Shown here: positions 1-64,000 of the stretch, piece after piece | Layout of the letters: every line of letters begins with the position of its first letter | How positions within the stretch are numbered: position 1 is the first letter of the stretch | NCBI RefSeq assembly: GCF_900128445.1 | Contig: NZ_LT671417.1 | Location: forward strand, 2,553,201 to 2,617,200 | From: Thermophilibacter provencensis | GTDB lineage: Bacteria > Actinomycetota > Coriobacteriia > Coriobacteriales > Atopobiaceae | Direction of reading: 5' to 3' | Length of the DNA stretch: 64,000 bases | Made by a program: the position numbers and the translations under genes | The notes under the pieces: model-generated | The model's input: the letters and a program-made list of their open reading frames with translations, nothing else | The model's database searches: none | What the model was told of the DNA's origin: nothing

Positions 1-989
1 ATGACTGCCCAGTATTTCCCCTGCCACAGCGGACAGTGAAGCTCTTCAGCAACGCGCTTGGCAAACCAAACGGCAACGTTTCGATAGTGCTCCGCACTCT
101 CGCCGTAAGTCTCTGCAAGCTGTGTGCAGGTCGCCTTTCCGCCGACATCCATCATGCGGCGAAGCAGTGCCTGTGCCTGTGAATTAAAGATGGAAGGGTC
201 ATCGAGCATCATGTCCCAGACATCAGCATCGATTCCGGGGTCGTAGTCATCAAGCTTGGGGAAATATCCCTTGGGGGTTTTCGGCGCAGGCTTCCACAAG
301 TACGCATCGGCAGAGAGCTCGTAGAAGGGCTTATCCGTTGCGGCGCGCACGGCATCCATGATGGCAAGGTAGCCCTCGCCGGTGGGCAAGGCGTTGCCCT
401 TGACCTCGATGCCGAGCTTCTGGGCAAGATAGTCCCTGCTGTGGGCATCGAGGGGCATGAAGCAGCCGGGCTGGATCCAGAAGAGGCCAATAGTGATGTT
501 CCATTTAATGCAGCGCTGGGAGCGGACGACGTCAAACGCATGAGCCATTTTATGGCGAGACTCTACTCCTGCAGGGTTGTCAGCCAGTTCCATTGCGGAG
601 CAAAAGAGCTCCCACAGGTTATCGATATCATGCGCATCACGGTCCTGCTTACCTGCAAAGAACCAGCTGCGCATATTGTTTACATGCGGTAGTCCCTCGT
701 AGTCCGTTGGCGTGGCAACATTTTGGCTGCCAAGACCGTCGAGCGCTAGCCGAACAATACGATTCCTCTTTTCCCAACTGACACCGCGATTGAAAGAGGC
801 GAAGAACGTAAACGGATCAATGGTAGTAAGACCTTCCGCCTCTACATCAATGGGAAATGTCAAATCCTTGTTGCCGCTGAAGATAGATTCAAACAGTTCC
901 AGCAGACGGGACCGATTGTCACTTAAGCCGTAAATCCCCTGCACGATTGCGGCGTATGCAGGAATCCAAGAAAACTGAGTCTGAGACAT
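1..989 (-). CDS. mcrB: McrB-type restriction protein, N-terminal part (runs off left edge)
   Basis: The frame is open from an ATG at 989 to the window edge, about 329 residues with no stop. It begins MSQTQFSWIPAYAAIVQ and is preceded by a good ribosome binding site (GGAGGACCG). The sequence resembles the N-terminal region of McrB-like proteins: an opening FSWIP block, an IDPFTFFASFNR block, an HDIDNLWELF block, KWNITIGLFWIQP, then DPSIFNSQAQALLRRM and a GGKATCTQLAE block. In that family this region precedes an AAA+ GTPase domain that works with McrC to cut modified DNA (type IV restriction). The motor domain and any mcrC would lie to the left, so they are not seen here. It follows hsdS on the same strand after about 60 bases and is probably part of the same defence island. 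The assignment is from recognition only. Confidence 0.7.
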   Translation of the reverse strand, partial: MSQTQFSWIPAYAAIVQGIYGLSDNRSRLLELFESIFSGNKDLTFPIDVEAEGLTTIDPFTFFASFNRGVSWEKRNRIVRLALDGLGSQNVATPTDYEGLPHVNNMRSWFFAGKQDRDAHDIDNLWELFCSAMELADNPAGVESRHKMAHAFDVVRSQRCIKWNITIGLFWIQPGCFMPLDAHSRDYLAQKLGIEVKGNALPTGEGYLAIMDAVRAATDKPFYELSADAYLWKPAPKTPKGYFPKLDDYDPGIDADVWDMMLDDPSIFNSQAQALLRRMMDVGGKATCTQLAETYGESAEHYRNVAVWFAKRVAEELHCPLWQGKYWAV

Positions 990-1050
990 CGGTCCTCCAA
1001 AGAAAAGAAAGCTGATAGCCGTATTCTATCGCGCAGTGAGGACGGGTTGA

Positions 1051-2359
1051 TTAGCAGCCAGGCGCAGTGTTCGATTCCGCCGCAGTAGTCGAATCTCTTC
1101 GCAAATAGTTCGCCGATGGCAGAGCTATCCCGCACCACGTGTTGTGATCCGACAGGCACCAAGCCAAATGATTATTTGGCTGCGTAAGGTCGACCTTTGA
1201 GACGTCGATTTCACCGGACATCAACCTTGGCAGCAGAGTATCACGCATACGCTCCAGGGCTTGCATCTCATCATCGTTCCGGCGAATCAATGCATCAATA
1301 GGTTCTAACCGGGACTCTAGGCGGGCTATCACATCGCTGCTGGGAAGATAAACTGGGAGCTTCTTCAAAGCCTTTCCATTGATTGACCCAAACACGGTGC
1401 CGTCACCATTGAAAGTGTCAAGTTGTCTTCCCTGGGCTCTGACAAGATGATGGACGAAGCTTTGATTGTTCTCCGAATGGATTGCAGCAAGGCCTCGACC
1501 GATACAACAATCTTCGTTCGCAATATTCAAATCACCAACAGGCGCTCGCACACTCATGAGCGTATCGCCTTCTCGCGCCATGCGCTTTGGTTCGGTAGTA
1601 AATAGGCGTCTGCGTGGGAAGAAAGCTCCGAACTCGGCGCGACCTTGATAAAAGACCTCGCCGTTCCCATCTTCATTGTACGAAGATCCTGACGGAGATT
1701 GGCCCATGGTGACTTGCGCAATGTCCGACAATATCGCGTTAGGCTCATTTGACTGGGGGCATTCTCTATTGAAGAGCGCGTCTCCGAGCTCAGCTAAATA
1801 ATCATTTTGGCGATTGTTCTCTCGAATCTTCTTTTCAAAAGCCGAAAGAACGCTAGCTATTTTGCTCTGGACCTCAATTGGGAGATCAGGCAGAAGCTCA
1901 GAATCGGCAAACACTTTGTATTGGAAGTTCGAGAGACCGGTCGACCTATTTTGATAACCCCATGTTCTACCGGCAGAGTACATTTCCTGAAGCCAGTAGT
2001 AGACAAATTCGCTATTCGCTCTGTTGTCAAATCTAAGGAGACGACAGAAACTCGCGGGGATGACCGGGCAGTCATAGGCATCAATCAATTCATTAGTGAC
2101 GAAAACCGTCCTACCAGTTGGCCGAGAATCAGTTCCACCTGAATTTTCCAAAACAATATCCCCGGCGCGAAGAGCGACGCTATTAACCTTAGAATCCTTC
2201 TCATACCTCACGGGAAGGCCGCCATAAGAGCCCTGCGCGACTGAAGGAAAATCTGCACCGCGAATAATTGCGACACGAGACGACCCCTCAAAAGGAGTTT
2301 CTTTCCCCCATCCGCCTCCCCGTGAATACTCAACAAGGTTGCCGACCGGTATCACAGGA

Positions 2360-2370
<11 letters not shown>
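1051..2370 (-). CDS. hsdS: Type I restriction-modification specificity subunit HsdS
   Basis: HsdS chooses the DNA target of the type I complex by pairing two target-recognition domains with HsdM and HsdR. The 439-residue protein has the expected two-part layout. The first recognition domain covers roughly residues 1-180 and ends in a conserved helix (LPIEVQSKIASVLSAFEKKIRENNRQNDYL, given here only as a region near residues 180-210). The second runs to about residue 370 and is followed by a second helical spacer ending LERMRDTLLPRLMSGEI. The tail continues about 40 residues past this usual end with Cys- and Ser-rich sequence, which may be a recent extension. The start overlaps the end of hsdM by 11 bases. 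The gene is visibly AT-richer than hsdM and hsdR, common for exchangeable specificity subunits. Confidence 0.93.
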
Positions 2371-3871
<1,501 letters not shown>

Positions 3872-3880
3872 ACGCAGCTC

Positions 3881-6800
3881 CTATTCGTAGATCTTCGTAT
3901 CGGCCCAGAGCTCGCACTGCTCCATGACCGTCTCCATGGCGTCGTCGACGCCCTCGGGCGGGTACTTGTACTTGCGCAGGAGGCGCTTGATCGCGCGGCG
4001 CATGCCCGCACGGGCGCTCTCCTTCTTCTGCCAGTCTATCGTGGCGCTCCTCTGCAGGGTCTCGGTGAGCTCCCGTGTGATGGACACGAGCTGGTCGTTG
4101 TCGTAGAAGTCCTTGACCGCCTCGGGCTTGGTTATGGCGTCGTAGAAGGCCATCTCCTCGTCGTTCAGCCCGAGCTCCTCGGCGTCGGTCCTGTCCCTCA
4201 TCATGTCCTTGGCCATCTTGACGAGCTCCTCGATGACTTCGGCGTTGGTGAGCATGCCGTTGAGGTAGGAGTTGAGCGTGGCCTGGAGCATGACGCTGAA
4301 CTTCTGGGCCTTGACCACGCTCGTGCGCTGGTAGGCCCGCACACGCTCCTTGATGAGGCGCTTCAGGCTCTCGACGGCGACGTTCTTCTCCTTCATGCTG
4401 GCGACCTCGGCGAGGAACGCCTCGTCGAAGAGGGAGATCTCGACGTCCTGGTTGTCGAAGAGGTTGAGAACCCCGTCCGCATGGACGGTCTGCTGCAGGA
4501 TCTCGGTCACCTGCTTGTTGAACTCCGCGTAGGTCATGCCTCCCGAGCCCCCGGACTTGCGCCCCGTGAGCCTCAGCACCTGGACGCGCAGGACCGAGAG
4601 GTACGCCGCCTCGTGCTGGTCCTCGTGCGAGACCAGGCTCTTGCACAGGCTGAGGGCCTGGTTCATGAGCTGGCACTGCTTGAGGAACTCCTCTGCGTCG
4701 TCCCGCCGCCTGGGCTCGAGCAGCCAGTCGACGCCCTCCGCGATGGCGCTCGCGAGCTCGGCCTTCTTGTCTGTGAAGATGAGCTTGCGATAGTCGAAGC
4801 CGTACATGAGGTCGCGGCACACGTCGAGCTTCTCCAGGAACTTTGGGTAGGCCGTCGCGGCGACGTCCATGTTGCCGTAGTTTGACTGGTCGCGGTTGGT
4901 ATAGTCCTTCATGGCTTGCTTGAGGGCGCGGGCGATGCCGATGTAGTCGACGACCAGACCGCCCTCCTTGCCTCGGCAGACGCGGTTCACACGGGCTATG
5001 GCCTGCATGAGGTTGTAGCCCTTCATGGGCTTGAAGACGTACATGGTGGACAGGCTCGGCACGTCGAAGCCGGTGAGCCACATGTCCACGACGATGGCAA
5101 TCTTGAGCGGGTCGTCATCGTTCTTGAAGCGCTGCTCCATGTCCTTCTTGTGCTTGGAGCCGCCGCAGACCTCGAACCACTCCTCGGGGTCCTGGTTGGA
5201 CATCGTCATCACGACGCCGACCTTGTCCTTCCAGCCGGGGCGCAGCTCCATGATTCGCTTGTAGATCTTCATCGCGATGGGGCGGCTGTACGCCACGATG
5301 AGCGCCTTGCCTGCCAGCACGTCGGCGCGGTTCTCCTCGTAGTGCTCGACGATGTCCCTGCACAGAGCATCGATGGTCTCCGGAGTATCGAAGATGGCGT
5401 CCAGCCCGCCCAGGTCGTGCTTGGACTTTTGCACGGTCGCCTCGTCGGCTTGGTCGGCGAACTCGCGGTACGCGTCATCGATGCGCCCGAGCGCGTTCTC
5501 GTCGAGGTGGAGCGCCACCACGCGGCTCTCGTAGTAGACGGGCTTCGTCGACTCGTCCTCGACCGACTGGGTCATGTCATAGACGTCGATGTAGTCGCCG
5601 AATATCTCCCTGGTGTTACGGTCCTCCAGCGCGATGGGCGTGCCGGTGAACCCGATGTAGGAGGCGTTGGGTAGCGCCTTGCGCACCACGCGGGCAGCGC
5701 CCACGCTGACCTTGCCGGAGGCGTCCATCCTCTCGGTGAGGCCGTACTGGCCGCGATGGGCCTCGTCGACCATTACGACGACGTTGCTGCGGTCGCACAG
5801 GGGCTCATCGCCGTCGGTGAACTTCTGCATGGTGGTGAAGATGATGCCGTTCGCCTCGCGCCCCTCAAGCAGGTCCTTGAGGTCCTTGCGGCTCTCCGCC
5901 TGGACCGGTGCCTGGCGGAGGAACGCGGAGCAGCGCCCGAACTGGCCGTAGAGCTGGTCGTCGAGGTCGTTGCGGTCCGTGATGACCACGATGGTCGGAC
6001 TGTCGAGCCTGCTCTGGAGCAGGTGTGCGAAGAAGACCATGGAGAGGGACTTGCCGGAACCCTGTGTGTGCCAGAACACGCCGATCTTACCGTCGCCCTC
6101 GACGGCCTTCGTGGCCCGCTCGATGGCCTTGCGCACGCCGAAGTACTGGTGGTAGGCGGCGAGGATCTTGACAATCCTGTCGTTGGAGTCGTTGAAGCAC
6201 ACGAAGTTGCGGACTATGTCGAGCAGTCGCTCCTTGGGAAGCATGCCGTCGAGCATCGTCTTCCACGTCGCGGCCTTGGTCTCGGAGTAGTCCCCGTCCA
6301 CGGATTTCCAGGCCACGAAGCGGTCCTCGTCCGCCGTGATGGTGCCCACCCGCGTCTCGGACATGTCACTCATGACGCAGAAGACGTTGGGGACGAACAT
6401 GCCGGGGATCTGGCGCATGTACTGACGGAGCTGCTTGTAGGCGTCAGACGCGTCCGTCTCCTCGCGCGATGGTGACTTGAGTTCGCACATGACGAGTGGC
6501 ATGCCGTTGACGAACACGATGACGTCGGGGCGCTTCTCGGAGTACTCGACGAACGTCCACTGGTTTACGACATGGAAGTCGTTGTTGCCGGGGTCGTCGA
6601 AGTCAAGCAGGCGAACGATCTCGTCCCGGTCCTGCTCGCCGTCGAAGTAGCGCACCTCGACGCCCGACTGGAGGTAGTCGTTGAAGGTCTCGTTGCGCTG
6701 CTCCAAGGTGCCGCCCTCGACGTTCGAAATCTTGAGGATGGCCTCATCGATTGCAGCGGAGGGGAGCCCCTTGTTGATTCGCGCCAGAGCGTCGGGCAAT

Positions 6801-6964
6801 ACGTCGGGCAGGAACACATCGCGGTAGTCATCTGAGGAGCGGCGGACGTCCGGCCCATAAAGATGCTCGTATCCGAGGTTGTCGACGAGGTGTTCGACGA
6901 CAACCTGCTCGAACCAGTCTTCATTGATTCGCAATGAGTCGTACTCTATGTAAGCGTGCTTCAT
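3881..6964 (-). CDS. hsdR: Type I restriction-modification nuclease/translocase HsdR
   Basis: HsdR is the ATP-driven DNA translocase and nuclease of the type I complex. In the 1027-residue product I see a PD-(D/E)xK nuclease signature (Asp147 with Glu161-Leu-Lys163), Walker A GSGKS around 302-306 and a DEAH box at 400-403. Downstream are the expected superfamily 2 motor motifs, including SYIGFTGTPI and the ARVNR region, and a helical C-terminus. All catalytic residues are present, so the enzyme looks intact. It is the first gene of the hsd operon. The start ATG at 6964 has a modest AAGG ribosome binding site. No separate anti-restriction or phase-variation repeat is visible. Confidence 0.95.
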   Translation of the reverse strand: MKHAYIEYDSLRINEDWFEQVVVEHLVDNLGYEHLYGPDVRRSSDDYRDVFLPDVLPDALARINKGLPSAAIDEAILKISNVEGGTLEQRNETFNDYLQSGVEVRYFDGEQDRDEIVRLLDFDDPGNNDFHVVNQWTFVEYSEKRPDVIVFVNGMPLVMCELKSPSREETDASDAYKQLRQYMRQIPGMFVPNVFCVMSDMSETRVGTITADEDRFVAWKSVDGDYSETKAATWKTMLDGMLPKERLLDIVRNFVCFNDSNDRIVKILAAYHQYFGVRKAIERATKAVEGDGKIGVFWHTQGSGKSLSMVFFAHLLQSRLDSPTIVVITDRNDLDDQLYGQFGRCSAFLRQAPVQAESRKDLKDLLEGREANGIIFTTMQKFTDGDEPLCDRSNVVVMVDEAHRGQYGLTERMDASGKVSVGAARVVRKALPNASYIGFTGTPIALEDRNTREIFGDYIDVYDMTQSVEDESTKPVYYESRVVALHLDENALGRIDDAYREFADQADEATVQKSKHDLGGLDAIFDTPETIDALCRDIVEHYEENRADVLAGKALIVAYSRPIAMKIYKRIMELRPGWKDKVGVVMTMSNQDPEEWFEVCGGSKHKKDMEQRFKNDDDPLKIAIVVDMWLTGFDVPSLSTMYVFKPMKGYNLMQAIARVNRVCRGKEGGLVVDYIGIARALKQAMKDYTNRDQSNYGNMDVAATAYPKFLEKLDVCRDLMYGFDYRKLIFTDKKAELASAIAEGVDWLLEPRRRDDAEEFLKQCQLMNQALSLCKSLVSHEDQHEAAYLSVLRVQVLRLTGRKSGGSGGMTYAEFNKQVTEILQQTVHADGVLNLFDNQDVEISLFDEAFLAEVASMKEKNVAVESLKRLIKERVRAYQRTSVVKAQKFSVMLQATLNSYLNGMLTNAEVIEELVKMAKDMMRDRTDAEELGLNDEEMAFYDAITKPEAVKDFYDNDQLVSITRELTETLQRSATIDWQKKESARAGMRRAIKRLLRKYKYPPEGVDDAMETVMEQCELWADTKIYE

Positions 6965-7383
6965 GCTGGTACCTTAGGTGGCTTCATCATGTCGTCAACG
7001 ACGATTAACAGGTATTATTCTATCACCGGTCATTTTGGTGAACTGGACAGAGCCCTTGTGGCTGAAGATGGGCCGAATGGCCGATGGATCACCGTAGAAG
7101 ACGAGAACTCATTAACCGCGCCATTTAATAGAGAGAGGGGCCGAGAGCTTCATCCCTCGGCCCCTCTATCGTTTGCGAAGCTCCCCGTGGTGTAAAACTG
7201 GAGTACGGAATCTTTCAAGCTGTCAATAAGCCCTCATTTGTCAGGCGTTCTAGCTCCTGAGGCAGATGTTGCCATGATAGCTGAAGCCACTGAACAGTTA
7301 TTCGGTGGGCTAATCAGAGTTCACGGCACTCCCTGAGAGGAAACGGAGGAGAAAGCGAGCCAACTCCTCAAGAGTCGTATCCC
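6965..7383. other. Intergenic region upstream of hsdR
   Basis: This stretch is AT-richer than its surroundings and lies between hsdR (reading left) and the 432-residue gene (ending at 7384). It should carry the hsdR promoter. It also contains one strong hairpin at 7134-7167. A plus-strand open frame of up to 79 codons crosses the region, but it runs through the hairpin and matches nothing I recognise; I treat it as chance or as a gene remnant. Confidence 0.5.
7134..7167. terminator. Hairpin, possible terminator
   Basis: Perfect 12-bp stem (AGAGGGGCCGAG pairing with CTCGGCCCCTCT) with a 10-base loop. There is no long T-run on either side, so termination is plausible but not certain. It lies downstream of the minus-strand cluster that ends at 7384. 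Confidence 0.5.
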
Positions 7384-8682
7384 CTACTTCCCTCCGAACG
7401 GAAGCTTGAATGGAAGCGAATCCGTAGCCTTCTTGAGGTCAACGTTGCCCATAACCTTACCAAGCTCCTGGACTCCGTCAGCCACGGCAGCCCCCAGATC
7501 AGCTGCACCCTTCCCCGCAGCCTCGCCCAGAACACCCGCCCCATCGGCGATCGCACCGCCAAGCTGCTGCGCGCCGTTCGCGGCACCCGAGGCAACGTCG
7601 CCAGCAAACTTTCCGGCGACGTCAAGCCACTCCGGGGCGCGCTCGATGACCTTTTCGTCCATCTCGATGTCGAGCCCTTTGGAGAACTGGCTGGTCTGCT
7701 CCATCAGCGAATCAAGAGTTCTGAGAACGTCGTCCACGGCAAAGGGGTGGAGGAGCTTCTCCTCCCTGACTCTGTCTGCCGACAGCTCAAGCACCTCGCG
7801 AAGGGCATCAATCCTGACCTTGACCTTGCCAAGGCGCTCTCTCCTCGCCTCCACGATTCCCAAACGATGCTCCTCAAGCACCTCGGGGAGCTCGGCGTAG
7901 GCGCGTTCCAGCTCGATGACCGAGAGCTTGTCCCTCGTCTGCACTGCTCTCGAGACCATAACGAGCCACGTGGGCACGTCTTCCTTCACAGCGCTCAGCA
8001 CATGCTCGATCTTATCGACGGACTCGGCGCGCGAGAGCTTATCCGAGATGCCCTGAAGCTTGGTCAGGGCATATCCGAGCGCCCGACTTGTCGTCTGGGC
8101 ACACGGGGCAAGCTTTGACCAGGCGGCATCGCTCAATGTGCCCGTCTTGTCCCTGATTGCCGCGGCCTCATCCACCTCAAAGACCACCCCGATGAGGTCG
8201 GCCACGGTCTGGTCCTTCTGGTCTTGAAGGAGGTCTCCGACCTTCTCATCGATGCTCTTGAGGTAGTCCGTGATCTCCTGGATAGCCTGCTCGAGTGCCA
8301 TCTGGGTCATCATCCCGGCAACGCCCGTCGCCATGGCAGGAGAGAAGAGCTGGCTCGGGCTCTCAAACCTGAGCCACTTGACGATCTGACCATTTGACTT
8401 CTGCACCACACCGGGTTGTATGGCACCCGCCTTGCCGTACTTCTCGAGAAGCTTGGCGGAGTCCTTGGTGAGCTTCACCCAACGACCGGACTCCGAGGAC
8501 ACCTTGGCTGCCGTTTGCACGGCGGAGCCACCGGTCCTCAGCGCCTTGGTCGCAAACTCGCGAGAGGCAAGGCCACAATCGTCGAGCCAAGCCTTGATCT
8601 CCTTGGGGTCGCCGAGGAAAAGGAGGCCGTGCTCGTCTTTGACCGCGGTGATTTCTTGGGTAGTTGCGCTGTTGTCGGCCAT
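7384..8682 (-). CDS. Unrecognised 432-residue protein with Ala/Gly-rich amphipathic tail
   Basis: I do not recognise a catalytic domain. The protein starts MADNSATTQEITAVKDEHG. Its first 150 residues end in a hydrophobic patch (PAMATGVAGMMTQMALEQA, near 115-135). A long, charged, largely helical middle (about 135-340) follows. It closes with an Ala/Gly-rich region (about 350-415) of irregular 11-residue-like repeats such as GAANGAQQLGGAIADGAG, reminiscent of LEA or apolipoprotein-like amphipathic helices. A similar Ala-rich stretch occurs in the GIY-YIG protein encoded at 9808-10620, so the two may act together. It is the last gene of a same-strand cluster in an island between a type I system and a STAND NTPase. 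A defence or membrane-associated role is possible but is inference. Confidence 0.75.
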   Translation of the reverse strand: MADNSATTQEITAVKDEHGLLFLGDPKEIKAWLDDCGLASREFATKALRTGGSAVQTAAKVSSESGRWVKLTKDSAKLLEKYGKAGAIQPGVVQKSNGQIVKWLRFESPSQLFSPAMATGVAGMMTQMALEQAIQEITDYLKSIDEKVGDLLQDQKDQTVADLIGVVFEVDEAAAIRDKTGTLSDAAWSKLAPCAQTTSRALGYALTKLQGISDKLSRAESVDKIEHVLSAVKEDVPTWLVMVSRAVQTRDKLSVIELERAYAELPEVLEEHRLGIVEARRERLGKVKVRIDALREVLELSADRVREEKLLHPFAVDDVLRTLDSLMEQTSQFSKGLDIEMDEKVIERAPEWLDVAGKFAGDVASGAANGAQQLGGAIADGAGVLGEAAGKGAADLGAAVADGVQELGKVMGNVDLKKATDSLPFKLPFGGK

Positions 8683-8714
8683 GGGGACCTCGATTCCGAC
8701 GCGTTCTTCTCGTC

Positions 8715-8735
8715 AGAATCTATGGTAGAGATTCT
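8715..8735. promoter_or_regulatory. Inverted repeat upstream of the 432-residue gene
   Basis: Arms AGAATCT and AGATTCT (7 bp, perfect) are separated by 7 bases, 33-53 bases upstream of the ATG at 8682. The position fits an operator or a 5' leader hairpin. The 230 bases between this gene and the upstream small gene show no other coding signal. Confidence 0.35.
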
Positions 8736-8912
8736 GGGCACGCCCATAGGTCCCAGTCTAAGGAGTTGGGCTAACAGGAGGGTCCTAGACCATGAGCGGA
8801 AAGGTGACCTCAAAGAGCCGCTCTTCCTCACTGCCGACTTCCTAGGAGCGTCGCAAAGAGAGAATGGGGGCGCCTCCCTGCGAGAGCGCCTCCAGCTCCA
8901 GTTTGCCATGCC

Positions 8913-9023
8913 CTATGCGAAAAACATCCTATTGATCAGAATATAGAGGATGACGAATACTGCAATTACGGCTACCGCAATCGCTACGCCAGCGCCCCCA
9001 CCATTGCTATTCTTATTTCCCAT
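8913..9023 (-). CDS. 36-residue single-span membrane peptide
   Basis: A short frame encodes a polar, Gly-rich head (MGNKNSNGGGAG), a hydrophobic span of about 20 residues (VAIAVAVIAVFVILYILI) and a short basic/aromatic tail (NRMFFA). It has a strong ribosome binding site (AGGAAGG) and begins 15 bases after the DUF4230-like gene, so it is probably co-transcribed with it. The size and layout match small membrane peptides that act as regulators or toxins. No family is recognised and the role is unknown. It is reported because the start, spacing and transmembrane segment all agree. Confidence 0.6.
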   Translation of the reverse strand: MGNKNSNGGGAGVAIAVAVIAVFVILYILINRMFFA

Positions 9024-9037
9024 GCATGCCAGCCTTC

Positions 9038-9646
9038 CTACTGGAATCTAACTTCGAGAGTGGCGCCCTCGGGTATTGCCTCCGCAAAGAGACTTTCGAA
9101 GGTGACCTTTGCATTCTGCTGCGCCTCATCATAGAGTCCCAACGACTCAGCCCGCTCGACCATGGCGGCCTTTTGGCTCTCGATCCACTGCGACTCCTCG
9201 CCGGCCTTTAGAGGATTGGCGATGTTCTGCTGCTCGTACACACACGTAACATCACTGGTCTCGTGCGAGAGGATATCTGCGGGCGGGAGCTCAATAACCA
9301 CCGTATCGCCGTTCTCGACGAAAGGCCTCACGTCTTGCAGGTTGTAGCCCGCCTTTATTGTCCCGTCAAACTCGAAGATGTAAGTGGCATCGGTAAAGGG
9401 AAGCGTAACCTCGGTTCCGAACACCTCCACCGTATTCTGGTCGGTAACGGAAACGGAGCTGGTGTAGAGGTACTTCGCAGTCGAGAGCTCACTGTTCTTC
9501 TCCATCGACTCCTCGAGCACGGTAAGATCGATGTCGGTCTTTCCTTCGGGATGGGCCACGTTGGCGCTCTGGAAATGCTGGAAACCGAGGACGAGCAGGG
9601 CGCCCAAGGCAACACATATCACGAACATTCCGGCTTTCTTTAGCAT
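9038..9646 (-). CDS. DUF4230-like membrane-anchored protein
   Basis: The 202-residue product has one N-terminal membrane span (about residues 5-25, KAGMFVICVALGALLVLGF) followed by an extracytoplasmic domain. The pattern of that domain (ELSTAKYLYTSSVSV near 50-65, TIKAGYNLQDV near 110, ELPPADILSHE near 130, and a helical Glu/Ala-rich C-terminus) resembles DUF4230 proteins, whose function is unknown. It lies 15 bases upstream of the 36-residue membrane peptide gene, and both read in the same direction as their neighbours. The family call is from memory of the pattern. Confidence 0.65.
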   Translation of the reverse strand: MLKKAGMFVICVALGALLVLGFQHFQSANVAHPEGKTDIDLTVLEESMEKNSELSTAKYLYTSSVSVTDQNTVEVFGTEVTLPFTDATYIFEFDGTIKAGYNLQDVRPFVENGDTVVIELPPADILSHETSDVTCVYEQQNIANPLKAGEESQWIESQKAAMVERAESLGLYDEAQQNAKVTFESLFAEAIPEGATLEVRFQ

Positions 9647-9807
9647 CCAATCCCCTTCCTACAAGCGGAACCAATCAATCAAATAAATTTCACTGACTCC
9701 GGTCGGAGACTTCGAACGAAGTTAACAACCTTTCCGCCCGTATTCTGCCGATGAGCCCCACGATCACCGAATTCTCAGGTACAACACCGACAATCCCGCT
9801 TTTCCCC

Positions 9808-10620
9808 TCAAGAAGAAAACCCGTGATTGTATGATGCATCCGCGTCCAAAGCAGTGATAAGCGACTCCTCCAGCTGGTCAAGCTTGTCCTCTGAGCATGG
9901 ATAGAGCAGAACGTAGACATGCTGCTTGTACTTCACATCGGCGTAGACGTCCGCGTTCCCCTTGCCGACGAAGTCGTCGTGAATGCTTGCCCCCATGTTC
10001 GTGGACTTGCCCACGTAGATTTCCCGATACTTGCTGTAGTCATCCTTGTGGACAGCACCGTCACAGGTGATGATCACATAGCAGCCGCAGTAGTTGAGAT
10101 AGCCTTCGCCAGTGCTCCCCTCCTGAAGCTTGGACTGGACGTCCCAGTTCTCCATGAACGAGGTCGAGGACATACGGATTCCTGCGCCGTCGAGCAGGGT
10201 CTTGCGGGCGAGCTTACGTGCCTTCTCCTGGGCCCTGACGTCTATCGCCCCCTGAACCGCGTTTCTCGCACCGGCTGCCACCCCTCCCGCTGCTTCAGCG
10301 GCACCCTTGGCCGCAGCGGCAACCTTGCCGAACCCAGCAGCAACAGCGTCGGGGGCTTTCTCGGCAGCAGCGCCAACAACGTTCTTTGCCGCCGGAGCCA
10401 CCACGGGCGCAATCTTGGGAAGCTGATTGGCAACGCCCTGTATTACCGGAGCCGCCTTAACCACGGCACCCGCTACTGCAGCGGCCTTTCCACCCGGGAC
10501 GAGCAGTGGTGCGGCCATGCCAGCAAGCCCAATAACCGCATTGACGGCATCTACGTACATGTCCGCCGAACGCTCCGCGCTCGGAATATCCTGGCTGTCG
10601 AACTCCTCCGGATTTACCAC
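9808..10620 (-). CDS. GIY-YIG domain protein with Ala-rich hydrophobic N-terminal half
   Basis: The C-terminal 95 residues match the GIY-YIG nuclease fold: GCYVIIT (179-185) for the GIY part, YVGKS (about 202-206) for the YIG part, a conserved Glu in EESLI (about 251) and Asn in YNHG (about 265). The position that normally carries the catalytic Arg reads Ser (MGASIHD), so nuclease activity is doubtful. The N-terminal half (about 25-140) is very rich in Ala, Gly and Val, with hydrophobic stretches that could insert into membranes. I chose the GTG at 10620 because AAGGAG lies 6 bases ahead; a TTG at 10665 is possible but lacks a binding site. It is the first gene of the unrecognised cluster. 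Confidence 0.7.
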   Translation of the reverse strand: MVNPEEFDSQDIPSAERSADMYVDAVNAVIGLAGMAAPLLVPGGKAAAVAGAVVKAAPVIQGVANQLPKIAPVVAPAAKNVVGAAAEKAPDAVAAGFGKVAAAAKGAAEAAGGVAAGARNAVQGAIDVRAQEKARKLARKTLLDGAGIRMSSTSFMENWDVQSKLQEGSTGEGYLNYCGCYVIITCDGAVHKDDYSKYREIYVGKSTNMGASIHDDFVGKGNADVYADVKYKQHVYVLLYPCSEDKLDQLEESLITALDADASYNHGFSS

Positions 10621-10729
10621 AACGCACTCCTTGGTCAAAGAGATTGGGCGAGCCGTCACAGACAAATCTTAGCGGCCGTACAGTAGCTGAAGGCCAGTTA
10701 TCGACAGGCGGCCAGATTCCTGCGAGCAA

Positions 10730-10966
10730 TTGAAAGACGGGCCTCTCGCCGCTCTCCTTGATACCTTCGACCGCGGCCTCATCACGCTCGATGACCGCTA
10801 CCGCGTCGTGGTCTCCTCGCACGTGTCGCACACGCCCGCGAACGACCGGTGGCTCTACGCCTTCGACGGGAGGAAGATCGCCCTGCCGGGCAGCGACGAG
10901 TCGACTTGGCCGAGCCTCGACTTCATCCACTACCACAACGACTGCGTCTTCGAGCGGTGCGCGTAA
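10730..10966 (+). pseudogene. C-terminal remnant of an HNH endonuclease
   Basis: The frame reads LLDTFDRGLITLDDRYRVVVSS and continues with a LYAFDGRKIALP block and a closing FIHYHNDCVF block. This is the typical end of HNH-type restriction nucleases, after the AAHI and NGLxLxxxxH core. The core HNH residues are missing and the only available start is a TTG without a ribosome binding site, so this is a truncated leftover of about 78 codons. It lies between the GIY-YIG gene and the STAND NTPase gene and marks an old rearrangement in the island. Confidence 0.65.
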
Positions 10967-11035
10967 GAGGTCAGAGCCGACATTCGGACGGAGATATAAC
11001 GCTCAATCATGCTTATCTCTCCAGGACACACTTGA

Positions 11036-14000
11036 TTAAAACGTCTCGTGGAAGCTCCGCCACCTCTCTTCATCGATTTTCCGCTCTTTTCTGCTGATGA
11101 TTTCACCCAAGGCTTCCCTGTGATACCTGAAGCGACCATCATGTGGAAGCGAATCAGAGATCGTTTCAATAATCTCAATCTCAGCACGAATAGCTGGTGC
11201 AAATCCTTGCTCAATCGAACCAGCATAAGAGGACGAACCAAATGGAAGGACGTCAAATAGTTTGCCAGCTAAATCGCTGCTCAGCAGCGCAACATATGGT
11301 TCCACCCGGCTCATAAACGGGATGTCTGAAAGAACCCTACTGAAGTAATTTGGAATGTTGCCCTTCTCCAACCCGATTCTCAGTTCTTCAAATACTAAAG
11401 TTGGAACATCAAATCCAGCAGCAAGATAATCATTATGAACAAGCAGAGCGTGGACATCTCCTGTTGGATATTTAACAACGCCCGCAAGACGACGAACAAC
11501 CTCTCGCATCCTTTTCATCGGATTACTCAGTCTTGATGCCTGCCCCAGTCGACAAATAATAACTCGGCGCGAGGCATAATTTTCAGCGGCCACCAGCAAC
11601 TGAAATAGCCTCTCAATTGGGTCTGCTCCTCGCTCATCGAGGTATCTAAACACTAAGCCTGAGTAGTCGAAATGACGATCATGGATATTGTCTGCGTATA
11701 TCTCAAGCAAATCGTTCAAGTCAGCCCCGAAGCACACGTCAAGATCGGCCATCGGCTCTCTTGAATTTGAGAGAGGCAAAAAGAATAGATGTGCGTATCC
11801 GAGTTTCTTGAGTAAAGATGACTTGACTGTCCTACAGTATCTGCTTGCAAAGCCGGAAGTCTTTGATTCGATGCTCATAACTCCATCGATATGCATCAAA
11901 ACCTGCTCCGATTCCGCCATGAAAAGAAGGTAATCTATGTCGTTATTTGACGCAATATCAGCCGGCGCCATCTCAATTCCGGCGACGGCTAAAGTCGCAA
12001 GCCCATGAGAAATCGCCGTATCAAGAAGTAGGCGCCATCCGATTCTCTGACCGAGCCTCTCGATAATCCTAGAGCCAAGAGATATCTGCTGGTCAGCATT
12101 ATGAAGATTGCAGAAATAATCGAAAATACCTTCGAGGCTAATGTCGGGCTTATCCTCTGAAAGCAGAGCAATAAAAACCCTGTCAACAAGAGAGCCAGCG
12201 CTGTATGGGTCTATCTCTCCTTTCTCCCACATCTCATGGTTAATCTTGAGTACATCCTTATACCTCTGGGAACTCCAGCCGTTAACTGCAGAGAGTATTT
12301 CTCCCTCATCTGGATCAAAGCTTTCCATCAACTTCTCGCGGTCGGAATACGCCAAGGGTAGAAGGTTCGACATCGTCTCTTGCTCTTGCAGCGAAAGCGC
12401 CTCACAAGCAAGAGAGCAATGGTAAACGAGTTCTAGTTCATCCCTAGAAGTGGGCACTAATCCTGCCGGAATATGCGATACAAACGACCGAATACCATTC
12501 TCTAGAAAGAAACGGACATCCTCCTTGACCGGTTCTTTTTCGACTATCCCGACATGCGAGCAAAGAACCCGAGCTGCATCGGATTGATAACTTGACAGCT
12601 CTAGCAAGCTGCAGAGGAATGCTATTGCGCTGCTTCTAAGCTCAAGAGCGTCTTCCGTTTCCGGCATTCTGATGGTGAGAAAACGAATCGCTCCCCCTTC
12701 CTCAGCTTCGGTCGATACGTGGGAAAAGGCCAGGTATTGCTCGCAAAGCTTTAGGCCAAAAAACTGCAAGTTTCGAGAGTCAGACTCTTTGTTCATCCTC
12801 TGGCTCAGCTCATTGAGGAACCTGCGCTCGCGCAGAAACCCAGTCTCTGCAGAGTGCATAGTTATTGCCAGAGACTCCTCAATGACAGACTTGTAATCCC
12901 CTAGTTTGAAGCATCCTTTCTGTATGCCATCAAGTAGGACAGAAATCGCATCGGGATAGTGTTTTGAGTCCATCAGCTCACAGAGAATGGCAAGGCTTAC
13001 TGGAATCTCACCGGTCGCCTGTCTTCCATAATCTCCTTGCTCCGATATCGGAACGCATGATGACGACATCCCGCTAATCTCATTGCACGCGAAACAGTAG
13101 GCATTGTCTGGTATGAGGGGATGGAGCACGTCCATGATTTCACGGCGCTCTGTAATACTATATGAACCTGAGTTCATCCAAACTCTTTTGCAGTCATATT
13201 TGATTTTTGAAATGGTCTCGTCATCGCCGAATATGGAGATGAGCACGTTAAGAACCCTGACGACCCTCCGCCTATCACGAAGGACAAACATTGAAATAAA
13301 CTCATACAGGTCAACGACGTGCTCTTCAAAAATGGCCTTATAGGTGCAGTAGTCTTGGAGATTCAGCTGCTCGAACTTAACCGAAATAACTCTTTCAGTG
13401 CCCTCTAATACATCGAGAATATTACGGTCATGGAGCTTCCTCGCCCTACGTTTCATTTCGGACAGCGGCATTCCCTCTGCTAGCAAGCTCTCATAAGCTT
13501 GATCTCCCTCTCTGAAGTCGCACGGAGAATATACGCTCAGATATGACAGCAACATCAAGTCGTCTTGATCAAGCTCATCAATAAGACCCTTGTAGAAGAG
13601 GTCCATTACAGCATGAGCACTCTCAATGCCAGGATAACCATCCTTTTCCGCGCACAATGCCGCCATTATCGCAAGCCTTAAGTTGCCGCGAGCAACCTTC
13701 CCGATCTTCTCAAGGAGGTAGTGGTTGATAATTCCGAAATTGTCTCTCACCAACTCTTCTACAGCCTGATTATCCAGCGGTTGTAGAGAGTATTCTTCGA
13801 ATTGTACTGAACGACGTAGGGCGGTCAGCAATGACTTATGTGCGTAATCCCGCACGGTAAGTACAACTCGAAGGCCTTCGTTCTTTAAAACTACCTCAAG
13901 AAGCTCGTCGAGTCCGTCCGATTGCTGCGCGTCATCAACCAAGAGAACGGCATCACCCTCTGAAAGGAACTCGTTTACATCCTCCGCAACACCAGTCCCT

Positions 14001-14704
14001 CTCACTTTCGATAAAACATATGATGCAACTCGTTTGTCTCGCGCATAGCGGTTAACAAGCTCAAGAGCCAACCTCGTTTTGCCGCATCCAGAAGGACCGT
14101 GAATTACAACAATTTGGACTCGTTCAAGAGCATCTCTGAGTTCTTCCAGTTCTTTGGCTCTGTGACGCAACTCTCCCGATTGTGAGGTCGCATAGCCTTT
14201 CCTCTCTTCTCGCCTTATCCATTCATCAGGAGTAATAATTGCGTCGACTCCCATACGGACATGCAGAAATTCCGCGGCAAGATCGTGATACTTGTTCGCC
14301 AAATCCAATGCGATTGTCTTTGGGCCAATCAATTCGATTCGAGAATCAAGCGCACGAAGCTTGCCTTCCTGTTCTGGAGATAGCCTCCACGCAAGATGAC
14401 AGCAAATGATTCTCTTGGTGTAGCCATTAGGAACTTGAGACGAAAGACAGTCTTTAATGTCTTTCTCGAGTTTTCTGAAATACCCGTGCTGAGCAGTAGT
14501 AAATGCAATGAGAATCGCATCGCAGTCTGTAAGACTGTGTGCATCGGGAATGCCCTCTGTCACTTTATTTGTTCCGGGCTGCGATCCAAGAGTAGTCAAG
14601 GACTGAAGGTGAAGCTTGCGGTAAACATATGCCTCAGCAAGTTTTTGAAACGCTCCACCTTCGAGCTGCTTCAGCTCGTTCTCAATTGCGTGCTGTCTCA
14701 ACAT
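11036..14704 (-). CDS. STAND-type P-loop NTPase (Avs-like), probable phage defence sensor
   Basis: The 1222-residue protein has three parts. Residues 1-150 look like a degenerate restriction-endonuclease-like domain: GGAFQKLAEAY near 16, GIPDAH at 51-56 and a FTTAQ motif at 68-72, with no clear ExK. A P-loop NTPase follows, with Walker A GPSGCGKT (203-210), Walker B AVLLVDDA (252-259) and LTVRD near 284. The remaining 800 residues are helical and repeat-like and would be the sensor. This effector-NTPase-sensor layout is typical of STAND/Avs defence proteins. The gene overlaps the end of yafQ by 7 bases, its ribosome binding site (GAGAGGA) lies inside yafQ, and it is clearly AT-richer than the core genome. 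The effector assignment is uncertain; the NTPase is clear. Confidence 0.75.
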   Translation of the reverse strand: MLRQHAIENELKQLEGGAFQKLAEAYVYRKLHLQSLTTLGSQPGTNKVTEGIPDAHSLTDCDAILIAFTTAQHGYFRKLEKDIKDCLSSQVPNGYTKRIICCHLAWRLSPEQEGKLRALDSRIELIGPKTIALDLANKYHDLAAEFLHVRMGVDAIITPDEWIRREERKGYATSQSGELRHRAKELEELRDALERVQIVVIHGPSGCGKTRLALELVNRYARDKRVASYVLSKVRGTGVAEDVNEFLSEGDAVLLVDDAQQSDGLDELLEVVLKNEGLRVVLTVRDYAHKSLLTALRRSVQFEEYSLQPLDNQAVEELVRDNFGIINHYLLEKIGKVARGNLRLAIMAALCAEKDGYPGIESAHAVMDLFYKGLIDELDQDDLMLLSYLSVYSPCDFREGDQAYESLLAEGMPLSEMKRRARKLHDRNILDVLEGTERVISVKFEQLNLQDYCTYKAIFEEHVVDLYEFISMFVLRDRRRVVRVLNVLISIFGDDETISKIKYDCKRVWMNSGSYSITERREIMDVLHPLIPDNAYCFACNEISGMSSSCVPISEQGDYGRQATGEIPVSLAILCELMDSKHYPDAISVLLDGIQKGCFKLGDYKSVIEESLAITMHSAETGFLRERRFLNELSQRMNKESDSRNLQFFGLKLCEQYLAFSHVSTEAEEGGAIRFLTIRMPETEDALELRSSAIAFLCSLLELSSYQSDAARVLCSHVGIVEKEPVKEDVRFFLENGIRSFVSHIPAGLVPTSRDELELVYHCSLACEALSLQEQETMSNLLPLAYSDREKLMESFDPDEGEILSAVNGWSSQRYKDVLKINHEMWEKGEIDPYSAGSLVDRVFIALLSEDKPDISLEGIFDYFCNLHNADQQISLGSRIIERLGQRIGWRLLLDTAISHGLATLAVAGIEMAPADIASNNDIDYLLFMAESEQVLMHIDGVMSIESKTSGFASRYCRTVKSSLLKKLGYAHLFFLPLSNSREPMADLDVCFGADLNDLLEIYADNIHDRHFDYSGLVFRYLDERGADPIERLFQLLVAAENYASRRVIICRLGQASRLSNPMKRMREVVRRLAGVVKYPTGDVHALLVHNDYLAAGFDVPTLVFEELRIGLEKGNIPNYFSRVLSDIPFMSRVEPYVALLSSDLAGKLFDVLPFGSSSYAGSIEQGFAPAIRAEIEIIETISDSLPHDGRFRYHREALGEIISRKERKIDEERWRSFHETF

Positions 14705-15015
14705 GCATATCCTCTCAGATTCATGTTCGACAAAAGAGCTGCCCCCAACAACTCGCTATGACTTCCCATCCTCGTAGCAACAAGAACGAACCCCTCCTCG
14801 TCAACACGATAGATGAGCAGCCAGCCAGGCTTGATGTAACACTCGCGATGACCGCGATATGTCCCGCCGAGCGAATGGTCGCGCATCGCATTGGGAAGCG
14901 CTTCTCCCCGAACAAGCGTCTCAAGGGTCCGCTCGAGCTTCGAGAGGTCCTTGCCTTGGCGCTTCACACGCTTGTAGTCCTTCTTGAACTTAGCGGTGAA
15001 CTTCAGCTCCAGCAT
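14698..15015 (-). CDS. yafQ: YafQ-type mRNA interferase toxin, possibly weakened
   Basis: The 105-residue product matches the RelE/YafQ family: FTAKFKKDYKRVKRQGKD at the start, RDHSLGGTYRGHREC in the middle and ATRMGSHSELLG at the end. YafQ cuts mRNA on the ribosome. By comparison with my memory of E. coli YafQ, the His in RDH, the Trp in PGW and the His in GSHSEL are kept. The positions usually His and Asp (in a HxxPDW context) read Tyr and Gly here (CYIKPGW), which may reduce activity. About 13 residues extend past the usual end and overlap the NTPase start. It lies 3 bases after the antitoxin gene. Confidence 0.88.
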   Translation of the reverse strand: MLELKFTAKFKKDYKRVKRQGKDLSKLERTLETLVRGEALPNAMRDHSLGGTYRGHRECYIKPGWLLIYRVDEEGFVLVATRMGSHSELLGAALLSNMNLRGYAC

Positions 15016-15018
15016 GGC

Positions 15019-15303
15019 CTACTCCTCGTCGAGCGCGGCCATTGCCTCCTTGACGGTGTGGTAGGGACCTGAGAGATTCCTGCCCGTCGCCGCATCATCC
15101 ATTGCTGCAAGCGTCTCCTGACTAAACCCGTAGGGATTGGCCGGATCAAACGGGAAGCCCCCGCGGCGATTGAACGCAGACACGAACATGCGGATTGCGT
15201 TACTTGGAGAGGTGCCAATCTCATCGCAGATCATGGAGAAGCGGTCCTTCTCGTCCTTGCGAAGCTTCGCAGAAATGGACTCGGTCGCAGCTGCGGTGGC
15301 CAT
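15019..15303 (-). CDS. dinJ: DinJ/RelB-family antitoxin
   Basis: The 94-residue protein carries an N-terminal ribbon-helix-helix segment (SISAKLRKDEKDRFSMICDE, then GTSPSNAIRMFVSAF) typical of RelB/DinJ antitoxins. Its C-terminal part (residues about 50-94) should wrap and block YafQ. It is the first gene of the dinJ-yafQ-NTPase unit. An inverted repeat overlies its promoter region (15317-15345), as expected for autoregulation by the toxin-antitoxin complex. Confidence 0.9.
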   Translation of the reverse strand: MATAAATESISAKLRKDEKDRFSMICDEIGTSPSNAIRMFVSAFNRRGGFPFDPANPYGFSQETLAAMDDAATGRNLSGPYHTVKEAMAALDEE

Positions 15304-15316
15304 GGTTGCTCCCTAC

Positions 15317-15345
15317 TACAATGTCCTACTTTATCTTACATTGTA
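15317..15345. promoter_or_regulatory. Probable autoregulatory operator of dinJ-yafQ
   Basis: Perfect 8-bp arms TACAATGT and ACATTGTA are separated by 13 bases, starting 14 bases upstream of the dinJ start codon. Position and symmetry fit a ribbon-helix-helix antitoxin operator. Confidence 0.65.
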
Positions 15346-15442
15346 TACCCAAGAATAAAACCTCCGATTCTCGTATGTTTAGTCATCCGTGAGTCCAGCC
15401 AGTACGGTTGCCAGCGAGGTGCGCCTCGCGCAGACCCGCCAC

Positions 15443-16843
15443 CTACATTCGCACGAGAAGCGTGGGCGCGTCAGCAAACAGCTCAGGCTCGCTGTACTGA
15501 AAGCCGTTCGCCAGCGTCTCCGTCCGCATCGCAATCACCTCGTAGGGAGGAGCGCTGTCGACGTCCTCGGCGGCGGGGTTCTTCTCGACCCGATAGAGCG
15601 TGGGCGCAAGGCCGCCCGGCGTGACGCCCAGCTCTGCAAGGCCCGTCTGCGGGTCATGGTTGTCATATGCCAGTCTGATGTCAAACCATCCGTTGTCCTG
15701 CACGCTCTCCGGCAGACGCGCAAAGAGGTCCGGGGCCACCGCCAGGCTATAGGCCTCAAAGACCGCCGGTGCGAACTCGCGCTCGTCAAAGCGCTCGAGG
15801 CTCCCACTCTCCTGGAGTTCCTCCAGCGAGACGGGACTCTCCACGGTCTCCAGCTCCACATCACCCGTGCGCAGACGCACGCCGCACTCGTCGGAGGTGA
15901 CGTAAACGCCCTTGCCCACGGGGAACCACTCCACGATGAGCCAGCTGCCAATGTCATCGGCACCCGTATCACTATCGTCAAAGGGACTGAGCTCGCCGAG
16001 CTTGCCGTTCTCCGCGTCGCTGAGAACGGCGGCGTCGGTGTCTTCGGGCACCCCATCGCGACACCCGGCCTGGTAGACGACCACCCGCGTCTCCGCGTCC
16101 CCGTCCGTCAGAGGAAGCAGCGCGCGGCACGCCCCCTCGATGGGCGCCACCCACGCGGGCGTCTCGGGAACGTCTGTCGGGAAGCCGTCCGCGTAGTCCG
16201 CGTCCGCACCGGAGAGCTCGATCTTAACGTACGGCACACCCAGGCTGACGCGCGAGGCCTCCTGCTCGAAAAAGCTGTCGTCGCCCGTGTAGCGCGCGTA
16301 GAAGAACGAGGCGCTCTGCTCCACGGTCGTCTCGACCTCGCCGTTCTTCTCGCCAGCTGGATCTTCCGGCCAGTAGTACGTCGAGATGCACCCCTCAAAG
16401 AAGCCGTCCTCTTCAAGCGGGACGCCGTTCACAGTCACGGATGCAACGTCGCAGCCCGCGTCCCCCAGGCGCTCGCAGCAACCCTCGAGCTCCTCGCGGA
16501 AGCGCTGCTCGTAGGCTGCCGTGACCTCGTCCTGCTGCCGGTTGTCGCCAACGACGCCGTCCTCAAAGTCCACGAGCACCGTCTGACCGTCGCTCATGGT
16601 GCAGAACGCCCGACCGGACGACTGGTAGCCAAACAGGGCGTACGACCGGTCCTCCCAGACGTCGACCACGTGGGCGTCGTCACCGTACTTCTCGGCGTAG
16701 TACTGCTCCGCCTGCCTGGCGACATCCCTCTCGTCGAACTCCCCCAGGTTGCCGCAACTCCCGAGGGCAAGAACGGTCACTATGGCGAGAAGAACGAGCG
16801 GGGCGAGCTTGCGACGCAAAATCGGGGCGGTGGCATACGTCAT
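15443..16843 (-). CDS. Putative lipoprotein of unknown function
   Basis: I place the start at the ATG at 16843 because GGAAGG precedes it; an upstream ATG at 16879 adds 12 residues without a good binding site. The 466-residue product has a lipoprotein signal peptide with basic residues, a hydrophobic core and the lipobox LGSC, with Cys at about residue 30. The mature part is acidic and contains scattered Cys residues and several mixed alpha/beta segments. No family is recognised. It is transcribed with, and 63 bases after, the AGCS symporter gene. Confidence 0.75.
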   Translation of the reverse strand: MTYATAPILRRKLAPLVLLAIVTVLALGSCGNLGEFDERDVARQAEQYYAEKYGDDAHVVDVWEDRSYALFGYQSSGRAFCTMSDGQTVLVDFEDGVVGDNRQQDEVTAAYEQRFREELEGCCERLGDAGCDVASVTVNGVPLEEDGFFEGCISTYYWPEDPAGEKNGEVETTVEQSASFFYARYTGDDSFFEQEASRVSLGVPYVKIELSGADADYADGFPTDVPETPAWVAPIEGACRALLPLTDGDAETRVVVYQAGCRDGVPEDTDAAVLSDAENGKLGELSPFDDSDTGADDIGSWLIVEWFPVGKGVYVTSDECGVRLRTGDVELETVESPVSLEELQESGSLERFDEREFAPAVFEAYSLAVAPDLFARLPESVQDNGWFDIRLAYDNHDPQTGLAELGVTPGGLAPTLYRVEKNPAAEDVDSAPPYEVIAMRTETLANGFQYSEPELFADAPTLLVRM

Positions 16844-16906
16844 GGGGAACCTTCCGCGCGAGGGGGATTGTGGCTCCATTGTCGCAGAACGAACGCCAGG
16901 GGCCCG

Positions 16907-18337
16907 CTACTTGTCCCTGAACGACAGCATCCCGCTGTAGTCCGTGTCGCGCGGGCGTCGGCGGTCGGGATCGCGGAAGAAGTCCGCCGCAAGCCGGCGG
17001 ATCACGGGCGAGAGCGCGATCAGTGCGATGAGGTTGGGGATTGCCATGAGGCCGTTGAAGCAGTCGGCGAACTCCCACACCACGTCGAGGTTGGTCACGC
17101 AGCCCGCAAAGACCATGGCCACGTAGGCAACCTGGTAGACGCGCACCGCCACGCGCTGGGCGCGGCTCTTGCGGAAGAGGTACTCAACGCACTTCTCGCC
17201 GTAGTAGTACCACGCGATCAGCGTGGCAAACGCGAAGAGCATGAGGCCCACCGTCACAACGTACTGTCCGCCGGGAATGCTCTGCCCAAAGGCTGCCGAG
17301 CTCATGGCGCCCTCGGACATCATGGGGTCAGCGTGCCACAGCCCCGAGGTGATGATCACGAGGCCTGTGACCGTGCACATGACGATGCTGTCGAAGAACA
17401 CCTCGAACGTGCCCCACAGGCCCTGACGGGCGGGGTGGTCGGTGTCGGCGGAGGCGTGCGCGATGGGCGCCGAGCCCATGCCCGCCTCGTGCGTGAACAC
17501 GCCGCGCGACATGCCCACGCGGCAGGCGTACATGACCGTGGCGCCCAGAAATCCGCCCGTGGCGGCCGTGCCCGTGAAGGCGTCGCGGAAGATCTGGGCG
17601 ATCGCTGCGGGAATCTCCGCGGCGTTGACCACGAGCACCGCCGCGGCGCCGAGAAGGTAGAACACCGCCGCGAGGGGCACGAGCCTCTCGGTGATCTGCG
17701 CGATGCGCGTGATGCCGCCGATAAGGACAAGGCCCGCGAGAAGCGCCACGACGACGCCGATGACGGGAAGCGGCACCCCGAAGGTCGCGTTCACGCTGCC
17801 GGCGAGCGAGTTTGCCTGCACGCTCGCCCCGATGCCGAACGACGCGAGGAAGCCGAAGACGGCGAACAGCGTCGCAAGCCAGCCGACCCCCAGGCCGCGG
17901 GAGATGTAGTACATGGGACCGCCCACGATCTCGCCGCGCTCGTTGCGTGTGCGGTACGCCACCGACAGCGTGACCTCGCAGAACTTGATGACCATGCCCG
18001 CCAGTGCGGAGAGCCACAGCCAGAAGATCGATCCCGGTCCGCCCGTGGCCACCGCGAGCGCCACGCCCACGATGTTGCCGGTGCCGAGCGTCGCCGCGAG
18101 CGCGGTGCACACCGCCTGGAAGGGCGAGATGGTGCCCTCCCCCGCCTCGGACGGGTTCTGGCGCTGGAAGAGCGTCTTGGTGGTGTAGCGCATGACCACG
18201 TTGAAGCGCGTGAACACGGCGCCCCTGGTGACGACGAGCAGGAACACGCCTGTTCCGAGCATCAGCACGACCATGGGGACGCCCCACAGCACGTTGGTGT
18301 TCAGCGTGGCAACGGCGGACATGAAGCTTTCGAACAT
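16907..18337 (-). CDS. AGCS-family sodium:amino acid (alanine/glycine) symporter
   Basis: The 476-residue membrane protein has the AGCS signature regions: FQAVCTALAATLGTGNIVGV near the N-terminal third, WLWLSALAGMVIKFCEVTLS next to it, and FTHEAGMGSAPIAHASA in the middle. About ten or eleven membrane spans are visible. Members import alanine, glycine or related amino acids with sodium. The ATG at 18337 is preceded by AGAGGTG and gives the canonical N-terminus; an upstream start at 18394 would add 19 unlikely residues. The family call is secure; the exact substrate is not. Confidence 0.93.
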   Translation of the reverse strand: MFESFMSAVATLNTNVLWGVPMVVLMLGTGVFLLVVTRGAVFTRFNVVMRYTTKTLFQRQNPSEAGEGTISPFQAVCTALAATLGTGNIVGVALAVATGGPGSIFWLWLSALAGMVIKFCEVTLSVAYRTRNERGEIVGGPMYYISRGLGVGWLATLFAVFGFLASFGIGASVQANSLAGSVNATFGVPLPVIGVVVALLAGLVLIGGITRIAQITERLVPLAAVFYLLGAAAVLVVNAAEIPAAIAQIFRDAFTGTAATGGFLGATVMYACRVGMSRGVFTHEAGMGSAPIAHASADTDHPARQGLWGTFEVFFDSIVMCTVTGLVIITSGLWHADPMMSEGAMSSAAFGQSIPGGQYVVTVGLMLFAFATLIAWYYYGEKCVEYLFRKSRAQRVAVRVYQVAYVAMVFAGCVTNLDVVWEFADCFNGLMAIPNLIALIALSPVIRRLAADFFRDPDRRRPRDTDYSGMLSFRDK

Positions 18338-18527
18338 GAGGCACCTCTCGTTGGGGCGCGGGCAGCGCGAGCTGTTGAAGTGCCTACTGTACATGGCCCG
18401 TGTTTCGGCCCCGTGACGGCCGTGCTGATTATCGTGCCTTGCCCAATCTATCTACCAGCAACATGTTCTTCTCGGACGCAGGATTGTTCTTAGCAGAATA
18501 ATCCTGTCCGCGCACTTCTCGCGTGCA

Positions 18528-18550
18528 TTTTACCGCCATTGGCGGTAAAA
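18528..18550. promoter_or_regulatory. Perfect palindromic operator in front of fic
   Basis: Arms TTTTACCGCCA and TGGCGGTAAAA (11 bp each, 1-base centre) lie 24 bases upstream of the fic start. An extra half-site, GACGGTAAAA, follows at 18556-18565. The Fic protein has a C-terminal winged-helix-like domain, so autoregulation is likely but inferred. Confidence 0.65.
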
Positions 18551-18573
18551 TAGTGACGGTAAAAGGAGGTCGC

Positions 18574-19530
18574 ATGGGATACGAGCCACCTTTTGAGAGA
18601 ACACCGGAAATCGACAATCTCTGCATGGAGATAGCGGAGCTCGTGGGCATGCTGCATCCCTCCTCGGGCCTCGGCACAAGCCACACCCTCCACCGCGAGC
18701 TGCGCATCCGTACCATTCGCTCATCCCTCATGATCGAGGGAAACACACTTTCCGAGGAAGCCGTGACCGCCATCATGGACGGTAAGCGCGTCCTCGGACC
18801 CGCAAGGGACATCCTCGAGGTCGAAAACGCAAAGCGGGCTTACGAGCTCATTGACTCCCTCGACCCGCTGAGCCTGGATGACCTCCTACGCGCCCATCGA
18901 GTCATGATGGATGGGCTTATCGAACATGCCGGCTGCTTCCGCTCCGGTGACGTCGGGGTCTTTGACGGGGACACTCTCATCCATGCCGGCACGCCGGCGA
19001 ACTACGTTCCACAGGTCATGGCGAACCTCTTCGGGTGGCTTGCCGCGACCGATCTTCACCCGCTCCTCGCATCGTGCATCTTTCACTGCGAGTTCGAGTT
19101 CATCCATCCCTTTGCCGACGGCAACGGACGAACGGGAAGGCTCTGGCACACGTTGCTGCTCTCGCGCTGGAGGCCTGCCCTTGCATGGCTTCCCGTCGAG
19201 AGCGTCATTCGCGAGCGGCAGCATGAGTACTACCGTGTGCTGGCGGAGTCCAACGCCGCGGGCTCCTCGGATCACTTCGTCACGTTCATGCTTCAGGTCA
19301 TTCGCGACGCGCTGCTCCCCTTCTCGTTACCGGAGACCCAAAGGGAGAGCCGCGTCCGACAGGCCCTCGCGTACTTCTCGGCTCACCCCAAGGGGACGAT
19401 TGCGGAGCTCGCCGACCTTCTCGGCTGCTCCAAGCGCTCCACAGAGCGCCTTGTGGCGAGCCTCCGCAAGGAGGGTAAGCTCAGGCGCGAGGGTGCAGCA
19501 CACGGCGGCACGTGGGTCGTTTGCCAGTAG
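18574..19530 (+). CDS. fic: Fic-family protein with C-terminal winged helix
   Basis: Fic proteins transfer AMP (or another nucleotide group) to hydroxyl groups of target proteins. The 318-residue product has the core motif HPFADGNGRTGR (178-189) intact and an N-terminal inhibitory helix SSLMIEGN (50-57), whose Glu normally blocks the active site. This places it in the class with N-terminal self-inhibition. Residues about 265-318 form a winged-helix-like tail (TIAELADLLGCSKRSTERLV). The ATG at 18574 has an excellent ribosome binding site (AAAAGGAGGT). It is monocistronic and convergent with the DUF234-type ATPase gene. Confidence 0.93.
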   Translation: MGYEPPFERTPEIDNLCMEIAELVGMLHPSSGLGTSHTLHRELRIRTIRSSLMIEGNTLSEEAVTAIMDGKRVLGPARDILEVENAKRAYELIDSLDPLSLDDLLRAHRVMMDGLIEHAGCFRSGDVGVFDGDTLIHAGTPANYVPQVMANLFGWLAATDLHPLLASCIFHCEFEFIHPFADGNGRTGRLWHTLLLSRWRPALAWLPVESVIRERQHEYYRVLAESNAAGSSDHFVTFMLQVIRDALLPFSLPETQRESRVRQALAYFSAHPKGTIAELADLLGCSKRSTERLVASLRKEGKLRREGAAHGGTWVVCQ

Positions 19531-19572
19531 CACGCCTTTCAAAGAGCGCCCCGTTCAGGCCTAACGTGCCCT

Positions 19573-20976
19573 CTACTCCGAGTCGTCAACGAGCACTACA
19601 TCATCTCGCGCTCCAGCAATCTCCCGAAGCTCGTCCGTAAAGCCGCTCGCACTGAAGAGCGCAAAAGCGTCCGTTCGCCTGCCCCGCTCCCACGGGACGC
19701 GCGCCGCCTTCTCCTCAAGCGCTCGCAAAACGTTCGCGCCGACGGGATCCTTCCAGAACTTGCACTCGCCCCAGACGGCGCGACCCTCGCTCGCGCTCAG
19801 GCCGACAACGTCGATCTCGTCACTCCCCGACCACCAGCGGCCGACGCGCTCCGGCACGAACCCAAGCTCTCCGGAGTCCGCCAGATCCCACAGGCGCTCG
19901 CGACAGACATCCTCGTACACGTATGCCACATGCCCGTCGATGAAGTGCTCTCGGATGCGCTTCTCGACGGCAGCCGTGCGGCCCGTCTCCAGATAGCTCA
20001 GGTTGGGCAGCACGAACCGGAACCAGAACTGGAGGAAGTTATCCTTTATCCGATAGAGGCTCTTCTTGCTCTTGTCGGGGTTGCTCTCCGTAACGGGCAC
20101 CTGACGCTCAAGGACGTCAAGGCCGATGAGGGTCTTGAGGTACTTGTTCAAGCTGGTTTGCTTGATCCCGAAGGAACGCGAGATCTCGCTCGGGCGATGA
20201 GCTCCCCCGGCTATCGCGCGGATGAGGGCAAAGTAGGTTCCCACATCAGGCACCTCGCGCTGGAGCAGGAAGTTTGGCTCGTCGTAGAGAAAGCCGCTGC
20301 GGTCCAAGACGTTGGCGGAGATTGCAGAGTAGACGTCCTTCTCGTCCTCAAAGAGCTCGATGTACTTGGGAACGCCACCGGTCACGGCATAGCGTTCCAC
20401 CAGCTCTCGCGTAGAGCGTCCCAGAAGGAACTCCCGGTAGCGCGAGAAGGGAATCTGACCCATTCTGATCTGCGCCGTGCGGCGACCGTAGAGCGGGCTC
20501 TCCTCCGAGAGCACCTGGTCCCTCATGAGCGAGATGAGCGAGCCGCAGAGAACGAGCATGACGTTGGCGTCTTTGAGCATCGTGTCCCAGATTCGCTGAA
20601 AAATCGATGGATAGGCAGGGTTTGCCCTGCCGAGGTACTGGAACTCGTCGATGACGATGACGGCACGCTCGTCCGTGGGACCGCACGCGCGGGCAATCTC
20701 ACGGAAGACGTCCTCCCAGCGCGAGATGCGCGCGGCGCGGAGCAGATCGCTCTGGAGGAAGTCGGCCGCCACGGACTGGAAGCTTTCGAGGTTCTGGAGC
20801 TCGGGCTCCTCCGTCGCCAGGTAATAGAGGGAACGCCTGTTACGAATGAACCGGGAGATGAGCTCGGTCTTGCCAACCCGGCGACGACCGTAGACAACGA
20901 CGAAGGAGGACCCCTCGCGTGCGTACTCGCGCTCAAGGGCCTGAAGCTCTGCCTCGCGGTCAACGAAAGTGCGCAT
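19573..20976 (-). CDS. AAA-family ATPase with C-terminal DUF234-like domain
   Basis: The 467-residue protein begins MRTFVDREAELQALEREY. It has a Walker A (GRRRVGKT, about 31-38), a Walker B (AVIVIDEFQ, about 105-113) and a sensor region (LVLCGSLISLM). Residues about 230-310 look like a winged helix (RPSEISRSFGIKQTSLNKYL). The C-terminal 150 residues match DUF234, with a nuclease-like signature (SDEIDVVGL then WGECKFWK). Such proteins are common in anaerobes and archaea; their role is unclear. Two overlapping AT-rich inverted repeats lie just upstream (see 21013-21032). The ribosome binding site is GAGGAG. Confidence 0.85.
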   Translation of the reverse strand: MRTFVDREAELQALEREYAREGSSFVVVYGRRRVGKTELISRFIRNRRSLYYLATEEPELQNLESFQSVAADFLQSDLLRAARISRWEDVFREIARACGPTDERAVIVIDEFQYLGRANPAYPSIFQRIWDTMLKDANVMLVLCGSLISLMRDQVLSEESPLYGRRTAQIRMGQIPFSRYREFLLGRSTRELVERYAVTGGVPKYIELFEDEKDVYSAISANVLDRSGFLYDEPNFLLQREVPDVGTYFALIRAIAGGAHRPSEISRSFGIKQTSLNKYLKTLIGLDVLERQVPVTESNPDKSKKSLYRIKDNFLQFWFRFVLPNLSYLETGRTAAVEKRIREHFIDGHVAYVYEDVCRERLWDLADSGELGFVPERVGRWWSGSDEIDVVGLSASEGRAVWGECKFWKDPVGANVLRALEEKAARVPWERGRRTDAFALFSASGFTDELREIAGARDDVVLVDDSE

Positions 20977-21012
20977 GGCTGACTCCTCTCGGCGAAGATT
21001 ATTCTATACAGA

Positions 21013-21032
21013 ATTATTCTATCTAGAATAAT
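21013..21032. promoter_or_regulatory. AT-rich palindrome at the ATPase promoter
   Basis: Arms ATTATTCTA and TAGAATAAT (9 bp, 2-base centre), with a similar ATTATTCTATACAGAATTAT element immediately to the left (20999-21018, partly overlapping). It is a likely operator for the gene starting at 20976; the regulator is unknown. Confidence 0.5.
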
Positions 21033-21133
21033 ATTTGTCAGCAAGCGGTCCCTGTGTTTGCCCGGGCAGATACGTGCCCGCTTCGAAGACGTAAACTGAT
21101 GGTCGCGCCAGACGGCAACAGGGAGGCCCCGCC

Positions 21134-21592
21134 ATGATCTACACGCCGCTCACGAACCGAGCCCTGCACATCGCCTACGAGGCGCATGCCGACCAGGTGG
21201 ACAAGTGCGGGACACCCTACGTGTTCCACCCCTACCACCTCGCCGAGCAGATGGACGACGAGGCAACCACCTGCACCGCACTCCTTCACGACGTCGTTGA
21301 GGACACGGACGTGACCCTGGAGGACCTCGCCCGGGAGTTCCCGGCGGAGATAATCGACGCGCTTCGCCTGCTCACGCACCAGCCGGGCATGCCCTACCTC
21401 GACTACGTGCGCGCCCTTGCGGCCAACCCCATCGCACGCTCGGTCAAGCGCGCCGACCTCCGACACAACATGGACGAGACGCGCTATGCAGGCGGGGCGC
21501 AGCCGCCTGCAGACGAGCTCGCCCGGCGACGCGAGAGATACCATGCCGCGCTCGCCATCCTAGAGGAAGCGCAGTCAGAAGCCACTGATTGA
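21134..21592 (+). CDS. Small HD-domain hydrolase (RelA/SpoT hydrolase-like)
   Basis: The 152-residue protein is a single HD domain: a His at about 32 in a YVFHPYHLAEQM segment, the diagnostic LLHDVVEDT (51-58) and a VKRADLRHNM segment near 110-120. This is the pattern of the (p)ppGpp hydrolase half of RelA/SpoT and of stand-alone small alarmone hydrolases, which remove the 3' pyrophosphate. There is no synthetase domain. The start at 21134 lies just after GGGAGG. Related HD proteins can act on other nucleotides, so the substrate is inferred. Confidence 0.82.
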   Translation: MIYTPLTNRALHIAYEAHADQVDKCGTPYVFHPYHLAEQMDDEATTCTALLHDVVEDTDVTLEDLAREFPAEIIDALRLLTHQPGMPYLDYVRALAANPIARSVKRADLRHNMDETRYAGGAQPPADELARRRERYHAALAILEEAQSEATD

Positions 21593-21797
21593 TCACTGGA
21601 TGCTGAGCCTATCCGGGGCGCACCCGACAGCACACAGCGAGCCTTGGCTGTGCCTCCTCCCCTCTGTGAAGATTTGGCGCCCCACCGCACCCGGCGCGCT
21701 ACCATGGGACGCTGCAACGCGCTGCGGAAGGCATAAGTCCAGTTGCCCTTCCGCGGCGCGGCGACGCACCCAAAAGGGCTGGGCAGAGGGGAAAGCC

Positions 21798-22313
21798 ATG
21801 CCCAGAACCCGTACCCAACGCATCGTCTTCTCGATCCTCATGGCCTTTGCCATGGTCTACGGCATGGAGCTCTACAACCAGGCGCTCCTTGCGGGCGGCC
21901 TCAGGACCGAGCTCTTCGCCGCGCCGCTCGCCGACATCGTGCCGCTCATGGCCGCCGTCATCGTGCTCGAGTCGCTCGTCGGCGGCAGGGTCGCGGCGCG
22001 CCTGGTCGAGCGGCTCCCGGACGCAGACCGCTGCCCGCAGGTGCTCGTCACCATCCTGCGCGGCGCCTTCACCTGCTGGACCATGTGCCCCATGATGAGC
22101 CTGGTCGCAACGCTCGTCTTCAAGCAGCCGCCCGCGGGCGAGCTCGTGGCCACGTGGCTCCAGACCGTCGCCCTCAACTTCCCCATGGCGCTGCTCTGGC
22201 AGCTCTTCGTGGCAGGCCCGGCCGTGCGTGCCGTGGTGCGTACGATGGGTGCGGCCACGGATCGCCTGAGGCAGCGCGCCATGGCGGGGCGCGCGGCGCG
22301 GTACCAATCGTGA
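21798..22313 (+). CDS. DUF2798 family membrane protein
   Basis: The 171-residue product has four hydrophobic spans. It begins MPRTRTQRIVFSILMAFAMVYGMELYNQAL, a pattern I associate with DUF2798 membrane proteins of unknown function (only short segments are quoted as evidence: FSILMAFAMVYGM and LNFPMALLWQLFV). The ATG at 21798 follows GGGGAAAG. Translation from the upstream ATG at 21600 would add 66 low-quality residues and is rejected. No operon partner is evident. Confidence 0.75.
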   Translation: MPRTRTQRIVFSILMAFAMVYGMELYNQALLAGGLRTELFAAPLADIVPLMAAVIVLESLVGGRVAARLVERLPDADRCPQVLVTILRGAFTCWTMCPMMSLVATLVFKQPPAGELVATWLQTVALNFPMALLWQLFVAGPAVRAVVRTMGAATDRLRQRAMAGRAARYQS

Positions 22314-22536
22314 CGAGCGGTCCCGCTCCGTACTGACAATGCCGGCCGAGAGGGGCCGAGTACGAAGCACCCCTCCGCCGGGAGGCAAAACCATACCGCC
22401 CGCCGACGCAAACCCATCTCTTTCGAGAAGAACGACCGTCTCAAGCTGGGCGCGCAGCCAAGTGGAAGCTACTTGCAAGACAAGGAGCCCGGCCGAGGTG
22501 CTAGGGTCTCCCCATCACGAGAGACAGGGAGCCCCC

Positions 22537-23358
22537 ATGCAGCACCACATCATGTACGAGCGCGCTCAGCACACCCCGTTTGAGGTCGCGTCCGACCCGG
22601 AAGCGTTTGCGGACACCTACGCAGAGCTCTGCGGGGTCATACCCATTGACGACCTGGTGGAGCTGTACGTCAAGGCATTCCCTGAGCTACCGATGGGCTA
22701 TGAGACCATGCGCGAGGCGGCGGCACAGAGGCCAGCCTCCTGGAACGGTGCCTGCAAGACCTGGGCACACGAGGGCGTCGAGTACGCCCTTGCCTCCGCC
22801 TTCTCGGATTCCGGGCATGCCGAATGGTTCTTCTACCACATCAAGCACAACGACTGGGAGCACATGGACCGTTACGAAAAGGAGCTCCCTGCCGAGCTTG
22901 AGCGCGAGCGGGAGCTCCGGGCGGAGCTTGTTGAGCGTCATCGCGCTCATCCCATCAAGGAGTTGACCTTCGACGAGCTGGTCAAGGGGCACCCAGCACT
23001 TATCAAGGAAGCTCCCTGCACGCAGAGGCTCATCGATGAGCTCCTCGCCATCCGCCTCGGGCGAAAGGACCGCGCCAAGAAAGACATGGAGCGGTTCAAA
23101 ATAGCCCAGGAGGTCAACCGGTCCGCACTCATTGCTTCGACCATGATCGACGTCAACGACAACCGCGCCTACGAGGACGCCGAGTTTCTCATGATCTACA
23201 CCTATCCGCCCGGATCGCGCGACTACGACCCCTTCCGAGACGAGCCGGACCCCAACGTCCTTCTCGCCATGGAGAAGGTCTACCGGGAGCTTCCACTCTG
23301 GGGGCTCAATGGATGGAACCAGGAGGAGGTGCGCCAGCAGATGTTCGAGAGGGCGTGA
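22537..23358 (+). CDS. Hypothetical protein, 273 residues
   Basis: The start ATG at 22537 has AGGGAG ahead of it; the frame is open further upstream but without a plausible start. The product is soluble, rich in Glu and His in its first half (QHHIMYERAQHTPFEVAS) and helical, with an aromatic segment (AEWFFYHIKHNDWEHMDRYE) near the middle and a C-terminal block LPLWGLNGWNQEEVRQ. I recognise no family. It precedes the 93-residue/PIN pair on the same strand by about 70 bases and may share a transcript with it. Confidence 0.7.
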   Translation: MQHHIMYERAQHTPFEVASDPEAFADTYAELCGVIPIDDLVELYVKAFPELPMGYETMREAAAQRPASWNGACKTWAHEGVEYALASAFSDSGHAEWFFYHIKHNDWEHMDRYEKELPAELERERELRAELVERHRAHPIKELTFDELVKGHPALIKEAPCTQRLIDELLAIRLGRKDRAKKDMERFKIAQEVNRSALIASTMIDVNDNRAYEDAEFLMIYTYPPGSRDYDPFRDEPDPNVLLAMEKVYRELPLWGLNGWNQEEVRQQMFERA

Positions 23359-23428
23359 GACGAGAAGTCAGCACCCTGCCGTATCGATACAATCAACGAG
23401 AGGGGAAGGCCAGTTGGAAGGAATCATC

Positions 23429-23710
23429 ATGGACATCTCGTCGGCTCAAGCCGCTGCAAAGAGGGCAGTTGAAATCCTTGTCGAGCTCATCCCTGAGGCC
23501 AAATACGCAGCCCTCGAGGGAATCGAGCTGAGCGAGGACGGGACCAGCTGGCGCGTCGTTGTTGGCTATGTCCTTGGAAGCGACCTGCCGACTACGGCCC
23601 TCGCGGGACTCTCCGCGAGCCCAAGGTCGTTGCGCACGTACAAGACCCTCACCCTCGACGGAGCCACGCTCGAGCTCAAGAAGATGGAACCCTACCATGA
23701 GCCGTCGTAG
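23429..23710 (+). CDS. 93-residue protein upstream of and overlapping a PIN nuclease
   Basis: The start at 23429 is preceded by GGAAGGAAT. The protein has an N-terminal helix (DISSAQAAAKRAVEILVELI) and a beta-rich C-terminal half (SWRVVVGYV, then TYKTLTLDGATLELKKM) that resembles PepSY-like or similar small alpha/beta folds. Its last 14 bases overlap the PIN gene start, so the two are translationally coupled. In gene arrangement it looks like the partner of the PIN nuclease, but it does not match a known antitoxin DNA-binding family that I can name. Confidence 0.65.
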   Translation: MDISSAQAAAKRAVEILVELIPEAKYAALEGIELSEDGTSWRVVVGYVLGSDLPTTALAGLSASPRSLRTYKTLTLDGATLELKKMEPYHEPS

Positions 23711-24170
23711 GGTCGCGCTCGACACCAACGTCTTTCTGCTCCTCCTTGTTGGGCTTGCAAATCGCGAGGCGATAGCCCGACACAAGCGCCTTGCCGCATA
23801 CGATGCCGACTCCTACGATATGCTCTGCAAGCTTCTTGCAAGCTATGACGAAATCGTCGTCACGCCAGGATGCCTTGCAGAGACGACCAACCTCCTGGAC
23901 TCCGACAAGGGCTCCCAACAGCATTGCTATCAGATGCTGAAGGAGCTCATCCAATCTGGTGAGGGTCTCAGCGAGAAGCACGTCCCCGCCGATAAGGTGG
24001 TCGAGCAGAGGCCGTTCATGTGGCTAGGTTTTACCGACGCCTCCTATGTTGAGCTTGCCGATCAGGGCATTCCCGTCATCACTGCCGACCTCAAGCTCTA
24101 TCTGCAGGTGGCTGAGAGAAACGAGAAGTCCGTCAACTTTGCCTCCGCAGCACTCGGCTTCCGGGCTTAA
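23697..24170 (+). CDS. PIN-domain ribonuclease
   Basis: The 157-residue product has the acidic residues of a PIN nuclease: Asp9 in VALDTNVF, Glu62 in CLAETTNLL, Asp114 in GFTDASYVELA and Asp131 in PVITADLKLY. PIN enzymes cleave RNA with metal ions and are often toxins. The ATG at 23697 lies inside the preceding gene, which overlaps it by 14 bases. Together they may form a toxin-antitoxin-like pair with an unusual first protein. A role in RNA processing without toxicity is the alternative. Confidence 0.82.
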   Translation: MSRRRVALDTNVFLLLLVGLANREAIARHKRLAAYDADSYDMLCKLLASYDEIVVTPGCLAETTNLLDSDKGSQQHCYQMLKELIQSGEGLSEKHVPADKVVEQRPFMWLGFTDASYVELADQGIPVITADLKLYLQVAERNEKSVNFASAALGFRA

Positions 24171-24188
24171 GGCGTCCTCAAGCGCGAA

Positions 24189-24220
24189 GGGCCCGCCGGG
24201 CATGGCAAACCGGCGGGCCC
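24189..24220. terminator. Hairpin between convergent PIN and xanthine dehydrogenase genes
   Basis: An 11-bp perfect GC stem (GGGCCCGCCGG with CCGGCGGGCCC) and a 10-base loop, 19 bases after the PIN stop. There is no T-run, but the position between convergent genes suggests transcription termination. Confidence 0.55.
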
Positions 24221-24268
24221 CAAGCAAGGGATGTGCGACGAGGCGGAGCTTCCTAGCCGCGGGAATGA

Positions 24269-24331
24269 TGACAAACTCCCCCGGGACCTTTGTCAGGTTA
24301 TGACAAACTCCCCCGGGACCTTTGTCAGGTT
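24269..24331. repeat. Two tandem 31-bp REP-like palindromic repeats
   Basis: Two identical 31-base units (24269-24299 and 24301-24331) are separated by one base. Each has TGACAAA/TTTGTCA ends around a CCCGGG core, so each can fold. The second unit extends into the 3' end of the xanthine dehydrogenase gene and provides its TGA stop codon. Confidence 0.85.
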
Positions 24332-27090
24332 CGGGAGTAGTACGAGTGCCTGAGCGGCAGCTCGCACTGCAGCTCGCCGGTGAGCGCGCGATAGGCGTTC
24401 TGCACCGCGGGCGCCGTCGGGATCGTGGCGATCTCGCCGATGCCCTTGCCGCCGTACGCCACGTCCAGAAGCTCGTCCTTCTCGACGTAGATCGCGTGGA
24501 TGTCCGGGATGTCCGGCGCCCTGAAGAGGCCCAGCGTGCCAAACTTCACCTGCGGCACGCAGTCCTCGAGGTCAAAGCGCTCGGTCAGCGCGTAGCCCAT
24601 GCCCATGAGCACGCCTCCCTCGATCTGCCCCTGGATGGCGATCGGGTTCACCACGCGCCCGGAGTCGTGCGCGGCGTGGACCTCGGTCACGCGGCCGTCG
24701 TCGTCCAGGATCACCACGTGCGTGGCGTAGCCGTAGGCCACATGGCTCTTGGGGTTGGGCACGTCCGCTCCGAGCTTGTCGGTCTTCTCGAGGTACTCGT
24801 AGGAGAACTCGCGCCCCTCGAGCGCCGCCAGCGCGGCGACCGGGTCGCTCGCGTGGTAGCCCGCGCCCGGCCCCACGTAGGGCGTGCCGTCGGCGTACTC
24901 GACCACAAAGCCGTCACCGTGCGCGACCACGGGCTCCGTGCCGGTCTCCGTGCCCTCCTCCACCGCGAGCATGGCGTCGCGCAGCAAAAACGCCGCGCCG
25001 CGCACGGCCTCGCCGGTGATGAGCGTCTGACGCGAGCCGGAGGTGGTGCCGGAGTCGGGCGCATTCTCGGTGGAGCACTCGCCGTTGGCGATGTGCGACA
25101 GGGGCAGCCCCGTGGCCTCGGCCACGTCCTGCAGGAAGACCGTGTTGCAGCCCTGGCCGATGTCGGAGGTGGCGGAGTAGACCACCGCGCGGCCGTCCTC
25201 CACGCGGATCTTGCAGCGTCCCGCGTCGGGCAGGCCCACGCCCACGCCGGAGTTCTTCATCGCGCACGCAATGCCGGCGTGGCCGGGATGCGCCTCGTAG
25301 ACGTCCTTCACGGCCAGCAGCGTCTCCTTGAGCGCGGTGGAGCGGTCGGCGATCTGGCCGTTGGGCAGGACCTTGCCCGGCTCGATGGCGTTCCTGTACC
25401 GGATCTCCCACGGCGAGATGCCCACCTCGTCGGCGAGAAGGTCGATGAGGCTCTCGAGCGCAAACTCGCTCTGGCACACGCCGAAGCCGCGGAACGCGCC
25501 GGCGGGCGGGTTGTTGGTGTACCAGCCAAAGCCGCGGATGTCGGTGTTCTGGTAGCAGTACGGGCCCACGGAGTGCGTGCAGGCGCGCTCTAGGACCGGG
25601 CCGCACAGGCTCGCGTAGGCGCCGGTGTCGAAGTTGATCTCGCAGTCCAGGCCCACGAAGGTGCCGTCCTCGTCACAGCCGAGGGTGAAGGTGCCCTCCA
25701 TGTAGTGGCGCTTGGGGTGGAAGTTGATGGACTCCTGGCGCGTGAGGCGCACCTTGACCGGACGCCTCACGGCGAGAGCGGCGAGCGCGGCCAGGTGCTG
25801 CACGGAGACGTCCTCCTTGCCGCCGAAGCCGCCGCCCACGAGCATGGTCTCCACGACCACGCGCTCCGGCGTGGCGTCCCAGCCGAGCATGTGGGCGATC
25901 TCCTTGCGAGAGTCGTAGGCGCCCTGGTCGGACGAGCAGACCTTCACGCCATCCTTGTACGGGAAGGCCACGGCGCACTCCGGCTCGAGGAACGCGTGCT
26001 CGGTGAACGGCGTCCTGAAGGTGCGCGTCACCTTGTGCGCGGCGCCCGCGAGCGCCGCGGCCGCGTCGCCGCGGACCACGTGGCGCTGCTGGCAGATGTT
26101 GTTCTCGGGCGTGACCCAATTTCCAAACGCGAGGTAGGGCTTGTGGAGCACGGGGGCACCCTCCGCGCGGGCCTCCTCGATCGAGCGCACGGGCTCGAGC
26201 ACCTCGTACTCCACCTTCACGGCCTTCTTGGCCTTCTCGAGCGTGGCGGCGTCCTCGGCCACCACGAGCGCGATGGCGTCGCCCACGCAGTGCGTGACGT
26301 CGCCCTCGGCGATCATGACGTCCCAGTCGTAGAGCAGGTGCCCGACGGCGTTCACGGGCACGTCGGCGGCGGTGAGCACGGCGAGGACGCCCGGCATGGC
26401 GCGGGCCTTCTCGGCGTCGATCTTGACCACGCGGGCGCGCGGGTGCTTGGAGCGCACGGCGCTGGCGTAGGTCAGGTCGGGGAAGTCGCGCTCGTCGATG
26501 TCGTCGGGGTACTTGCCGTAGCCGAGCACCTTGCGGCGCACGTCCACGCGGAAGGCGCGCTTGCCCACGCCGTAGTCGTCGCCGCGCTCGAGCTCCGGGT
26601 CGATGCTCTTCTCGACCCGCAGGATCGCGGCGGCGAGCAGGATGCCCTCGATGATCTTCTTGTAGCCGGTGCAGCGGCAGACGTTACCGCGGATGGCCAC
26701 CTTGACCTGGTCCTCGGTGGGGTCGGGCACCTTGTGGACGAGGGCCGCGCCCGCCATGACCATGCCGGGGATGCAGAAGCCGCACTGCACGGCTCCCACC
26801 GCGCCGAAGGCGTAGACGAAGGCCTCCTGCTCCTCGTGCGGCAGGCCCTCCACGGTCACGATGTCGCGGCCGTTGGCCAGGCGCGTGGTGAGGACGCACG
26901 CCTTGGTGGCGCGGTCGTCCACGAGCACGGTGCAGGTGCCGCAGGCGCCCTCGGAGCAGCCGTCCTTGACGGAGGTGAGCCTGAGGTCGTCGCGCAGGTA
27001 GCGCAGGAGCGGCTTGTCGCACGTGACGACCTGCTCCTCGCCGTTGACGGTGAAGCGGTACTCGGCGGGTGCCTTGACGTTGGCTGCCAT
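24325..27090 (-). CDS. Selenium-dependent xanthine dehydrogenase (fused Fe-S and molybdenum subunits)
   Basis: This 921-residue enzyme hydroxylates xanthine or a related purine using a molybdenum cofactor. Residues 1-155 form the two [2Fe-2S] domains: Cys45, 50, 53 and 65, then Cys103, 106, 138 and 140. The rest is the molybdopterin-binding part, with VGGGFGGKED near the middle and the catalytic-Glu motif GGKGIGEIA near the end. The fusion, together with ssnA and ygfK upstream, matches the selenium-dependent molybdenum hydroxylases, in which labile selenium sits on the metal; no selenocysteine codon is needed or seen. The ATG at 27090 follows GGAGG. The last codons lie inside a REP-like repeat, so the C-terminal residues (YSRT) are repeat-derived. 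Confidence 0.9.
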   Translation of the reverse strand: MAANVKAPAEYRFTVNGEEQVVTCDKPLLRYLRDDLRLTSVKDGCSEGACGTCTVLVDDRATKACVLTTRLANGRDIVTVEGLPHEEQEAFVYAFGAVGAVQCGFCIPGMVMAGAALVHKVPDPTEDQVKVAIRGNVCRCTGYKKIIEGILLAAAILRVEKSIDPELERGDDYGVGKRAFRVDVRRKVLGYGKYPDDIDERDFPDLTYASAVRSKHPRARVVKIDAEKARAMPGVLAVLTAADVPVNAVGHLLYDWDVMIAEGDVTHCVGDAIALVVAEDAATLEKAKKAVKVEYEVLEPVRSIEEARAEGAPVLHKPYLAFGNWVTPENNICQQRHVVRGDAAAALAGAAHKVTRTFRTPFTEHAFLEPECAVAFPYKDGVKVCSSDQGAYDSRKEIAHMLGWDATPERVVVETMLVGGGFGGKEDVSVQHLAALAALAVRRPVKVRLTRQESINFHPKRHYMEGTFTLGCDEDGTFVGLDCEINFDTGAYASLCGPVLERACTHSVGPYCYQNTDIRGFGWYTNNPPAGAFRGFGVCQSEFALESLIDLLADEVGISPWEIRYRNAIEPGKVLPNGQIADRSTALKETLLAVKDVYEAHPGHAGIACAMKNSGVGVGLPDAGRCKIRVEDGRAVVYSATSDIGQGCNTVFLQDVAEATGLPLSHIANGECSTENAPDSGTTSGSRQTLITGEAVRGAAFLLRDAMLAVEEGTETGTEPVVAHGDGFVVEYADGTPYVGPGAGYHASDPVAALAALEGREFSYEYLEKTDKLGADVPNPKSHVAYGYATHVVILDDDGRVTEVHAAHDSGRVVNPIAIQGQIEGGVLMGMGYALTERFDLEDCVPQVKFGTLGLFRAPDIPDIHAIYVEKDELLDVAYGGKGIGEIATIPTAPAVQNAYRALTGELQCELPLRHSYYSRT

Positions 27091-27101
27091 GGTCTCCTCC
27101 C

Positions 27102-27314
27102 CTACTGGGCCGGGGCGTAGATGCCCAGCGTGTCGTGGATGACGCCCTTGCGGCACTTGGTGGCGCACATGCCGCACGCGATGCACAGCGCGTAGTCGAT
27201 GCGCGCCTGCTTGTCCTCCACGCGCATGGCGCCCGCGGGGCACGCGCGCTCGCAGAGGCGGCAGCCTATGCAGCCCGTCTCGGCCACCCAGATGCGCCTG
27301 GTCTCGTCGTCCAT
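27102..27314 (-). CDS. Two-cluster 4Fe-4S ferredoxin of the xanthine dehydrogenase operon
   Basis: This 70-residue protein has two complete CxxCxxCxxxC motifs: CIGCRLCERAC and CIACGMCATKC, each followed by the usual small residues. It should carry electrons between the dehydrogenase and YgfK or another partner. The ATG at 27314 has a good binding site (GAGGGGAG). It ends 11 bases before the dehydrogenase start, so the two are co-transcribed. The REP-like inverted pair at 27328-27415 lies in front of it. Confidence 0.88.
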   Translation of the reverse strand: MDDETRRIWVAETGCIGCRLCERACPAGAMRVEDKQARIDYALCIACGMCATKCRKGVIHDTLGIYAPAQ

Positions 27315-27327
27315 GGTGTACTCCCCT

Positions 27328-27415
27328 CGTGGCGTGCAAAAGGGACAGTCACTTTTGCACGGATTCCCGAAAAGCGCGTGGCGTGCAAAAGTGACTGTCC
27401 CTTTTGCACGCCACG
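27328..27415. repeat. Inverted pair of REP-like palindromes (33-bp arms)
   Basis: Arms 27328-27360 and 27383-27415 are perfect inverted copies of 33 bases with a 22-base spacer. Each arm is itself a near-palindrome bounded by GTGCAAAAG/CTTTTGCAC around GGACAGTCA. The pair lies between ygfK and the ferredoxin gene, inside the operon. Related single units occur at 48762-48788 and 61123-61149. Confidence 0.85.
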
Positions 27416-27423
27416 CGGATGCG

Positions 27424-30417
27424 TTACCTGGCCAGCAGGTAGCCGTAGTCGTCGCGGACGGCGCGGATGGTGAGGCGCACGTCCTCGGGCAGGCCGCACG
27501 CGGCGTCGTCCACGTCGTAGACGCCCTCGCCGGAGGCCAGGCGCACGCGGAAGCCACCCTCGACGGGCAGGAAGCCGCGGTTCTCGCTCGCGTCCATGTC
27601 CTCGGCGCTCCAGAAGAGCGTGAGCTTGTCCTTATACGGGCGGCCGCTCCACGGGCAGAAGACGGCGCAGTTGCCGCACTCGTTGCACATGCCGTCCACG
27701 TGGACGACCTGCTCCTGCGCGAGGCCCGGCACCTTGATCGCCACGTTGGCGCGGTTGGGGCAGACGTCGCAGCAGACCTCGCAGACGGTGGCGCAGCCCA
27801 GGCAGCGGCTCGTGGCGCAGCCGGCCACGTCGAGGCAGATGTCGCCCTTGCGTCCCATGATGGCGTCGTGCTTGTCGGCGCGGACGTTCTTCTCGGCGTA
27901 CTTGTTGAAGTCGACGCCGGCCAGGTCGCGGGCAACGGCCTGCGCGTCGGCGATGGCCTCCACGAAGGTGGCCGGCCCGCGGCGGCAGTCGCCGGCAGCC
28001 CAGACGTGGTCCACGCCGGTGGCGGTGCCAGCCGGGCGGCCGCGACGGTCGACCTCCACGCCCGCGCCCTCGTAGAGCCCGCGCTCGATCTGCTCGCCCA
28101 CGGCGCAGATCACGGCCGTGGCGGGGACCTGCACGGTCTCGCCCGTGCCCTCCGGGCGGCGGCGACCGGACTCGTCCGGCGCGCCAAGGCGCATGACCTC
28201 GCAGGCCAGCTTGCCGTCGGCCACGCCGATCGGGGCGAGAAGCTCGCAGAGCTCAACGCCCTCCTCGAGGGCGAGCTGCAGCTCCTCCTCGTCCGCCGGC
28301 ATCTCCTTCTTGGTGCGACGGTAGACGATGCGCACGTTCTTCACGCCCTCGGCGCGCTTGGCCACGCGCGCGGCGTCCATGGCGGTGTTGCCGGCGCCCA
28401 CGATCACGACGTCGGTGCCGAGCTCCATGGGCTCGCCGGCCTTGGCGGCCTCGAGGAACTCCAGGACGTCGATCTCCTCGCCGGCCTTGAGGCCCACCTT
28501 GCCCGGCGCCCACGCGCCCGTGGCAACCACGACGTCCGTGAAGCCCTCGTCGAAGAGCTCGGCCACGCTCGTGACCTCGCGCCCCATCTGGACCTGCGCG
28601 CCAAAGGCGAGGCAGAGGGCCACGTCCTTGTCGATGTCGTCGTGGGAGATGCGGAACTCGGGGATGACGTGGCGCGCCACGCCGCCGAGCTTGTCCGTGC
28701 GCTCGATGATGGTGACCTTGGTGCCGGCGCGCGTGAGGAAGAACGCGGTGGCGAGGCCGGCCGGTCCGCCGCCGATCACGGCGACGTTCTTGTCGGCCGC
28801 GGAGGCCAGCCGGGCCGGGCCGGCGGCACGGAGCTTCTTCACGACCTCGTCGAAGCCGCCGCGGGCCGCCTCGAGCTTGGACTCGCGGATGCGCGCGCCC
28901 TCGGGCTCGTAGAAGCTGCGCTCGCACTTGGCGCCGCAGGGGTGCGGGCAGAGGTTGCCGGTGATGTGCGGCAGGGCGTTGCGCTCGACGACGACCTGGA
29001 GCGCCTCGGCGAGCTTCCCCTCGTCCACGCGGGAGAGGTAGGCCGGGATGTCCTGCTGGATGGGGCAGCCGGTACGGCAAGGCGCCGTGAAGCAGCTCAT
29101 GAGCGGCAGCTCGGCGTCGACCTTGTGCGGCTTGGCCGGCTTGATGGGCTTCTGGTAGTCCTTGCCGGAGGACACGCGGGCGGCGAGCTCGGTCACGGCG
29201 TCAACGTCCACGTCCTCGGAGCGCGGCGCGCCGGCGAGAAGACCGGCGATCTGGAAGAAGCGCTCGTAACCGCCGGGCTTGAGGACGTTGGTGGCCATGG
29301 TAATCGGCCAGATGCCGGCCGCATAAAGCTCGCGGATGTTGCGCGCGTCGGCACCTCCCGAGTAGGAGATGCGCAGCTTGCCGTCAAACTGGCGGGCGAT
29401 GCGGCGCGCCAGCTCGATCGTGAGCGGGAAGAGCGAGCGGCCGGACATGTACATCTCCTCGCTCGGCAGCTCGCCGCGGGTCACGTCCACCGGGAAGGTG
29501 TTGGTGAGCTTGACGCCAAACGCGAGGCCCTTCTCGGCGCAGAGCTTGATGAGGCGGTCGAACATGGGCACGGCGTCGGCCCACTGCAGGTCCTCGCGGA
29601 AGTGCGTGTCATCGAAGACGATGTAGTCAAAGCCGAGCTCGTTCAGGCGCTCGCGGGCAAAGTCGTAGCCCAGGAGCGTGGGGTTGCACTTGATGTAGGT
29701 GTTCACGCCCTTCTCGGTGATGAGGTAGGTGGCGATGCGCTCGATCTCGTCAGGCGGGCAGCCGTGGAGCGTGGACTCGGTGACGGAGTTGGAGACCTGC
29801 GGGGAGACGGCGTTGACGAAGTCGGCGTCGACGTTCTGGAAGCGGTCGAGGTTGGCGAGGGCCCAGTCGCGGCACTCGGCCCAGACGTCGGTGCCGGACG
29901 CGTCCTTCATGCCCTCGATGTACGTGTCGACCTTGGGGCTCTGGATGCCCTCGAGGCTGTAGCCCACGGACATGTTGAAGACAAAGCCGTCCGGGTCGCC
30001 GAGGCCGTACTCGCGGGCGATGAGCTTGCAGGCCCACCAGGCCTTGACGTACTCCGCGAAGGCCTGCGGGACGGTGAGCTCGGTGGACCACTCGCAGTTG
30101 TAGCACTCGTCCTCGGCCACGATGCAGGGCTTGTTCACGCAGGCGGAGAGCTCCTCGCCGTCCATGATCTGGACGGTCTTGAGCTCGAAGAAGCGCGAGC
30201 CCGCCACGTAGGAGGCCACGATATTCTGCGCAAGCTGGGTGTTGGGGCCGGCGGCCGGGCCAAAGGGGGTCTCGATCTTCTCGGCAAAGATCGGCTCGGC
30301 GCCGCCCTCGTGGACGTAGGCCTTGCGCACCCCGAAGATGCTGGCCTGCGTGTCGTGCTCGGTCAGGATCCAGTCCATGACCTGCGCGAACGGGATCGGC
30401 CTCATGACGTCGCTCAT
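27424..30417 (-). CDS. ygfK: YgfK, putative oxidoreductase of selenium-dependent purine metabolism
   Basis: This 997-residue protein, close to the E. coli length, has three parts. Residues 1-430 form a dihydroorotate/dihydropyrimidine dehydrogenase-like barrel (TESTLHGCPPDEIERIA near 225). The middle is a GltD/DPD-like flavin and NAD(P)H domain with Cys-rich entry (CRTGCPIQQDI), VIGGGPAGLA and VIVGAGNTAMDAARV. The C-terminus has more Fe-S motifs (CLGCATVCEVCCDVCP and CNECGNCAVFCPW). The protein is annotated elsewhere as a putative selenate reductase subunit, but its constant link with SsnA and the hydroxylase suggests electron transfer for purine hydroxylation. The ATG at 30417 follows GGAGAGGAG; a longer frame upstream is rejected. 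Confidence 0.92.
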   Translation of the reverse strand: MSDVMRPIPFAQVMDWILTEHDTQASIFGVRKAYVHEGGAEPIFAEKIETPFGPAAGPNTQLAQNIVASYVAGSRFFELKTVQIMDGEELSACVNKPCIVAEDECYNCEWSTELTVPQAFAEYVKAWWACKLIAREYGLGDPDGFVFNMSVGYSLEGIQSPKVDTYIEGMKDASGTDVWAECRDWALANLDRFQNVDADFVNAVSPQVSNSVTESTLHGCPPDEIERIATYLITEKGVNTYIKCNPTLLGYDFARERLNELGFDYIVFDDTHFREDLQWADAVPMFDRLIKLCAEKGLAFGVKLTNTFPVDVTRGELPSEEMYMSGRSLFPLTIELARRIARQFDGKLRISYSGGADARNIRELYAAGIWPITMATNVLKPGGYERFFQIAGLLAGAPRSEDVDVDAVTELAARVSSGKDYQKPIKPAKPHKVDAELPLMSCFTAPCRTGCPIQQDIPAYLSRVDEGKLAEALQVVVERNALPHITGNLCPHPCGAKCERSFYEPEGARIRESKLEAARGGFDEVVKKLRAAGPARLASAADKNVAVIGGGPAGLATAFFLTRAGTKVTIIERTDKLGGVARHVIPEFRISHDDIDKDVALCLAFGAQVQMGREVTSVAELFDEGFTDVVVATGAWAPGKVGLKAGEEIDVLEFLEAAKAGEPMELGTDVVIVGAGNTAMDAARVAKRAEGVKNVRIVYRRTKKEMPADEEELQLALEEGVELCELLAPIGVADGKLACEVMRLGAPDESGRRRPEGTGETVQVPATAVICAVGEQIERGLYEGAGVEVDRRGRPAGTATGVDHVWAAGDCRRGPATFVEAIADAQAVARDLAGVDFNKYAEKNVRADKHDAIMGRKGDICLDVAGCATSRCLGCATVCEVCCDVCPNRANVAIKVPGLAQEQVVHVDGMCNECGNCAVFCPWSGRPYKDKLTLFWSAEDMDASENRGFLPVEGGFRVRLASGEGVYDVDDAACGLPEDVRLTIRAVRDDYGYLLAR

Positions 30418-30546
30418 TGTTGCTCCTCTCCTGCGGGAGGTTTCCTCCCACGCCCGCCGGCGAGACCGCGCGCCGGCGAAAGGGTGACGTTCGGCCCCGC
30501 GGAGGCCGAGTGGGGCCGGGCGCCCCTCGCGCCCGGCCAACGGTTC

Positions 30547-31890
30547 CTAGTACGTACGCTCGTTGAGCGTGCCCCAGAGCTTCTTTGACTGCTCGAGGGT
30601 CCAGGCGTTGATGCGCTCCTCGTCAAAGGCCACGAACTCGCGGTCGCGGTAGAGCACCTTGCCGTTGACGATGGTGGTGCGGCAGTTCTTGCCCATCATG
30701 CCGAAGAGCATGTGGCCGTCGATGTTCTCGTCCGAGAAGGGCGTGAAGACCGGGTAGTCCATCACGATGACGTCGGCCGCGGCGCCGGGCGCCAGAACGC
30801 CGATCCTGCGCCCAAAGTACTCGCTCGCCATGGCGGGGTTGTTCTGGAAGAGCATCGTCATGGCCTCGACCCAGCCCACGTTGGGCATGGCCGCGTTGTG
30901 GCGCTGGATGATGAGGAAGACCTTGAGGCTCTCGAGCATGTCGTGCGTGTAGGCGTCGGTGCCCATGTGCACCGGGATGCCGCGGCGGAAGAACTCCAGC
31001 ACCGGCGCACAGCCTACGGCGTTACCCATGTTGGACTCGGGGTTGTTGACGATGTGGGTGCCGGTCTCCTTGATGATGTCCATCTCGGCGGGCGTGACGT
31101 GGATGCAGTGGCCGAGCATCGTGCGCGGACCCAGGAGGTCGTGCTGCAGCAGGCGCTCGATCGGCGAGATGCCGCCGCGCTTCTGCCGGCTGTCCCAGAC
31201 GTCGTTCATGCCCTCGCAGACGTGGATGTGGAAGCCGGTGAGGCCATTGTTGGCCTCGGCCATCTTGTCCATCGTCTCGTCGGAGAGCGTGAAGGTGGCG
31301 TGCCCGCCAAACATCGCGGCGATCATGCCGGAATCCTGCTGGGAGGCCCACTGCGCGAACTCGGCGTTCTCGGCAATGGCCTGGTCGCGCTTCTCGGGGC
31401 CGCGGCGGTCGGACGTCTCATAGCAGAGGCACGCGCGGATGCCCGTCTCCTCGCAGACGTCCTTGATCGCAAAGAGGGAGCCCGGGATCTCGCAGAAGCT
31501 CGCGTGGTGGTCGAAGATCGTGGTCACGCCGTCGCGGATGGAGTCGAGCACCGTGGCGTACGCCGAGGCGCGCGTGCCGTCGAGCGTGAGGTTGTCGTCG
31601 ATCTTCCACCACTGCTGCTCGAGGTTCTCGAGGAAGTTGGTGGGGTTGCAGCCCTTGATGGACAGGCCGCGGGCCAGGCCCGAGTAGATGTGGGTGTGGC
31701 AGTTCACGAGGCCCGGCATGATGACGCCGCCGTGGGCGTCCACGTACTCGGCGCCAGCGTACTTCTCGGCGAGCTCGGCCTCCGGGCCCACCTCCACGAT
31801 CTTCTCGCCGTCGATGGCAACGGCTCCGTGCTCGAGGTAGGGGGTGTCTGCGTCGCGCGTGATGACGCGACCGTTTGCTACGAGCAGCAT
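30547..31890 (-). CDS. ssnA: SsnA, amidohydrolase of selenium-dependent purine metabolism
   Basis: This 447-residue amidohydrolase has the metal site HxH in VNCHTHIYSG (about 64-68), further ligands in GFHIHVCEG and LGHCIHVT, and an Asp in MGTDAYTHD. Members of this group deaminate or hydrolyse purine-like rings; SsnA itself is known mainly through its constant association with selenium-dependent molybdenum hydroxylases. It lies between the NCS2 permease and ygfK. The start follows a purine-rich leader (AGGAGAAGAAG). Confidence 0.92.
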   Translation of the reverse strand: MLLVANGRVITRDADTPYLEHGAVAIDGEKIVEVGPEAELAEKYAGAEYVDAHGGVIMPGLVNCHTHIYSGLARGLSIKGCNPTNFLENLEQQWWKIDDNLTLDGTRASAYATVLDSIRDGVTTIFDHHASFCEIPGSLFAIKDVCEETGIRACLCYETSDRRGPEKRDQAIAENAEFAQWASQQDSGMIAAMFGGHATFTLSDETMDKMAEANNGLTGFHIHVCEGMNDVWDSRQKRGGISPIERLLQHDLLGPRTMLGHCIHVTPAEMDIIKETGTHIVNNPESNMGNAVGCAPVLEFFRRGIPVHMGTDAYTHDMLESLKVFLIIQRHNAAMPNVGWVEAMTMLFQNNPAMASEYFGRRIGVLAPGAAADVIVMDYPVFTPFSDENIDGHMLFGMMGKNCRTTIVNGKVLYRDREFVAFDEERINAWTLEQSKKLWGTLNERTY

Positions 31891-31948
31891 CTTCTTCTCC
31901 TATCTTTGCGGGCGAGAAGGACGGGTGCGTAGGGTGCGGGCCCTGCGC

Positions 31949-33349
31949 CTACTCCTTGCTGGCGGGCATGACCTTGGCGACGGCCTGCTCCTTGGTGGCC
32001 GCCTTGCGGATCTCGTGCGGCGGGTCGACCGGCAGGATGAGGTTCAGGATGATGGCCATGATGGCGGCCGGGGTGATGGCGTTGGAGCCGATGACGGTGG
32101 TCACCCAGCTGGGCATTCCCTCGCCGGCAAGGCAGCCGGAGGCCATCCAGATGCCCAGGCCAAAGACCACGGAGGTGCCCACGATGGTGGTGGTGCGCGG
32201 GGTGAGGCCGTCCTTGGTGAACATGCGGACGCCGTTCATGGTGATGGTGCCGAAGACGCCCACCGTGGCGCCGCCGATGACCGGCTGCGGGATGGCCGTG
32301 AGCAGCGCGGAGAGCTGCGGGAGCAGGCCCGCCGCCGCGAAGACGGCCGCCACGATCACGAAGACCCACTTGTTGACGACCTTGTTGGAGCAGATGATGC
32401 CCACGTTCTGACCAAGCGCGGAGGTGGGCAGGCCGCCGATGAAGGCGGAGACGAGCGAGGTGCAGCCCTGGGAGACGATGGCGCCGGAGAGCTCGCGCTC
32501 GTCGGGCATGCGGTCCATGGAGCCGAGGCAGGCGGCGGAGACGTCGCCGATGACCTGGATGGCGACCATCGGGTAGACCACGGCGAGCGTGATGCAGACC
32601 TCGGGGTGGAACTCGATGGCATAGGGCATGATCTTGGGGAACGCGAAGATGCCGGCCGAGCCCACTGCGGAGAAGTCGAGCATGCCGAAGGGCGCGGACA
32701 CGATGATGCCGGCGATCATGCCGAAGAAGACGCTGCCGAGCTTGAGGGTGCCCTTGGCGAAGTTGTTGAGGCCAAAGACCACGGCAAACGTGACGAGCGC
32801 CACGCACCAGGCCTGCGGGGTGCCCCAGAGCGCAGTGCCCTCGCCGCCGGCCATGTACTTGATGGCCGTCGGGTAGAGCGAGACGCCGATGGTAAAGATC
32901 ACCGTGCCCGTGACGACCGGCGGGAAGAACGCCTTGAGCTTGCCGTAGAAGATGCCAAAGAGGATGGCCGCGATGCCGCCCACGATCTCGCCGCCGAGAA
33001 GCGCGCCGAAGGAGAACGTGGCGCCCATGGCCTGGAGCGCCGGCAGGAACGCGAACGACACGCCCATGACGATGGGCAGATTTCCGCCGATGCGGCGGAA
33101 CGGCGCAAAGGCCTGCAGCGCCGTGTCGATGGCGGAGAGGATCAGCGCGACCTGGATGATGTCGGTCTTCTCCTGGGCAGTAAAGTTGAACGTGGCCGCG
33201 ATGAGGATCGCCGGGGTGATGATGCCGGCGAAGGAGGCCAGCACGTGCTGCAGGGCGCAGGGGATCATCTCGCCGACGGGCGGCATCCCCTCGCGCTGGA
33301 ACAGGTAGTCGTGGGCGCTCTTGACCCCCGTCGCTTGCGTCTTAGCCAT
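31949..33349 (-). CDS. NCS2-family xanthine/uracil permease
   Basis: This 466-residue membrane protein has about 12-14 hydrophobic spans and typical NCS2 regions (VVIGSNAITPAAIMA near the end, SALGQNVGIICSNKVVNKW in the middle, and GVSFAFLPALQAMGATFSFG). It should import the purine handled by the downstream enzymes. I chose the ATG at 33349 because AGAGGA precedes it. It is the first gene of the operon and ends 59 bases before ssnA; the octamer GGCGAGAA lies in that gap. Confidence 0.92.
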   Translation of the reverse strand: MAKTQATGVKSAHDYLFQREGMPPVGEMIPCALQHVLASFAGIITPAILIAATFNFTAQEKTDIIQVALILSAIDTALQAFAPFRRIGGNLPIVMGVSFAFLPALQAMGATFSFGALLGGEIVGGIAAILFGIFYGKLKAFFPPVVTGTVIFTIGVSLYPTAIKYMAGGEGTALWGTPQAWCVALVTFAVVFGLNNFAKGTLKLGSVFFGMIAGIIVSAPFGMLDFSAVGSAGIFAFPKIMPYAIEFHPEVCITLAVVYPMVAIQVIGDVSAACLGSMDRMPDERELSGAIVSQGCTSLVSAFIGGLPTSALGQNVGIICSNKVVNKWVFVIVAAVFAAAGLLPQLSALLTAIPQPVIGGATVGVFGTITMNGVRMFTKDGLTPRTTTIVGTSVVFGLGIWMASGCLAGEGMPSWVTTVIGSNAITPAAIMAIILNLILPVDPPHEIRKAATKEQAVAKVMPASKE

Positions 33350-33384
33350 GATCGTCCTCTCCACGATGCTCCGACTATGTTTCG

Positions 33385-33440
33385 ATAGTATTGCGAGAGA
33401 TGTCTAACAATTTGTCTGCTTTGATGAAAATCTGTTAGAC
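33385..33440 (-). promoter_or_regulatory. Promoter and inverted-repeat operator of the purine operon
   Basis: Reading leftward, TACTAT at 33390-33385 is a plausible -10 box. Inverted arms GTCTAACA (33402-33409) and TGTTAGAC (33433-33440) cover the expected -35 region and beyond. A third CCTAACA element lies at about 33576. The divergent YheO/DauR-like regulator is the obvious candidate binder. Confidence 0.5.
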
Positions 33441-33645
33441 GGTAGGTTGCGGGGCGTGAGCGGTCGGGACACGGCCCCGTCACAAGAAAAATACCGTTAT
33501 CTACGCCGTGAAATAACGCCACGTCAGAGCCCGTTTTTCTCGCCAGGGCGAGCCGAATCTCCAGGTTCGGACGCCTAACAAAAAGTTTGAAGTCGCAGCA
33601 AATCGGCTAGTATGCTCTCATCGCACCGCCAATCGAGGAGGCCCC

Positions 33646-34299
33646 ATGACCGAGGAGCAGCTCGACTTCTACAAGCGACTCGCCCACGCCCTTGCCCTGC
33701 AGTTTGGCAGCAGCTGCGAGGTCGTCGTGCACGACCTCGAGACGAAGGACCCCAGCCACTCCATCGTGGCCATCGAGAACGGCCACGTCACCGGCCGCAA
33801 GCTCGGCGACGGCCCCAGCCACGTGGTGCTGGAGGCGCTGCACGCCGGCGACGCCAAGCTCGAGGACCGTCCCGCCTACCTCACCAAGACCGCGGACGGC
33901 AAGATCCTCAAGTCCTCGACCGTCTTCATCCGCGACGAGGACGGGCATGCCGTGGGCATCTTCGCCATCAACTACGACATCACGATCCTTCGTGCGATGG
34001 GCGACACGATCGCAGAGGTCGTGGGCACGGAGCCGAGCGCCCCGCGCGAGCCCGAGCCCATCGTGCGCAGCGTGGCCGACCTCCTGGACGACCTCATCGA
34101 GCAGAGCGTGCAGCTCGTGGGCACCCCCGTGGCGCTCATGAGCAAGGAGGAGAAGGTCCGCGCGATCCGCTACCTCAACGACACAGGGGCCTTCCTCATC
34201 ACCAAGAGCGGCCCCAAGGTCTGCAAGTTCTTCGGCATCTCAAAGTACACCCTCTACAGCTACCTCGACGAGGCGCGCGCCAGCGAGAAGGACGCGTAG
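33646..34299 (+). CDS. YheO/DauR-like transcriptional regulator (PAS plus helix-turn-helix)
   Basis: The 217-residue protein has an N-terminal YheO-like PAS domain (about 5-125: CEVVVHDLETKDPSHSIVAI, then GHAVGIFAINYDIT). It ends in a short DauR-like helix-turn-helix (about 165-212: GAFLITKSGPKVCKFFGIS). Such regulators sense small metabolites, often amino acids or purine-related compounds. It is divergent from the permease-ssnA-ygfK operon and shares its upstream region, so control of that operon is likely. The ribosome binding site is GAGGAGG. Confidence 0.9.
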   Translation: MTEEQLDFYKRLAHALALQFGSSCEVVVHDLETKDPSHSIVAIENGHVTGRKLGDGPSHVVLEALHAGDAKLEDRPAYLTKTADGKILKSSTVFIRDEDGHAVGIFAINYDITILRAMGDTIAEVVGTEPSAPREPEPIVRSVADLLDDLIEQSVQLVGTPVALMSKEEKVRAIRYLNDTGAFLITKSGPKVCKFFGISKYTLYSYLDEARASEKDA

Positions 34300-34482
34300 G
34301 TCCGGCGCACCGAGGCGTCGCTCTGGCGCGGCTCCGTGCGAGCGAGGAAGCCGCAGGGGCGCTCCCCGCTCCGCGGATGTGTATGAGATGCATGTTCGAC
34401 GTCATTTTCGCAGCTGCACCCGTCCTCTGGCCCTAGGCTTGGATGGAGCCAAGGCCACCTGTGGACGGAGAGGCGACGGGAG

Positions 34483-35088
34483 ATGATGCGAATGCGCGGC
34501 ACGGAAGCCTGGCCGGCCGTTCTGGGGATCGCGGCGGGAGCGCTGGCGCTCTTCGGGACCGTGGGCATCGTGGGCGTCGAGCTTCCTCTTGCGACCATGC
34601 CGCTCTCCGCAGGCAGACTGGCAGACGCGCTGCTCACCGCCTTGGAGTCGCTGCGAAGCATGCCGCTTGTCGAGGAGCGCGCCTCGGAGATTGTCACATT
34701 CCTTCAGAGCGCCACCGGAGGGCGCCTCGCGACCCTCCTGTGGACCCTCTGCGCCGGCCACGTGCTGGCGTGCGGCGCCGCCATCACCCTCGCAGCGCTC
34801 GACCTCCGGGGCGCGCACCGCGCCTGGCGCCCCGTGGTGGCGGGCGCGCTCGTGGTCGCCGACGCCGCGGTGGTCTCCGTGCTCTGCTCGGCGATGAGCT
34901 GGCAGCTCTACCTGGTTGTCCGCTCGGTCGCACGGGGAAACCCCTGGGCCGTGGGACGCGGGGTCGCGGGGCTTGAGCTCACGCTCACCCCCGGGCTCGG
35001 CCTGGTGGTCGCCGCCCTTCTCGGCGTCTGCGCGATCGCGCTCGCGCTGGTCGGCCGCCGCGGCGCGTCCGTCGCGGCGGCTAGTTGA
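34483..35088 (+). CDS. Unrecognised membrane protein with four predicted spans
   Basis: The 201-residue product has hydrophobic segments at about 12-33, 84-105, 116-140 and 168-190, with a soluble loop between the first two. No family is recognised. Its stop overlaps the stop of the convergent YitT gene by 8 bases. The start may be the ATG at 34483 or the one at 34492; GGGAG lies close to the first. Confidence 0.6.
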   Translation: MMRMRGTEAWPAVLGIAAGALALFGTVGIVGVELPLATMPLSAGRLADALLTALESLRSMPLVEERASEIVTFLQSATGGRLATLLWTLCAGHVLACGAAITLAALDLRGAHRAWRPVVAGALVVADAAVVSVLCSAMSWQLYLVVRSVARGNPWAVGRGVAGLELTLTPGLGLVVAALLGVCAIALALVGRRGASVAAAS

Positions 35089-36025
35089 CCCCGCGGAAGC
35101 CTCGGCCGATGATCTCTGAGCTGCTCGTGATGGTGATGAAGGCGCCCGAATCCATCGCGCGGACGAAGAGCCGCAGCTTCATGGCCTCGCGGCGCGAGAG
35201 CACGCTCGTGAGGATGGTCACGCGGCGGCCGGAGTAGGCTCCCCAGCCCTGTGTGACCGTTGCCGTGCGCCCGAGCTTCTTGACGATGAACTCCTCCACC
35301 TCGCGCGGGTGCGAGCAGATGACCTGGCAGACCTTGCGCTGGCGGATGGACTCGATGAAGCCGTCCACGACGAAGGTCTTGCCGATGAGCGCGAGCACGC
35401 AGTAGAGGCCCACGCGCGGCCCATAGAGCCCGATGGCCGCCACGACCACGCCCACGTCCACGGCGAAGAGCGCCTTGCCGATCTCGATGTCGGTGTGCTT
35501 GCGCAATATCATGGCCAGAATGTCCGTGCCGCCGGTGGAGGCACCGATGTCGAAGACGATGGCGGAGCCCACGGCCGGCAGCAGCACCGCAAAGCACACG
35601 TCGAGCCAGAGGTCGCCCGTGATGGACTGGGTCACGGGAAAGAGCCACTCGAAGAGCGAGGTGTACCCCGAGAGGGCAAACGACGCGAAGGCGCTCCAGA
35701 GCACCGCCCTGCGGTCGAGGAAGAGGAGGCCCAGGAGCACCAGGACCGCGTTCAGAATCCACATGTAGACCGAGACCGAGAGCGCGGGCACGGCGGTGTT
35801 GAGCAGGATGGCAAAGCCCGTGGTGCCGCCAAAGGCGAGGTGGTTGGGCGTCTTGAAGAGCACGAGCGCAATGGCGGTGAGGATGAGGCCCACGTTGAGC
35901 AGGCCGAAGAACGCCGGGAAGCTGTAGGCCATCCTCCGCTTTGACAGACGCTCCCCCCGCGCCGCCTCGTCCTCCGTCACCGACCCGGACACGGGCTCGA
36001 CCGCGTCCCCCGCCTGCTCCTCCAC
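35081..36025 (-). CDS. YitT family membrane protein with DUF2179 domain
   Basis: The 314-residue protein has five or six membrane spans containing NVGLILTAIALVLF, FGGTTGFAILLN and IGASTGGTDILAMILRKH. A cytoplasmic DUF2179 domain (about 225-305) contains VTQGWGAYSGRRVTILTSVL. YitT-like proteins are of uncertain transport function. I place the start at the GTG at 36025 because GGAGG lies 5 bases before it, giving an acidic, unstructured 40-residue head. A longer ATG start at 36187 would read through a hairpin and is unlikely. Confidence 0.85.
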   Translation of the reverse strand: MEEQAGDAVEPVSGSVTEDEAARGERLSKRRMAYSFPAFFGLLNVGLILTAIALVLFKTPNHLAFGGTTGFAILLNTAVPALSVSVYMWILNAVLVLLGLLFLDRRAVLWSAFASFALSGYTSLFEWLFPVTQSITGDLWLDVCFAVLLPAVGSAIVFDIGASTGGTDILAMILRKHTDIEIGKALFAVDVGVVVAAIGLYGPRVGLYCVLALIGKTFVVDGFIESIRQRKVCQVICSHPREVEEFIVKKLGRTATVTQGWGAYSGRRVTILTSVLSRREAMKLRLFVRAMDSGAFITITSSSEIIGRGFRGVN

Positions 36026-36042
36026 CGCGCCTCCTCGGACAT

Positions 36043-36070
36043 GCCCGGGGATGGCCCCGGGCGGGTTTTT
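36043..36070 (+). terminator. GC hairpin with T-run upstream of the YitT gene
   Basis: The stem GCCCGGGG/CCCCGGGC with loop ATGG is followed by GGGTTTTT on the plus strand. That orientation would stop transcription running rightward, opposite to YitT; on the minus strand it would be a leader hairpin just ahead of the YitT ribosome binding site. Confidence 0.45.
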
Positions 36071-36224
36071 CAGCTCTGGAAACGGCAGTCTAGCAGTTTG
36101 GAGGGACTCCGGCAGGCTCGTTCGGAAGGCCGCTCCCAAGAGTCCGACCCTCGGCGCGCTGCGGGCGCGCGGGCGAGCGGCGAGCACCCTCCGAGAGCCC
36201 GGGCGGGGATGGCGTGGCGCGACC

Positions 36225-37667
36225 CTAGCCGCGCGCCCGGCGGTCGATCACGAGGGTGCGCACGAGCGAGAGCGCGAGGCCCACGATGACGAGCAGAGAG
36301 AGCAGGTGGAACACCGTCGACAGCCCGTCCATGAAGAGGGCGGCGCCACCCTCCGCATAGCTCGTCACCCGGTGGCCGGCCTCGGCGCTCATGGTGCCGT
36401 AGAGCACCCCCATCGACACGGTGATGCCGAGCGACTGGCCGAGGTAGCGCATCAGGTTTCCCAGGGACCCCACGAACCCGAGCGTCTCGGGCGACGCATG
36501 GCCCATGATGAGCGAGTTGTTGGGAGACTGGAAGAGCGCCGAGCCGAGCGAGGTGAACATCAGCAGCACAACGATTGCCCCGACCGGCGTGTCAAGCGCG
36601 AGGTGGGAGAGCAGGGCGAGCCCCAGGGAGAACACCGCCTGTCCGAGCAGCGTGGGCTTGATGCAGCCCACGCGGTCCGAGAGCGCGCCCGCGAGCGTCC
36701 CCACCGTCGCGTTGACGAGCGGGTAGCACGCCATCACGAGGCCCGCGACGCCCGGGTCGAGGCCGAGCGCGTCCTGCAGGTAGAACGGCATGACGATCGT
36801 CACGCCGGACAGGCCGAGGAACACGAGGACCATCGCCACGAGGTCGATGTCGAAGCTCGGGCTCAGAAAGACGTCGAGGCGCACGAGCGGCTCTGCCTGG
36901 CGGCGCTCCACCAGGGCAAAGGCGACGAGAAGCAGGGCGCCGACGGCGAGCATGGCGAGCGAGGCGGGACCGACCTCGGTCTCCATGAGCGTGATGGCCG
37001 CAAAGAGCAGCAGGATGGAGGGGACGACGAGCAGGCACCCCGCGACGTCGAGCGGCCGCCGCTGCGCGAGGCGCGTCGCCGGCAGGGCACAGACGCCCAT
37101 AGCGAGCGAGACGATGCCGATCGGCACGTTGATGACGAAGATCGACTCCCACGGGAAGACCGAGACGAGCGCACCGCCCACGGTCGGGCCGGCCATGGCG
37201 CCGAGCGCGGTGAACGTGGCCACGAGGCCGAGGGCGCGCCCGCGGCCGTCGGCGAAGAGCTCGGTGATGATGCCCTGGTTGTTGGCGAGGCTGCACGCCA
37301 CGCCGAGCGCCTGGACGGCACGCGACGCGACGAGCATGGGCAGCGTCGCCGAGAGGGCGCAGAGCGCGGAGCCGGCAGTGAAGAGCACCACGCCCGCCTG
37401 GAACACGCGCACCTTGCCCACGATGTCTCCAAGCCGCCCGAAGACGAGCAGGAAGGCGCAGGTCGTCACCAGGAACACGCTCGCCACGAGCTGTATCTCG
37501 GTCGCCCCGACGCCGAGCTCCGCCTGCATCGTGGGCAGGGCGACGTTGACGATCGTGCCGTCGAGCGTCTCCATGAATGTCATGAGCAGGATGGCGAGAA
37601 GGGCCACCCCGCGGCGCGGGCGACGGGGCGCCCCGCCCCTCTCGCCCGTCGTCAGATCCTCAGTCAT
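36225..37667 (-). CDS. MFS multidrug efflux transporter, DHA2 (14-span) type
   Basis: The 480-residue membrane protein shows the DHA2 signature near the N-terminus (LDGTIVNVALPTMQAELG), motif A in loop 2 (GRLGDIVGKVRVF) and the motif C region (GAMAGPTVGGALV). About 14 spans are visible. Such proteins export drugs or toxic compounds with protons. Its ATG overlaps the stop of the TetR gene by 4 bases (ATGA), so expression is coupled to the repressor. The substrate is not predictable. Confidence 0.92.
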   Translation of the reverse strand: MTEDLTTGERGGAPRRPRRGVALLAILLMTFMETLDGTIVNVALPTMQAELGVGATEIQLVASVFLVTTCAFLLVFGRLGDIVGKVRVFQAGVVLFTAGSALCALSATLPMLVASRAVQALGVACSLANNQGIITELFADGRGRALGLVATFTALGAMAGPTVGGALVSVFPWESIFVINVPIGIVSLAMGVCALPATRLAQRRPLDVAGCLLVVPSILLLFAAITLMETEVGPASLAMLAVGALLLVAFALVERRQAEPLVRLDVFLSPSFDIDLVAMVLVFLGLSGVTIVMPFYLQDALGLDPGVAGLVMACYPLVNATVGTLAGALSDRVGCIKPTLLGQAVFSLGLALLSHLALDTPVGAIVVLLMFTSLGSALFQSPNNSLIMGHASPETLGFVGSLGNLMRYLGQSLGITVSMGVLYGTMSAEAGHRVTSYAEGGAALFMDGLSTVFHLLSLLVIVGLALSLVRTLVIDRRARG

Positions 37668-38278
37668 CGGGCCTCGCCGCCCTTCTCGCCCGCCGGCCCA
37701 TACAGCGCGTCGAGCGTGTCCTCGACGAGGGCGTCCACCGCCCGCTCGAGCACGTCGGGGTCGATCTCCTCGCGCTCGAGCAGCATGATCGCGCACACGC
37801 GCTGGAGCGCGGCGGCAAGTCGCGGGTCGGACGAGGCGCCGAGCGCCCTGACGGAGCGTGCGATGCGCTCGAGCGCGCCCCCCTCGAGCTCGGGCCCCAG
37901 GACGAGGTCGTCGGGCAGCAGCTCGCGGATCTTGCGGTAGTCGCGCATCCCGATGCAGCGGAAGATGCTTCGGTCGCTGTGCCAGACCTCGCGCATCCAC
38001 CTCCCGAGCTCGTCGCGGCCCGGCGCCTCCCCGGACTCGCCGAGCATGCCCCCAAGACGGGACAGCAGCTCGCGCCGGTTCTCAGCCACCATCTCGGCCA
38101 CGAACTCCGCCTTCGACGAGAAGAACCCGTAGAAGGTGCCCTGGGCGATCCCCGCCTGGCGCGTGATGTCCTCAACGCGGGTCCCACGGTATCCGCGCTC
38201 GAGCAGGCAGGCCCAGCCCGCCTCGATCATTCTCCGCCGCATGGCGTCGCGGTCGCCCGTGGAAAAGATTGCCGGCAT
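37664..38278 (-). CDS. TetR-family transcriptional regulator of the efflux gene
   Basis: The 204-residue protein has a classical TetR helix-turn-helix at about 12-58 (MIEAGWACLLERGYRGTRVE, then ITRQAGIAQGTFYGFFSSK) and a ligand domain behind it. It is the first gene of the two-gene unit with the MFS exporter and probably represses it. A perfect 12-bp palindrome overlies its promoter (38331-38342). The ribosome binding site is AAGGGAG. Confidence 0.92.
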   Translation of the reverse strand: MPAIFSTGDRDAMRRRMIEAGWACLLERGYRGTRVEDITRQAGIAQGTFYGFFSSKAEFVAEMVAENRRELLSRLGGMLGESGEAPGRDELGRWMREVWHSDRSIFRCIGMRDYRKIRELLPDDLVLGPELEGGALERIARSVRALGASSDPRLAAALQRVCAIMLLEREEIDPDVLERAVDALVEDTLDALYGPAGEKGGEAR

Positions 38279-38311
38279 GCGTCTCCCTTTCGTCCGTGTT
38301 GTGCCGAGTCC

Positions 38312-38342
38312 CTTATACCAACTTCTTTTTATGAATATTCAT
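38312..38342 (-). promoter_or_regulatory. tetR promoter with palindromic operator
   Basis: On the minus strand, TATAAG at 38317-38312 is a likely -10 box. The palindrome ATGAATATTCAT at 38331-38342 sits where the -35 box should be, so a repressor bound there would block the promoter. Confidence 0.6.
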
Positions 38343-38403
38343 TTTATTCCGTCGTTTTTCGGAGGCGCGTCACCGAGGAGGCCCCGCGCATCTCGTGGAA
38401 AGA

Positions 38404-38449
38404 GGCGGCCCGCGGATGGCCCCGGCCTCGGGACCGTCCGCGGGCCGCC
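38404..38449 (-). terminator. Terminator hairpin after gatB
   Basis: A 13-bp perfect stem (GGCGGCCCGCGGA with TCCGCGGGCCGCC) lies 28 bases after the gatB stop. On the minus strand it is followed by CTCTTTCC, a weak pyrimidine tract. Confidence 0.7.
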
Positions 38450-38476
38450 CCATCCAAGGGCCCCTGGGAGACGCTG

Positions 38477-39985
38477 CTACGCCTCGAGCCGCTCCGCGAG
38501 CATCTTGTTGAAAGCCTTGGGGTTGCCCGAGCCCTTGGCGGCCTTCATGCACTGGCCCACCAGGAACCCAAGCACCTTCTTGTTGCCGTCGCGGTACTGC
38601 TGGACCTGGTCCGTGCAGCGCGCGAGCACCTCATCCACGATGGCGCCGAGCGCGCCCTCGTCGGTGGACTGGCGCATGCCGTGGGCGTCCACGTAGGCGG
38701 CCGGGTCCTCGGACGTGCCGTTCACCGCGTCGAGCACCTCGCGCGCCTGCGCGAACGTGATGGCGTCCTCGGCGAGAAGCCCCGAGAGGCTCGCGACCTG
38801 CGCGGGCGTGAGGGCGTCGTAGCTGGGGACGAGGTTCACCATGACCTTGGCCACGGTCTCCGCGCCCTTCTCGCCCGCCGCGGAGAGCGCCTGCTCGAAG
38901 AAGGCCGCCACCGCCGGGTCTCCCGCGAGCTGGGCGGCGTCGGCGCGCTTGAGGCCGAAGTCGGCCATGTAGCGGTCGCGCTTGGCGTCCGGCAGCTCCG
39001 GGATGCGCGCGCGGCAGCGCTCGACGAACTCGTCCGTGAGGTCGAAGGGCGCAAGGTCCGGGTCCGGGAAGAGGCGGTAGTCGTCCGCGGTCTCCTTGAC
39101 GCGCATGACCACGGTGCGGCGGCGGCTGGGCTCCCAGTGACGCGTCTCCTGGTAGACGATGCCGCCCTCCTCGAGCACCTCGGCCTGGCGGCAGATCTCG
39201 TACTCGAGCGCGTCGTGCAGGCTCTTGAACGAGTTGATGTTCTTCATCTCGGTCTTGGTGCCGAACTCCGTGGAGCCGCGACGGCGGAGGGATATGTTCC
39301 CGTCGCAGCGCATGGAGCCGTTCTCGAGCGAGCAGTCGGAGATGCCGAGCGTGAGGAACGTCTGGCGCAGCTTCTCCATGAACAGGCGCGCCTCCTCGGG
39401 CGTGCGCAGGTCGGGCTCGGTGACGAGCTCTATCAGCGGGGTGCCGCAGCGGTTGTAGTCGATGAGGGACTCCGTTGCCGCGGTGATGCGGCCCTCCTCG
39501 CCGCCGACGTGCACCATCTTTGCGGCGTCCTCCTCCATGTGGATGCGCAGGATCCGGATAGGGGCCACGTAGCTGCCGTCCTCGTTCTTCTCGACCGTGG
39601 CGTCCGGGCGCTCGGCCGCGCCGGCCCCGCTGACCTCCAGGTCCAGGCGGCCGTGCATGCAGAACGCCACGGGGCCCTGCGTGGTCTGGAAGTTCTTGGC
39701 CATGTCCGGGTAGAAGTAGTGCTTGCGGTAGAACATCGAGTGGCGCTGTATCTCACAGTTGGTGGCCAGCCCCGCCATCACGATCGACTCGATGGCCTTC
39801 TCGTTGGGCACGGGCAGCGCGCCCGGCATGCCCAGGCAGACGGGGCAGACGTTGGTGTTGGGCTCGTCGTCGTGGGAGAGCCGGCAGTTGCAGAACATCT
39901 TGGTCTCGAGCGCGGTGAGCTCGGTGTGGACCTCGAGGCCGATCACGGCCTCCCAGTCGCGCAGGACCTCGGCGAGCTTCTTCAT
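38477..39985 (-). CDS. gatB: Aspartyl/glutamyl-tRNA amidotransferase subunit B
   Basis: GatB phosphorylates and binds mischarged Glu-tRNA(Gln) or Asp-tRNA(Asn) so that it can be amidated. The 502-residue protein has the family N-terminus (WEAVIGLEVHTELTALETKMFC), Cys pairs near 30-50 and VCPVCLGMPGALPV. It ends in the YqeY-like tail (NKKVLGFLVGQCMKAAKGSGNP). Its start overlaps gatA by 4 bases. The complex with GatA and GatC implies that the host lacks glutaminyl- or asparaginyl-tRNA synthetase, as in most Gram-positives. Confidence 0.97.
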   Translation of the reverse strand: MKKLAEVLRDWEAVIGLEVHTELTALETKMFCNCRLSHDDEPNTNVCPVCLGMPGALPVPNEKAIESIVMAGLATNCEIQRHSMFYRKHYFYPDMAKNFQTTQGPVAFCMHGRLDLEVSGAGAAERPDATVEKNEDGSYVAPIRILRIHMEEDAAKMVHVGGEEGRITAATESLIDYNRCGTPLIELVTEPDLRTPEEARLFMEKLRQTFLTLGISDCSLENGSMRCDGNISLRRRGSTEFGTKTEMKNINSFKSLHDALEYEICRQAEVLEEGGIVYQETRHWEPSRRRTVVMRVKETADDYRLFPDPDLAPFDLTDEFVERCRARIPELPDAKRDRYMADFGLKRADAAQLAGDPAVAAFFEQALSAAGEKGAETVAKVMVNLVPSYDALTPAQVASLSGLLAEDAITFAQAREVLDAVNGTSEDPAAYVDAHGMRQSTDEGALGAIVDEVLARCTDQVQQYRDGNKKVLGFLVGQCMKAAKGSGNPKAFNKMLAERLEA

Positions 39986-41487
39986 GCGAGCTCACCCCCC
40001 TTCCCGGCAAACGCGGGCGCGACGGGGGCCCCGCCGCCAGGCGAGAATGACCGCTCGATCGCGCGCGCGAACGTGAGCAGGCTGGCATCGGCGAAGGCCG
40101 GGCCCTGCAGCTGCGCGGAGACCGGCAGGCCGCTCTGCGCGCCCAGGCCCAGCGGCACGGAGACGCCGCCGTTGCCGACGATGTTGTTGGAGATCGTGAA
40201 CAGGTCGGAGGCGTACATCTGCGTGGGGTCGCTCATCTCGCCGAACTTGAACGCCGTGCGCGGGGCGGCCGGCATGAGGATGACGTCGCACTTCTCGTAG
40301 GCGCGGGCGTAGTCGGCCGTGATGAGGGTGCGGACCTGCTGCGCCGGGTAGTAGTACTTGTCGTAGGTGCCGCTGGAGAGGAGGTAGGCGCCCAGCATCT
40401 GGCGGCGCTTGGCCTCCTCGCCAAAGCCGTGCGCGCGGGAGAGGGAGGTCTGCTCGGCCAGCGTGGCGCAGCCCTGCTCCTGGTAGCCGTAGCGCACGCC
40501 GTCGAAGCGCGCGAGGTTGGAGAAGGCCTCGCACGGCGCGATCACGTAGTAGGCCGCGATGGCGGAGGCGATGTTGGGAAGGTCAACCTCCACGAGCTCG
40601 GCGCCCTGGTCCTGCAGGGCGCGGCCGGCGGCGGCGACGGCGTCGCGGACCTCGTCGGTGAGGCCGGCGGCCTCCATGAGGGCGGGCACGACGCCCACGC
40701 GGCGGCCCTCGACCGGGTCATTCAGATGGGCAAGGAAATCGGCCTCGCAGGGCTGGCTCGTGGAGTCCCACGGGTCGCGCCCGCCGGCGACGAGCGCGTT
40801 CATGGCCAGGGCAACGTCCTCGACGCTGCGGCCGAAGGGACCGACCTGGTCGAGCGAGGAGCCGAAGGCGACGACGCCGTAGCGGCTGACCGCGCCGTAG
40901 GTGGGCTTCATGCCCACGACGCCGCAGAGCGAGGCCGGCTGGCGGATGGAGCCGCCGGTGTCAGAGCCCAGGGAGACCGTAACCTCTCCGGCAGCGACGG
41001 CCGCGGCCGAGCCGCCCGAGGAGCCGCCGGGGACGCGCTCGGTGTCCCACGGGTTGGCGGTGGGGTGAAAGGCGGAGGACTCGGTCGAGGAGCCAAAGGC
41101 AAACTCGTCCATGTTGGTCTTGCCCACGGGCGTGGCGCCGGCGTCGAGCATGCGCTGGACGCAGATGGCCGTGAACGTGGACTCGTAGTTGGCGAGCATC
41201 TTGGAGGCGCAGGTGGTGCGAGTGCCCACGAGGTGCATGTTGTCCTTGAAGGCAACGGGCACGCCGGCGAGCGGGCCGAGCTTCTCGCCCGCCGCGCGGG
41301 CCCTGTCCGTGGCCTCGGCAGCCTCGAGCGCGAGGTCGGCGGAGACCTGCAGGAACGCCTTGACCTCGCCGTCGCGGGCGTCCACGGCGTCGAGCGCGGC
41401 GCGGGCCACCTCGGTTGCGGTGAAGTCGCCGTTTGCGACGCCCGCGGCGATCTGGGCGGCGGAGAGCCGGTCGAAGTTCGTGGCCAC
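39982..41487 (-). CDS. gatA: Aspartyl/glutamyl-tRNA amidotransferase subunit A
   Basis: GatA is the amidase that releases ammonia from glutamine for GatB. The 501-residue protein has the amidase signature (GGSSGGSAAAVAAGEV, about 152-167), the conserved Lys in VAFKDN and the Ser in GSDTGGSIRQP. The start is a GTG at 41487 that shares one base with the gatC stop (TAGTG). The order gatC-gatA-gatB is standard. Confidence 0.97.
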   Translation of the reverse strand: MATNFDRLSAAQIAAGVANGDFTATEVARAALDAVDARDGEVKAFLQVSADLALEAAEATDRARAAGEKLGPLAGVPVAFKDNMHLVGTRTTCASKMLANYESTFTAICVQRMLDAGATPVGKTNMDEFAFGSSTESSAFHPTANPWDTERVPGGSSGGSAAAVAAGEVTVSLGSDTGGSIRQPASLCGVVGMKPTYGAVSRYGVVAFGSSLDQVGPFGRSVEDVALAMNALVAGGRDPWDSTSQPCEADFLAHLNDPVEGRRVGVVPALMEAAGLTDEVRDAVAAAGRALQDQGAELVEVDLPNIASAIAAYYVIAPCEAFSNLARFDGVRYGYQEQGCATLAEQTSLSRAHGFGEEAKRRQMLGAYLLSSGTYDKYYYPAQQVRTLITADYARAYEKCDVILMPAAPRTAFKFGEMSDPTQMYASDLFTISNNIVGNGGVSVPLGLGAQSGLPVSAQLQGPAFADASLLTFARAIERSFSPGGGAPVAPAFAGKGGELA

Positions 41488-41804
41488 TAGCGGTCACCCC
41501 CCTGGTCGCCGAGGATGGACGGGACGCGGAAGCTGCGGCCGCGGGACGCGCCGGCGTTCTTGAGCGCCACGTCCACGGAGAGGTGGCGCACCTCGGTGTC
41601 CGGCACGTCGTCGGCCATCACGTTGGAGAGGTCGCCGATGGGGTGGAACGTGGGCTCCACGCCCTCGAGGTCGTACTGGCGGATGGGCTCAAGCAGGTCA
41701 ACGGCATCGTTCATGTACGCGGTCATCTCGTCGAGCTCCTCGGGCGTGAGCGCGATCCGCGCGTAGTCCGCGATGCCCGCGACGTCTTCTCTGGTAAGGG
41801 GCAT
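41487..41804 (-). CDS. gatC: Aspartyl/glutamyl-tRNA amidotransferase subunit C
   Basis: The 105-residue GatC is the linker that stabilises GatA-GatB. Typical features are the helical start (LTREDVAGIADYARIALTPE), LLEPIRQYDLEGVEPTFHP and the closing RVPSIL. The ATG at 41804 has a good ribosome binding site (AGGAGG); a longer frame upstream is rejected. It is the first gene of the operon. Confidence 0.95.
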   Translation of the reverse strand: MPLTREDVAGIADYARIALTPEELDEMTAYMNDAVDLLEPIRQYDLEGVEPTFHPIGDLSNVMADDVPDTEVRHLSVDVALKNAGASRGRSFRVPSILGDQGGDR

Positions 41805-41915
41805 GGGTCCTCCTATCTTGGCTGCGCCCCATTCTACGACAGGGCCAGCGCGTCCTGCCCCCGCCGAGACGCGGCCGCAACAATGCGGGAGGCGGGCCAG
41901 GGACCCCTCCTCGCT

Positions 41916-42105
41916 CAACTCGCCCCGGATACGTACACACCCCTCCCGGGTACGTACGAGATTTCAAAGCTGACGTTCTTCTCGCCACGCCGCCTACCTG
42001 CGGGTTCTCTGGAGAGGACAGCACATCAGACCTCGAATTGCGTACGTATCCGGGAGGAAGGTGTACGCACCCGGATGAGGGGGTGTGCGCACCCGAAGCA
42101 AGAGG
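41916..42105. repeat. Inverted set of 21-22 bp repeats (2 + 3 copies)
   Basis: Five copies of a motif close to YGTRCGYAYCCGRG are present. Two read on the minus strand (41937-41923 and 41958-41943) and three on the plus strand (from 42041, 42062 and 42084). Within each group the copies start 21-22 bases apart, about two DNA turns. The groups face outward and are separated by about 82 bases that include one TTCTCGCC octamer. The array lies between gatC and a small plus-strand peptide gene and looks like a protein-binding array. Confidence 0.75.
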
Positions 42106-42213
42106 TCCGCCCCGTCCGAACCTTACGAAAGCGAAAGGCAGCAGTAAGCCGCATCGATGGCCCCGGGAGGAGACGGACGGGAGAATGGACCCATCAGAGA
42201 GAGGGAGGTCATC

Positions 42214-42312
42214 ATGAAGAAGATCATCTTCATCGCCGTCGTGGCCATCGCCGCGCTCGCCGTCATCCTCGACGACGGCCGCCCGCGCCCGCGCATGTAC
42301 CGCCACCACTGA
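42214..42312 (+). CDS. 32-residue membrane peptide
   Basis: The frame reads a basic start (MKK), a hydrophobic helix (IIFIAVVAIAALAVIL) and an Arg/Pro/His-rich tail (DDGRPRPRMYRHH). A strong ribosome binding site (GGGAGG, 5 bases from ATG) precedes it. The peptide is too short for family recognition. It lies about 110 bases right of the repeat array, which may control it. Small hydrophobic peptides of this type can be regulators or toxins; no partner is visible. Confidence 0.5.
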   Translation: MKKIIFIAVVAIAALAVILDDGRPRPRMYRHH

Positions 42313-42443
42313 CGACCGAGGCCCCTGCCTCCGGCGCGGCAAGGCCGCTGCCGCAGGCCCCCGTTCTGCAACGCCGCGGAGGGCGGAGCCGCCACACCCC
42401 CGGAAGCGCCAGTCCCGCGCCCGCCCCGCCCGCGGCGATTGAG

Positions 42444-43400
42444 CTACTCGGGCGCCTCCCCGCGGCGCGCGCGGCGCAGGACGGTGCCAAAGCACGCGGC
42501 GATCACCTGCTGGAAGAGCGTCCCTATGACCACTGGGAACATCACCTCGCCGGGGAAGTACTCCGCGGCGATGACCGCCCCGGCCGATATGTTGCGCATG
42601 CCCACGAGGTAGGTCATCGAGACCTCCTGCTCGCGGGGCCGCCGCATGAGGCGCGCGGCGGCGAGGCCGAGCGCATAGCCCCCGACGGAGAAGGCGCAGA
42701 TGAACGCCATCACGCCGACGAGCTGGGGCGTGAGGGCGCGCACGTAGGGGGCAACGCCCGTCGAGTTGCTGAGGATCACCAGCACGAGCGAGATCTTGCC
42801 CGCGGGCGACAGCACCGGCGAGAGGTCGCGCGCCGCCCAGCCGCGCGAGGCGTCGTTGAGCAGCGTCCCCGCAAGCGCTGGCAGCGCAATGGAGACCACC
42901 ATCTCCCCCATCATCCGCGCGGCGTCCACCTCGACCGTCTGCCCGAGGAGCAGGTGCAGCGTGAGCGGAATCGTGACCGGCGCGGCCACCGTGGACACGA
43001 GGATCGTGGCGAGCGAGAGCGCCGGGTCCCCGCCGAGCATGTTGGTCCACATGGCAGACACCACGGCCACAGGCACGCTGTACTCCAGGACGATCCCGCA
43101 GACGAGGTTGGGGCTCGCGCCGAAGAACGCCGTCGCCAGCACGCAGGCCACGCACGGCATGAGGGCGGTCGCCAAGAGGAGCGTCGCCACGAGCGGGGCC
43201 GGGCGGCGCACCGTCCGGGCGAGGTTGCCGAAGGTGTTGGAGAGCGAGCTCTGGAACGTCATGAACGCAAAGAGCGCGGTCACGGCCGGCCTGAGCACGG
43301 AGAGCTGGTCGGGGAAGAGCACGCCGAGCACCACGCACGTCGGAGAGACGAACGCCATGTGGCTCCCGACGAAGCCACCGAACCGCTTCCACGCCTCCAT
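42444..43400 (-). CDS. BASS-family (bile acid:sodium symporter-like) transporter
   Basis: The 318-residue protein has about nine or ten hydrophobic spans and family-like segments (FMTFQSSLSNTFGNLAR, VLEYSVPVAVVSAMWTNML, YLVGMRNISAGAVIAAEYF). Members import organic anions with sodium; the substrate is unknown. I chose the ATG at 43400, with GGGAGG 9 bases earlier, which gives a normal N-terminus. The frame is open upstream to 43595, but that part looks non-coding. Confidence 0.82.
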   Translation of the reverse strand: MEAWKRFGGFVGSHMAFVSPTCVVLGVLFPDQLSVLRPAVTALFAFMTFQSSLSNTFGNLARTVRRPAPLVATLLLATALMPCVACVLATAFFGASPNLVCGIVLEYSVPVAVVSAMWTNMLGGDPALSLATILVSTVAAPVTIPLTLHLLLGQTVEVDAARMMGEMVVSIALPALAGTLLNDASRGWAARDLSPVLSPAGKISLVLVILSNSTGVAPYVRALTPQLVGVMAFICAFSVGGYALGLAAARLMRRPREQEVSMTYLVGMRNISAGAVIAAEYFPGEVMFPVVIGTLFQQVIAACFGTVLRRARRGEAPE

Positions 43401-43681
43401 GCCGAGAAGAACCTCCCGCCACCGACCGCCCACCGTGCGCCATGGTACTTCTCGCCACGCGGGCCGCGCGCACGCGTAACGCGACGGCAAACGGCGTCGC
43501 AGGAGCGCGTGGCCGATGCCCCGGTCGCATGCCCCGACATATCTTGGAAAATGCGCCCTGATTTGTCGGGGTATGCGACCTCCGTCCCCCGGCATCGCGC
43601 CACGGGGCGACCTGCCCGACTTTAAATGCCTCTAAATAAGTAGGAATTGTTACGAAGGGACGTTTTTCTTGCCCTGACCCC

Positions 43682-43709
43682 TTGCCTTTAATACCCCACT
43701 CATTACTAT
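43682..43709 (+). promoter_or_regulatory. Putative promoter of the suf operon
   Basis: TTGCCT (43682-43687) and TACTAT (43704-43709) are spaced by 16 bases and lie 56 bases before the sufC start. The surrounding 150 bases are AT-rich. I could not identify an IscR site by eye. Confidence 0.5.
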
Positions 43710-43764
43710 GAATTAGGCGAAATAAGACGCGGGCCCGCGCGACCCGCGAGGAGAAAGGCGGAAC

Positions 43765-44574
43765 ATGTCCACTCAGCTGCTCAACGTGAGCGCCCTCTCT
43801 GCGGGCACCGAGGACAAGCCCATCCTGCACGGCGTGGACCTCGCCGTGGGCGAGGGCGAGTGCCACGTCCTCATGGGCCCCAACGGCGCCGGCAAGTCAA
43901 CGCTCGGCCACGTCATCATGGGCGACCCCGCCTATCGCGTGACCGCGGGCTCCATCAGCTTCGCGGGCGAGGACGTGACCGAGCTCTCCGCCGACAAGCG
44001 CTCGCTCGCCGGCATCTTCCTCTCCTACCAGGCGCCCGTGGAGGTGCCCGGCGTGCCGCTCTACAGCTTCCTGCGCTCCATCTGCCAGATGCGCCCGGAG
44101 CTCAAGACCACCGCGCGCAAGTTCCGCCAGCGCGTGGGAGAGATCGCCGACCAGCTGGAGCTCGACCAGGGCTTCCTCATGCGCGAGCTCAACGTGGGCT
44201 TCTCCGGCGGCGAGAAGAAGAAGATCGAGATGCTGCAGCTGCTTCTGCTCCAGCCCAAGCTCGCCATCCTCGACGAGACCGACTCCGGGCTTGACGTGGA
44301 CGCGCTGGGCATCGTCTCCCGCGGCATCCAGGCCTATCGCGAGCAGGTGGGCGGCGCCCTCATCGTGATCACGCACAACACGCGCATCCTCGAGCGGCTT
44401 GACGTGGACCGCACGCACGTCATGGTCAAGGGCCGCATGGTGGCCGAGGGGCCGGCGGAGCTCATCGCCGACATCGACGCCCGCGGCTTCGAGCGCTTCG
44501 AGCGCGGGGCGGGCCAGGACGAGGCGGCCTGCGTGGACTGCCCGGGCTGTCCCAAGGCGGGTGACGCCCAGTGA
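43765..44574 (+). CDS. sufC: SufC, Fe-S cluster assembly ATPase
   Basis: SufC is the ABC-type ATPase that drives the SufBCD scaffold. The 269-residue protein has Walker A GPNGAGKST (about 38-46), the signature FSGGEKKKIEM, Walker B LAILDETDSGLD and a terminal His in ITHNTR. The C-terminus is longer than usual and ends in a Cys cluster (ACVDCPGCPKAG), an unusual feature. The ribosome binding site is GAGGAG. The stop overlaps sufB by 4 bases (GTGA). Confidence 0.96.
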   Translation: MSTQLLNVSALSAGTEDKPILHGVDLAVGEGECHVLMGPNGAGKSTLGHVIMGDPAYRVTAGSISFAGEDVTELSADKRSLAGIFLSYQAPVEVPGVPLYSFLRSICQMRPELKTTARKFRQRVGEIADQLELDQGFLMRELNVGFSGGEKKKIEMLQLLLLQPKLAILDETDSGLDVDALGIVSRGIQAYREQVGGALIVITHNTRILERLDVDRTHVMVKGRMVAEGPAELIADIDARGFERFERGAGQDEAACVDCPGCPKAGDAQ

Positions 44575-45992
44575 GCGAGGAGCGCAAGCGCACCGAGGTC
44601 GCAGACGTCGATCGCTCCCTTTACGACTTCACCAAGTCCGAGGAGGGCTACGAGCGCTACGACGACGGCCTGACGCCCGAGATCGTCCGCGCGATCTCCG
44701 CCAAGAAGGACGAGCCCGAGTGGATGCTCGAGATGCGCCTGCGCGCGCTCGACCTCTACCACGCGCGCGAGATGGCGCCCAACTGGGGGCCGAGCATCGA
44801 AGGCCTGGATCTGGACCACATCTCCACGTACGTCTCGCCCAAGACCAAGCAGGCCAAGAGCTGGGATGACGTGCCCGAGGACATCAAGGACACCTTCGAG
44901 CGCCTGGGCATCCCCGAGGCCGAGCGCGAGAGCCTCGCCGGCGTGGGCGCCCAGTACGACTCTGAGATCGTCTACCACAACATGCGCGAGGAGGTGGCCG
45001 AGCAGGGCGTCATCTACACCACGATCGAGGACGCCCTCCACGACCCCAAGTGGGAGCCCGTGGTGCATGAGTACTTCGGCACGCTGATTCCGCCCACCGA
45101 CCACAAGTTCGCGGCGCTGCACTACGCCGTGTGGAGCGGCGGCTCCTTCGTCTACGTCCCCGCCGGCGTGACGCTCCCCTATCCGCTGCAGAGCTACTTC
45201 CGCCTCAACGCGGCGGGGGCCGGGCAGTTCGAGCACACGCTCATCATCGTTGAGCCTGGCGCCGACCTGCACTTCATCGAGGGCTGCTCCGCCCCGAAGT
45301 ACTATGAGGCCAACCTCCACGCAGGTGCCGTGGAGCTCTTCGTGAAGGACGGCGCGCGCCTGCGCTACTCCACGATCGAGAACTGGTCCAAGAACATGTA
45401 CAACCTCAACACCAAGCGCGCCACCATCGGCGCCGACGCCAAGATGGAGTGGGTCTCCGGCAGCTTTGGCAGCCACGTGAGCTACCTCTACCCCTCCACC
45501 ATCATGGCGGGCGACCGCGGCACCTGCGAGTTCACCGGCATCACCTTTGCCGGCGCCACGCAGGACCTCGACACCGGCTGCAAGGTGATCATGAACGGCG
45601 CGGACACCACGGCGTCCGTGAGCACGAAGTCCATCTCCAAGGACGGCGGCGTGAACACGTTCCGCAGCTCCGTGGTGATCGGCCGGCACGCGGACCGCGC
45701 GCGCTGCAGCGTGAGCTGCCAGAGCCTCATGCTCGACGACATCTCCCGCTCCGACACCATCCCCGCGATGGACGTGCGAAACGCCACCGCGCAGGTGGGC
45801 CACGAGGCCACGATCGGCCGCATCTCGGACGATACGGTGCTCTACCTCATGAGCCGCGGCTGCTCCGAGGCCGAGGCGCGCACCCTCGTGGTCAACGGCT
45901 TTGCCAACCCCGTCTCCAAGGAGCTCCCGATGGAGTACGCCGTGGAGATGAACAACCTCATCAAGCTCGAGATGGAAGGGGCCATAGGATGA
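44571..45992 (+). CDS. sufB: SufB, Fe-S cluster scaffold subunit
   Basis: The 473-residue SufB is the main scaffold on which the cluster is built. Typical segments are GVIYTTIEDAL, YVPAGVTLPYPLQSYFRLN, EGCSAPKYYEANLHAGAVEL and ENWSKNMYNLNTKRA, followed by MDVRNATAQVGHEATIGRI and LVVNGFANPVSKELPMEYA. All are intact and the length is normal. The start is a GTG overlapping sufC, and the stop overlaps sufD (ATGA). Confidence 0.97.
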   Translation: MSEERKRTEVADVDRSLYDFTKSEEGYERYDDGLTPEIVRAISAKKDEPEWMLEMRLRALDLYHAREMAPNWGPSIEGLDLDHISTYVSPKTKQAKSWDDVPEDIKDTFERLGIPEAERESLAGVGAQYDSEIVYHNMREEVAEQGVIYTTIEDALHDPKWEPVVHEYFGTLIPPTDHKFAALHYAVWSGGSFVYVPAGVTLPYPLQSYFRLNAAGAGQFEHTLIIVEPGADLHFIEGCSAPKYYEANLHAGAVELFVKDGARLRYSTIENWSKNMYNLNTKRATIGADAKMEWVSGSFGSHVSYLYPSTIMAGDRGTCEFTGITFAGATQDLDTGCKVIMNGADTTASVSTKSISKDGGVNTFRSSVVIGRHADRARCSVSCQSLMLDDISRSDTIPAMDVRNATAQVGHEATIGRISDDTVLYLMSRGCSEAEARTLVVNGFANPVSKELPMEYAVEMNNLIKLEMEGAIG

Positions 45993-47092
45993 TGGCCGAG
46001 AAGAACCTGGCGCCCGAGGCCGGCGCCGAGGGCGAGCTCACCCTCGAGCGCGTCAACGTGGCGCCCGCGCAGACGTGGAACCGCCTGCGCACGAACGACA
46101 TCACGCTCACGGTGCCCGTGCGAGGCCGAAAGGGCGACGTGTACTTCTCGCTGCCTCGCCTCTTCGAGGGCGTGGAGTGCGGCATGGGGGGCGCGGTCAC
46201 CGACTGGGTGGAGTCCCAGGCTCGTGGCGCGCGCTACGTGGAGGTCCCGCGCGACGAGAAGCGCGAGGAGCCGATCGTGGTTGCCGTGGGCTCGGGCGAC
46301 GTCGCCGACACGGGCGTGATGGTCCGCGCCGGCGCCGAGGCCACCATCGTCGTTGCCGCGGGGGACCTGACAAAGGTGACAGGGTCATCTGTCAGGTCCG
46401 GCACGTCCGCTTCGCTCCTGCGCGTGATCGTCGAGGCCGGCGCGCGCGTGCACCTGCACGAGTACGTGAGGGTGGGCTCTGACCAGCAGCACCTCGAGAG
46501 CGTGGGCATCTCCGCGGCGCGCGACGCCCGCGTGGACGTGCACCAGTACCTGCTCGGCGGCGGCACCGTCGCGCTGGGCCTCGCCTGCGACCTCGCCGGG
46601 GAGCGCGCGCGGGTTGACCTTGGCTGCCGCTACCACGCCGGCGGCACGGAGGTCCTGGACATCAACGAGGTCGTGCGCCAGCGCGGCCGCAATACGCGCT
46701 CCGAGCTCAGCTATAACGGCGTGCTCGAGGATGCGGCAAAGAAGGGCCTGCGCACCACGATCGACCTCGTCCACGGCGCCAAGGGCGCGCAGGGCAACGA
46801 GGCCGAGACCGTGCTCGTGCTGGGCGACGACGTGGTCAACAAGACGCTCCCCACGATACTCTGCGACGAGGACGACGTCGCCGGCAACCACGGCGCGACG
46901 ATCGGCTCCGTGAGCCCCGAGCAGCTCGCCTACCTCGCCGACCGCGGCCTCTCCCGCGCAGACGCCGAGCAGCTCTTCGTGAGCGCCCTCTACGAGGACG
47001 CCCTCATGCACGCCCCCTGCCCCGAGGCACGTCTGTTAATTGGGGACAGTCCCCAATTAACAGAAACATTTGATGAGGTCGAGGAGGCGTGA
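45989..47092 (+). CDS. sufD: SufD, Fe-S cluster scaffold subunit carrying two REP-like insertions
   Basis: SufD pairs with SufB and SufC. The 367-residue product keeps the core elements (YHAGGTEVLDINEVVRQRGR, ELSYNGVLEDAAKKGLRTTI, VNKTLPTILCDEDDVAGNHGA and EQLAYLADRGLSRADAEQLF). Two palindromes lie inside the reading frame. The one at 46364-46398 adds about 12 residues (near 126-137, DLTKVTGSSVRSG) and the one at 47033-47063 changes the C-terminus (RLLIGDSPQLTE). Both keep the frame open. The start is an ATG at 45989 that overlaps the sufB stop; an adjacent ATG at 45992 is an alternative. Confidence 0.92.
   Translation: MMAEKNLAPEAGAEGELTLERVNVAPAQTWNRLRTNDITLTVPVRGRKGDVYFSLPRLFEGVECGMGGAVTDWVESQARGARYVEVPRDEKREEPIVVAVGSGDVADTGVMVRAGAEATIVVAAGDLTKVTGSSVRSGTSASLLRVIVEAGARVHLHEYVRVGSDQQHLESVGISAARDARVDVHQYLLGGGTVALGLACDLAGERARVDLGCRYHAGGTEVLDINEVVRQRGRNTRSELSYNGVLEDAAKKGLRTTIDLVHGAKGAQGNEAETVLVLGDDVVNKTLPTILCDEDDVAGNHGATIGSVSPEQLAYLADRGLSRADAEQLFVSALYEDALMHAPCPEARLLIGDSPQLTETFDEVEEA
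46364..46398. repeat. REP-like palindrome inside sufD
   Basis: GACCTGACA and TGTCAGGTC arms enclose AAGGTGACAGGGTCATC. The ends match the TGACAAA/TTTGTCAGGT family seen at 24269-24331, and the interior resembles the element at 56666-56696. It lies in frame within sufD. Confidence 0.8.
47033..47063. repeat. Perfect 31-bp palindrome near the 3' end of sufD
   Basis: CTGTTAATTGGGGAC, a central A, then the exact inverse GTCCCCAATTAACAG. The GGGGACAGTCCCC core is typical of REP elements moved by REP-associated tyrosine transposases. It begins 59 bases before the sufD stop. Confidence 0.85.
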
Positions 47093-48330
47093 TGGTCGAC
47101 ATTCGTCAGAACCCATACCGCGCGGACTTCCCCCTGCTGGCCGGGCACCCCGAGATCGCGTTTCTCGACAGCGCGGCCACCGCGCAGCGGCCCGCCTGCG
47201 TGCTCGACGCCCAGCGCCACTTCTACGAGACCATGAACGCCAACCCGCTGCGCGGCCTCTACAGCCTCTCCGTCGCGGCCACCGCGGCCATCGCGGACGT
47301 CCGCGCGCAGGTGGCGGCTCTCATCGGCACGCCTGACGCGCGCGACGTGGTCTTTACCCGCAACACGAGCGAGAGCCTGAACCTCGTGGCCAAGTCCTGG
47401 GCGCCGTGCGTCCTGGGCCCCGGCGACGAGGTGGCCATCACCGTCATGGAGCACCACTCCAACCTGATCCCCTGGCAGGAGGCCTGCCGTGCGGCCGGCG
47501 CGCGCCTCGTCTACCTCTACCCCGAGAAGGACGGCACGCTCACGGATGCGGAGATTGCCGAGAAGATCGGACCGCGCACGCGCATCGTGGCTGCCGCGCA
47601 CGTCTCCAACGTCATGGGCTGCGAGCTGCCCGTCCGCAGGCTCGCAGACGCCGCGCATGCCGTGGGCGCCGTGATGGTCGTCGACGCCGCGCAGTCCGTC
47701 CCGCACCTGCGCGTGAACGTGGACGAGCTGGGCGCGGACTTCCTCGCGTTCTCCGGCCACAAGGCGCTGGGGCCGATGGGCGTGGGCGTGCTCTGGGGCC
47801 GCCACGAGCTCCTGGAGGCCATGCCGCCCATGCTCACCGGCGGCGAGATGATCGACTCCGTGCGCGAGCAGGACGCCACGTGGGCGCCCGTGCCCGAGAA
47901 GTTCGAGGCGGGCACGCAGGACGCCGCCGGCATCTATGCCACCGGCACCGCGCTCTCCTACCTCACCGAGACCGTGGACCTTGGCACCGTGGCCAAGCGA
48001 GAGGCGGCGCTCGTGGCCTACGCCTTCGAGCGCCTGGCGGAGCTCGACTTCGTCGACCTCATCGGCAGCGCGGACCCCGCGCGCCACCACGGCGTCATCA
48101 GCTTCAACGTGCGCGGCGTCCACCCGCACGACGTGGCGAGCATCCTCGACGCCTCCGGCGTGTGCATCCGTGCCGGCCACCACTGCGCGCAGCCGCTGCT
48201 CGCGTGGCTCGGCGTGGAGAACCTCGCCTGCTGCCGCGCGAGCCTTGCCTTCTACAACGACGCCGCCGACGTGGACCGCCTCGTCGACGGCCTGAGCCAG
48301 GTCTGGGGGATCTTCCATGGCAGTGACTGA
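47092..48330 (+). CDS. sufS: SufS, cysteine desulfurase
   Basis: SufS takes sulfur from cysteine and hands it to SufU. The 412-residue enzyme has the PLP-binding Lys224 in FSGHKALGP and the catalytic Cys364 in RAGHHCAQPL, as in group II desulfurases. The EHHSNLIPW segment around 120 is typical. I prefer the ATG at 47092, since GAGGAGG lies just before it; a GTG at 47089 is possible. The stop overlaps sufU by 14 bases. Confidence 0.96.
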   Translation: MVDIRQNPYRADFPLLAGHPEIAFLDSAATAQRPACVLDAQRHFYETMNANPLRGLYSLSVAATAAIADVRAQVAALIGTPDARDVVFTRNTSESLNLVAKSWAPCVLGPGDEVAITVMEHHSNLIPWQEACRAAGARLVYLYPEKDGTLTDAEIAEKIGPRTRIVAAAHVSNVMGCELPVRRLADAAHAVGAVMVVDAAQSVPHLRVNVDELGADFLAFSGHKALGPMGVGVLWGRHELLEAMPPMLTGGEMIDSVREQDATWAPVPEKFEAGTQDAAGIYATGTALSYLTETVDLGTVAKREAALVAYAFERLAELDFVDLIGSADPARHHGVISFNVRGVHPHDVASILDASGVCIRAGHHCAQPLLAWLGVENLACCRASLAFYNDAADVDRLVDGLSQVWGIFHGSD

Positions 48331-48751
48331 CCTCTACAACGCGGCCTTCATGGACCACGTGTCGCACCCCGACTACAAGTACCAGATGGAGGACGCCGAC
48401 TGCAGCCACGAGGGCGTGAATCCCTCCTGCGGCGACGAGCTCACGTTCTCCGTGCGCTTTGCTGACGACGGCACCATCGAGGAGGCGGCGTTCACCGGCC
48501 ACGGCTGCGCCATCTCCCAGGCGAGCGCCGACATCATGAGCGACCTCATGGTGGGCAAGACGCCTGAGGAGGCGCGCGAGCTCTGTGCGCTCTTCATGCG
48601 CATGGTCCGCGGCGAGGAGACGGACGAGGCCGCGCTCGAGGCCCTCGAGGACGGCGTGCTCTTGCGCGACATCGCGCATATGCCGGCGCGCGTGAAGTGC
48701 GCCGAGCTCGCCTGGCGCACGCTCGACGAGATGCTCGAGGCCCGGCAGTGA
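48317..48751 (+). CDS. sufU: SufU, zinc-dependent sulfur transfer protein
   Basis: The 144-residue SufU accepts persulfide from SufS. Conserved residues are Cys38 and Asp40 in NPSCGD, Cys64 in GHGCAIS and Cys128 in VKCAELAW. Its presence downstream of sufS is the usual Gram-positive arrangement (SUF-like system without SufE). Confidence 0.95.
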   Translation: MAVTDLYNAAFMDHVSHPDYKYQMEDADCSHEGVNPSCGDELTFSVRFADDGTIEEAAFTGHGCAISQASADIMSDLMVGKTPEEARELCALFMRMVRGEETDEAALEALEDGVLLRDIAHMPARVKCAELAWRTLDEMLEARQ

Positions 48752-48761
48752 TGCGTGCGGC

Positions 48762-48788
48762 GTGCAAAAGTGCCTGTCCCCTTTGCAC
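48762..48788. repeat. REP-like palindrome between sufU and iscR
   Basis: GTGCAAAAG and CTTTGCAC ends surround TGCCTGTCCC. It is closely related to the units at 27328-27415 and 61123-61149. It ends directly in front of the iscR ribosome binding site, so folding could affect iscR translation or message stability. Confidence 0.8.
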
Positions 48789-48802
48789 GGGGAGGTGACG
48801 AG

Positions 48803-49243
48803 ATGGCAGGAATGTTCTCGACCAAGGGGATGTACGCGCTGCGCGCGATGGCGGACCTCGCCTGCCACGAGGGCTGGGTCTCGCTCGGCGACGTCTCGCG
48901 TCGGCAGGGCATCTCGCGCAAGTACCTGGAGCAGGTCATCTCGCTCATGCACAAGGCCGGCTACGTGCGTAGCCAGCGCGGCAAGGGCGGCGGCTACCAG
49001 CTCACGCGCAAGCCGGAGGACTACACCTTGGGCGAGCTCCTGCGCGCCGCGGAGGGGTCCCTCGCGCCCGTGAGCTGCCTCGACTGCAGGAGCGACGAGC
49101 TCTGCCCCCAGCGCGACACCTGCACCACCGTGGGCGTCTGGCGCGACCTCGGCCGCGTGACGTCCTCCTACCTCGACTCAAAGACGCTCGCCGACCTCGT
49201 GCGCCCCGACGACGCGGGCCCCTGCACCGCCAAGCCGATCTAG
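48803..49243 (+). CDS. iscR: IscR-like Rrf2-family Fe-S sensing regulator
   Basis: The 146-residue regulator has an Rrf2 winged helix (MFSTKGMYALRAMADLA, then QGISRKYLEQVISLMHKAG and RGKGGGYQLTR). Its Cys cluster is Cys95-x5-Cys101-x5-Cys107 with an extra Cys92, the ligand pattern of IscR. It probably senses cluster supply and controls the suf operon, of which it is the last gene. The ATG at 48803 follows GGGGAGG. Its final 66 bases overlap, in antisense, the end of the serine hydrolase gene. Confidence 0.9.
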   Translation: MAGMFSTKGMYALRAMADLACHEGWVSLGDVSRRQGISRKYLEQVISLMHKAGYVRSQRGKGGGYQLTRKPEDYTLGELLRAAEGSLAPVSCLDCRSDELCPQRDTCTTVGVWRDLGRVTSSYLDSKTLADLVRPDDAGPCTAKPI

Positions 49244-50821
49244 CGGCGCCGCGACGCCCTGCGCCCCACTCCGGCGAGCGTTCCCGGAAAGGTCGACGAG
49301 CCCTCCCGCAAGGAGAAGGATAGCGCAGGCGAGAAGGACGAGCGCCTGGTCCGGGTAGAAGGCCGCGAAGTCGCGCCATCGCATGCCCGTGAGAAGCGGC
49401 GGCACGCCCAGCAGGTAGACCGGCGCCGCCATGTGCAGCAGCAGGGCCGGGAGCGCCCGGGGCGCCCGCCGGGACCCGCGGCGCCGCCGCAGCGCGCCCC
49501 ACGCGAGCGGCAGCGCGCAGAGCAGCACGGCCAGCGCGTAGAGCACGTCGTAGCGCACGTGCTCTCCCAGCGGCGGCACCACGTCCGCGGGGTCCGCGCG
49601 CCCGCCCACGGCGATGGCCGTCGCTCCGTCCGCCAGCGAGAGGAACGCCTCGTTGCCGCCGAACTCGTCGTTGCCGTCCGCCAGCACCACGACCCCGAGG
49701 TCACGCCCGGGGATCGCGCACATGCGCGCCACGTAGTTCTCCACCTGCCCATCGTGCGACATCACGAGCTCCCCGTCATCCCAGGAGTAGGTGGTCCAGC
49801 CCATGCCGTAGTAGGTGTCGCCCGCAGGGTCGGGCACGCGCGAGAAGATCATCCGGTGGACGGAGCCCGCCGAGAGCACGCGCGCGCCACCGGGCGCCGC
49901 GCATCCGCTGTTGAGATACATCCGCAGGTACGCCGCCATGTCCGAGACGCTCGCGCGGACGTAGCCGGAGGCCGGGCCGCCCCAGGCGTCGTCCCCCTCC
50001 CCGTGCTCGAAGCCGTCCGCCACCCACGCGCCAAACCACGAGCGGTGCCCCTCGGCCCGGGGCGCGCGCTCAGGCTCGTCGCCCGCCGAGGCGTCGTCCA
50101 TCCCCAGCGGCGAGAAGACGCGCTCGCGCAGGTACGTCCCGAGGCCCAGCCCGCTCACGTCCTCCACGATGCGGCCGAGGAGGTCGTAGTTGGCGTTGGC
50201 GTACGAGAAGGACCCGGCGCTCTCACCCACGGACGCCCCCGCGAGCGACTCGAAGTACCCAAAGCCGCTCGTCTGGTTGAGCAGGTCGCGAACCGTCACC
50301 GAGACGGGGACGCCCGTCTCCGGGGCGTAGGAGCACGCGGGCCCGTCAAGGTCGACGAGCCCCTCCTCGGCGAGCTGCATCACGGCCACGGCCGTCATGG
50401 ACTTGGAGAGCGAGCCCACCACGAACGTCCGGTCCTCGCTCGTCACGTCCCCCAGGCAGCGCAGGTAGCGCACGCCATCCGCGTCCACCACGGCAACGGC
50501 GACGCCCGGCATCCCGCAGGCGGGGAAGGCCTCGTCGAGAAACGCGTCGAGCCGCGACGCGAGCTCGGCGCCCACGGGCTCGTCGCCCGGCAGCGCCGCG
50601 CCCTCGTCGGTGGGATCGAGCTCAGGCTCGGCGATCTGGGCGACCTCCTCCTCGGAGAGGCCCGGGTCGCCAATGTCGTCGGGCCCGGGCAGCAGCGCCT
50701 CGTCGGCCCGCGCGACCGCCGGGGTGCCGAGCGCGCACGCCGCCAGGAGCGCGGCGGCCACGGCGCCCGCCGCGAGCAGCCGTCCCCGGCACCTCGCGCG
50801 ACCATGCCTAGAAGCTGTCAT
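49178..50821 (-). CDS. Beta-lactamase-fold serine hydrolase linked to the dlt operon
   Basis: The 547-residue protein has a signal sequence (about 10-40), then a class C beta-lactamase/FmtA-like domain. The catalytic pair Ser137-x-x-Lys140 is in GSLSKS, a Tyr-x-Asn lies at 207-209 and a HDG motif is near 348. Three hydrophobic spans follow (about 425-515). It overlaps dltX by 14 bases and has no good ribosome binding site, so it is translated by coupling at the end of the dlt operon. FmtA of S. aureus removes D-alanine from teichoic acids and has the same fold, so a D-alanyl esterase role is likely here; a peptidase role is the alternative. Its 3' end overlaps iscR in antisense. Confidence 0.82.
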   Translation of the reverse strand: MTASRHGRARCRGRLLAAGAVAAALLAACALGTPAVARADEALLPGPDDIGDPGLSEEEVAQIAEPELDPTDEGAALPGDEPVGAELASRLDAFLDEAFPACGMPGVAVAVVDADGVRYLRCLGDVTSEDRTFVVGSLSKSMTAVAVMQLAEEGLVDLDGPACSYAPETGVPVSVTVRDLLNQTSGFGYFESLAGASVGESAGSFSYANANYDLLGRIVEDVSGLGLGTYLRERVFSPLGMDDASAGDEPERAPRAEGHRSWFGAWVADGFEHGEGDDAWGGPASGYVRASVSDMAAYLRMYLNSGCAAPGGARVLSAGSVHRMIFSRVPDPAGDTYYGMGWTTYSWDDGELVMSHDGQVENYVARMCAIPGRDLGVVVLADGNDEFGGNEAFLSLADGATAIAVGGRADPADVVPPLGEHVRYDVLYALAVLLCALPLAWGALRRRRGSRRAPRALPALLLHMAAPVYLLGVPPLLTGMRWRDFAAFYPDQALVLLACAILLLAGGLVDLSGNARRSGAQGVAAPLDRLGGAGARVVGAHEVGERL

Positions 50822-50981
50822 AGATGAACTGCACCGGCCCCGAGAGACCCGAGAACACCACGAACCACGCGATCACCGCCACGAGCGCCACCACGGCGAG
50901 AAACGCGCCCGCCGCGAGCAGCCCCGGGCGCGCCTCCACCCACGCGCGGGCCCGCGCGGCAAGGCCCTTCTTGCCCGGCAT
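50808..50981 (-). CDS. dltX: DltX-like small membrane protein of the D-alanylation operon
   Basis: The 57-residue protein has a basic N-terminal segment (MPGKKGLAARARAW), one membrane span (about 20-43) and the C-terminal sequence FIYDSF. DltX proteins end in a conserved FIYNEF-like motif that helps DltB and DltD transfer D-alanine; the match in size, span and tail is good. The ATG shares one base with the dltD stop (TGATG). It sits at the downstream end of the five dlt genes rather than ahead of dltA as in Bacilli. The assignment is from recognition. Confidence 0.78.
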   Translation of the reverse strand: MPGKKGLAARARAWVEARPGLLAAGAFLAVVALVAVIAWFVVFSGLSGPVQFIYDSF

Positions 50982-52300
50982 CACGAGTCGCCTCCCTCCG
51001 CGGCGAGCCCCGGCGCGTCGCCAAGGTCCGCGCCGCCCAGGAAGTCGTCGTCGCGGCCGCTCACGAAGTCGTAGAACGCGCGCTCGATGCGCACCCAGCC
51101 CACCCAGCCGGGATGCACCGTGTCGCACAGGAAGTACTTCTCATATTCGCAGCTCGAGAAGTCCGCATAGGCGGCGCCGGCCTCGTCGCAGATACCGCGG
51201 ATGCGCTGGTAGTAGGCCGCGCGCTCCTCGGCGGAGACGTCAGCGAGGTCATACCACGCCCCGTGCACGGGCAGGATGCACACGAGCGGCTCCAGGCCCG
51301 CCTCCCGGCAGACCTCGAGCAGACAGGCAAGGTCCGCGTACTCGTCGTCCGCCTCGTGGAAGTTCTCGAAGAGCTCGGGCATGTAGGTGTGGTTCTTCTC
51401 CCAGTACGCGTCATAGACGCCGTAGTCGTTGGTGGTGCAGGACGCCGCCCCCTCGGCGCGCGCCGCATCCAGCAGGGCGTCCCAGTCGGGCTCGCCGGTG
51501 GGCTCCCCCGCCGCGCGCGCCGGGCTCTTGGAGGGCGCGATGGCCACGATCCCGGGCACCTCCGAGCGCAGGCGCCAGCCGTCCGCGAGCGAGAAGAACC
51601 AGTCGTTCACCGCGTCGAGCGGCATGTCCTGCGCGGCGGCCGCGAGCTGGCCCGCGTCCACGCCCAGCTCCTCGCAGCGCCGCCGCACGTAGGCCTTGGT
51701 CTTATCGGAGATGCTTGGGTTCTGCGCGAAGGCGCGGTAGAGCGAGTAGGAGAACTTGCTCTCGAACTTGTCCTGGTCGCCGTTGCCCTTGAAGAACCAC
51801 TGCGGCGAGACCACGATCATGACCTTCTTGTTCTTGACGCGGCCCCCATAGGCGCCGGCGGCGATGGCCTGCCAGAGGCTCTGGTCGTAGCCCTGGCCCA
51901 CGAAGGTCATGTCCACGCCGGTCACGTTCTCCCCGAAGACAGCCTGCGGGCACATGCTCACCTTGTCCTTGGAGATGTAGAACTCCGAGGAGCCCAAGCA
52001 GAGGTAGGAGTCGTCCGACATGTTGGCGAGCACGAAGTCCGCGTTCTCCGACTTGCCGTCGGCATAGACGTAGTCGTAGATTCGCGAGGGGTCGGCGGGG
52101 CCGTTGCCGGGGAGCAGCACGTCCAGCGCCACGAGCCCCGCCGCGGCCACCACGAGCCCGGCCGCCACCGCAAGGAGCAGCCGCACGCCGGGACCCATCC
52201 GGCGATGGGGGCGCCCCGCGGCGGATGCGACCGTACCGTCCTTCTCGCCGTGGTCCTTCTCGCCGTGGTCCTTCTCGCCACGGTCCTTCCTGCCGCGCAT
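50981..52300 (-). CDS. dltD: DltD, D-alanine transfer protein
   Basis: DltD is a membrane-anchored SGNH-like enzyme that places D-alanine on teichoic acid outside the cell. The 439-residue protein has one N-terminal span (about 38-62), the catalytic Ser in LGSSEFY (about 103-109) and the Asp/His pair in DTVHPGWVGW (about 395-405). The head carries a short tandem repeat (GEKDHGEKDHGEKD) coded by a 15-bp DNA repeat, each unit containing TTCTCGCC. I favour the ATG at 52300, which overlaps the dltC stop (TGATG); a GTG at 52303 is possible. Confidence 0.93.
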   Translation of the reverse strand: MRGRKDRGEKDHGEKDHGEKDGTVASAAGRPHRRMGPGVRLLLAVAAGLVVAAAGLVALDVLLPGNGPADPSRIYDYVYADGKSENADFVLANMSDDSYLCLGSSEFYISKDKVSMCPQAVFGENVTGVDMTFVGQGYDQSLWQAIAAGAYGGRVKNKKVMIVVSPQWFFKGNGDQDKFESKFSYSLYRAFAQNPSISDKTKAYVRRRCEELGVDAGQLAAAAQDMPLDAVNDWFFSLADGWRLRSEVPGIVAIAPSKSPARAAGEPTGEPDWDALLDAARAEGAASCTTNDYGVYDAYWEKNHTYMPELFENFHEADDEYADLACLLEVCREAGLEPLVCILPVHGAWYDLADVSAEERAAYYQRIRGICDEAGAAYADFSSCEYEKYFLCDTVHPGWVGWVRIERAFYDFVSGRDDDFLGGADLGDAPGLAAEGGDS

Positions 52301-52554
52301 CACGCCACCCGCTTCTCCACCTGCTCGACGATCTTGTTGGGCGTGTTCATCTGCTCGCGCGGCACCGCCGTGGGCGCGATGGACACGCCCAGCTCGTCCT
52401 CTATGCCCACGAGCAGCTCGATGGCGCCCATCGAGTCAAGAAGCCCCAGCTCAAAGAGATCATCGTCCAGGTGGTCCCGCACCGCGTCGTCCCCGCAGAC
52501 GTCCACGAGGAGGTCAAGCACCCTCTCCCGGACGGTCGCATCGCCATCTGCCAT
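52300..52554 (-). CDS. dltC: DltC, D-alanyl carrier protein
   Basis: The 84-residue acyl-carrier-like protein has the phosphopantetheine site Ser41 in LLDSMGAIEL, like other carrier proteins. It receives D-alanine from DltA and presents it to DltB. It starts 5 bases after dltB and is linked to dltD by the TGATG overlap. The longer frame that extends upstream inside dltB is rejected. Confidence 0.94.
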   Translation of the reverse strand: MADGDATVRERVLDLLVDVCGDDAVRDHLDDDLFELGLLDSMGAIELLVGIEDELGVSIAPTAVPREQMNTPNKIVEQVEKRVA

Positions 52555-52559
52555 GTCAA

Positions 52560-53741
52560 TCAGGCTCCCTTCACGAGATAGGAAATCTGGCCGGAGAAGA
52601 TCGCAAAGCCCAGCATCACCAGCTGTAGCGTCACGAACCACATGAGGATGCGCATCCAGCGGTCGCGCCGGTGCGCGCGATAGAACTCGGAGCGCTTCTG
52701 GAGCCACTCGTTGGCGGCGAGAAGGACCCCGTGGTAGAGGCCGTAGCCCAGGTAGTCGGGCGTGAGTCCGTGCCAGCACCCCATGACGAGCATGTCCGCC
52801 ACAAAGCCCGCCTGCGCCACGCGCACGCGGTCGCGCACCCAGCCCCAGCCACGCCGCCGCCCACGGCGCATAAGCGTGCGCGTGAGCCGCATGAAGACGA
52901 AGTCCCTGAACCACGTGGAGAGCGTGATGTGCCAGCGGTTCCAGAAGTCGATGACGTCGGACGCCAGGAACGGCGCGCGGAAGTTGCGCGGGCAGCGGAT
53001 GCCCAGGCAGTAGCTCGCGCCCATGGCCATGAGGCTGTAGCCCGCGAAGTCAAAGAAGAGGTAGGCGGCGTAGGCGTAGGCGATGCGCACCTGGTTTGCC
53101 AGCTCGGCGAGCCAGGGGCCGTCCCCCCAGGGCTCGAGCACCCACCAGCGCTGCGCGACCTGGGCGATCACCAGCTTGTAGACCATGCCGGCGAGCAGCA
53201 GCAGGATGCCGCGCGCGAGCATGCCGGCGTACTCGTCGCGCGCGGGGACGCGGTGGGCGTCCGCGAGGAAGCGCCGGCTGCGGTCGATGGGGCCGGAGGT
53301 GAACTGCGGGAAGAAGAGCAGGAAGCTCAGGTAGTCGAGAAGGCCCAGCTCGTCGCGCCCGATGAGCCCGTCATGCACCTCGAAGACCACCTGGAGCGCC
53401 TTGAACGTCACGTACGAGATGCCCGCGAAGCCCCAGAGCGAGACGCTGCCCGCGGTGAGCTTGTAGACCACGAGCGGCAGCATCGTGAGTCCGGCGGACG
53501 CATAGAAGACCCCCTGGTTGTCCGGGCGGCCCGCCAGAACCACCACGCACACGCGCGCGACGGCGAGAAACGAGACGAGCGCCACGGCCTGCGTCCCCGA
53601 GCCCAGCAGGCAGGCGAGAAACACGACCGAGGTCACGAGGCCCCAGCGCTGGAGCGAGTGCCCCGTCAGGCCGAGCGCGACCGCCACCGCCACGGCGGCA
53701 GCGAGGAGCACGAAGAACGCAGGGTCGGCAAAGAACTCCAC
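52560..53741 (-). CDS. dltB: DltB, MBOAT-family D-alanyl transferase
   Basis: The 393-residue membrane enzyme has about 10-11 spans and MBOAT motifs: WNRWHITLSTWFRDFVFM and the catalytic His in VMGCWHGLTPDYLGYGLYHG. It passes D-alanine from DltC across the membrane. The start is a GTG at 53741, 6 bases after the dltA stop. Two Phe-Leu-Ala sites use TTT-CTC-GCC, giving copies of the TTCTCGCC octamer. Confidence 0.95.
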   Translation of the reverse strand: MEFFADPAFFVLLAAAVAVAVALGLTGHSLQRWGLVTSVVFLACLLGSGTQAVALVSFLAVARVCVVVLAGRPDNQGVFYASAGLTMLPLVVYKLTAGSVSLWGFAGISYVTFKALQVVFEVHDGLIGRDELGLLDYLSFLLFFPQFTSGPIDRSRRFLADAHRVPARDEYAGMLARGILLLLAGMVYKLVIAQVAQRWWVLEPWGDGPWLAELANQVRIAYAYAAYLFFDFAGYSLMAMGASYCLGIRCPRNFRAPFLASDVIDFWNRWHITLSTWFRDFVFMRLTRTLMRRGRRRGWGWVRDRVRVAQAGFVADMLVMGCWHGLTPDYLGYGLYHGVLLAANEWLQKRSEFYRAHRRDRWMRILMWFVTLQLVMLGFAIFSGQISYLVKGA

Positions 53742-53747
53742 CTCGGG

Positions 53748-55328
53748 TCACCCGCGGCTCGCGAGCGCGCGGCGGTCGATCTTCTCGTTGGCCGTGAGGG
53801 GCATCTCGTCGATCACGCGGATGCGACGGGGGACCATGTAGGAGGGCAGGGTGCGCCCGAGCGCCGCCTTGAGCGCGCGGGAGAGCTCGAAGTCTCCCGG
53901 CACCCCGCCGGCCAGCCCGAGCCCGCGGGCAAGCTCGCCGCGGTCCACTACCACGAACGCCGAGAGGCTCGTGACGCGGCCCCGGGCCTCGCGCGGCACC
54001 ACGGCCGCCTGCTCGATGCCCGCCATCCCCTCGAGGGTCCCCTCGACCTCGGCGAGCTCGATGCGAAAGCCGTTCACCTTCACGAGCGAGTCGAGCCGGC
54101 CCTCGCAGTGCAGAACGCCGCGCCCGTCGAGGTGCCCCAGGTCGCCCGTCCGGTAGCCGCGCGCTGGCGTGCCGTCGGCGAGGGTCGTCTCGAAGAAGCA
54201 CGCGGCCGTCTTCTCGGGATTGGCGTAGTAGCCCTTGGCCACGGTGTCCCCGCAGATGACGATCTCGCCCGTCTCCCCCGCGGGAAGGCGCGCGCCCGTC
54301 TCGTGATCCACGATCCGAAGCTCGGTCCCCGGGCGCGGGCTGCCCACCGGCAGCGGCTCGGGGTCCGCGAGCTCGGCGGCGCCGATCTCCCCGTAGGTCA
54401 CGGCGACGGTGGACTCCGTGGGCCCGTAGGTGTTCGCGATCACGGCGTCCGGGAAGCGCTCGGCGAGCGCGGCCGCCGTGGTGTGGTGGAGCGTCTCCCC
54501 GCAGAACAGGAAAAGGCGCAGGCGTGGCAGCAGCCCCGCGCGGAAGGACGGGTCGGCAAGGCAGAGGTCCGCGAAGGAGGGCGTCGAGACCCACACCTCC
54601 AGGCCCGAGGCGGCAAGCCCCGCAAAGAGCCGCGAGAAGTCCATCTCGTCGGCGCCGCCCACCGCGCAGAGGCACCCGCCCGTGGCGAGCGCGCCCACGA
54701 GCTCGTACTCGGAGAGGTCGAAGGAGTAGTGCGCCTGGTCGAGAAAGGCGCGGCCCCCGTCGCGGATAACCGGGAAGCCCACGAGCCAGCGCATGAAGGC
54801 GGCCACGTTGTCCGCGCTGACCTCGATGCCCTTGGGGCGGCCTGTGGAGCCGGAGGTGAAGATCACGTACTGGGTCTCGTCCCCCGCGACCCAGACCCGC
54901 CGGTCGGGCGCCTCGCCCATCGGCTCCCGGAGCAGGCCATCTGCGTCAAGCAGCTCGCAGCCTGCGAGGGCCGAGCGCAGCTCGTCCGGCAGCGCGCAGG
55001 TGGAAAGAAGGACGGGCCGCTCTATCTGCCCCGCGATGTCGCGCACGCGCGCGGCGGGGAGGCTCGCGTCCACCGGGACGAAGGCGTGCCCGCTCATGAG
55101 GCAGGCGAGAAACGCCGCGACGGTGCGCGCGTCCTTCTCGCCGAGCACGAGCACGGGGCCGCGCCCGCGGGTGTGGCGCATGAGCGCGGAGGCGAGCGCC
55201 CCCGCAAGGCCCCAGAGCTCCGCGTAGCTCGTCACCGCGCCGTCCGCCGACCGGAAGGCCGGGGCGCCCGGCGCCGCAAGCGCGTTCTTCCTGACCGCCT
55301 CGAGCAGCCCGTTTTCTGCCTCGCCCAT
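53748..55328 (-). CDS. dltA: DltA, D-alanine--carrier protein ligase
   Basis: The 526-residue adenylating enzyme has the AMP-binding motifs FTSGSTGRPKG (about 160-170), NTYGPTEST, and GYRTGDLGH, with the closing Lys in NEKIDRRAL. It activates D-alanine and loads DltC. It is the first gene of the dlt operon, which lowers the negative charge of the wall and protects against cationic peptides. The start follows a weak GGGGGCAGG site. Confidence 0.95.
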   Translation of the reverse strand: MGEAENGLLEAVRKNALAAPGAPAFRSADGAVTSYAELWGLAGALASALMRHTRGRGPVLVLGEKDARTVAAFLACLMSGHAFVPVDASLPAARVRDIAGQIERPVLLSTCALPDELRSALAGCELLDADGLLREPMGEAPDRRVWVAGDETQYVIFTSGSTGRPKGIEVSADNVAAFMRWLVGFPVIRDGGRAFLDQAHYSFDLSEYELVGALATGGCLCAVGGADEMDFSRLFAGLAASGLEVWVSTPSFADLCLADPSFRAGLLPRLRLFLFCGETLHHTTAAALAERFPDAVIANTYGPTESTVAVTYGEIGAAELADPEPLPVGSPRPGTELRIVDHETGARLPAGETGEIVICGDTVAKGYYANPEKTAACFFETTLADGTPARGYRTGDLGHLDGRGVLHCEGRLDSLVKVNGFRIELAEVEGTLEGMAGIEQAAVVPREARGRVTSLSAFVVVDRGELARGLGLAGGVPGDFELSRALKAALGRTLPSYMVPRRIRVIDEMPLTANEKIDRRALASRG

Positions 55329-55683
55329 GCCTGCCCCCTTCGTCGGCGCGTGTCACGGGGCATGGTAGGCCTGCGGGACGCGCCGGGAGGGACCGCGCGG
55401 ACATCGGCACAAAGGCGAGAAAAACAATAAAGCCGACTGAAGGGAGCCCGATGCCAAAAAGAGGGCGAAGTGCACCGACTTCTGCGCATTGCTGCCGGAG
55501 CTCATGGGCGTCGGCAACTGGGCAAGGCTCCTAGCTGCGATAACGTAACAGGCTCACGTTCTTCTCGCATGCGACGTGAAGAAAATCGTGCACTTCCCGC
55601 ATTTTATGGCACAGAACGGCGCCCGGCCCCGCGCTGCGGGACCGGGCGCCGACGTTGCCTATGAGGCCAGGCGCGCCTCCTGC
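55329..55683. other. Intergenic region between dltA start and fba end
   Basis: It holds the dlt promoter region, one copy of GGCGAGAA (55414-55421), a near copy (GTTCTTCTCGCA, around 55559) and the fba terminator at 55618-55650. I see no gene; frames of about 60 codons here have no supporting signals. Confidence 0.6.
55618..55650 (-). terminator. Terminator of fba
   Basis: The outer stem GGCGCCCGG/CCGGGCGCC (9 bp) encloses an inner CCCGC/GCGGG pairing. It lies 34 bases after the fba stop on the minus strand; no long T-run follows. Confidence 0.7.
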
Positions 55684-56556
55684 TTACGCCCAGCCCTTGC
55701 CGTCGGAGCCGAACTGCTGCATGAGCTCCTTGGTGCGGGCGACGATGGCCTCGCGGCCGGGCTTGAGGAGCTTGCGCGGGTCGTAGCCCTTGCCCTGCTG
55801 GTCCTTGCCCTCCTCGATGTACTTGCGGGTGGCCTCGGCAAAGACGACCTGGAGGTCGGTGTTGACGTTGATCTTGGAGATGCCGAGGGAGATGGCCTTC
55901 TGGATCTGGTCCACGGGGATGCCGGTGCCGCCGTGCAGGACGAGCGGCAGGTCGCCGGTCAGAGCCTTGATCTCACCGAGGCGGTCGAAGGACAGGCCGG
56001 CCCAGTTCTCGGGGTAGATGCCGTGGATGTTGCCGATGCCGCAGGCGAGGAAGTCGACGCCCAAGTCGGCGATGGCCTTGCACTGCTCGGGATCGGCGAG
56101 CTCGCCGTTGGAGGCGACGCCGTCCTCGACGCCACCGATGCCGCCGACCTCGGCCTCGACGGAGATGCCCTTGGCGTGGGCGGCCTTGACGACCTCCTCG
56201 GTGCGCTTGAGGTTGAGCTCGAAGGTCTCCTCGTGCGAGCCGTCGTACATGACGGAGGTGAAGCCGGCCTCGATGCACTTGAAGACGTCCTCATAGGAGC
56301 CGTGGTCGAGGTGCATGGCAACCGGGACGGTGATGTTCATGTCCTCGACGAGGTTCTTGACGAGGTCGGCGACGACCTTGTAGCTGGTCTGCCACTTGGC
56401 GGCGCCGGAGGTGCACTGGATGATGACGGGGGACTGGAGCTCCTCGGCAGCGGCGAGGATGCCCGAGGCCCACTCGAGGTTGTTGGTGTTGAACGCGCCG
56501 ACGGCGTAGTGGCCCTTCTCCGCGGCCTGAAGCATGGCAGTAGCGTTGACGAGCAT
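55684..56556 (-). CDS. fba: Class II fructose-bisphosphate aldolase
   Basis: This zinc enzyme splits fructose-1,6-bisphosphate in glycolysis. The 290-residue protein has the metal-binding MHLDHGS (about 81-87), GGTGIPVDQI and the substrate-binding NVNTDLQ. The ATG at 56556 follows GGAGG (GGAGGTCAAC); the frame is open upstream but without a better start. It is monocistronic. Confidence 0.95.
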   Translation of the reverse strand: MLVNATAMLQAAEKGHYAVGAFNTNNLEWASGILAAAEELQSPVIIQCTSGAAKWQTSYKVVADLVKNLVEDMNITVPVAMHLDHGSYEDVFKCIEAGFTSVMYDGSHEETFELNLKRTEEVVKAAHAKGISVEAEVGGIGGVEDGVASNGELADPEQCKAIADLGVDFLACGIGNIHGIYPENWAGLSFDRLGEIKALTGDLPLVLHGGTGIPVDQIQKAISLGISKINVNTDLQVVFAEATRKYIEEGKDQQGKGYDPRKLLKPGREAIVARTKELMQQFGSDGKGWA

Positions 56557-56665
56557 GTTGACCTCCATACGTTGGTGTAACCCGGAAGGACAGTACGGGT
56601 AAATCATACCCCGACACGCAGATGAAATCAGTCTCACAACCACATTTTGGGAGAATGGTTTTTAT

Positions 56666-56696
56666 CATGACAATGGTGACAGGGGCGTCTGTCATG
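56666..56696. repeat. REP-like palindrome upstream of a membrane protein gene
   Basis: CATGACA and TGTCATG arms surround a GGTGACAGGGGCGTC interior, related to the sufD element at 46364-46398. It lies 16 bases before the start of the gene at 56712 and could form a leader hairpin. Confidence 0.65.
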
Positions 56697-56711
56697 AAAG
56701 GGAGGCGGCGC

Positions 56712-57611
56712 ATGGCCGAGAAGGACGAGCGCAGGGCGGGCATCCTGGGGGACTTCTCCCTCTCGCAGATCGTGGCGACGGGCCTTGCCGCGGCCACGTC
56801 CTTTGCGCTCTCGGCGCAGATCGGCATCGCGGGCTCGATCATCGGCGCGGTGATCGGCGCCGTGGCCTCGAGCGTGGCGACGCAGGTCTACCGCAACATA
56901 CTGAACGCCTCCGCGGAGAAGCTCCGCTCGCTCGGCCCCGACCAGACGGCGCGCGGTACGGCCCCGGTGCCGGGCGAGGTGCCGCCGACCGCGGGCGAGA
57001 CGCGCCTCATGCCCACGCCCGTCCCGGCCGACAGGACGCGCGTCGCCGCGTCCGGCACCCCCATCGCCCCGCCCGAGGTCATCGACGCCGCCCACGAGCG
57101 CCAGCGCACGCGCCTGCGCCGACGCGTCGCCGTCATCGCCACGGTCGCGGCCGTCGCCGTCGTGCTGGCATACGCCCTCGTGGTGAGCCTCGCCACCCAG
57201 GGGGCGGGCATCGGGCCGTCCCTCTCGCCGGCAGAGCCCGTCGTGGTGGACGAGCGGACGGAGGGCGAGCGGGCGCCGCAGGCGGACGAGGCGCCCTCCG
57301 CGGGTGCCGAGGACGAGGGCGCGTCCGAGCAGCCCACCGGGCCCGCGGACTCCCCCGCCGAGGGAGGCTCCGCCACGGGCGCGGACGACCAGGACGACGA
57401 CGCGCAGGGCACGGGCGCCGCGCAGCCCGGAACGGGCGCGGACGCGGGCGCCGGGACCGGCTCCGATTCCGGTTCCGGCACGGGCACGGGAGCTGGCGCG
57501 CAGGGCGGCACCGGCGACAGCGCGGATGCGGGCGCGGACTCCTCCGGGACGGGCGGCGCGGCAGACGCCGGCGGCTCCACGGGGGCCGCGGGCCCGGCTG
57601 GCCAGCCGTAG
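56712..57611 (+). CDS. Membrane protein with low-complexity Gly/Ala/Asp/Ser-rich C-terminus
   Basis: I place the start at the ATG at 56712 (GGGAGG ahead). The 299-residue product has a hydrophobic N-terminal region (about 20-60, GLAAATSFALSAQ, then GSIIGAVIGAVASSVATQV), a second span at about 138-160 and a disordered tail (about 175-299) of Gly, Ala, Thr, Ser and Asp. The tail looks like an extracytoplasmic linker. No enzyme domain is recognised. Translation across the REP palindrome from 56622 is possible but less likely. Confidence 0.72.
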   Translation: MAEKDERRAGILGDFSLSQIVATGLAAATSFALSAQIGIAGSIIGAVIGAVASSVATQVYRNILNASAEKLRSLGPDQTARGTAPVPGEVPPTAGETRLMPTPVPADRTRVAASGTPIAPPEVIDAAHERQRTRLRRRVAVIATVAAVAVVLAYALVVSLATQGAGIGPSLSPAEPVVVDERTEGERAPQADEAPSAGAEDEGASEQPTGPADSPAEGGSATGADDQDDDAQGTGAAQPGTGADAGAGTGSDSGSGTGTGAGAQGGTGDSADAGADSSGTGGAADAGGSTGAAGPAGQP

Positions 57612-57908
57612 GCGCACGGCCGCGGCACGGCGCGCTGCGGAAACCGGCGTCGTGGCAGCCCCGCGCGAGCGCGCGTTGCCAAAAGAGGGGTTTTGGCAGG
57701 CGCGGACTCGAAAATCCTGCGGTTCTTCTCGCCCCCGTTCTTGAATCGGGGGTTGTGGCAGTCCCCAAGCTGCCACAACCCCGCTCCCCGCAACGCGCGC
57801 CCGCCCCGCGCTGCCACGGCCCCAGATTCCACAACGCCTCCCTGGCCCGCGCCGCCGGGCTGGTCTAGAATCTTGAGCCGATTGCGTATCTCCGAGGAAG
57901 GGAGTTCC
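57612..57908. other. Intergenic region with palindromes, upstream of the M18 gene
   Basis: Two clear hairpins are present: TGCCAAAA/TTTTGGCA at 57677-57698 (possible terminator of the preceding gene) and GGGGTTGTGGCAG/CTGCCACAACCCC at 57749-57782. A TTCTCGCC octamer lies at 57726-57733. The promoter of the M18 gene should be in the last 80 bases. No gene is seen. Confidence 0.6.
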
Positions 57909-59312
57909 ATGGACCGTCCGAACGCATGGAAGGAGTACACCGAGGAGCAGCTCGACCAGCTGCACTACCTCTGCGAGGGCTACAAGGCCTTCATCTCCGA
58001 GAACAAGACCGAGCGCGAGTGCTGCGCCGCCGCCGTGGCCATGGCCGAGGAGGCCGGCTACGTGAGCCTGGAGAGCCGCATCGAGGAGGGCAGGCGCCTC
58101 GTTCCCGGCGACAAGGTCTACGCCGTCAACCGCGACAAGACCCTCATGCTGCTCCAGCTGGGCACCGAGCCCCTCGAGGCGGGCGTGAACATCCTGGGGG
58201 CGCACGTCGACTCGCCGCGCCTCGACGTCAAGCAGGACCCCGTGGAGGAGAAGAACGAGCTCGTGACGCTTGACACGCACTACTATGGCGGCGTCAAGAA
58301 GTACCAGTGGGTGACCATGCCGCTCGCCATCCACGGCGTGGTGGCCAAGAAGGACGGCACCGTCGTCTCCGTGGTCATTGGCGAGGATGACGACGACCCG
58401 GTCTTCTGCATCACCGACCTCCTCCCCCACCTCGCGAGCGAGCAGATGGGCAAGAAGGCCACCGAGGTCATCGAGGGCGAGATGCTCGACGTCCTGGTGG
58501 GCAACCGCCCGATCGTCGTCGAGGGGGGCGAGAAGGACGGCGACGCCGAGAAGAGCCCGGTCAAGGCCGGCGTGCTCGGCATCCTGCGCGACCTCCTCGA
58601 CATCGAGGAGGAGGACCTGCTCTCCGCCGAGCTCGAGGTCGTTCCCGCGGGCGCTGCCCGCGATCTGGGCCTCGACCGCTCGATGATCCTCGGCTACGGC
58701 CAGGACGACCGCGTGTGCGCATACACGAGCCTCGTGGCGCAGCTCGACGCCGAGGCGCCCGCGCGCACCGCCGTCACCCTGCTCGTTGACAAGGAGGAGA
58801 TCGGCTCGGTGGGCGCCACCGGCATGACGAGCCACTTCTTCGAGAACACGATGGCCGAGGTGCTCGAGCTCGCCGGCGAGACCGGCCCGCTCGCGCTGCG
58901 TCGCTGCCTCGCCAACTCCAACATGCTCTCGAGCGACGTCTCGGCCGGCTTCGACCCCACGTTCGCGAGCGTCTTCGAGCCGAAGAACAGCTGCTACCTG
59001 GGCCACGGCCTCACGTTCAACAAGTACACGGGCGCCCGCGGCAAGTCCGGCTCCAACGACGCCGACGCCGAGTACCTGGCCACCATCCGCCGCGTGATGG
59101 ACGAGGGCGGCGTGCACTTCCAGACCGCGGAGCTCGGCAAGGTGGACGCGGGCGGCGGCGGCACGATCGCCTACATCCTGGCGACCTACGGCATGAGCGT
59201 CGTCGACTGCGGCGTGCCCGTGCTCTCCATGCACGCGCCCTGGGAGGCGACGAGCAAGGCGGACGTGTACGAGGCGTACCGCGGCTACCAGGAGTTCCTC
59301 AAGCTCGCGTAG
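57909..59312 (+). CDS. M18-family aminopeptidase
   Basis: The 467-residue enzyme is an M18 metallo-aminopeptidase, which usually removes acidic or other N-terminal residues from peptides in the cytoplasm. It has the metal site GAHVDSPRLDVK (about 100-111), DKEEIGSVGATGM with the catalytic Glu (about 296-308) and the closing HAPWEATSKADVYEAYRGY. The ATG at 57909 follows GGAAGGGAG. It is monocistronic with a strong terminator at 59335. Confidence 0.93.
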   Translation: MDRPNAWKEYTEEQLDQLHYLCEGYKAFISENKTERECCAAAVAMAEEAGYVSLESRIEEGRRLVPGDKVYAVNRDKTLMLLQLGTEPLEAGVNILGAHVDSPRLDVKQDPVEEKNELVTLDTHYYGGVKKYQWVTMPLAIHGVVAKKDGTVVSVVIGEDDDDPVFCITDLLPHLASEQMGKKATEVIEGEMLDVLVGNRPIVVEGGEKDGDAEKSPVKAGVLGILRDLLDIEEEDLLSAELEVVPAGAARDLGLDRSMILGYGQDDRVCAYTSLVAQLDAEAPARTAVTLLVDKEEIGSVGATGMTSHFFENTMAEVLELAGETGPLALRRCLANSNMLSSDVSAGFDPTFASVFEPKNSCYLGHGLTFNKYTGARGKSGSNDADAEYLATIRRVMDEGGVHFQTAELGKVDAGGGGTIAYILATYGMSVVDCGVPVLSMHAPWEATSKADVYEAYRGYQEFLKLA

Positions 59313-59334
59313 GAAACTTCGTTACGGCAACGGG

Positions 59335-59412
59335 GGCCGCCCCTCCGATTCTCACGCAAGGACTGCGCTTCGCGGAAGATCCTTGCTTAGAGAATCGGAG
59401 GGGCGGCCTTTT
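59335..59412 (+). terminator. Long nested terminator of the M18 gene
   Basis: The outer 18-bp perfect stem (GGCCGCCCCTCCGATTCT with AGAATCGGAGGGGCGGCC) is followed by TTTT. Inside, GCAAGGA/TCCTTGC forms a second stem, so the whole element folds as a long arm. It begins 23 bases after the stop. Confidence 0.88.
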
Positions 59413-59496
59413 GCTGTCACGGTTGTCTGCAGCGGCGTGAGGAACTCCTGGTGGCCGTCGCTCAGGGCCTCCACCCTCTGGAGGGCGCGGGGAGGG

Positions 59497-60117
59497 TCAC
59501 TCGATGGCGAGCGTCACCTGGGTGTTGGGGAGGCCGGTCACGGTGGCGGTGGTGCGGCCGCGGTCCCAGCTGAGGAACGTATCGCTGTTGATGCGGAACT
59601 CCCACTCCTTGCCGGACTCGTCGACGCCGCTGAGGTAGTACGTCGCTCCGCTCTCGCCGCTCACGTCCCTCGTCTCGACATCGTGCAGCTCGACGCGCAC
59701 GGGGTCGAAGAGGTACGGGATGTCCAGCAGCGGCTGCCCCACAAAGACGTAGCAGGTACACACCATGAGCGCGATGATGACCGCCCCGAAGATGCGCTCG
59801 CCCACGCCCTTGAAGTCGTCGCGCAGCTGCCGCGCCACCGCCACGACGCCAAAGGAAAAGATGGCAAGCCAGCCCGGAACGCCCACGAGCCGATACGCCA
59901 CCGCGATCGGCCCCTCGTCCGTCTTGCCCAAGGTAAACAGGCCGATGAGTCCCCACGCGACATAGCTGACCACGGCCAGGGGAACAAGAACTATCAAGGC
60001 AATCGCCAGATAGCGGCGCCGGCGGTCACGGGCGGACTCCACGGGGGACTCGCTCGCCTCCGCCTCCTCCATCGCCGCCTTGAGCCTCGCGTACGTATCG
60101 TCCTCGTGCGCTTCCAT
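59497..60117 (-). CDS. Unrecognised membrane protein
   Basis: The 206-residue product has a charged N-terminus (EAHEDDTYARLKAAMEEAE), three hydrophobic spans (about 36-60, 75-95 and 112-132) and a soluble C-terminal domain (about 135-206) with a beta-rich pattern (ATYYLSGVDESGKEWEFRIN). No family is recognised. The start at 60117 follows GGAGGGGGG; an upstream ATG at 60195 is rejected. It stands alone. Confidence 0.7.
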   Translation of the reverse strand: MEAHEDDTYARLKAAMEEAEASESPVESARDRRRRYLAIALIVLVPLAVVSYVAWGLIGLFTLGKTDEGPIAVAYRLVGVPGWLAIFSFGVVAVARQLRDDFKGVGERIFGAVIIALMVCTCYVFVGQPLLDIPYLFDPVRVELHDVETRDVSGESGATYYLSGVDESGKEWEFRINSDTFLSWDRGRTTATVTGLPNTQVTLAIE

Positions 60118-60413
60118 GTACCCCCCCTCCGCTCTCAAGACAACGTTAGTCCGAAGCAAGGGGAAATGCTGGCTTGGCCGGCATCCCTTGCGCAACGCTT
60201 ACGTCGCGGGCCAGGGCGGCCGGGCAGGACCCTTTGCCGGAATCTCGGATTGCGCATGGCGAGAAGAACGCGTAGCTCGGGATTCTGCGGCTAGACGGCC
60301 GCGTTTCCCAAGCTACGCGTTCGGTAGTTCAACTTCTGTCACGCGCTAACGCGGATGTTGGAAATCCCCGATTGCGCGTGGAGGTCCGGGGCCGAGGTTC
60401 TTCTCGCCCGCCC
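60118..60413. other. Intergenic region with hairpin and imperfect direct repeats
   Basis: GAACGCGTAGCT (60266-60277) and AGCTACGCGTTC (60311-60322) form a 12-bp perfect stem around an inner GC-rich loop; this may terminate the aldolase gene. Two similar segments ending ATTGCGCATGG and ATTGCGCGTGG lie at about 60238-60259 and 60358-60381, each near a TTCTCGCC/GGCGAGAA octamer (60258 and 60401). No gene is seen. Confidence 0.6.
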
Positions 60414-61091
60414 CTACAGGTCGGCCATCGTCTTGCCGGCGCCAACGAGACCCTCGAAGTCGGCGGTGAAGGCGTCCACCGCAGCGTCGATCGCGGCGTT
60501 CTTGACCAGGCCCTCGATCACGGAGGAGGCGGCCGTCACGGCGCCGACGCCGTAGCGGGCGAGCTCGAGGATCTGCTGGGAGTTCTTGAAGCTCGCGGCG
60601 AGCACCTCGCAGGGGAGGTCGTTGGCGCGGAAGATGTCGTGGATCTCCATGGCAACGCCCACGCCGTCATAGCCCATGTTGTCGATGCGGTTGATGTAGG
60701 GCGCGGCGTAGGAGGCGCCTGCCTTGGCGGCGAGGAAGGCCTGCATCGGGGTGTAGATGGCCGTGGCGGTGGTGCGGATTCCCTCGGCGGCGAGCATGCG
60801 GATGGCCTTGAAGCCCTCCGGGACGCTCGGGACCTTGGGGAAGGTGTGGGCGCCGAGCTCGGCCACGATGCGCCTGCCGTCGGCGACCATCCCATCGGCA
60901 TCGCGGGCCACGACCTGCGCGTGGAGCTCCATCTCGGGCCCGATGATGTCTCGGATCTCGTGCAGGACCTCGAAGGGCGCGCGGCCGGAGGCGGCGAGGA
61001 TCGACGGGTTGGTGGTCACGCCGTCAACGGGGTAGTACTCCACCAGGCGCTTGATGGCATTGACGTCGGCGTCGTCGATGATGAGCTTCAT
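60414..61091 (-). CDS. fsa: Fructose-6-phosphate aldolase-like transaldolase family enzyme
   Basis: The 225-residue protein is a short transaldolase of the FSA type: DGVTTNPSILA near 23-34, the Schiff-base Lys86 in HTFPKVPSV and TATAIYTPMQAFLAAKAGA near 108-126. FSA enzymes cleave or form bonds next to hydroxyacetone. It lies 59 bases after the glycyl-radical enzyme gene, as in the E. coli ybiW/fsaA arrangement. There the aldolase is thought to split 1-deoxyfructose-6-phosphate. The ribosome binding site is AAAGGAACC. Confidence 0.9.
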   Translation of the reverse strand: MKLIIDDADVNAIKRLVEYYPVDGVTTNPSILAASGRAPFEVLHEIRDIIGPEMELHAQVVARDADGMVADGRRIVAELGAHTFPKVPSVPEGFKAIRMLAAEGIRTTATAIYTPMQAFLAAKAGASYAAPYINRIDNMGYDGVGVAMEIHDIFRANDLPCEVLAASFKNSQQILELARYGVGAVTAASSVIEGLVKNAAIDAAVDAFTADFEGLVGAGKTMADL

Positions 61092-61122
61092 GACTGGTTC
61101 CTTTCGCTTGGCGTGTGGAAGC

Positions 61123-61149
61123 GTGCAAAAGTGCCTGTCCCTTTTGCAC
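61123..61149. repeat. REP-like palindrome between the glycyl-radical enzyme and aldolase genes
   Basis: GTGCAAAAG and CTTTTGCAC ends surround TGCCTGTCC, the same family as at 27328-27415 and 48762-48788. It lies directly after the stop of the glycyl-radical enzyme gene. Confidence 0.82.
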
Positions 61150-61150
61150 G

Positions 61151-63571
61151 CTACAGGGTCTGCTCGGTGCGGGCGATGATGTCGTCCTGGGTGGCGCGGG
61201 AGAGCACGTTGAAGAACGCGGAGTAGCCGGCCACGCGGACGATCAGGTCCTTGTGCCTCTCGGGGTGGGCCTGCGCGTCGAGCAGGGTCTCGCGGCTCAC
61301 GATGTTGTACTGCACGTGATAGCCGTGCAGGCGGTCGAAAAACGCTGAGATGAGCATCTCGAGCTTCTGCTTGTTGCGTTCGGAGGCGAGCATCGTGGGA
61401 GCCATCTTCTGGTTGAGCAGCACGCCGCCCGTGATCTTCTCCGTGGGAAGCTTCGAGACGGACTTGAAGACGGCGGTGGGACCGTGGGTGTCGGCGTTGT
61501 GCGCGGGGCTGCAGCCCTCGGCAAGCGGCTCGTGGGCGTGGCGGCCGTCAGGCGTGGCCATGGTCCCCATTCCCTGCCCCACGTTGGCGCTGATCGAGGA
61601 GGTGCCGGCGTAGCGGATGCCGCCGATGGGGCCGCGGCCATGGCGCGTGTTGGGATACTTGGCAATCTCGTCGATGTAGGACTGGTAGGCGTCCACTACG
61701 AGTTGGTCCACGAAGTCGTCATCGTTGCCGTACTTGGGGGCGTCGTTCACGAGCATCTGGCGGATCCGCTCGCCCTTCTCGCCCGCGAAGTCGCTCTCCA
61801 GCGCGTCGGCGAGCTCGGCCGGCGTGATGCGCCTCTCGTCAAAGACGAGCTTCTTGATGGCCGCGAGGGAGTCGGCCATGTTGGCGATGCCCACCTGGAG
61901 GCCTGAGATGAAGTCGTAGACCGCGCCGCCCTCCTTGATGGTCTTGCCGCGGCCGATGCAGTCGTCCGTGAGCGCGGAGCACAGGACGTCCGGCACGTCG
62001 CGCTCGGAGGCCTTGTCGATGGCGTTCTCCACGATGACGCTCGCGCGGGTGATCTCTCGGATGGTCTTGTCCCAGGCCTCCATGAGCTCGTCGTAGCTCT
62101 TCATGTCGCGGAAGCTGCCGTAGCCCTTGGCAAAGCGCTTGCCGGTGGTCACGTCCACGCCGTCGTTCATCACGCAGAGCAGCATGCGCGGGAAGTTCAC
62201 GTAGCTCATTCCCGTGCAGCGGTAGCCCCACTTGCCCGGGACGGCCGTCTCAACGCAGCCGATGGCGGAGTAGTTGTAGGCGTCCTCCTCTGCCACGCCC
62301 CACTTGATGAAGGACGGGATGATGACCTCGTCGTTGTTGAGCGCGGGCATGCCAAAGCCGAGCTTCATGACCTCGATGCACTCGTCGTAGAACTCCTTGT
62401 TGAGCCCGGCGTGGTAGCGCACCGTGAGGTTGGGCTGGGTGAGGCGGGTCTGCGCCACGGACTGCAGCACGAGGAAGGAGAGGTCGTTGACCGCGTCGCG
62501 CTTGTCCGTGGTCTGGCCGCCGATGGTGACGTTCTGGTACATGGGGCTGCCGGCCGAGGAGAACGTGTGCGCCTGGCTGCGCACCTTGTTGACGGAGAGC
62601 GTCTTGATCCAAAGGCAGGTGAGGAGCTCGAGCGCCTCGTCACGCGTGATGGCGCCAGAGGCGATGTCCGCCTGGTAGTACGGGAACATGTACTGGTCGA
62701 AGCGGCCGTAGGAAAGGCTGTGGCCGTTGGACTCGATCTGCAGGATGAGCTGGATGAACCAGACGGACTGCACGGCCTCGCGGAAGGAGCGGGCGGGCTC
62801 GTAGGGCACGCGCTCGCAGGTCTCGGCAATCCGGCGAAGCTCGGCCGCGCGCGCCTCGTCCTTCTCGGCCTCCGCCATCTCGCGGGCGAGCGCGGCGTAG
62901 CGCCCGGCGAAGCGGCGCACCGCGGCGATCACCACGAGGACGGCCTTGTAGAAGACGTTCTTGTCGATGGCGTCGGGGTCGGTGAGGTCGAGCGCGGCGC
63001 GGCACGCGCGGACGCGCTCCTCATAGCCGGCAAGGCCGACGGAGAGCACGCGCTCGTAGTTCACTGCCAGGTGGGCGTCGCCGGCGTTGAGCTTGCCCTC
63101 CATGCCGAAGAGGCCCGTCTCCATGTAGACCTGGACCTCCTCGGGCAAAAGCGCCTCGCCGCGGGCGCGCAGGTTGTTGTTGTCCCAGAAGGGCGCGAGG
63201 TCGCGGAGCTGCTGCTTGGTCTCCTCCGTGATGTAGAAGACGTCGCCGTCGCGCTTCTCGAAGGTGTCGAGCTCGTTCAGAACGAACTCCATCGTGTACT
63301 CGGGGAAGATCGGGGCGTTCCTGTTCTTGGTGGCCTGGTTGCCTACGATGAGGGTCTTGTCCTCGATGTAGATCGTCATGTTGTCGAGAATCTTCTCGAG
63401 CATGAGGGCGCGCTTCATGACGTTGGGCTGGTTCTGGTGCTCGCGGTAGGCCTGCGTCGCCAGCACCGCGCGCTCGGCGTCGATGTAGGGCCTCTCGTCA
63501 AGCATCTCCTCGCGAAACGCCCGCATGCGGGGCGTGAGCTCTCCGAAGTGGCTCTCGTTTGCCTGGGACAT
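61151..63571 (-). CDS. Glycyl-radical enzyme of the pyruvate formate-lyase family (YbiW/PflD-like)
   Basis: The 806-residue enzyme has the catalytic Cys439 in IGCVETAVPGK and the glycyl radical Gly782 in RVAGYS near the C-terminus. A Glu (441) follows the Cys, as in dehydratase/lyase members rather than in true pyruvate formate-lyase. The nearby FSA-type aldolase and the divergent activase match the YbiW/PflD gene set, which recent work links to 1,5-anhydroglucitol-6-phosphate breakdown. Glycerol or other diol dehydratase activity is the alternative. The start follows GAAGGGGAG. The enzyme is oxygen sensitive, so the host lives anaerobically at least in part. Confidence 0.9.
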   Translation of the reverse strand: MSQANESHFGELTPRMRAFREEMLDERPYIDAERAVLATQAYREHQNQPNVMKRALMLEKILDNMTIYIEDKTLIVGNQATKNRNAPIFPEYTMEFVLNELDTFEKRDGDVFYITEETKQQLRDLAPFWDNNNLRARGEALLPEEVQVYMETGLFGMEGKLNAGDAHLAVNYERVLSVGLAGYEERVRACRAALDLTDPDAIDKNVFYKAVLVVIAAVRRFAGRYAALAREMAEAEKDEARAAELRRIAETCERVPYEPARSFREAVQSVWFIQLILQIESNGHSLSYGRFDQYMFPYYQADIASGAITRDEALELLTCLWIKTLSVNKVRSQAHTFSSAGSPMYQNVTIGGQTTDKRDAVNDLSFLVLQSVAQTRLTQPNLTVRYHAGLNKEFYDECIEVMKLGFGMPALNNDEVIIPSFIKWGVAEEDAYNYSAIGCVETAVPGKWGYRCTGMSYVNFPRMLLCVMNDGVDVTTGKRFAKGYGSFRDMKSYDELMEAWDKTIREITRASVIVENAIDKASERDVPDVLCSALTDDCIGRGKTIKEGGAVYDFISGLQVGIANMADSLAAIKKLVFDERRITPAELADALESDFAGEKGERIRQMLVNDAPKYGNDDDFVDQLVVDAYQSYIDEIAKYPNTRHGRGPIGGIRYAGTSSISANVGQGMGTMATPDGRHAHEPLAEGCSPAHNADTHGPTAVFKSVSKLPTEKITGGVLLNQKMAPTMLASERNKQKLEMLISAFFDRLHGYHVQYNIVSRETLLDAQAHPERHKDLIVRVAGYSAFFNVLSRATQDDIIARTEQTL

Positions 63572-63614
63572 CTGGGACTCCCCTTCTCGTGAGACGCCTT
63601 CTGGCTACAGCATA

Positions 63615-63643
63615 CTTATAGCAGTCGCCCTGCGTGGTGTCAA
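63615..63643 (-). promoter_or_regulatory. Promoter of the glycyl-radical enzyme gene
   Basis: Minus-strand TTGACA (63643-63638) and TATAAG (63620-63615) with 17-base spacing, 44 bases before the start codon. This is the best consensus promoter in the window. Confidence 0.8.
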
Positions 63644-63657
63644 CGTTCGGAATAATA

Positions 63658-63686
63658 TTTACTTTCGTTCGTAAGTACCCTACAAT
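63658..63686 (+). promoter_or_regulatory. Divergent promoter of the activase gene with internal palindrome
   Basis: TTTACT (63658-63663) and TACAAT (63681-63686) are spaced by 17 bases. A short inverted repeat (TACTT...AAGTA, 63660-63677) lies between the boxes and could be an operator shared with the divergent gene. Confidence 0.6.
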
Positions 63687-63723
63687 GACGATGGCGAGAG
63701 GGACCGGGGCTCGGGGAGGGGCC

Positions 63724-64000
63724 ATGCAGACAGCGACCGTATTCAACGTGCAGAAGTTCAGCCTCGACGACGGGCCCGGCATCCGCACCGTGGTCTTCCT
63801 CAAGGGCTGCCCGCTGCGCTGCTACTGGTGCTCCAACCCGGAGAGCCAGCTGCGCCGCCCGCAGCTCGAATGGAACGCCCGGAGCTGCGTGGGCTGCCGG
63901 GCGTGCCTGGCGGCGTGCCCGGGGACCCCCGCGACAGGCCCAGACGAGAGGCGCCACGTTGACGTGCGCGCAATGGACGCCGAGTCGCCGGAGGCGAGGG
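63724..64000 (+). CDS. Glycyl-radical enzyme activase (radical SAM), cut by right edge
   Basis: The first 92 codons are visible. They start MQTATVFNVQKFSLDDGPGI, then show the radical-SAM CxxxCxxC motif (CPLRCYWCSNPES, about 36-48) and the start of a ferredoxin-like Cys set (CVGCRACLAAC, about 61-71), as in activases with extra clusters. It should abstract a hydrogen from Gly782 of the enzyme encoded at 61151-63571. The start has GGGGAGG ahead of it. It is divergent from its partner and shares the regulatory region. Confidence 0.92.
   Translation, partial: MQTATVFNVQKFSLDDGPGIRTVVFLKGCPLRCYWCSNPESQLRRPQLEWNARSCVGCRACLAACPGTPATGPDERRHVDVRAMDAESPEAR

Follow-up and report, generated by a model that had tools for sequence, protein, structure and literature searches.

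A REPIN-like repeat pair between ygfK and a ferredoxin-like gene of Thermophilibacter provencensis, and the apparent exchange of transposase-linked REPs at orthologous junctions of its genus

The inverted repeat between ygfK and a ferredoxin-like gene in the 64-kb stretch of Thermophilibacter provencensis DNA analysed here (the window) is probably a REPIN-like element, made of two inverted 27-nt REP units of a family of about 150 units spread by a REP-associated tyrosine transposase (RAYT), whose relatives have been replaced in place at orthologous junctions of sister species and have in some cases been kept as mRNA hairpins. A further proposal, which we hold tentatively and at somewhat below even chances, is that the positions of the hairpins are inherited and their sequences are not: new REPs would be written into the cores of old REPs or beside older hairpins as the specificity of RAYT and REP diverges, with the map of sites kept genus-wide, some sites selected as mRNA elements, and the letters renewed along with the transposase.

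The two arms at 27328–27415 (27328–27360 and 27383–27415) are complementary over 33 nt without mismatch around a 22-nt spacer, as a sequence-only reading of this DNA had described them; at 97% complementarity they extend to 37 nt (27325–27361 and 27382–27418). Each arm contains a 27-nt imperfect palindrome, the REP unit (27334–27360 and 27383–27409), and the two units are reverse complements of each other, which agrees with the earlier view of a REP-type inverted pair. The pair takes up most of the 109 nt separating ygfK, with its stop codon at 27424–27426, from the ferredoxin-like gene, with its start codon at 27312–27314. The identity of ygfK is supported by TIGR03315 (1284 bits, above cut-off), and for the neighbouring gene, encoding a 70-aa 4Fe-4S protein, none of the models shown exceeded its cut-off. 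A search of the window with the pattern GTGCAAAAGNGACNGTCNCTTTTGCAC (up to 3 mismatches) gave 4 matches, namely the focal pair and the two single units reported before at 48762–48788 and 61123–61149, and 0 matches in 100 shuffles of the window. The features are as follows:

27325..27418, no strand: whole inverted REP pair, REPIN-like, with 37-nt arms at 97%, lying between ygfK and the ferredoxin-like gene
27334..27360, plus strand: REP unit 1, GTCAC subfamily, first half of the pair (genome C3:2580542 F)
27383..27409, minus strand: REP unit 2, reverse complement of unit 1 (genome C3:2580584 R)
48762..48788, minus strand: single REP unit, GGCAC subfamily, between sufU and the Rrf2-family regulator gene
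61113..61121, minus strand: possible remnant of an older REP arm adjoining the 61123 unit (loose pattern match, unit C3:2614324)
61123..61149, minus strand: single REP unit, GGCAC subfamily, 1 base past the stop codon of the glycyl-radical enzyme gene

Around the focal pair (24325–31890), models for a selenium-dependent xanthine dehydrogenase (TIGR03311), YgfK (TIGR03315) and SsnA (PRK07203, TIGR03314) matched above their cut-offs, and we therefore regard this region as a selenium-linked purine cluster. Beside the 48762 unit, SufU (TIGR01994) and the Rrf2-family regulator (TIGR00738) scored above cut-off; the IscR model gave the regulator 106 of 207.6 bits, so its naming as iscR is uncertain. 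The 61123 unit follows a TAG and one further base, and lies between the genes for a PFL2-type glycyl-radical enzyme (TIGR01774, above cut-off) and a fructose-6-phosphate-aldolase-like protein (under cut-off). At all three sites the flanking genes are co-directional. The earlier statement that the family marks internal operon junctions suits these three sites; across the genome, the 96 elements placed between genes by a simple gene caller fall into 61 co-directional, 22 convergent and 13 divergent spacers. A preference for co-directional spacers was considered and dropped, the sole background being 32 spacers of the window, with a gene caller covering 74%.

The family is real, as had been supposed from the letters alone, and it reaches far beyond the window, contrary to the absence of members elsewhere that would have spoken against that reading: scanning the whole genome with up to 2 mismatches gave 73+80 matches, the reversed control pattern gave 0, and a 27-base pattern gave 68+77, counts in which a near-perfect palindrome may be entered on both strands. 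From about 0.47 Mb of sequence around these matches, 152 units were resolved (up to 3 mismatches; a few are weak) into 44 inverted pairs and 64 singles, the latter including the one same-orientation pair. Close neighbours occurred 44 times in one inverted order and never in the other, so that inverted doublets of a short palindrome are over-represented and, by the simple gene caller, mostly intergenic, as in REPINs. Pairs join GTCAC with GTCAC (22), GGCAC with GGCAC (21) or T with C (1). The 27-nt arms are identical in 31 of the 44; the mean difference is 0.43 bases within a pair (44 pairs) and 1.52 when the arms are taken from separate pairs of one type (451 comparisons). Beyond the units, 14 of the 44 pairs match at no fewer than 5 of the 7 nt compared, as do 2.7% of the comparisons.

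Single units tend to lie close behind genes. Among the 35 in co-directional spacers, 29 have the same end facing the stop codon upstream (p 1e-4 in a two-sided binomial test; simple gene caller). The distance to that codon is at most 3 nt in 18 (3.0 expected under uniform placement in the same gap; in 5 of the 18 it is negative, the predicted gene overlapping the unit) and at most 15 nt in 26 (10.7 expected), and the 61123 unit belongs to this near-stop class. Sixteen singles start right after the stop triplet (13 TAG, 3 TGA). TAG as a fixed insertion target was rejected, as pairs occur without it and TGA also precedes units. Stalling of ribosomes by REPs that lie no more than 15 nt from a stop codon has been reported in Escherichia coli (PMC12306157). 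Separately, a TTCAAAAG stem variant occurs twice in the same orientation, at C3:168826 and C3:171408 (2.6 kb apart), with identical 3' flanks.

The transposase was overlooked in the sequence-only reading, which had rightly recognised the repeats as REP-type. Among four Y1_Tnp matches in the genome, the gene for P0001 (252 aa, C3:216411–217166) has one family unit directly on either side, the arrangement of a RAYT gene with its REPINs. P0001 scores above the Y1_Tnp cut-off, reaches 75 of the 80 bits required by NCBIfam REP_Tyr_transpos, and matches the solved TnpArep 4er8 at E 1.3e-4; its helix-turn-helix region gave matches below the Pfam cut-offs. HUH and Y---NP residues are common to the four paralogues (HxH, Y124 and N128-P129 invariant). 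The remaining three genes have their own flanking inverted repeats, of types GGGGACGGAG, GGTGACAGGG and AATTGGGGACAG. The frame of the GGTGACAGGG-flanked paralogue (C3:81630–82378) looks broken, since its P0001 match consists of two overlapping pieces; a repeat similar to the GGTGACAGGG type is also seen at the glycyl-radical junction of G029. This arrangement suggests that P0001, an IS200-like HUH/Y1 transposase, is likely to be the enzyme that spreads the family.

Matches to P0001, paralogues included, were found in 28 of 31 congeneric genomes, and 30 RAYT loci were compared (the best of each of the 28 genomes and two more). In 18 genomes the RAYT gene occupies the same chromosomal place, as judged from short flanking sequences, and there the stem type of the flanking REPs tracks the identity of the RAYT: seven genomes whose best-matching piece is 87–100% identical to P0001 have GTGCAAA(A/G)G stems (among these seven, the RAYT genes of G012, G004 and G017 are matched in two pieces), two with 66% identity have TTGACAAG-like stems, one with 58% has GGTCAAAAG, five with 56–57% have GATTC/GATCCAAAAG and three with 54–58% have GATACGAAG/GTTACGAAG-like stems. 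Copies of the family number 145, 137, 101, 98, 73, 35 and 20 in the seven genomes with a GTGC-type RAYT, and 0–18 in the other 24. RAYT and flanking REPs have diverged jointly at this place within the genus. Three genomes (G002, G007 and G008) have the focal unit type at the glycyl-radical junction and no GTGC-type RAYT was seen in them, a P0001 match being absent from G002 altogether. Window positions 60750–61550 are 98% identical in the same three genomes and 86–92% identical in other full-length matches; this stretch, REP included, may have been transferred between species. Outside the phylum, 39 of 80 loci with RAYT relatives were inspected, and those of Dethiobacter, Syntrophomonadaceae and Novosphingobium have flank repeats with GGGGACRG or GGGACAG cores and other stems.

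When all 108 elements were mapped to sequence stretches from three relatives, only 12 junctions were obtained, and for this reason four sites were searched through the whole genus. At all four orthologous junctions the REPs of sister species differ in their stems. The earlier reading, which was right about the three co-directional sites, had missed that other hairpin sequences stand there in related species. The focal junction was recovered in 27 of 31 genomes: REPs of the GGGAC type are present in 16, with stems of about seven types, and among these 16 G011 has a GC-rich hairpin as well; 11 have a hairpin without a REP, which is the GC-rich hairpin alone in 6 and another hairpin in 5 more distant genomes. 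G029, whose RAYT is 98% identical, belongs to those without a REP here. In G011, CCCCTCGTCG flanks the REP adjoining the GC-rich hairpin, perhaps as a target duplication, perhaps by chance. The junction at C3:2522433 (26/31) holds a REP of about seven types in 15 species (degenerate in G002), other hairpins in 6, and none or a weak one in 5; in 4 of the 26 only 27 nt lie between the anchors. At the SUF junction (30/31), 14 species have REPs of about six types, 5 share hairpins of one further family, whose GGGGACGTG core lies between A/T-rich arms, 4 have other hairpins and 7 are near-empty, with stop and start codons 2–4 bp apart. The glycyl-radical junction was extracted from 15 of 31 genomes (G005 and G025, with partial matches, are outside this set), and all 15 have a REP within about 12 bases of the stop codon, of at least seven types.

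Moreover, the REP at a junction resembles the REP flanking the RAYT of its own genome, with 24.7, 23.0 and 20.0 of 27 bases shared at the focal, C3:2522433 and SUF junctions against 19.4, 18.6 and 16.7 with those of other genomes. Permutations reached the observed match in 0, 0.02% and 0.1% of 5000 (14 genomes per site), values that are not independent, kinship being uncorrected. The automated counts of species with the core (18, 21 and 20) are too high owing to a loose pattern and became 16, 15 and 14 by eye; G012 and G008 were counted at C3:2522433 although they have no REP there. At the focal site G021 and G028 are exceptions to this match; at C3:2522433 the exception is G004, whose REP is of another type, and the SUF site has seven, G029, G014, G010, G022, G016, G017 and G001.

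A few copies look nested. Units C3:1374596 and C3:134768 have apparent older arms on either side, a GTGGAAAAG-type arm adjoins the GTGCAAAAG unit C3:2084820, and in G017 a GTGC-type arm comes after a GATTC-type unit. Arm-like sequence was found by a loose pattern beside the 64 singles more often than in control stretches (5' side 9 versus 2, 3' side 12 versus 1); the 19 flagged singles include several weak ones, such as 566216, 1703460, 168826 and 171408. Such copies suit, without proving, a process in which a newly arriving REP enters the core of an older one. REPs of new types stand at junctions where sister species carry other REPs or other hairpins.

At the focal site the element, lying between co-directional genes, would form a very stable hairpin in the mRNA: the 121-nt transcript folds into a single long hairpin at -77.9 kcal/mol (z -10.9). 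A known RNA family at 26900–27900 was rejected, all 16 Rfam matches up to E 1 being below their gathering scores; 15 of them are microRNA models, matches that a long perfect hairpin would be expected to give. The junction folds more stably than its shuffles in 27/27 species (z -2.0 to -10.7, 100 shuffles each; weakest G007 with -2.0 and G020 with -2.1), the stretch of distant genomes being picked by rule and lengths limited to 230 nt. Since the gap is structured in every species examined, selection probably keeps a hairpin here, and the case for one being kept is strongest at this junction, since an unrelated hairpin stands in the species that lack the REP. The hairpin is likely to have a role in the RNA, between the ygfK message and that of the ferredoxin-like and xanthine-dehydrogenase genes which follow; most likely it would act as a post-transcriptional separator, either protecting the 3' end or as a barrier to decay or ribosomes.

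That the host needs a hairpin at these sites and takes any at hand, with REPs as one source, is about as credible as our tentative proposal of inherited positions, and likewise falls short of an even chance. It would explain why the focal junction is structured in all species, 11 of them without a REP. Against it, hairpins are absent in 5/26 and 7/30 species at two other junctions, from which we conclude that they are not generally required, and the copy number of the family tracks the RAYT type rather than gene content; the SUF and C3:2522433 junctions are weaker cases for a kept hairpin because several species have none. Slightly less plausible is that REPs of different RAYTs were inserted independently into a few permissive or targeted junctions that had been empty, with no replacement. 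The near-empty alleles at SUF and C3:2522433 and the clustering of singles at stop codons (18/35 within 3 nt) would be expected then, but the older arms beside or around newer units, including those of G017, and the REP near the stop codon at 15/15 glycyl-radical junctions examined argue against it. Slow change in place, in which stems drift by paired substitutions with neither insertion nor replacement, is already unlikely: an inner CAAAAG-like part is common to the stems, and arms are closer within a pair than between pairs of one type (0.43 versus 1.52 mismatches), but clearly different REP types, GTGC and AATTGGGG, occupy the same SUF gap, in opposite orientations too, and the AATTGGGG REP there resembles repeats adjoining another Y1 gene. 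Finally, an intrinsic terminator between the operon halves, the sense in which the earlier suggestion of a stop to polymerase was examined, is very improbable despite so stable a hairpin between two genes, as no U-tract was found after it, it extends into the Shine-Dalgarno region of the ferredoxin-like gene, and a terminator scan of 26800–27800 gave 0 sites. The mechanism proposed in the earlier reading thus has partial support.

The repeat family and its transposase have close counterparts in described systems, here compared with the portions of each account at hand. As in TIRYT/TIRtron repeats (Di Nocera 2013, PMC3733652), a tyrosine transposase is flanked on both sides by inverted repeats with a GGGGWSAS-like core, some of them self-complementary and present as genome copies and dimers. 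The core GGGGACAG, which fits that motif, occurs in some members of the family and beside the RAYT genes of sister species, and AGGGACAG, found in the RAYT flanks of the host and in the focal pair, is one base off. The text of that paper contains none of Olsenella, Atopobium, Collinsella, Eggerthella or 'Actinobacteria', and exchange at orthologous sites was not met in the portion consulted. The REPINs of Pseudomonas fluorescens (Bertels and Rainey 2011, PMC3116915) are likewise intergenic inverted doublets forming hairpins, spread by a linked RAYT and showing paired changes within doublets; here tag, spacing and host differ, and the arms are nearly the same, with a similarity that often continues outward. 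REPs that differ between syntenic RAYTs have already been described in Pseudomonas and Stenotrophomonas (Nunvar 2013, PMC3686654), whose RAYT 'orthogroups' also combine one chromosomal place with species-specific flanking REPs; as far as the sections used go, the difference is that exchange is traced here also at four junctions apart from the RAYT gene. P0001 shares with TnpAY1 subclass 2.1 (Quentin 2018, PMC6006769) the Y---NP signature, GGGGWSAS-type flanks and a possible C-terminal helix-turn-helix-like region, the matches to which are below cut-off, and from these we infer that it may belong there; that survey, in the part used, found no REP-like sequence near the genes, whereas the flanks here are multi-copy hairpins. 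Neither of two other REP classes fits: GT[AG]G at the 5' foot of the hairpin, which defines GTAG-tagged REPs, is lacking in pairs, and GTAG at some singles is due to the upstream stop codon; CGTC-tagged REPs have no linked transposase, but one is linked here, and the listed units have no constant CGTC end. Among open-licence papers, no account of REP exchange at orthologous sites was recognised, and no reports were found for Olsenella with REP or Coriobacteri with RAYT.

The repeats of a GGGGWSAS-type transposase thus behave here as ordinary multi-copy REPs. Within one genus, the same junctions can be seen with different REPs, with other hairpins or with almost nothing, together with a record of how the transposase changed. 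Such a comparison separates the case in which a place needs a hairpin from that in which a sequence copies itself, and makes both testable, which bears on why bacteria keep REP populations for so long and on whether single copies serve the host.
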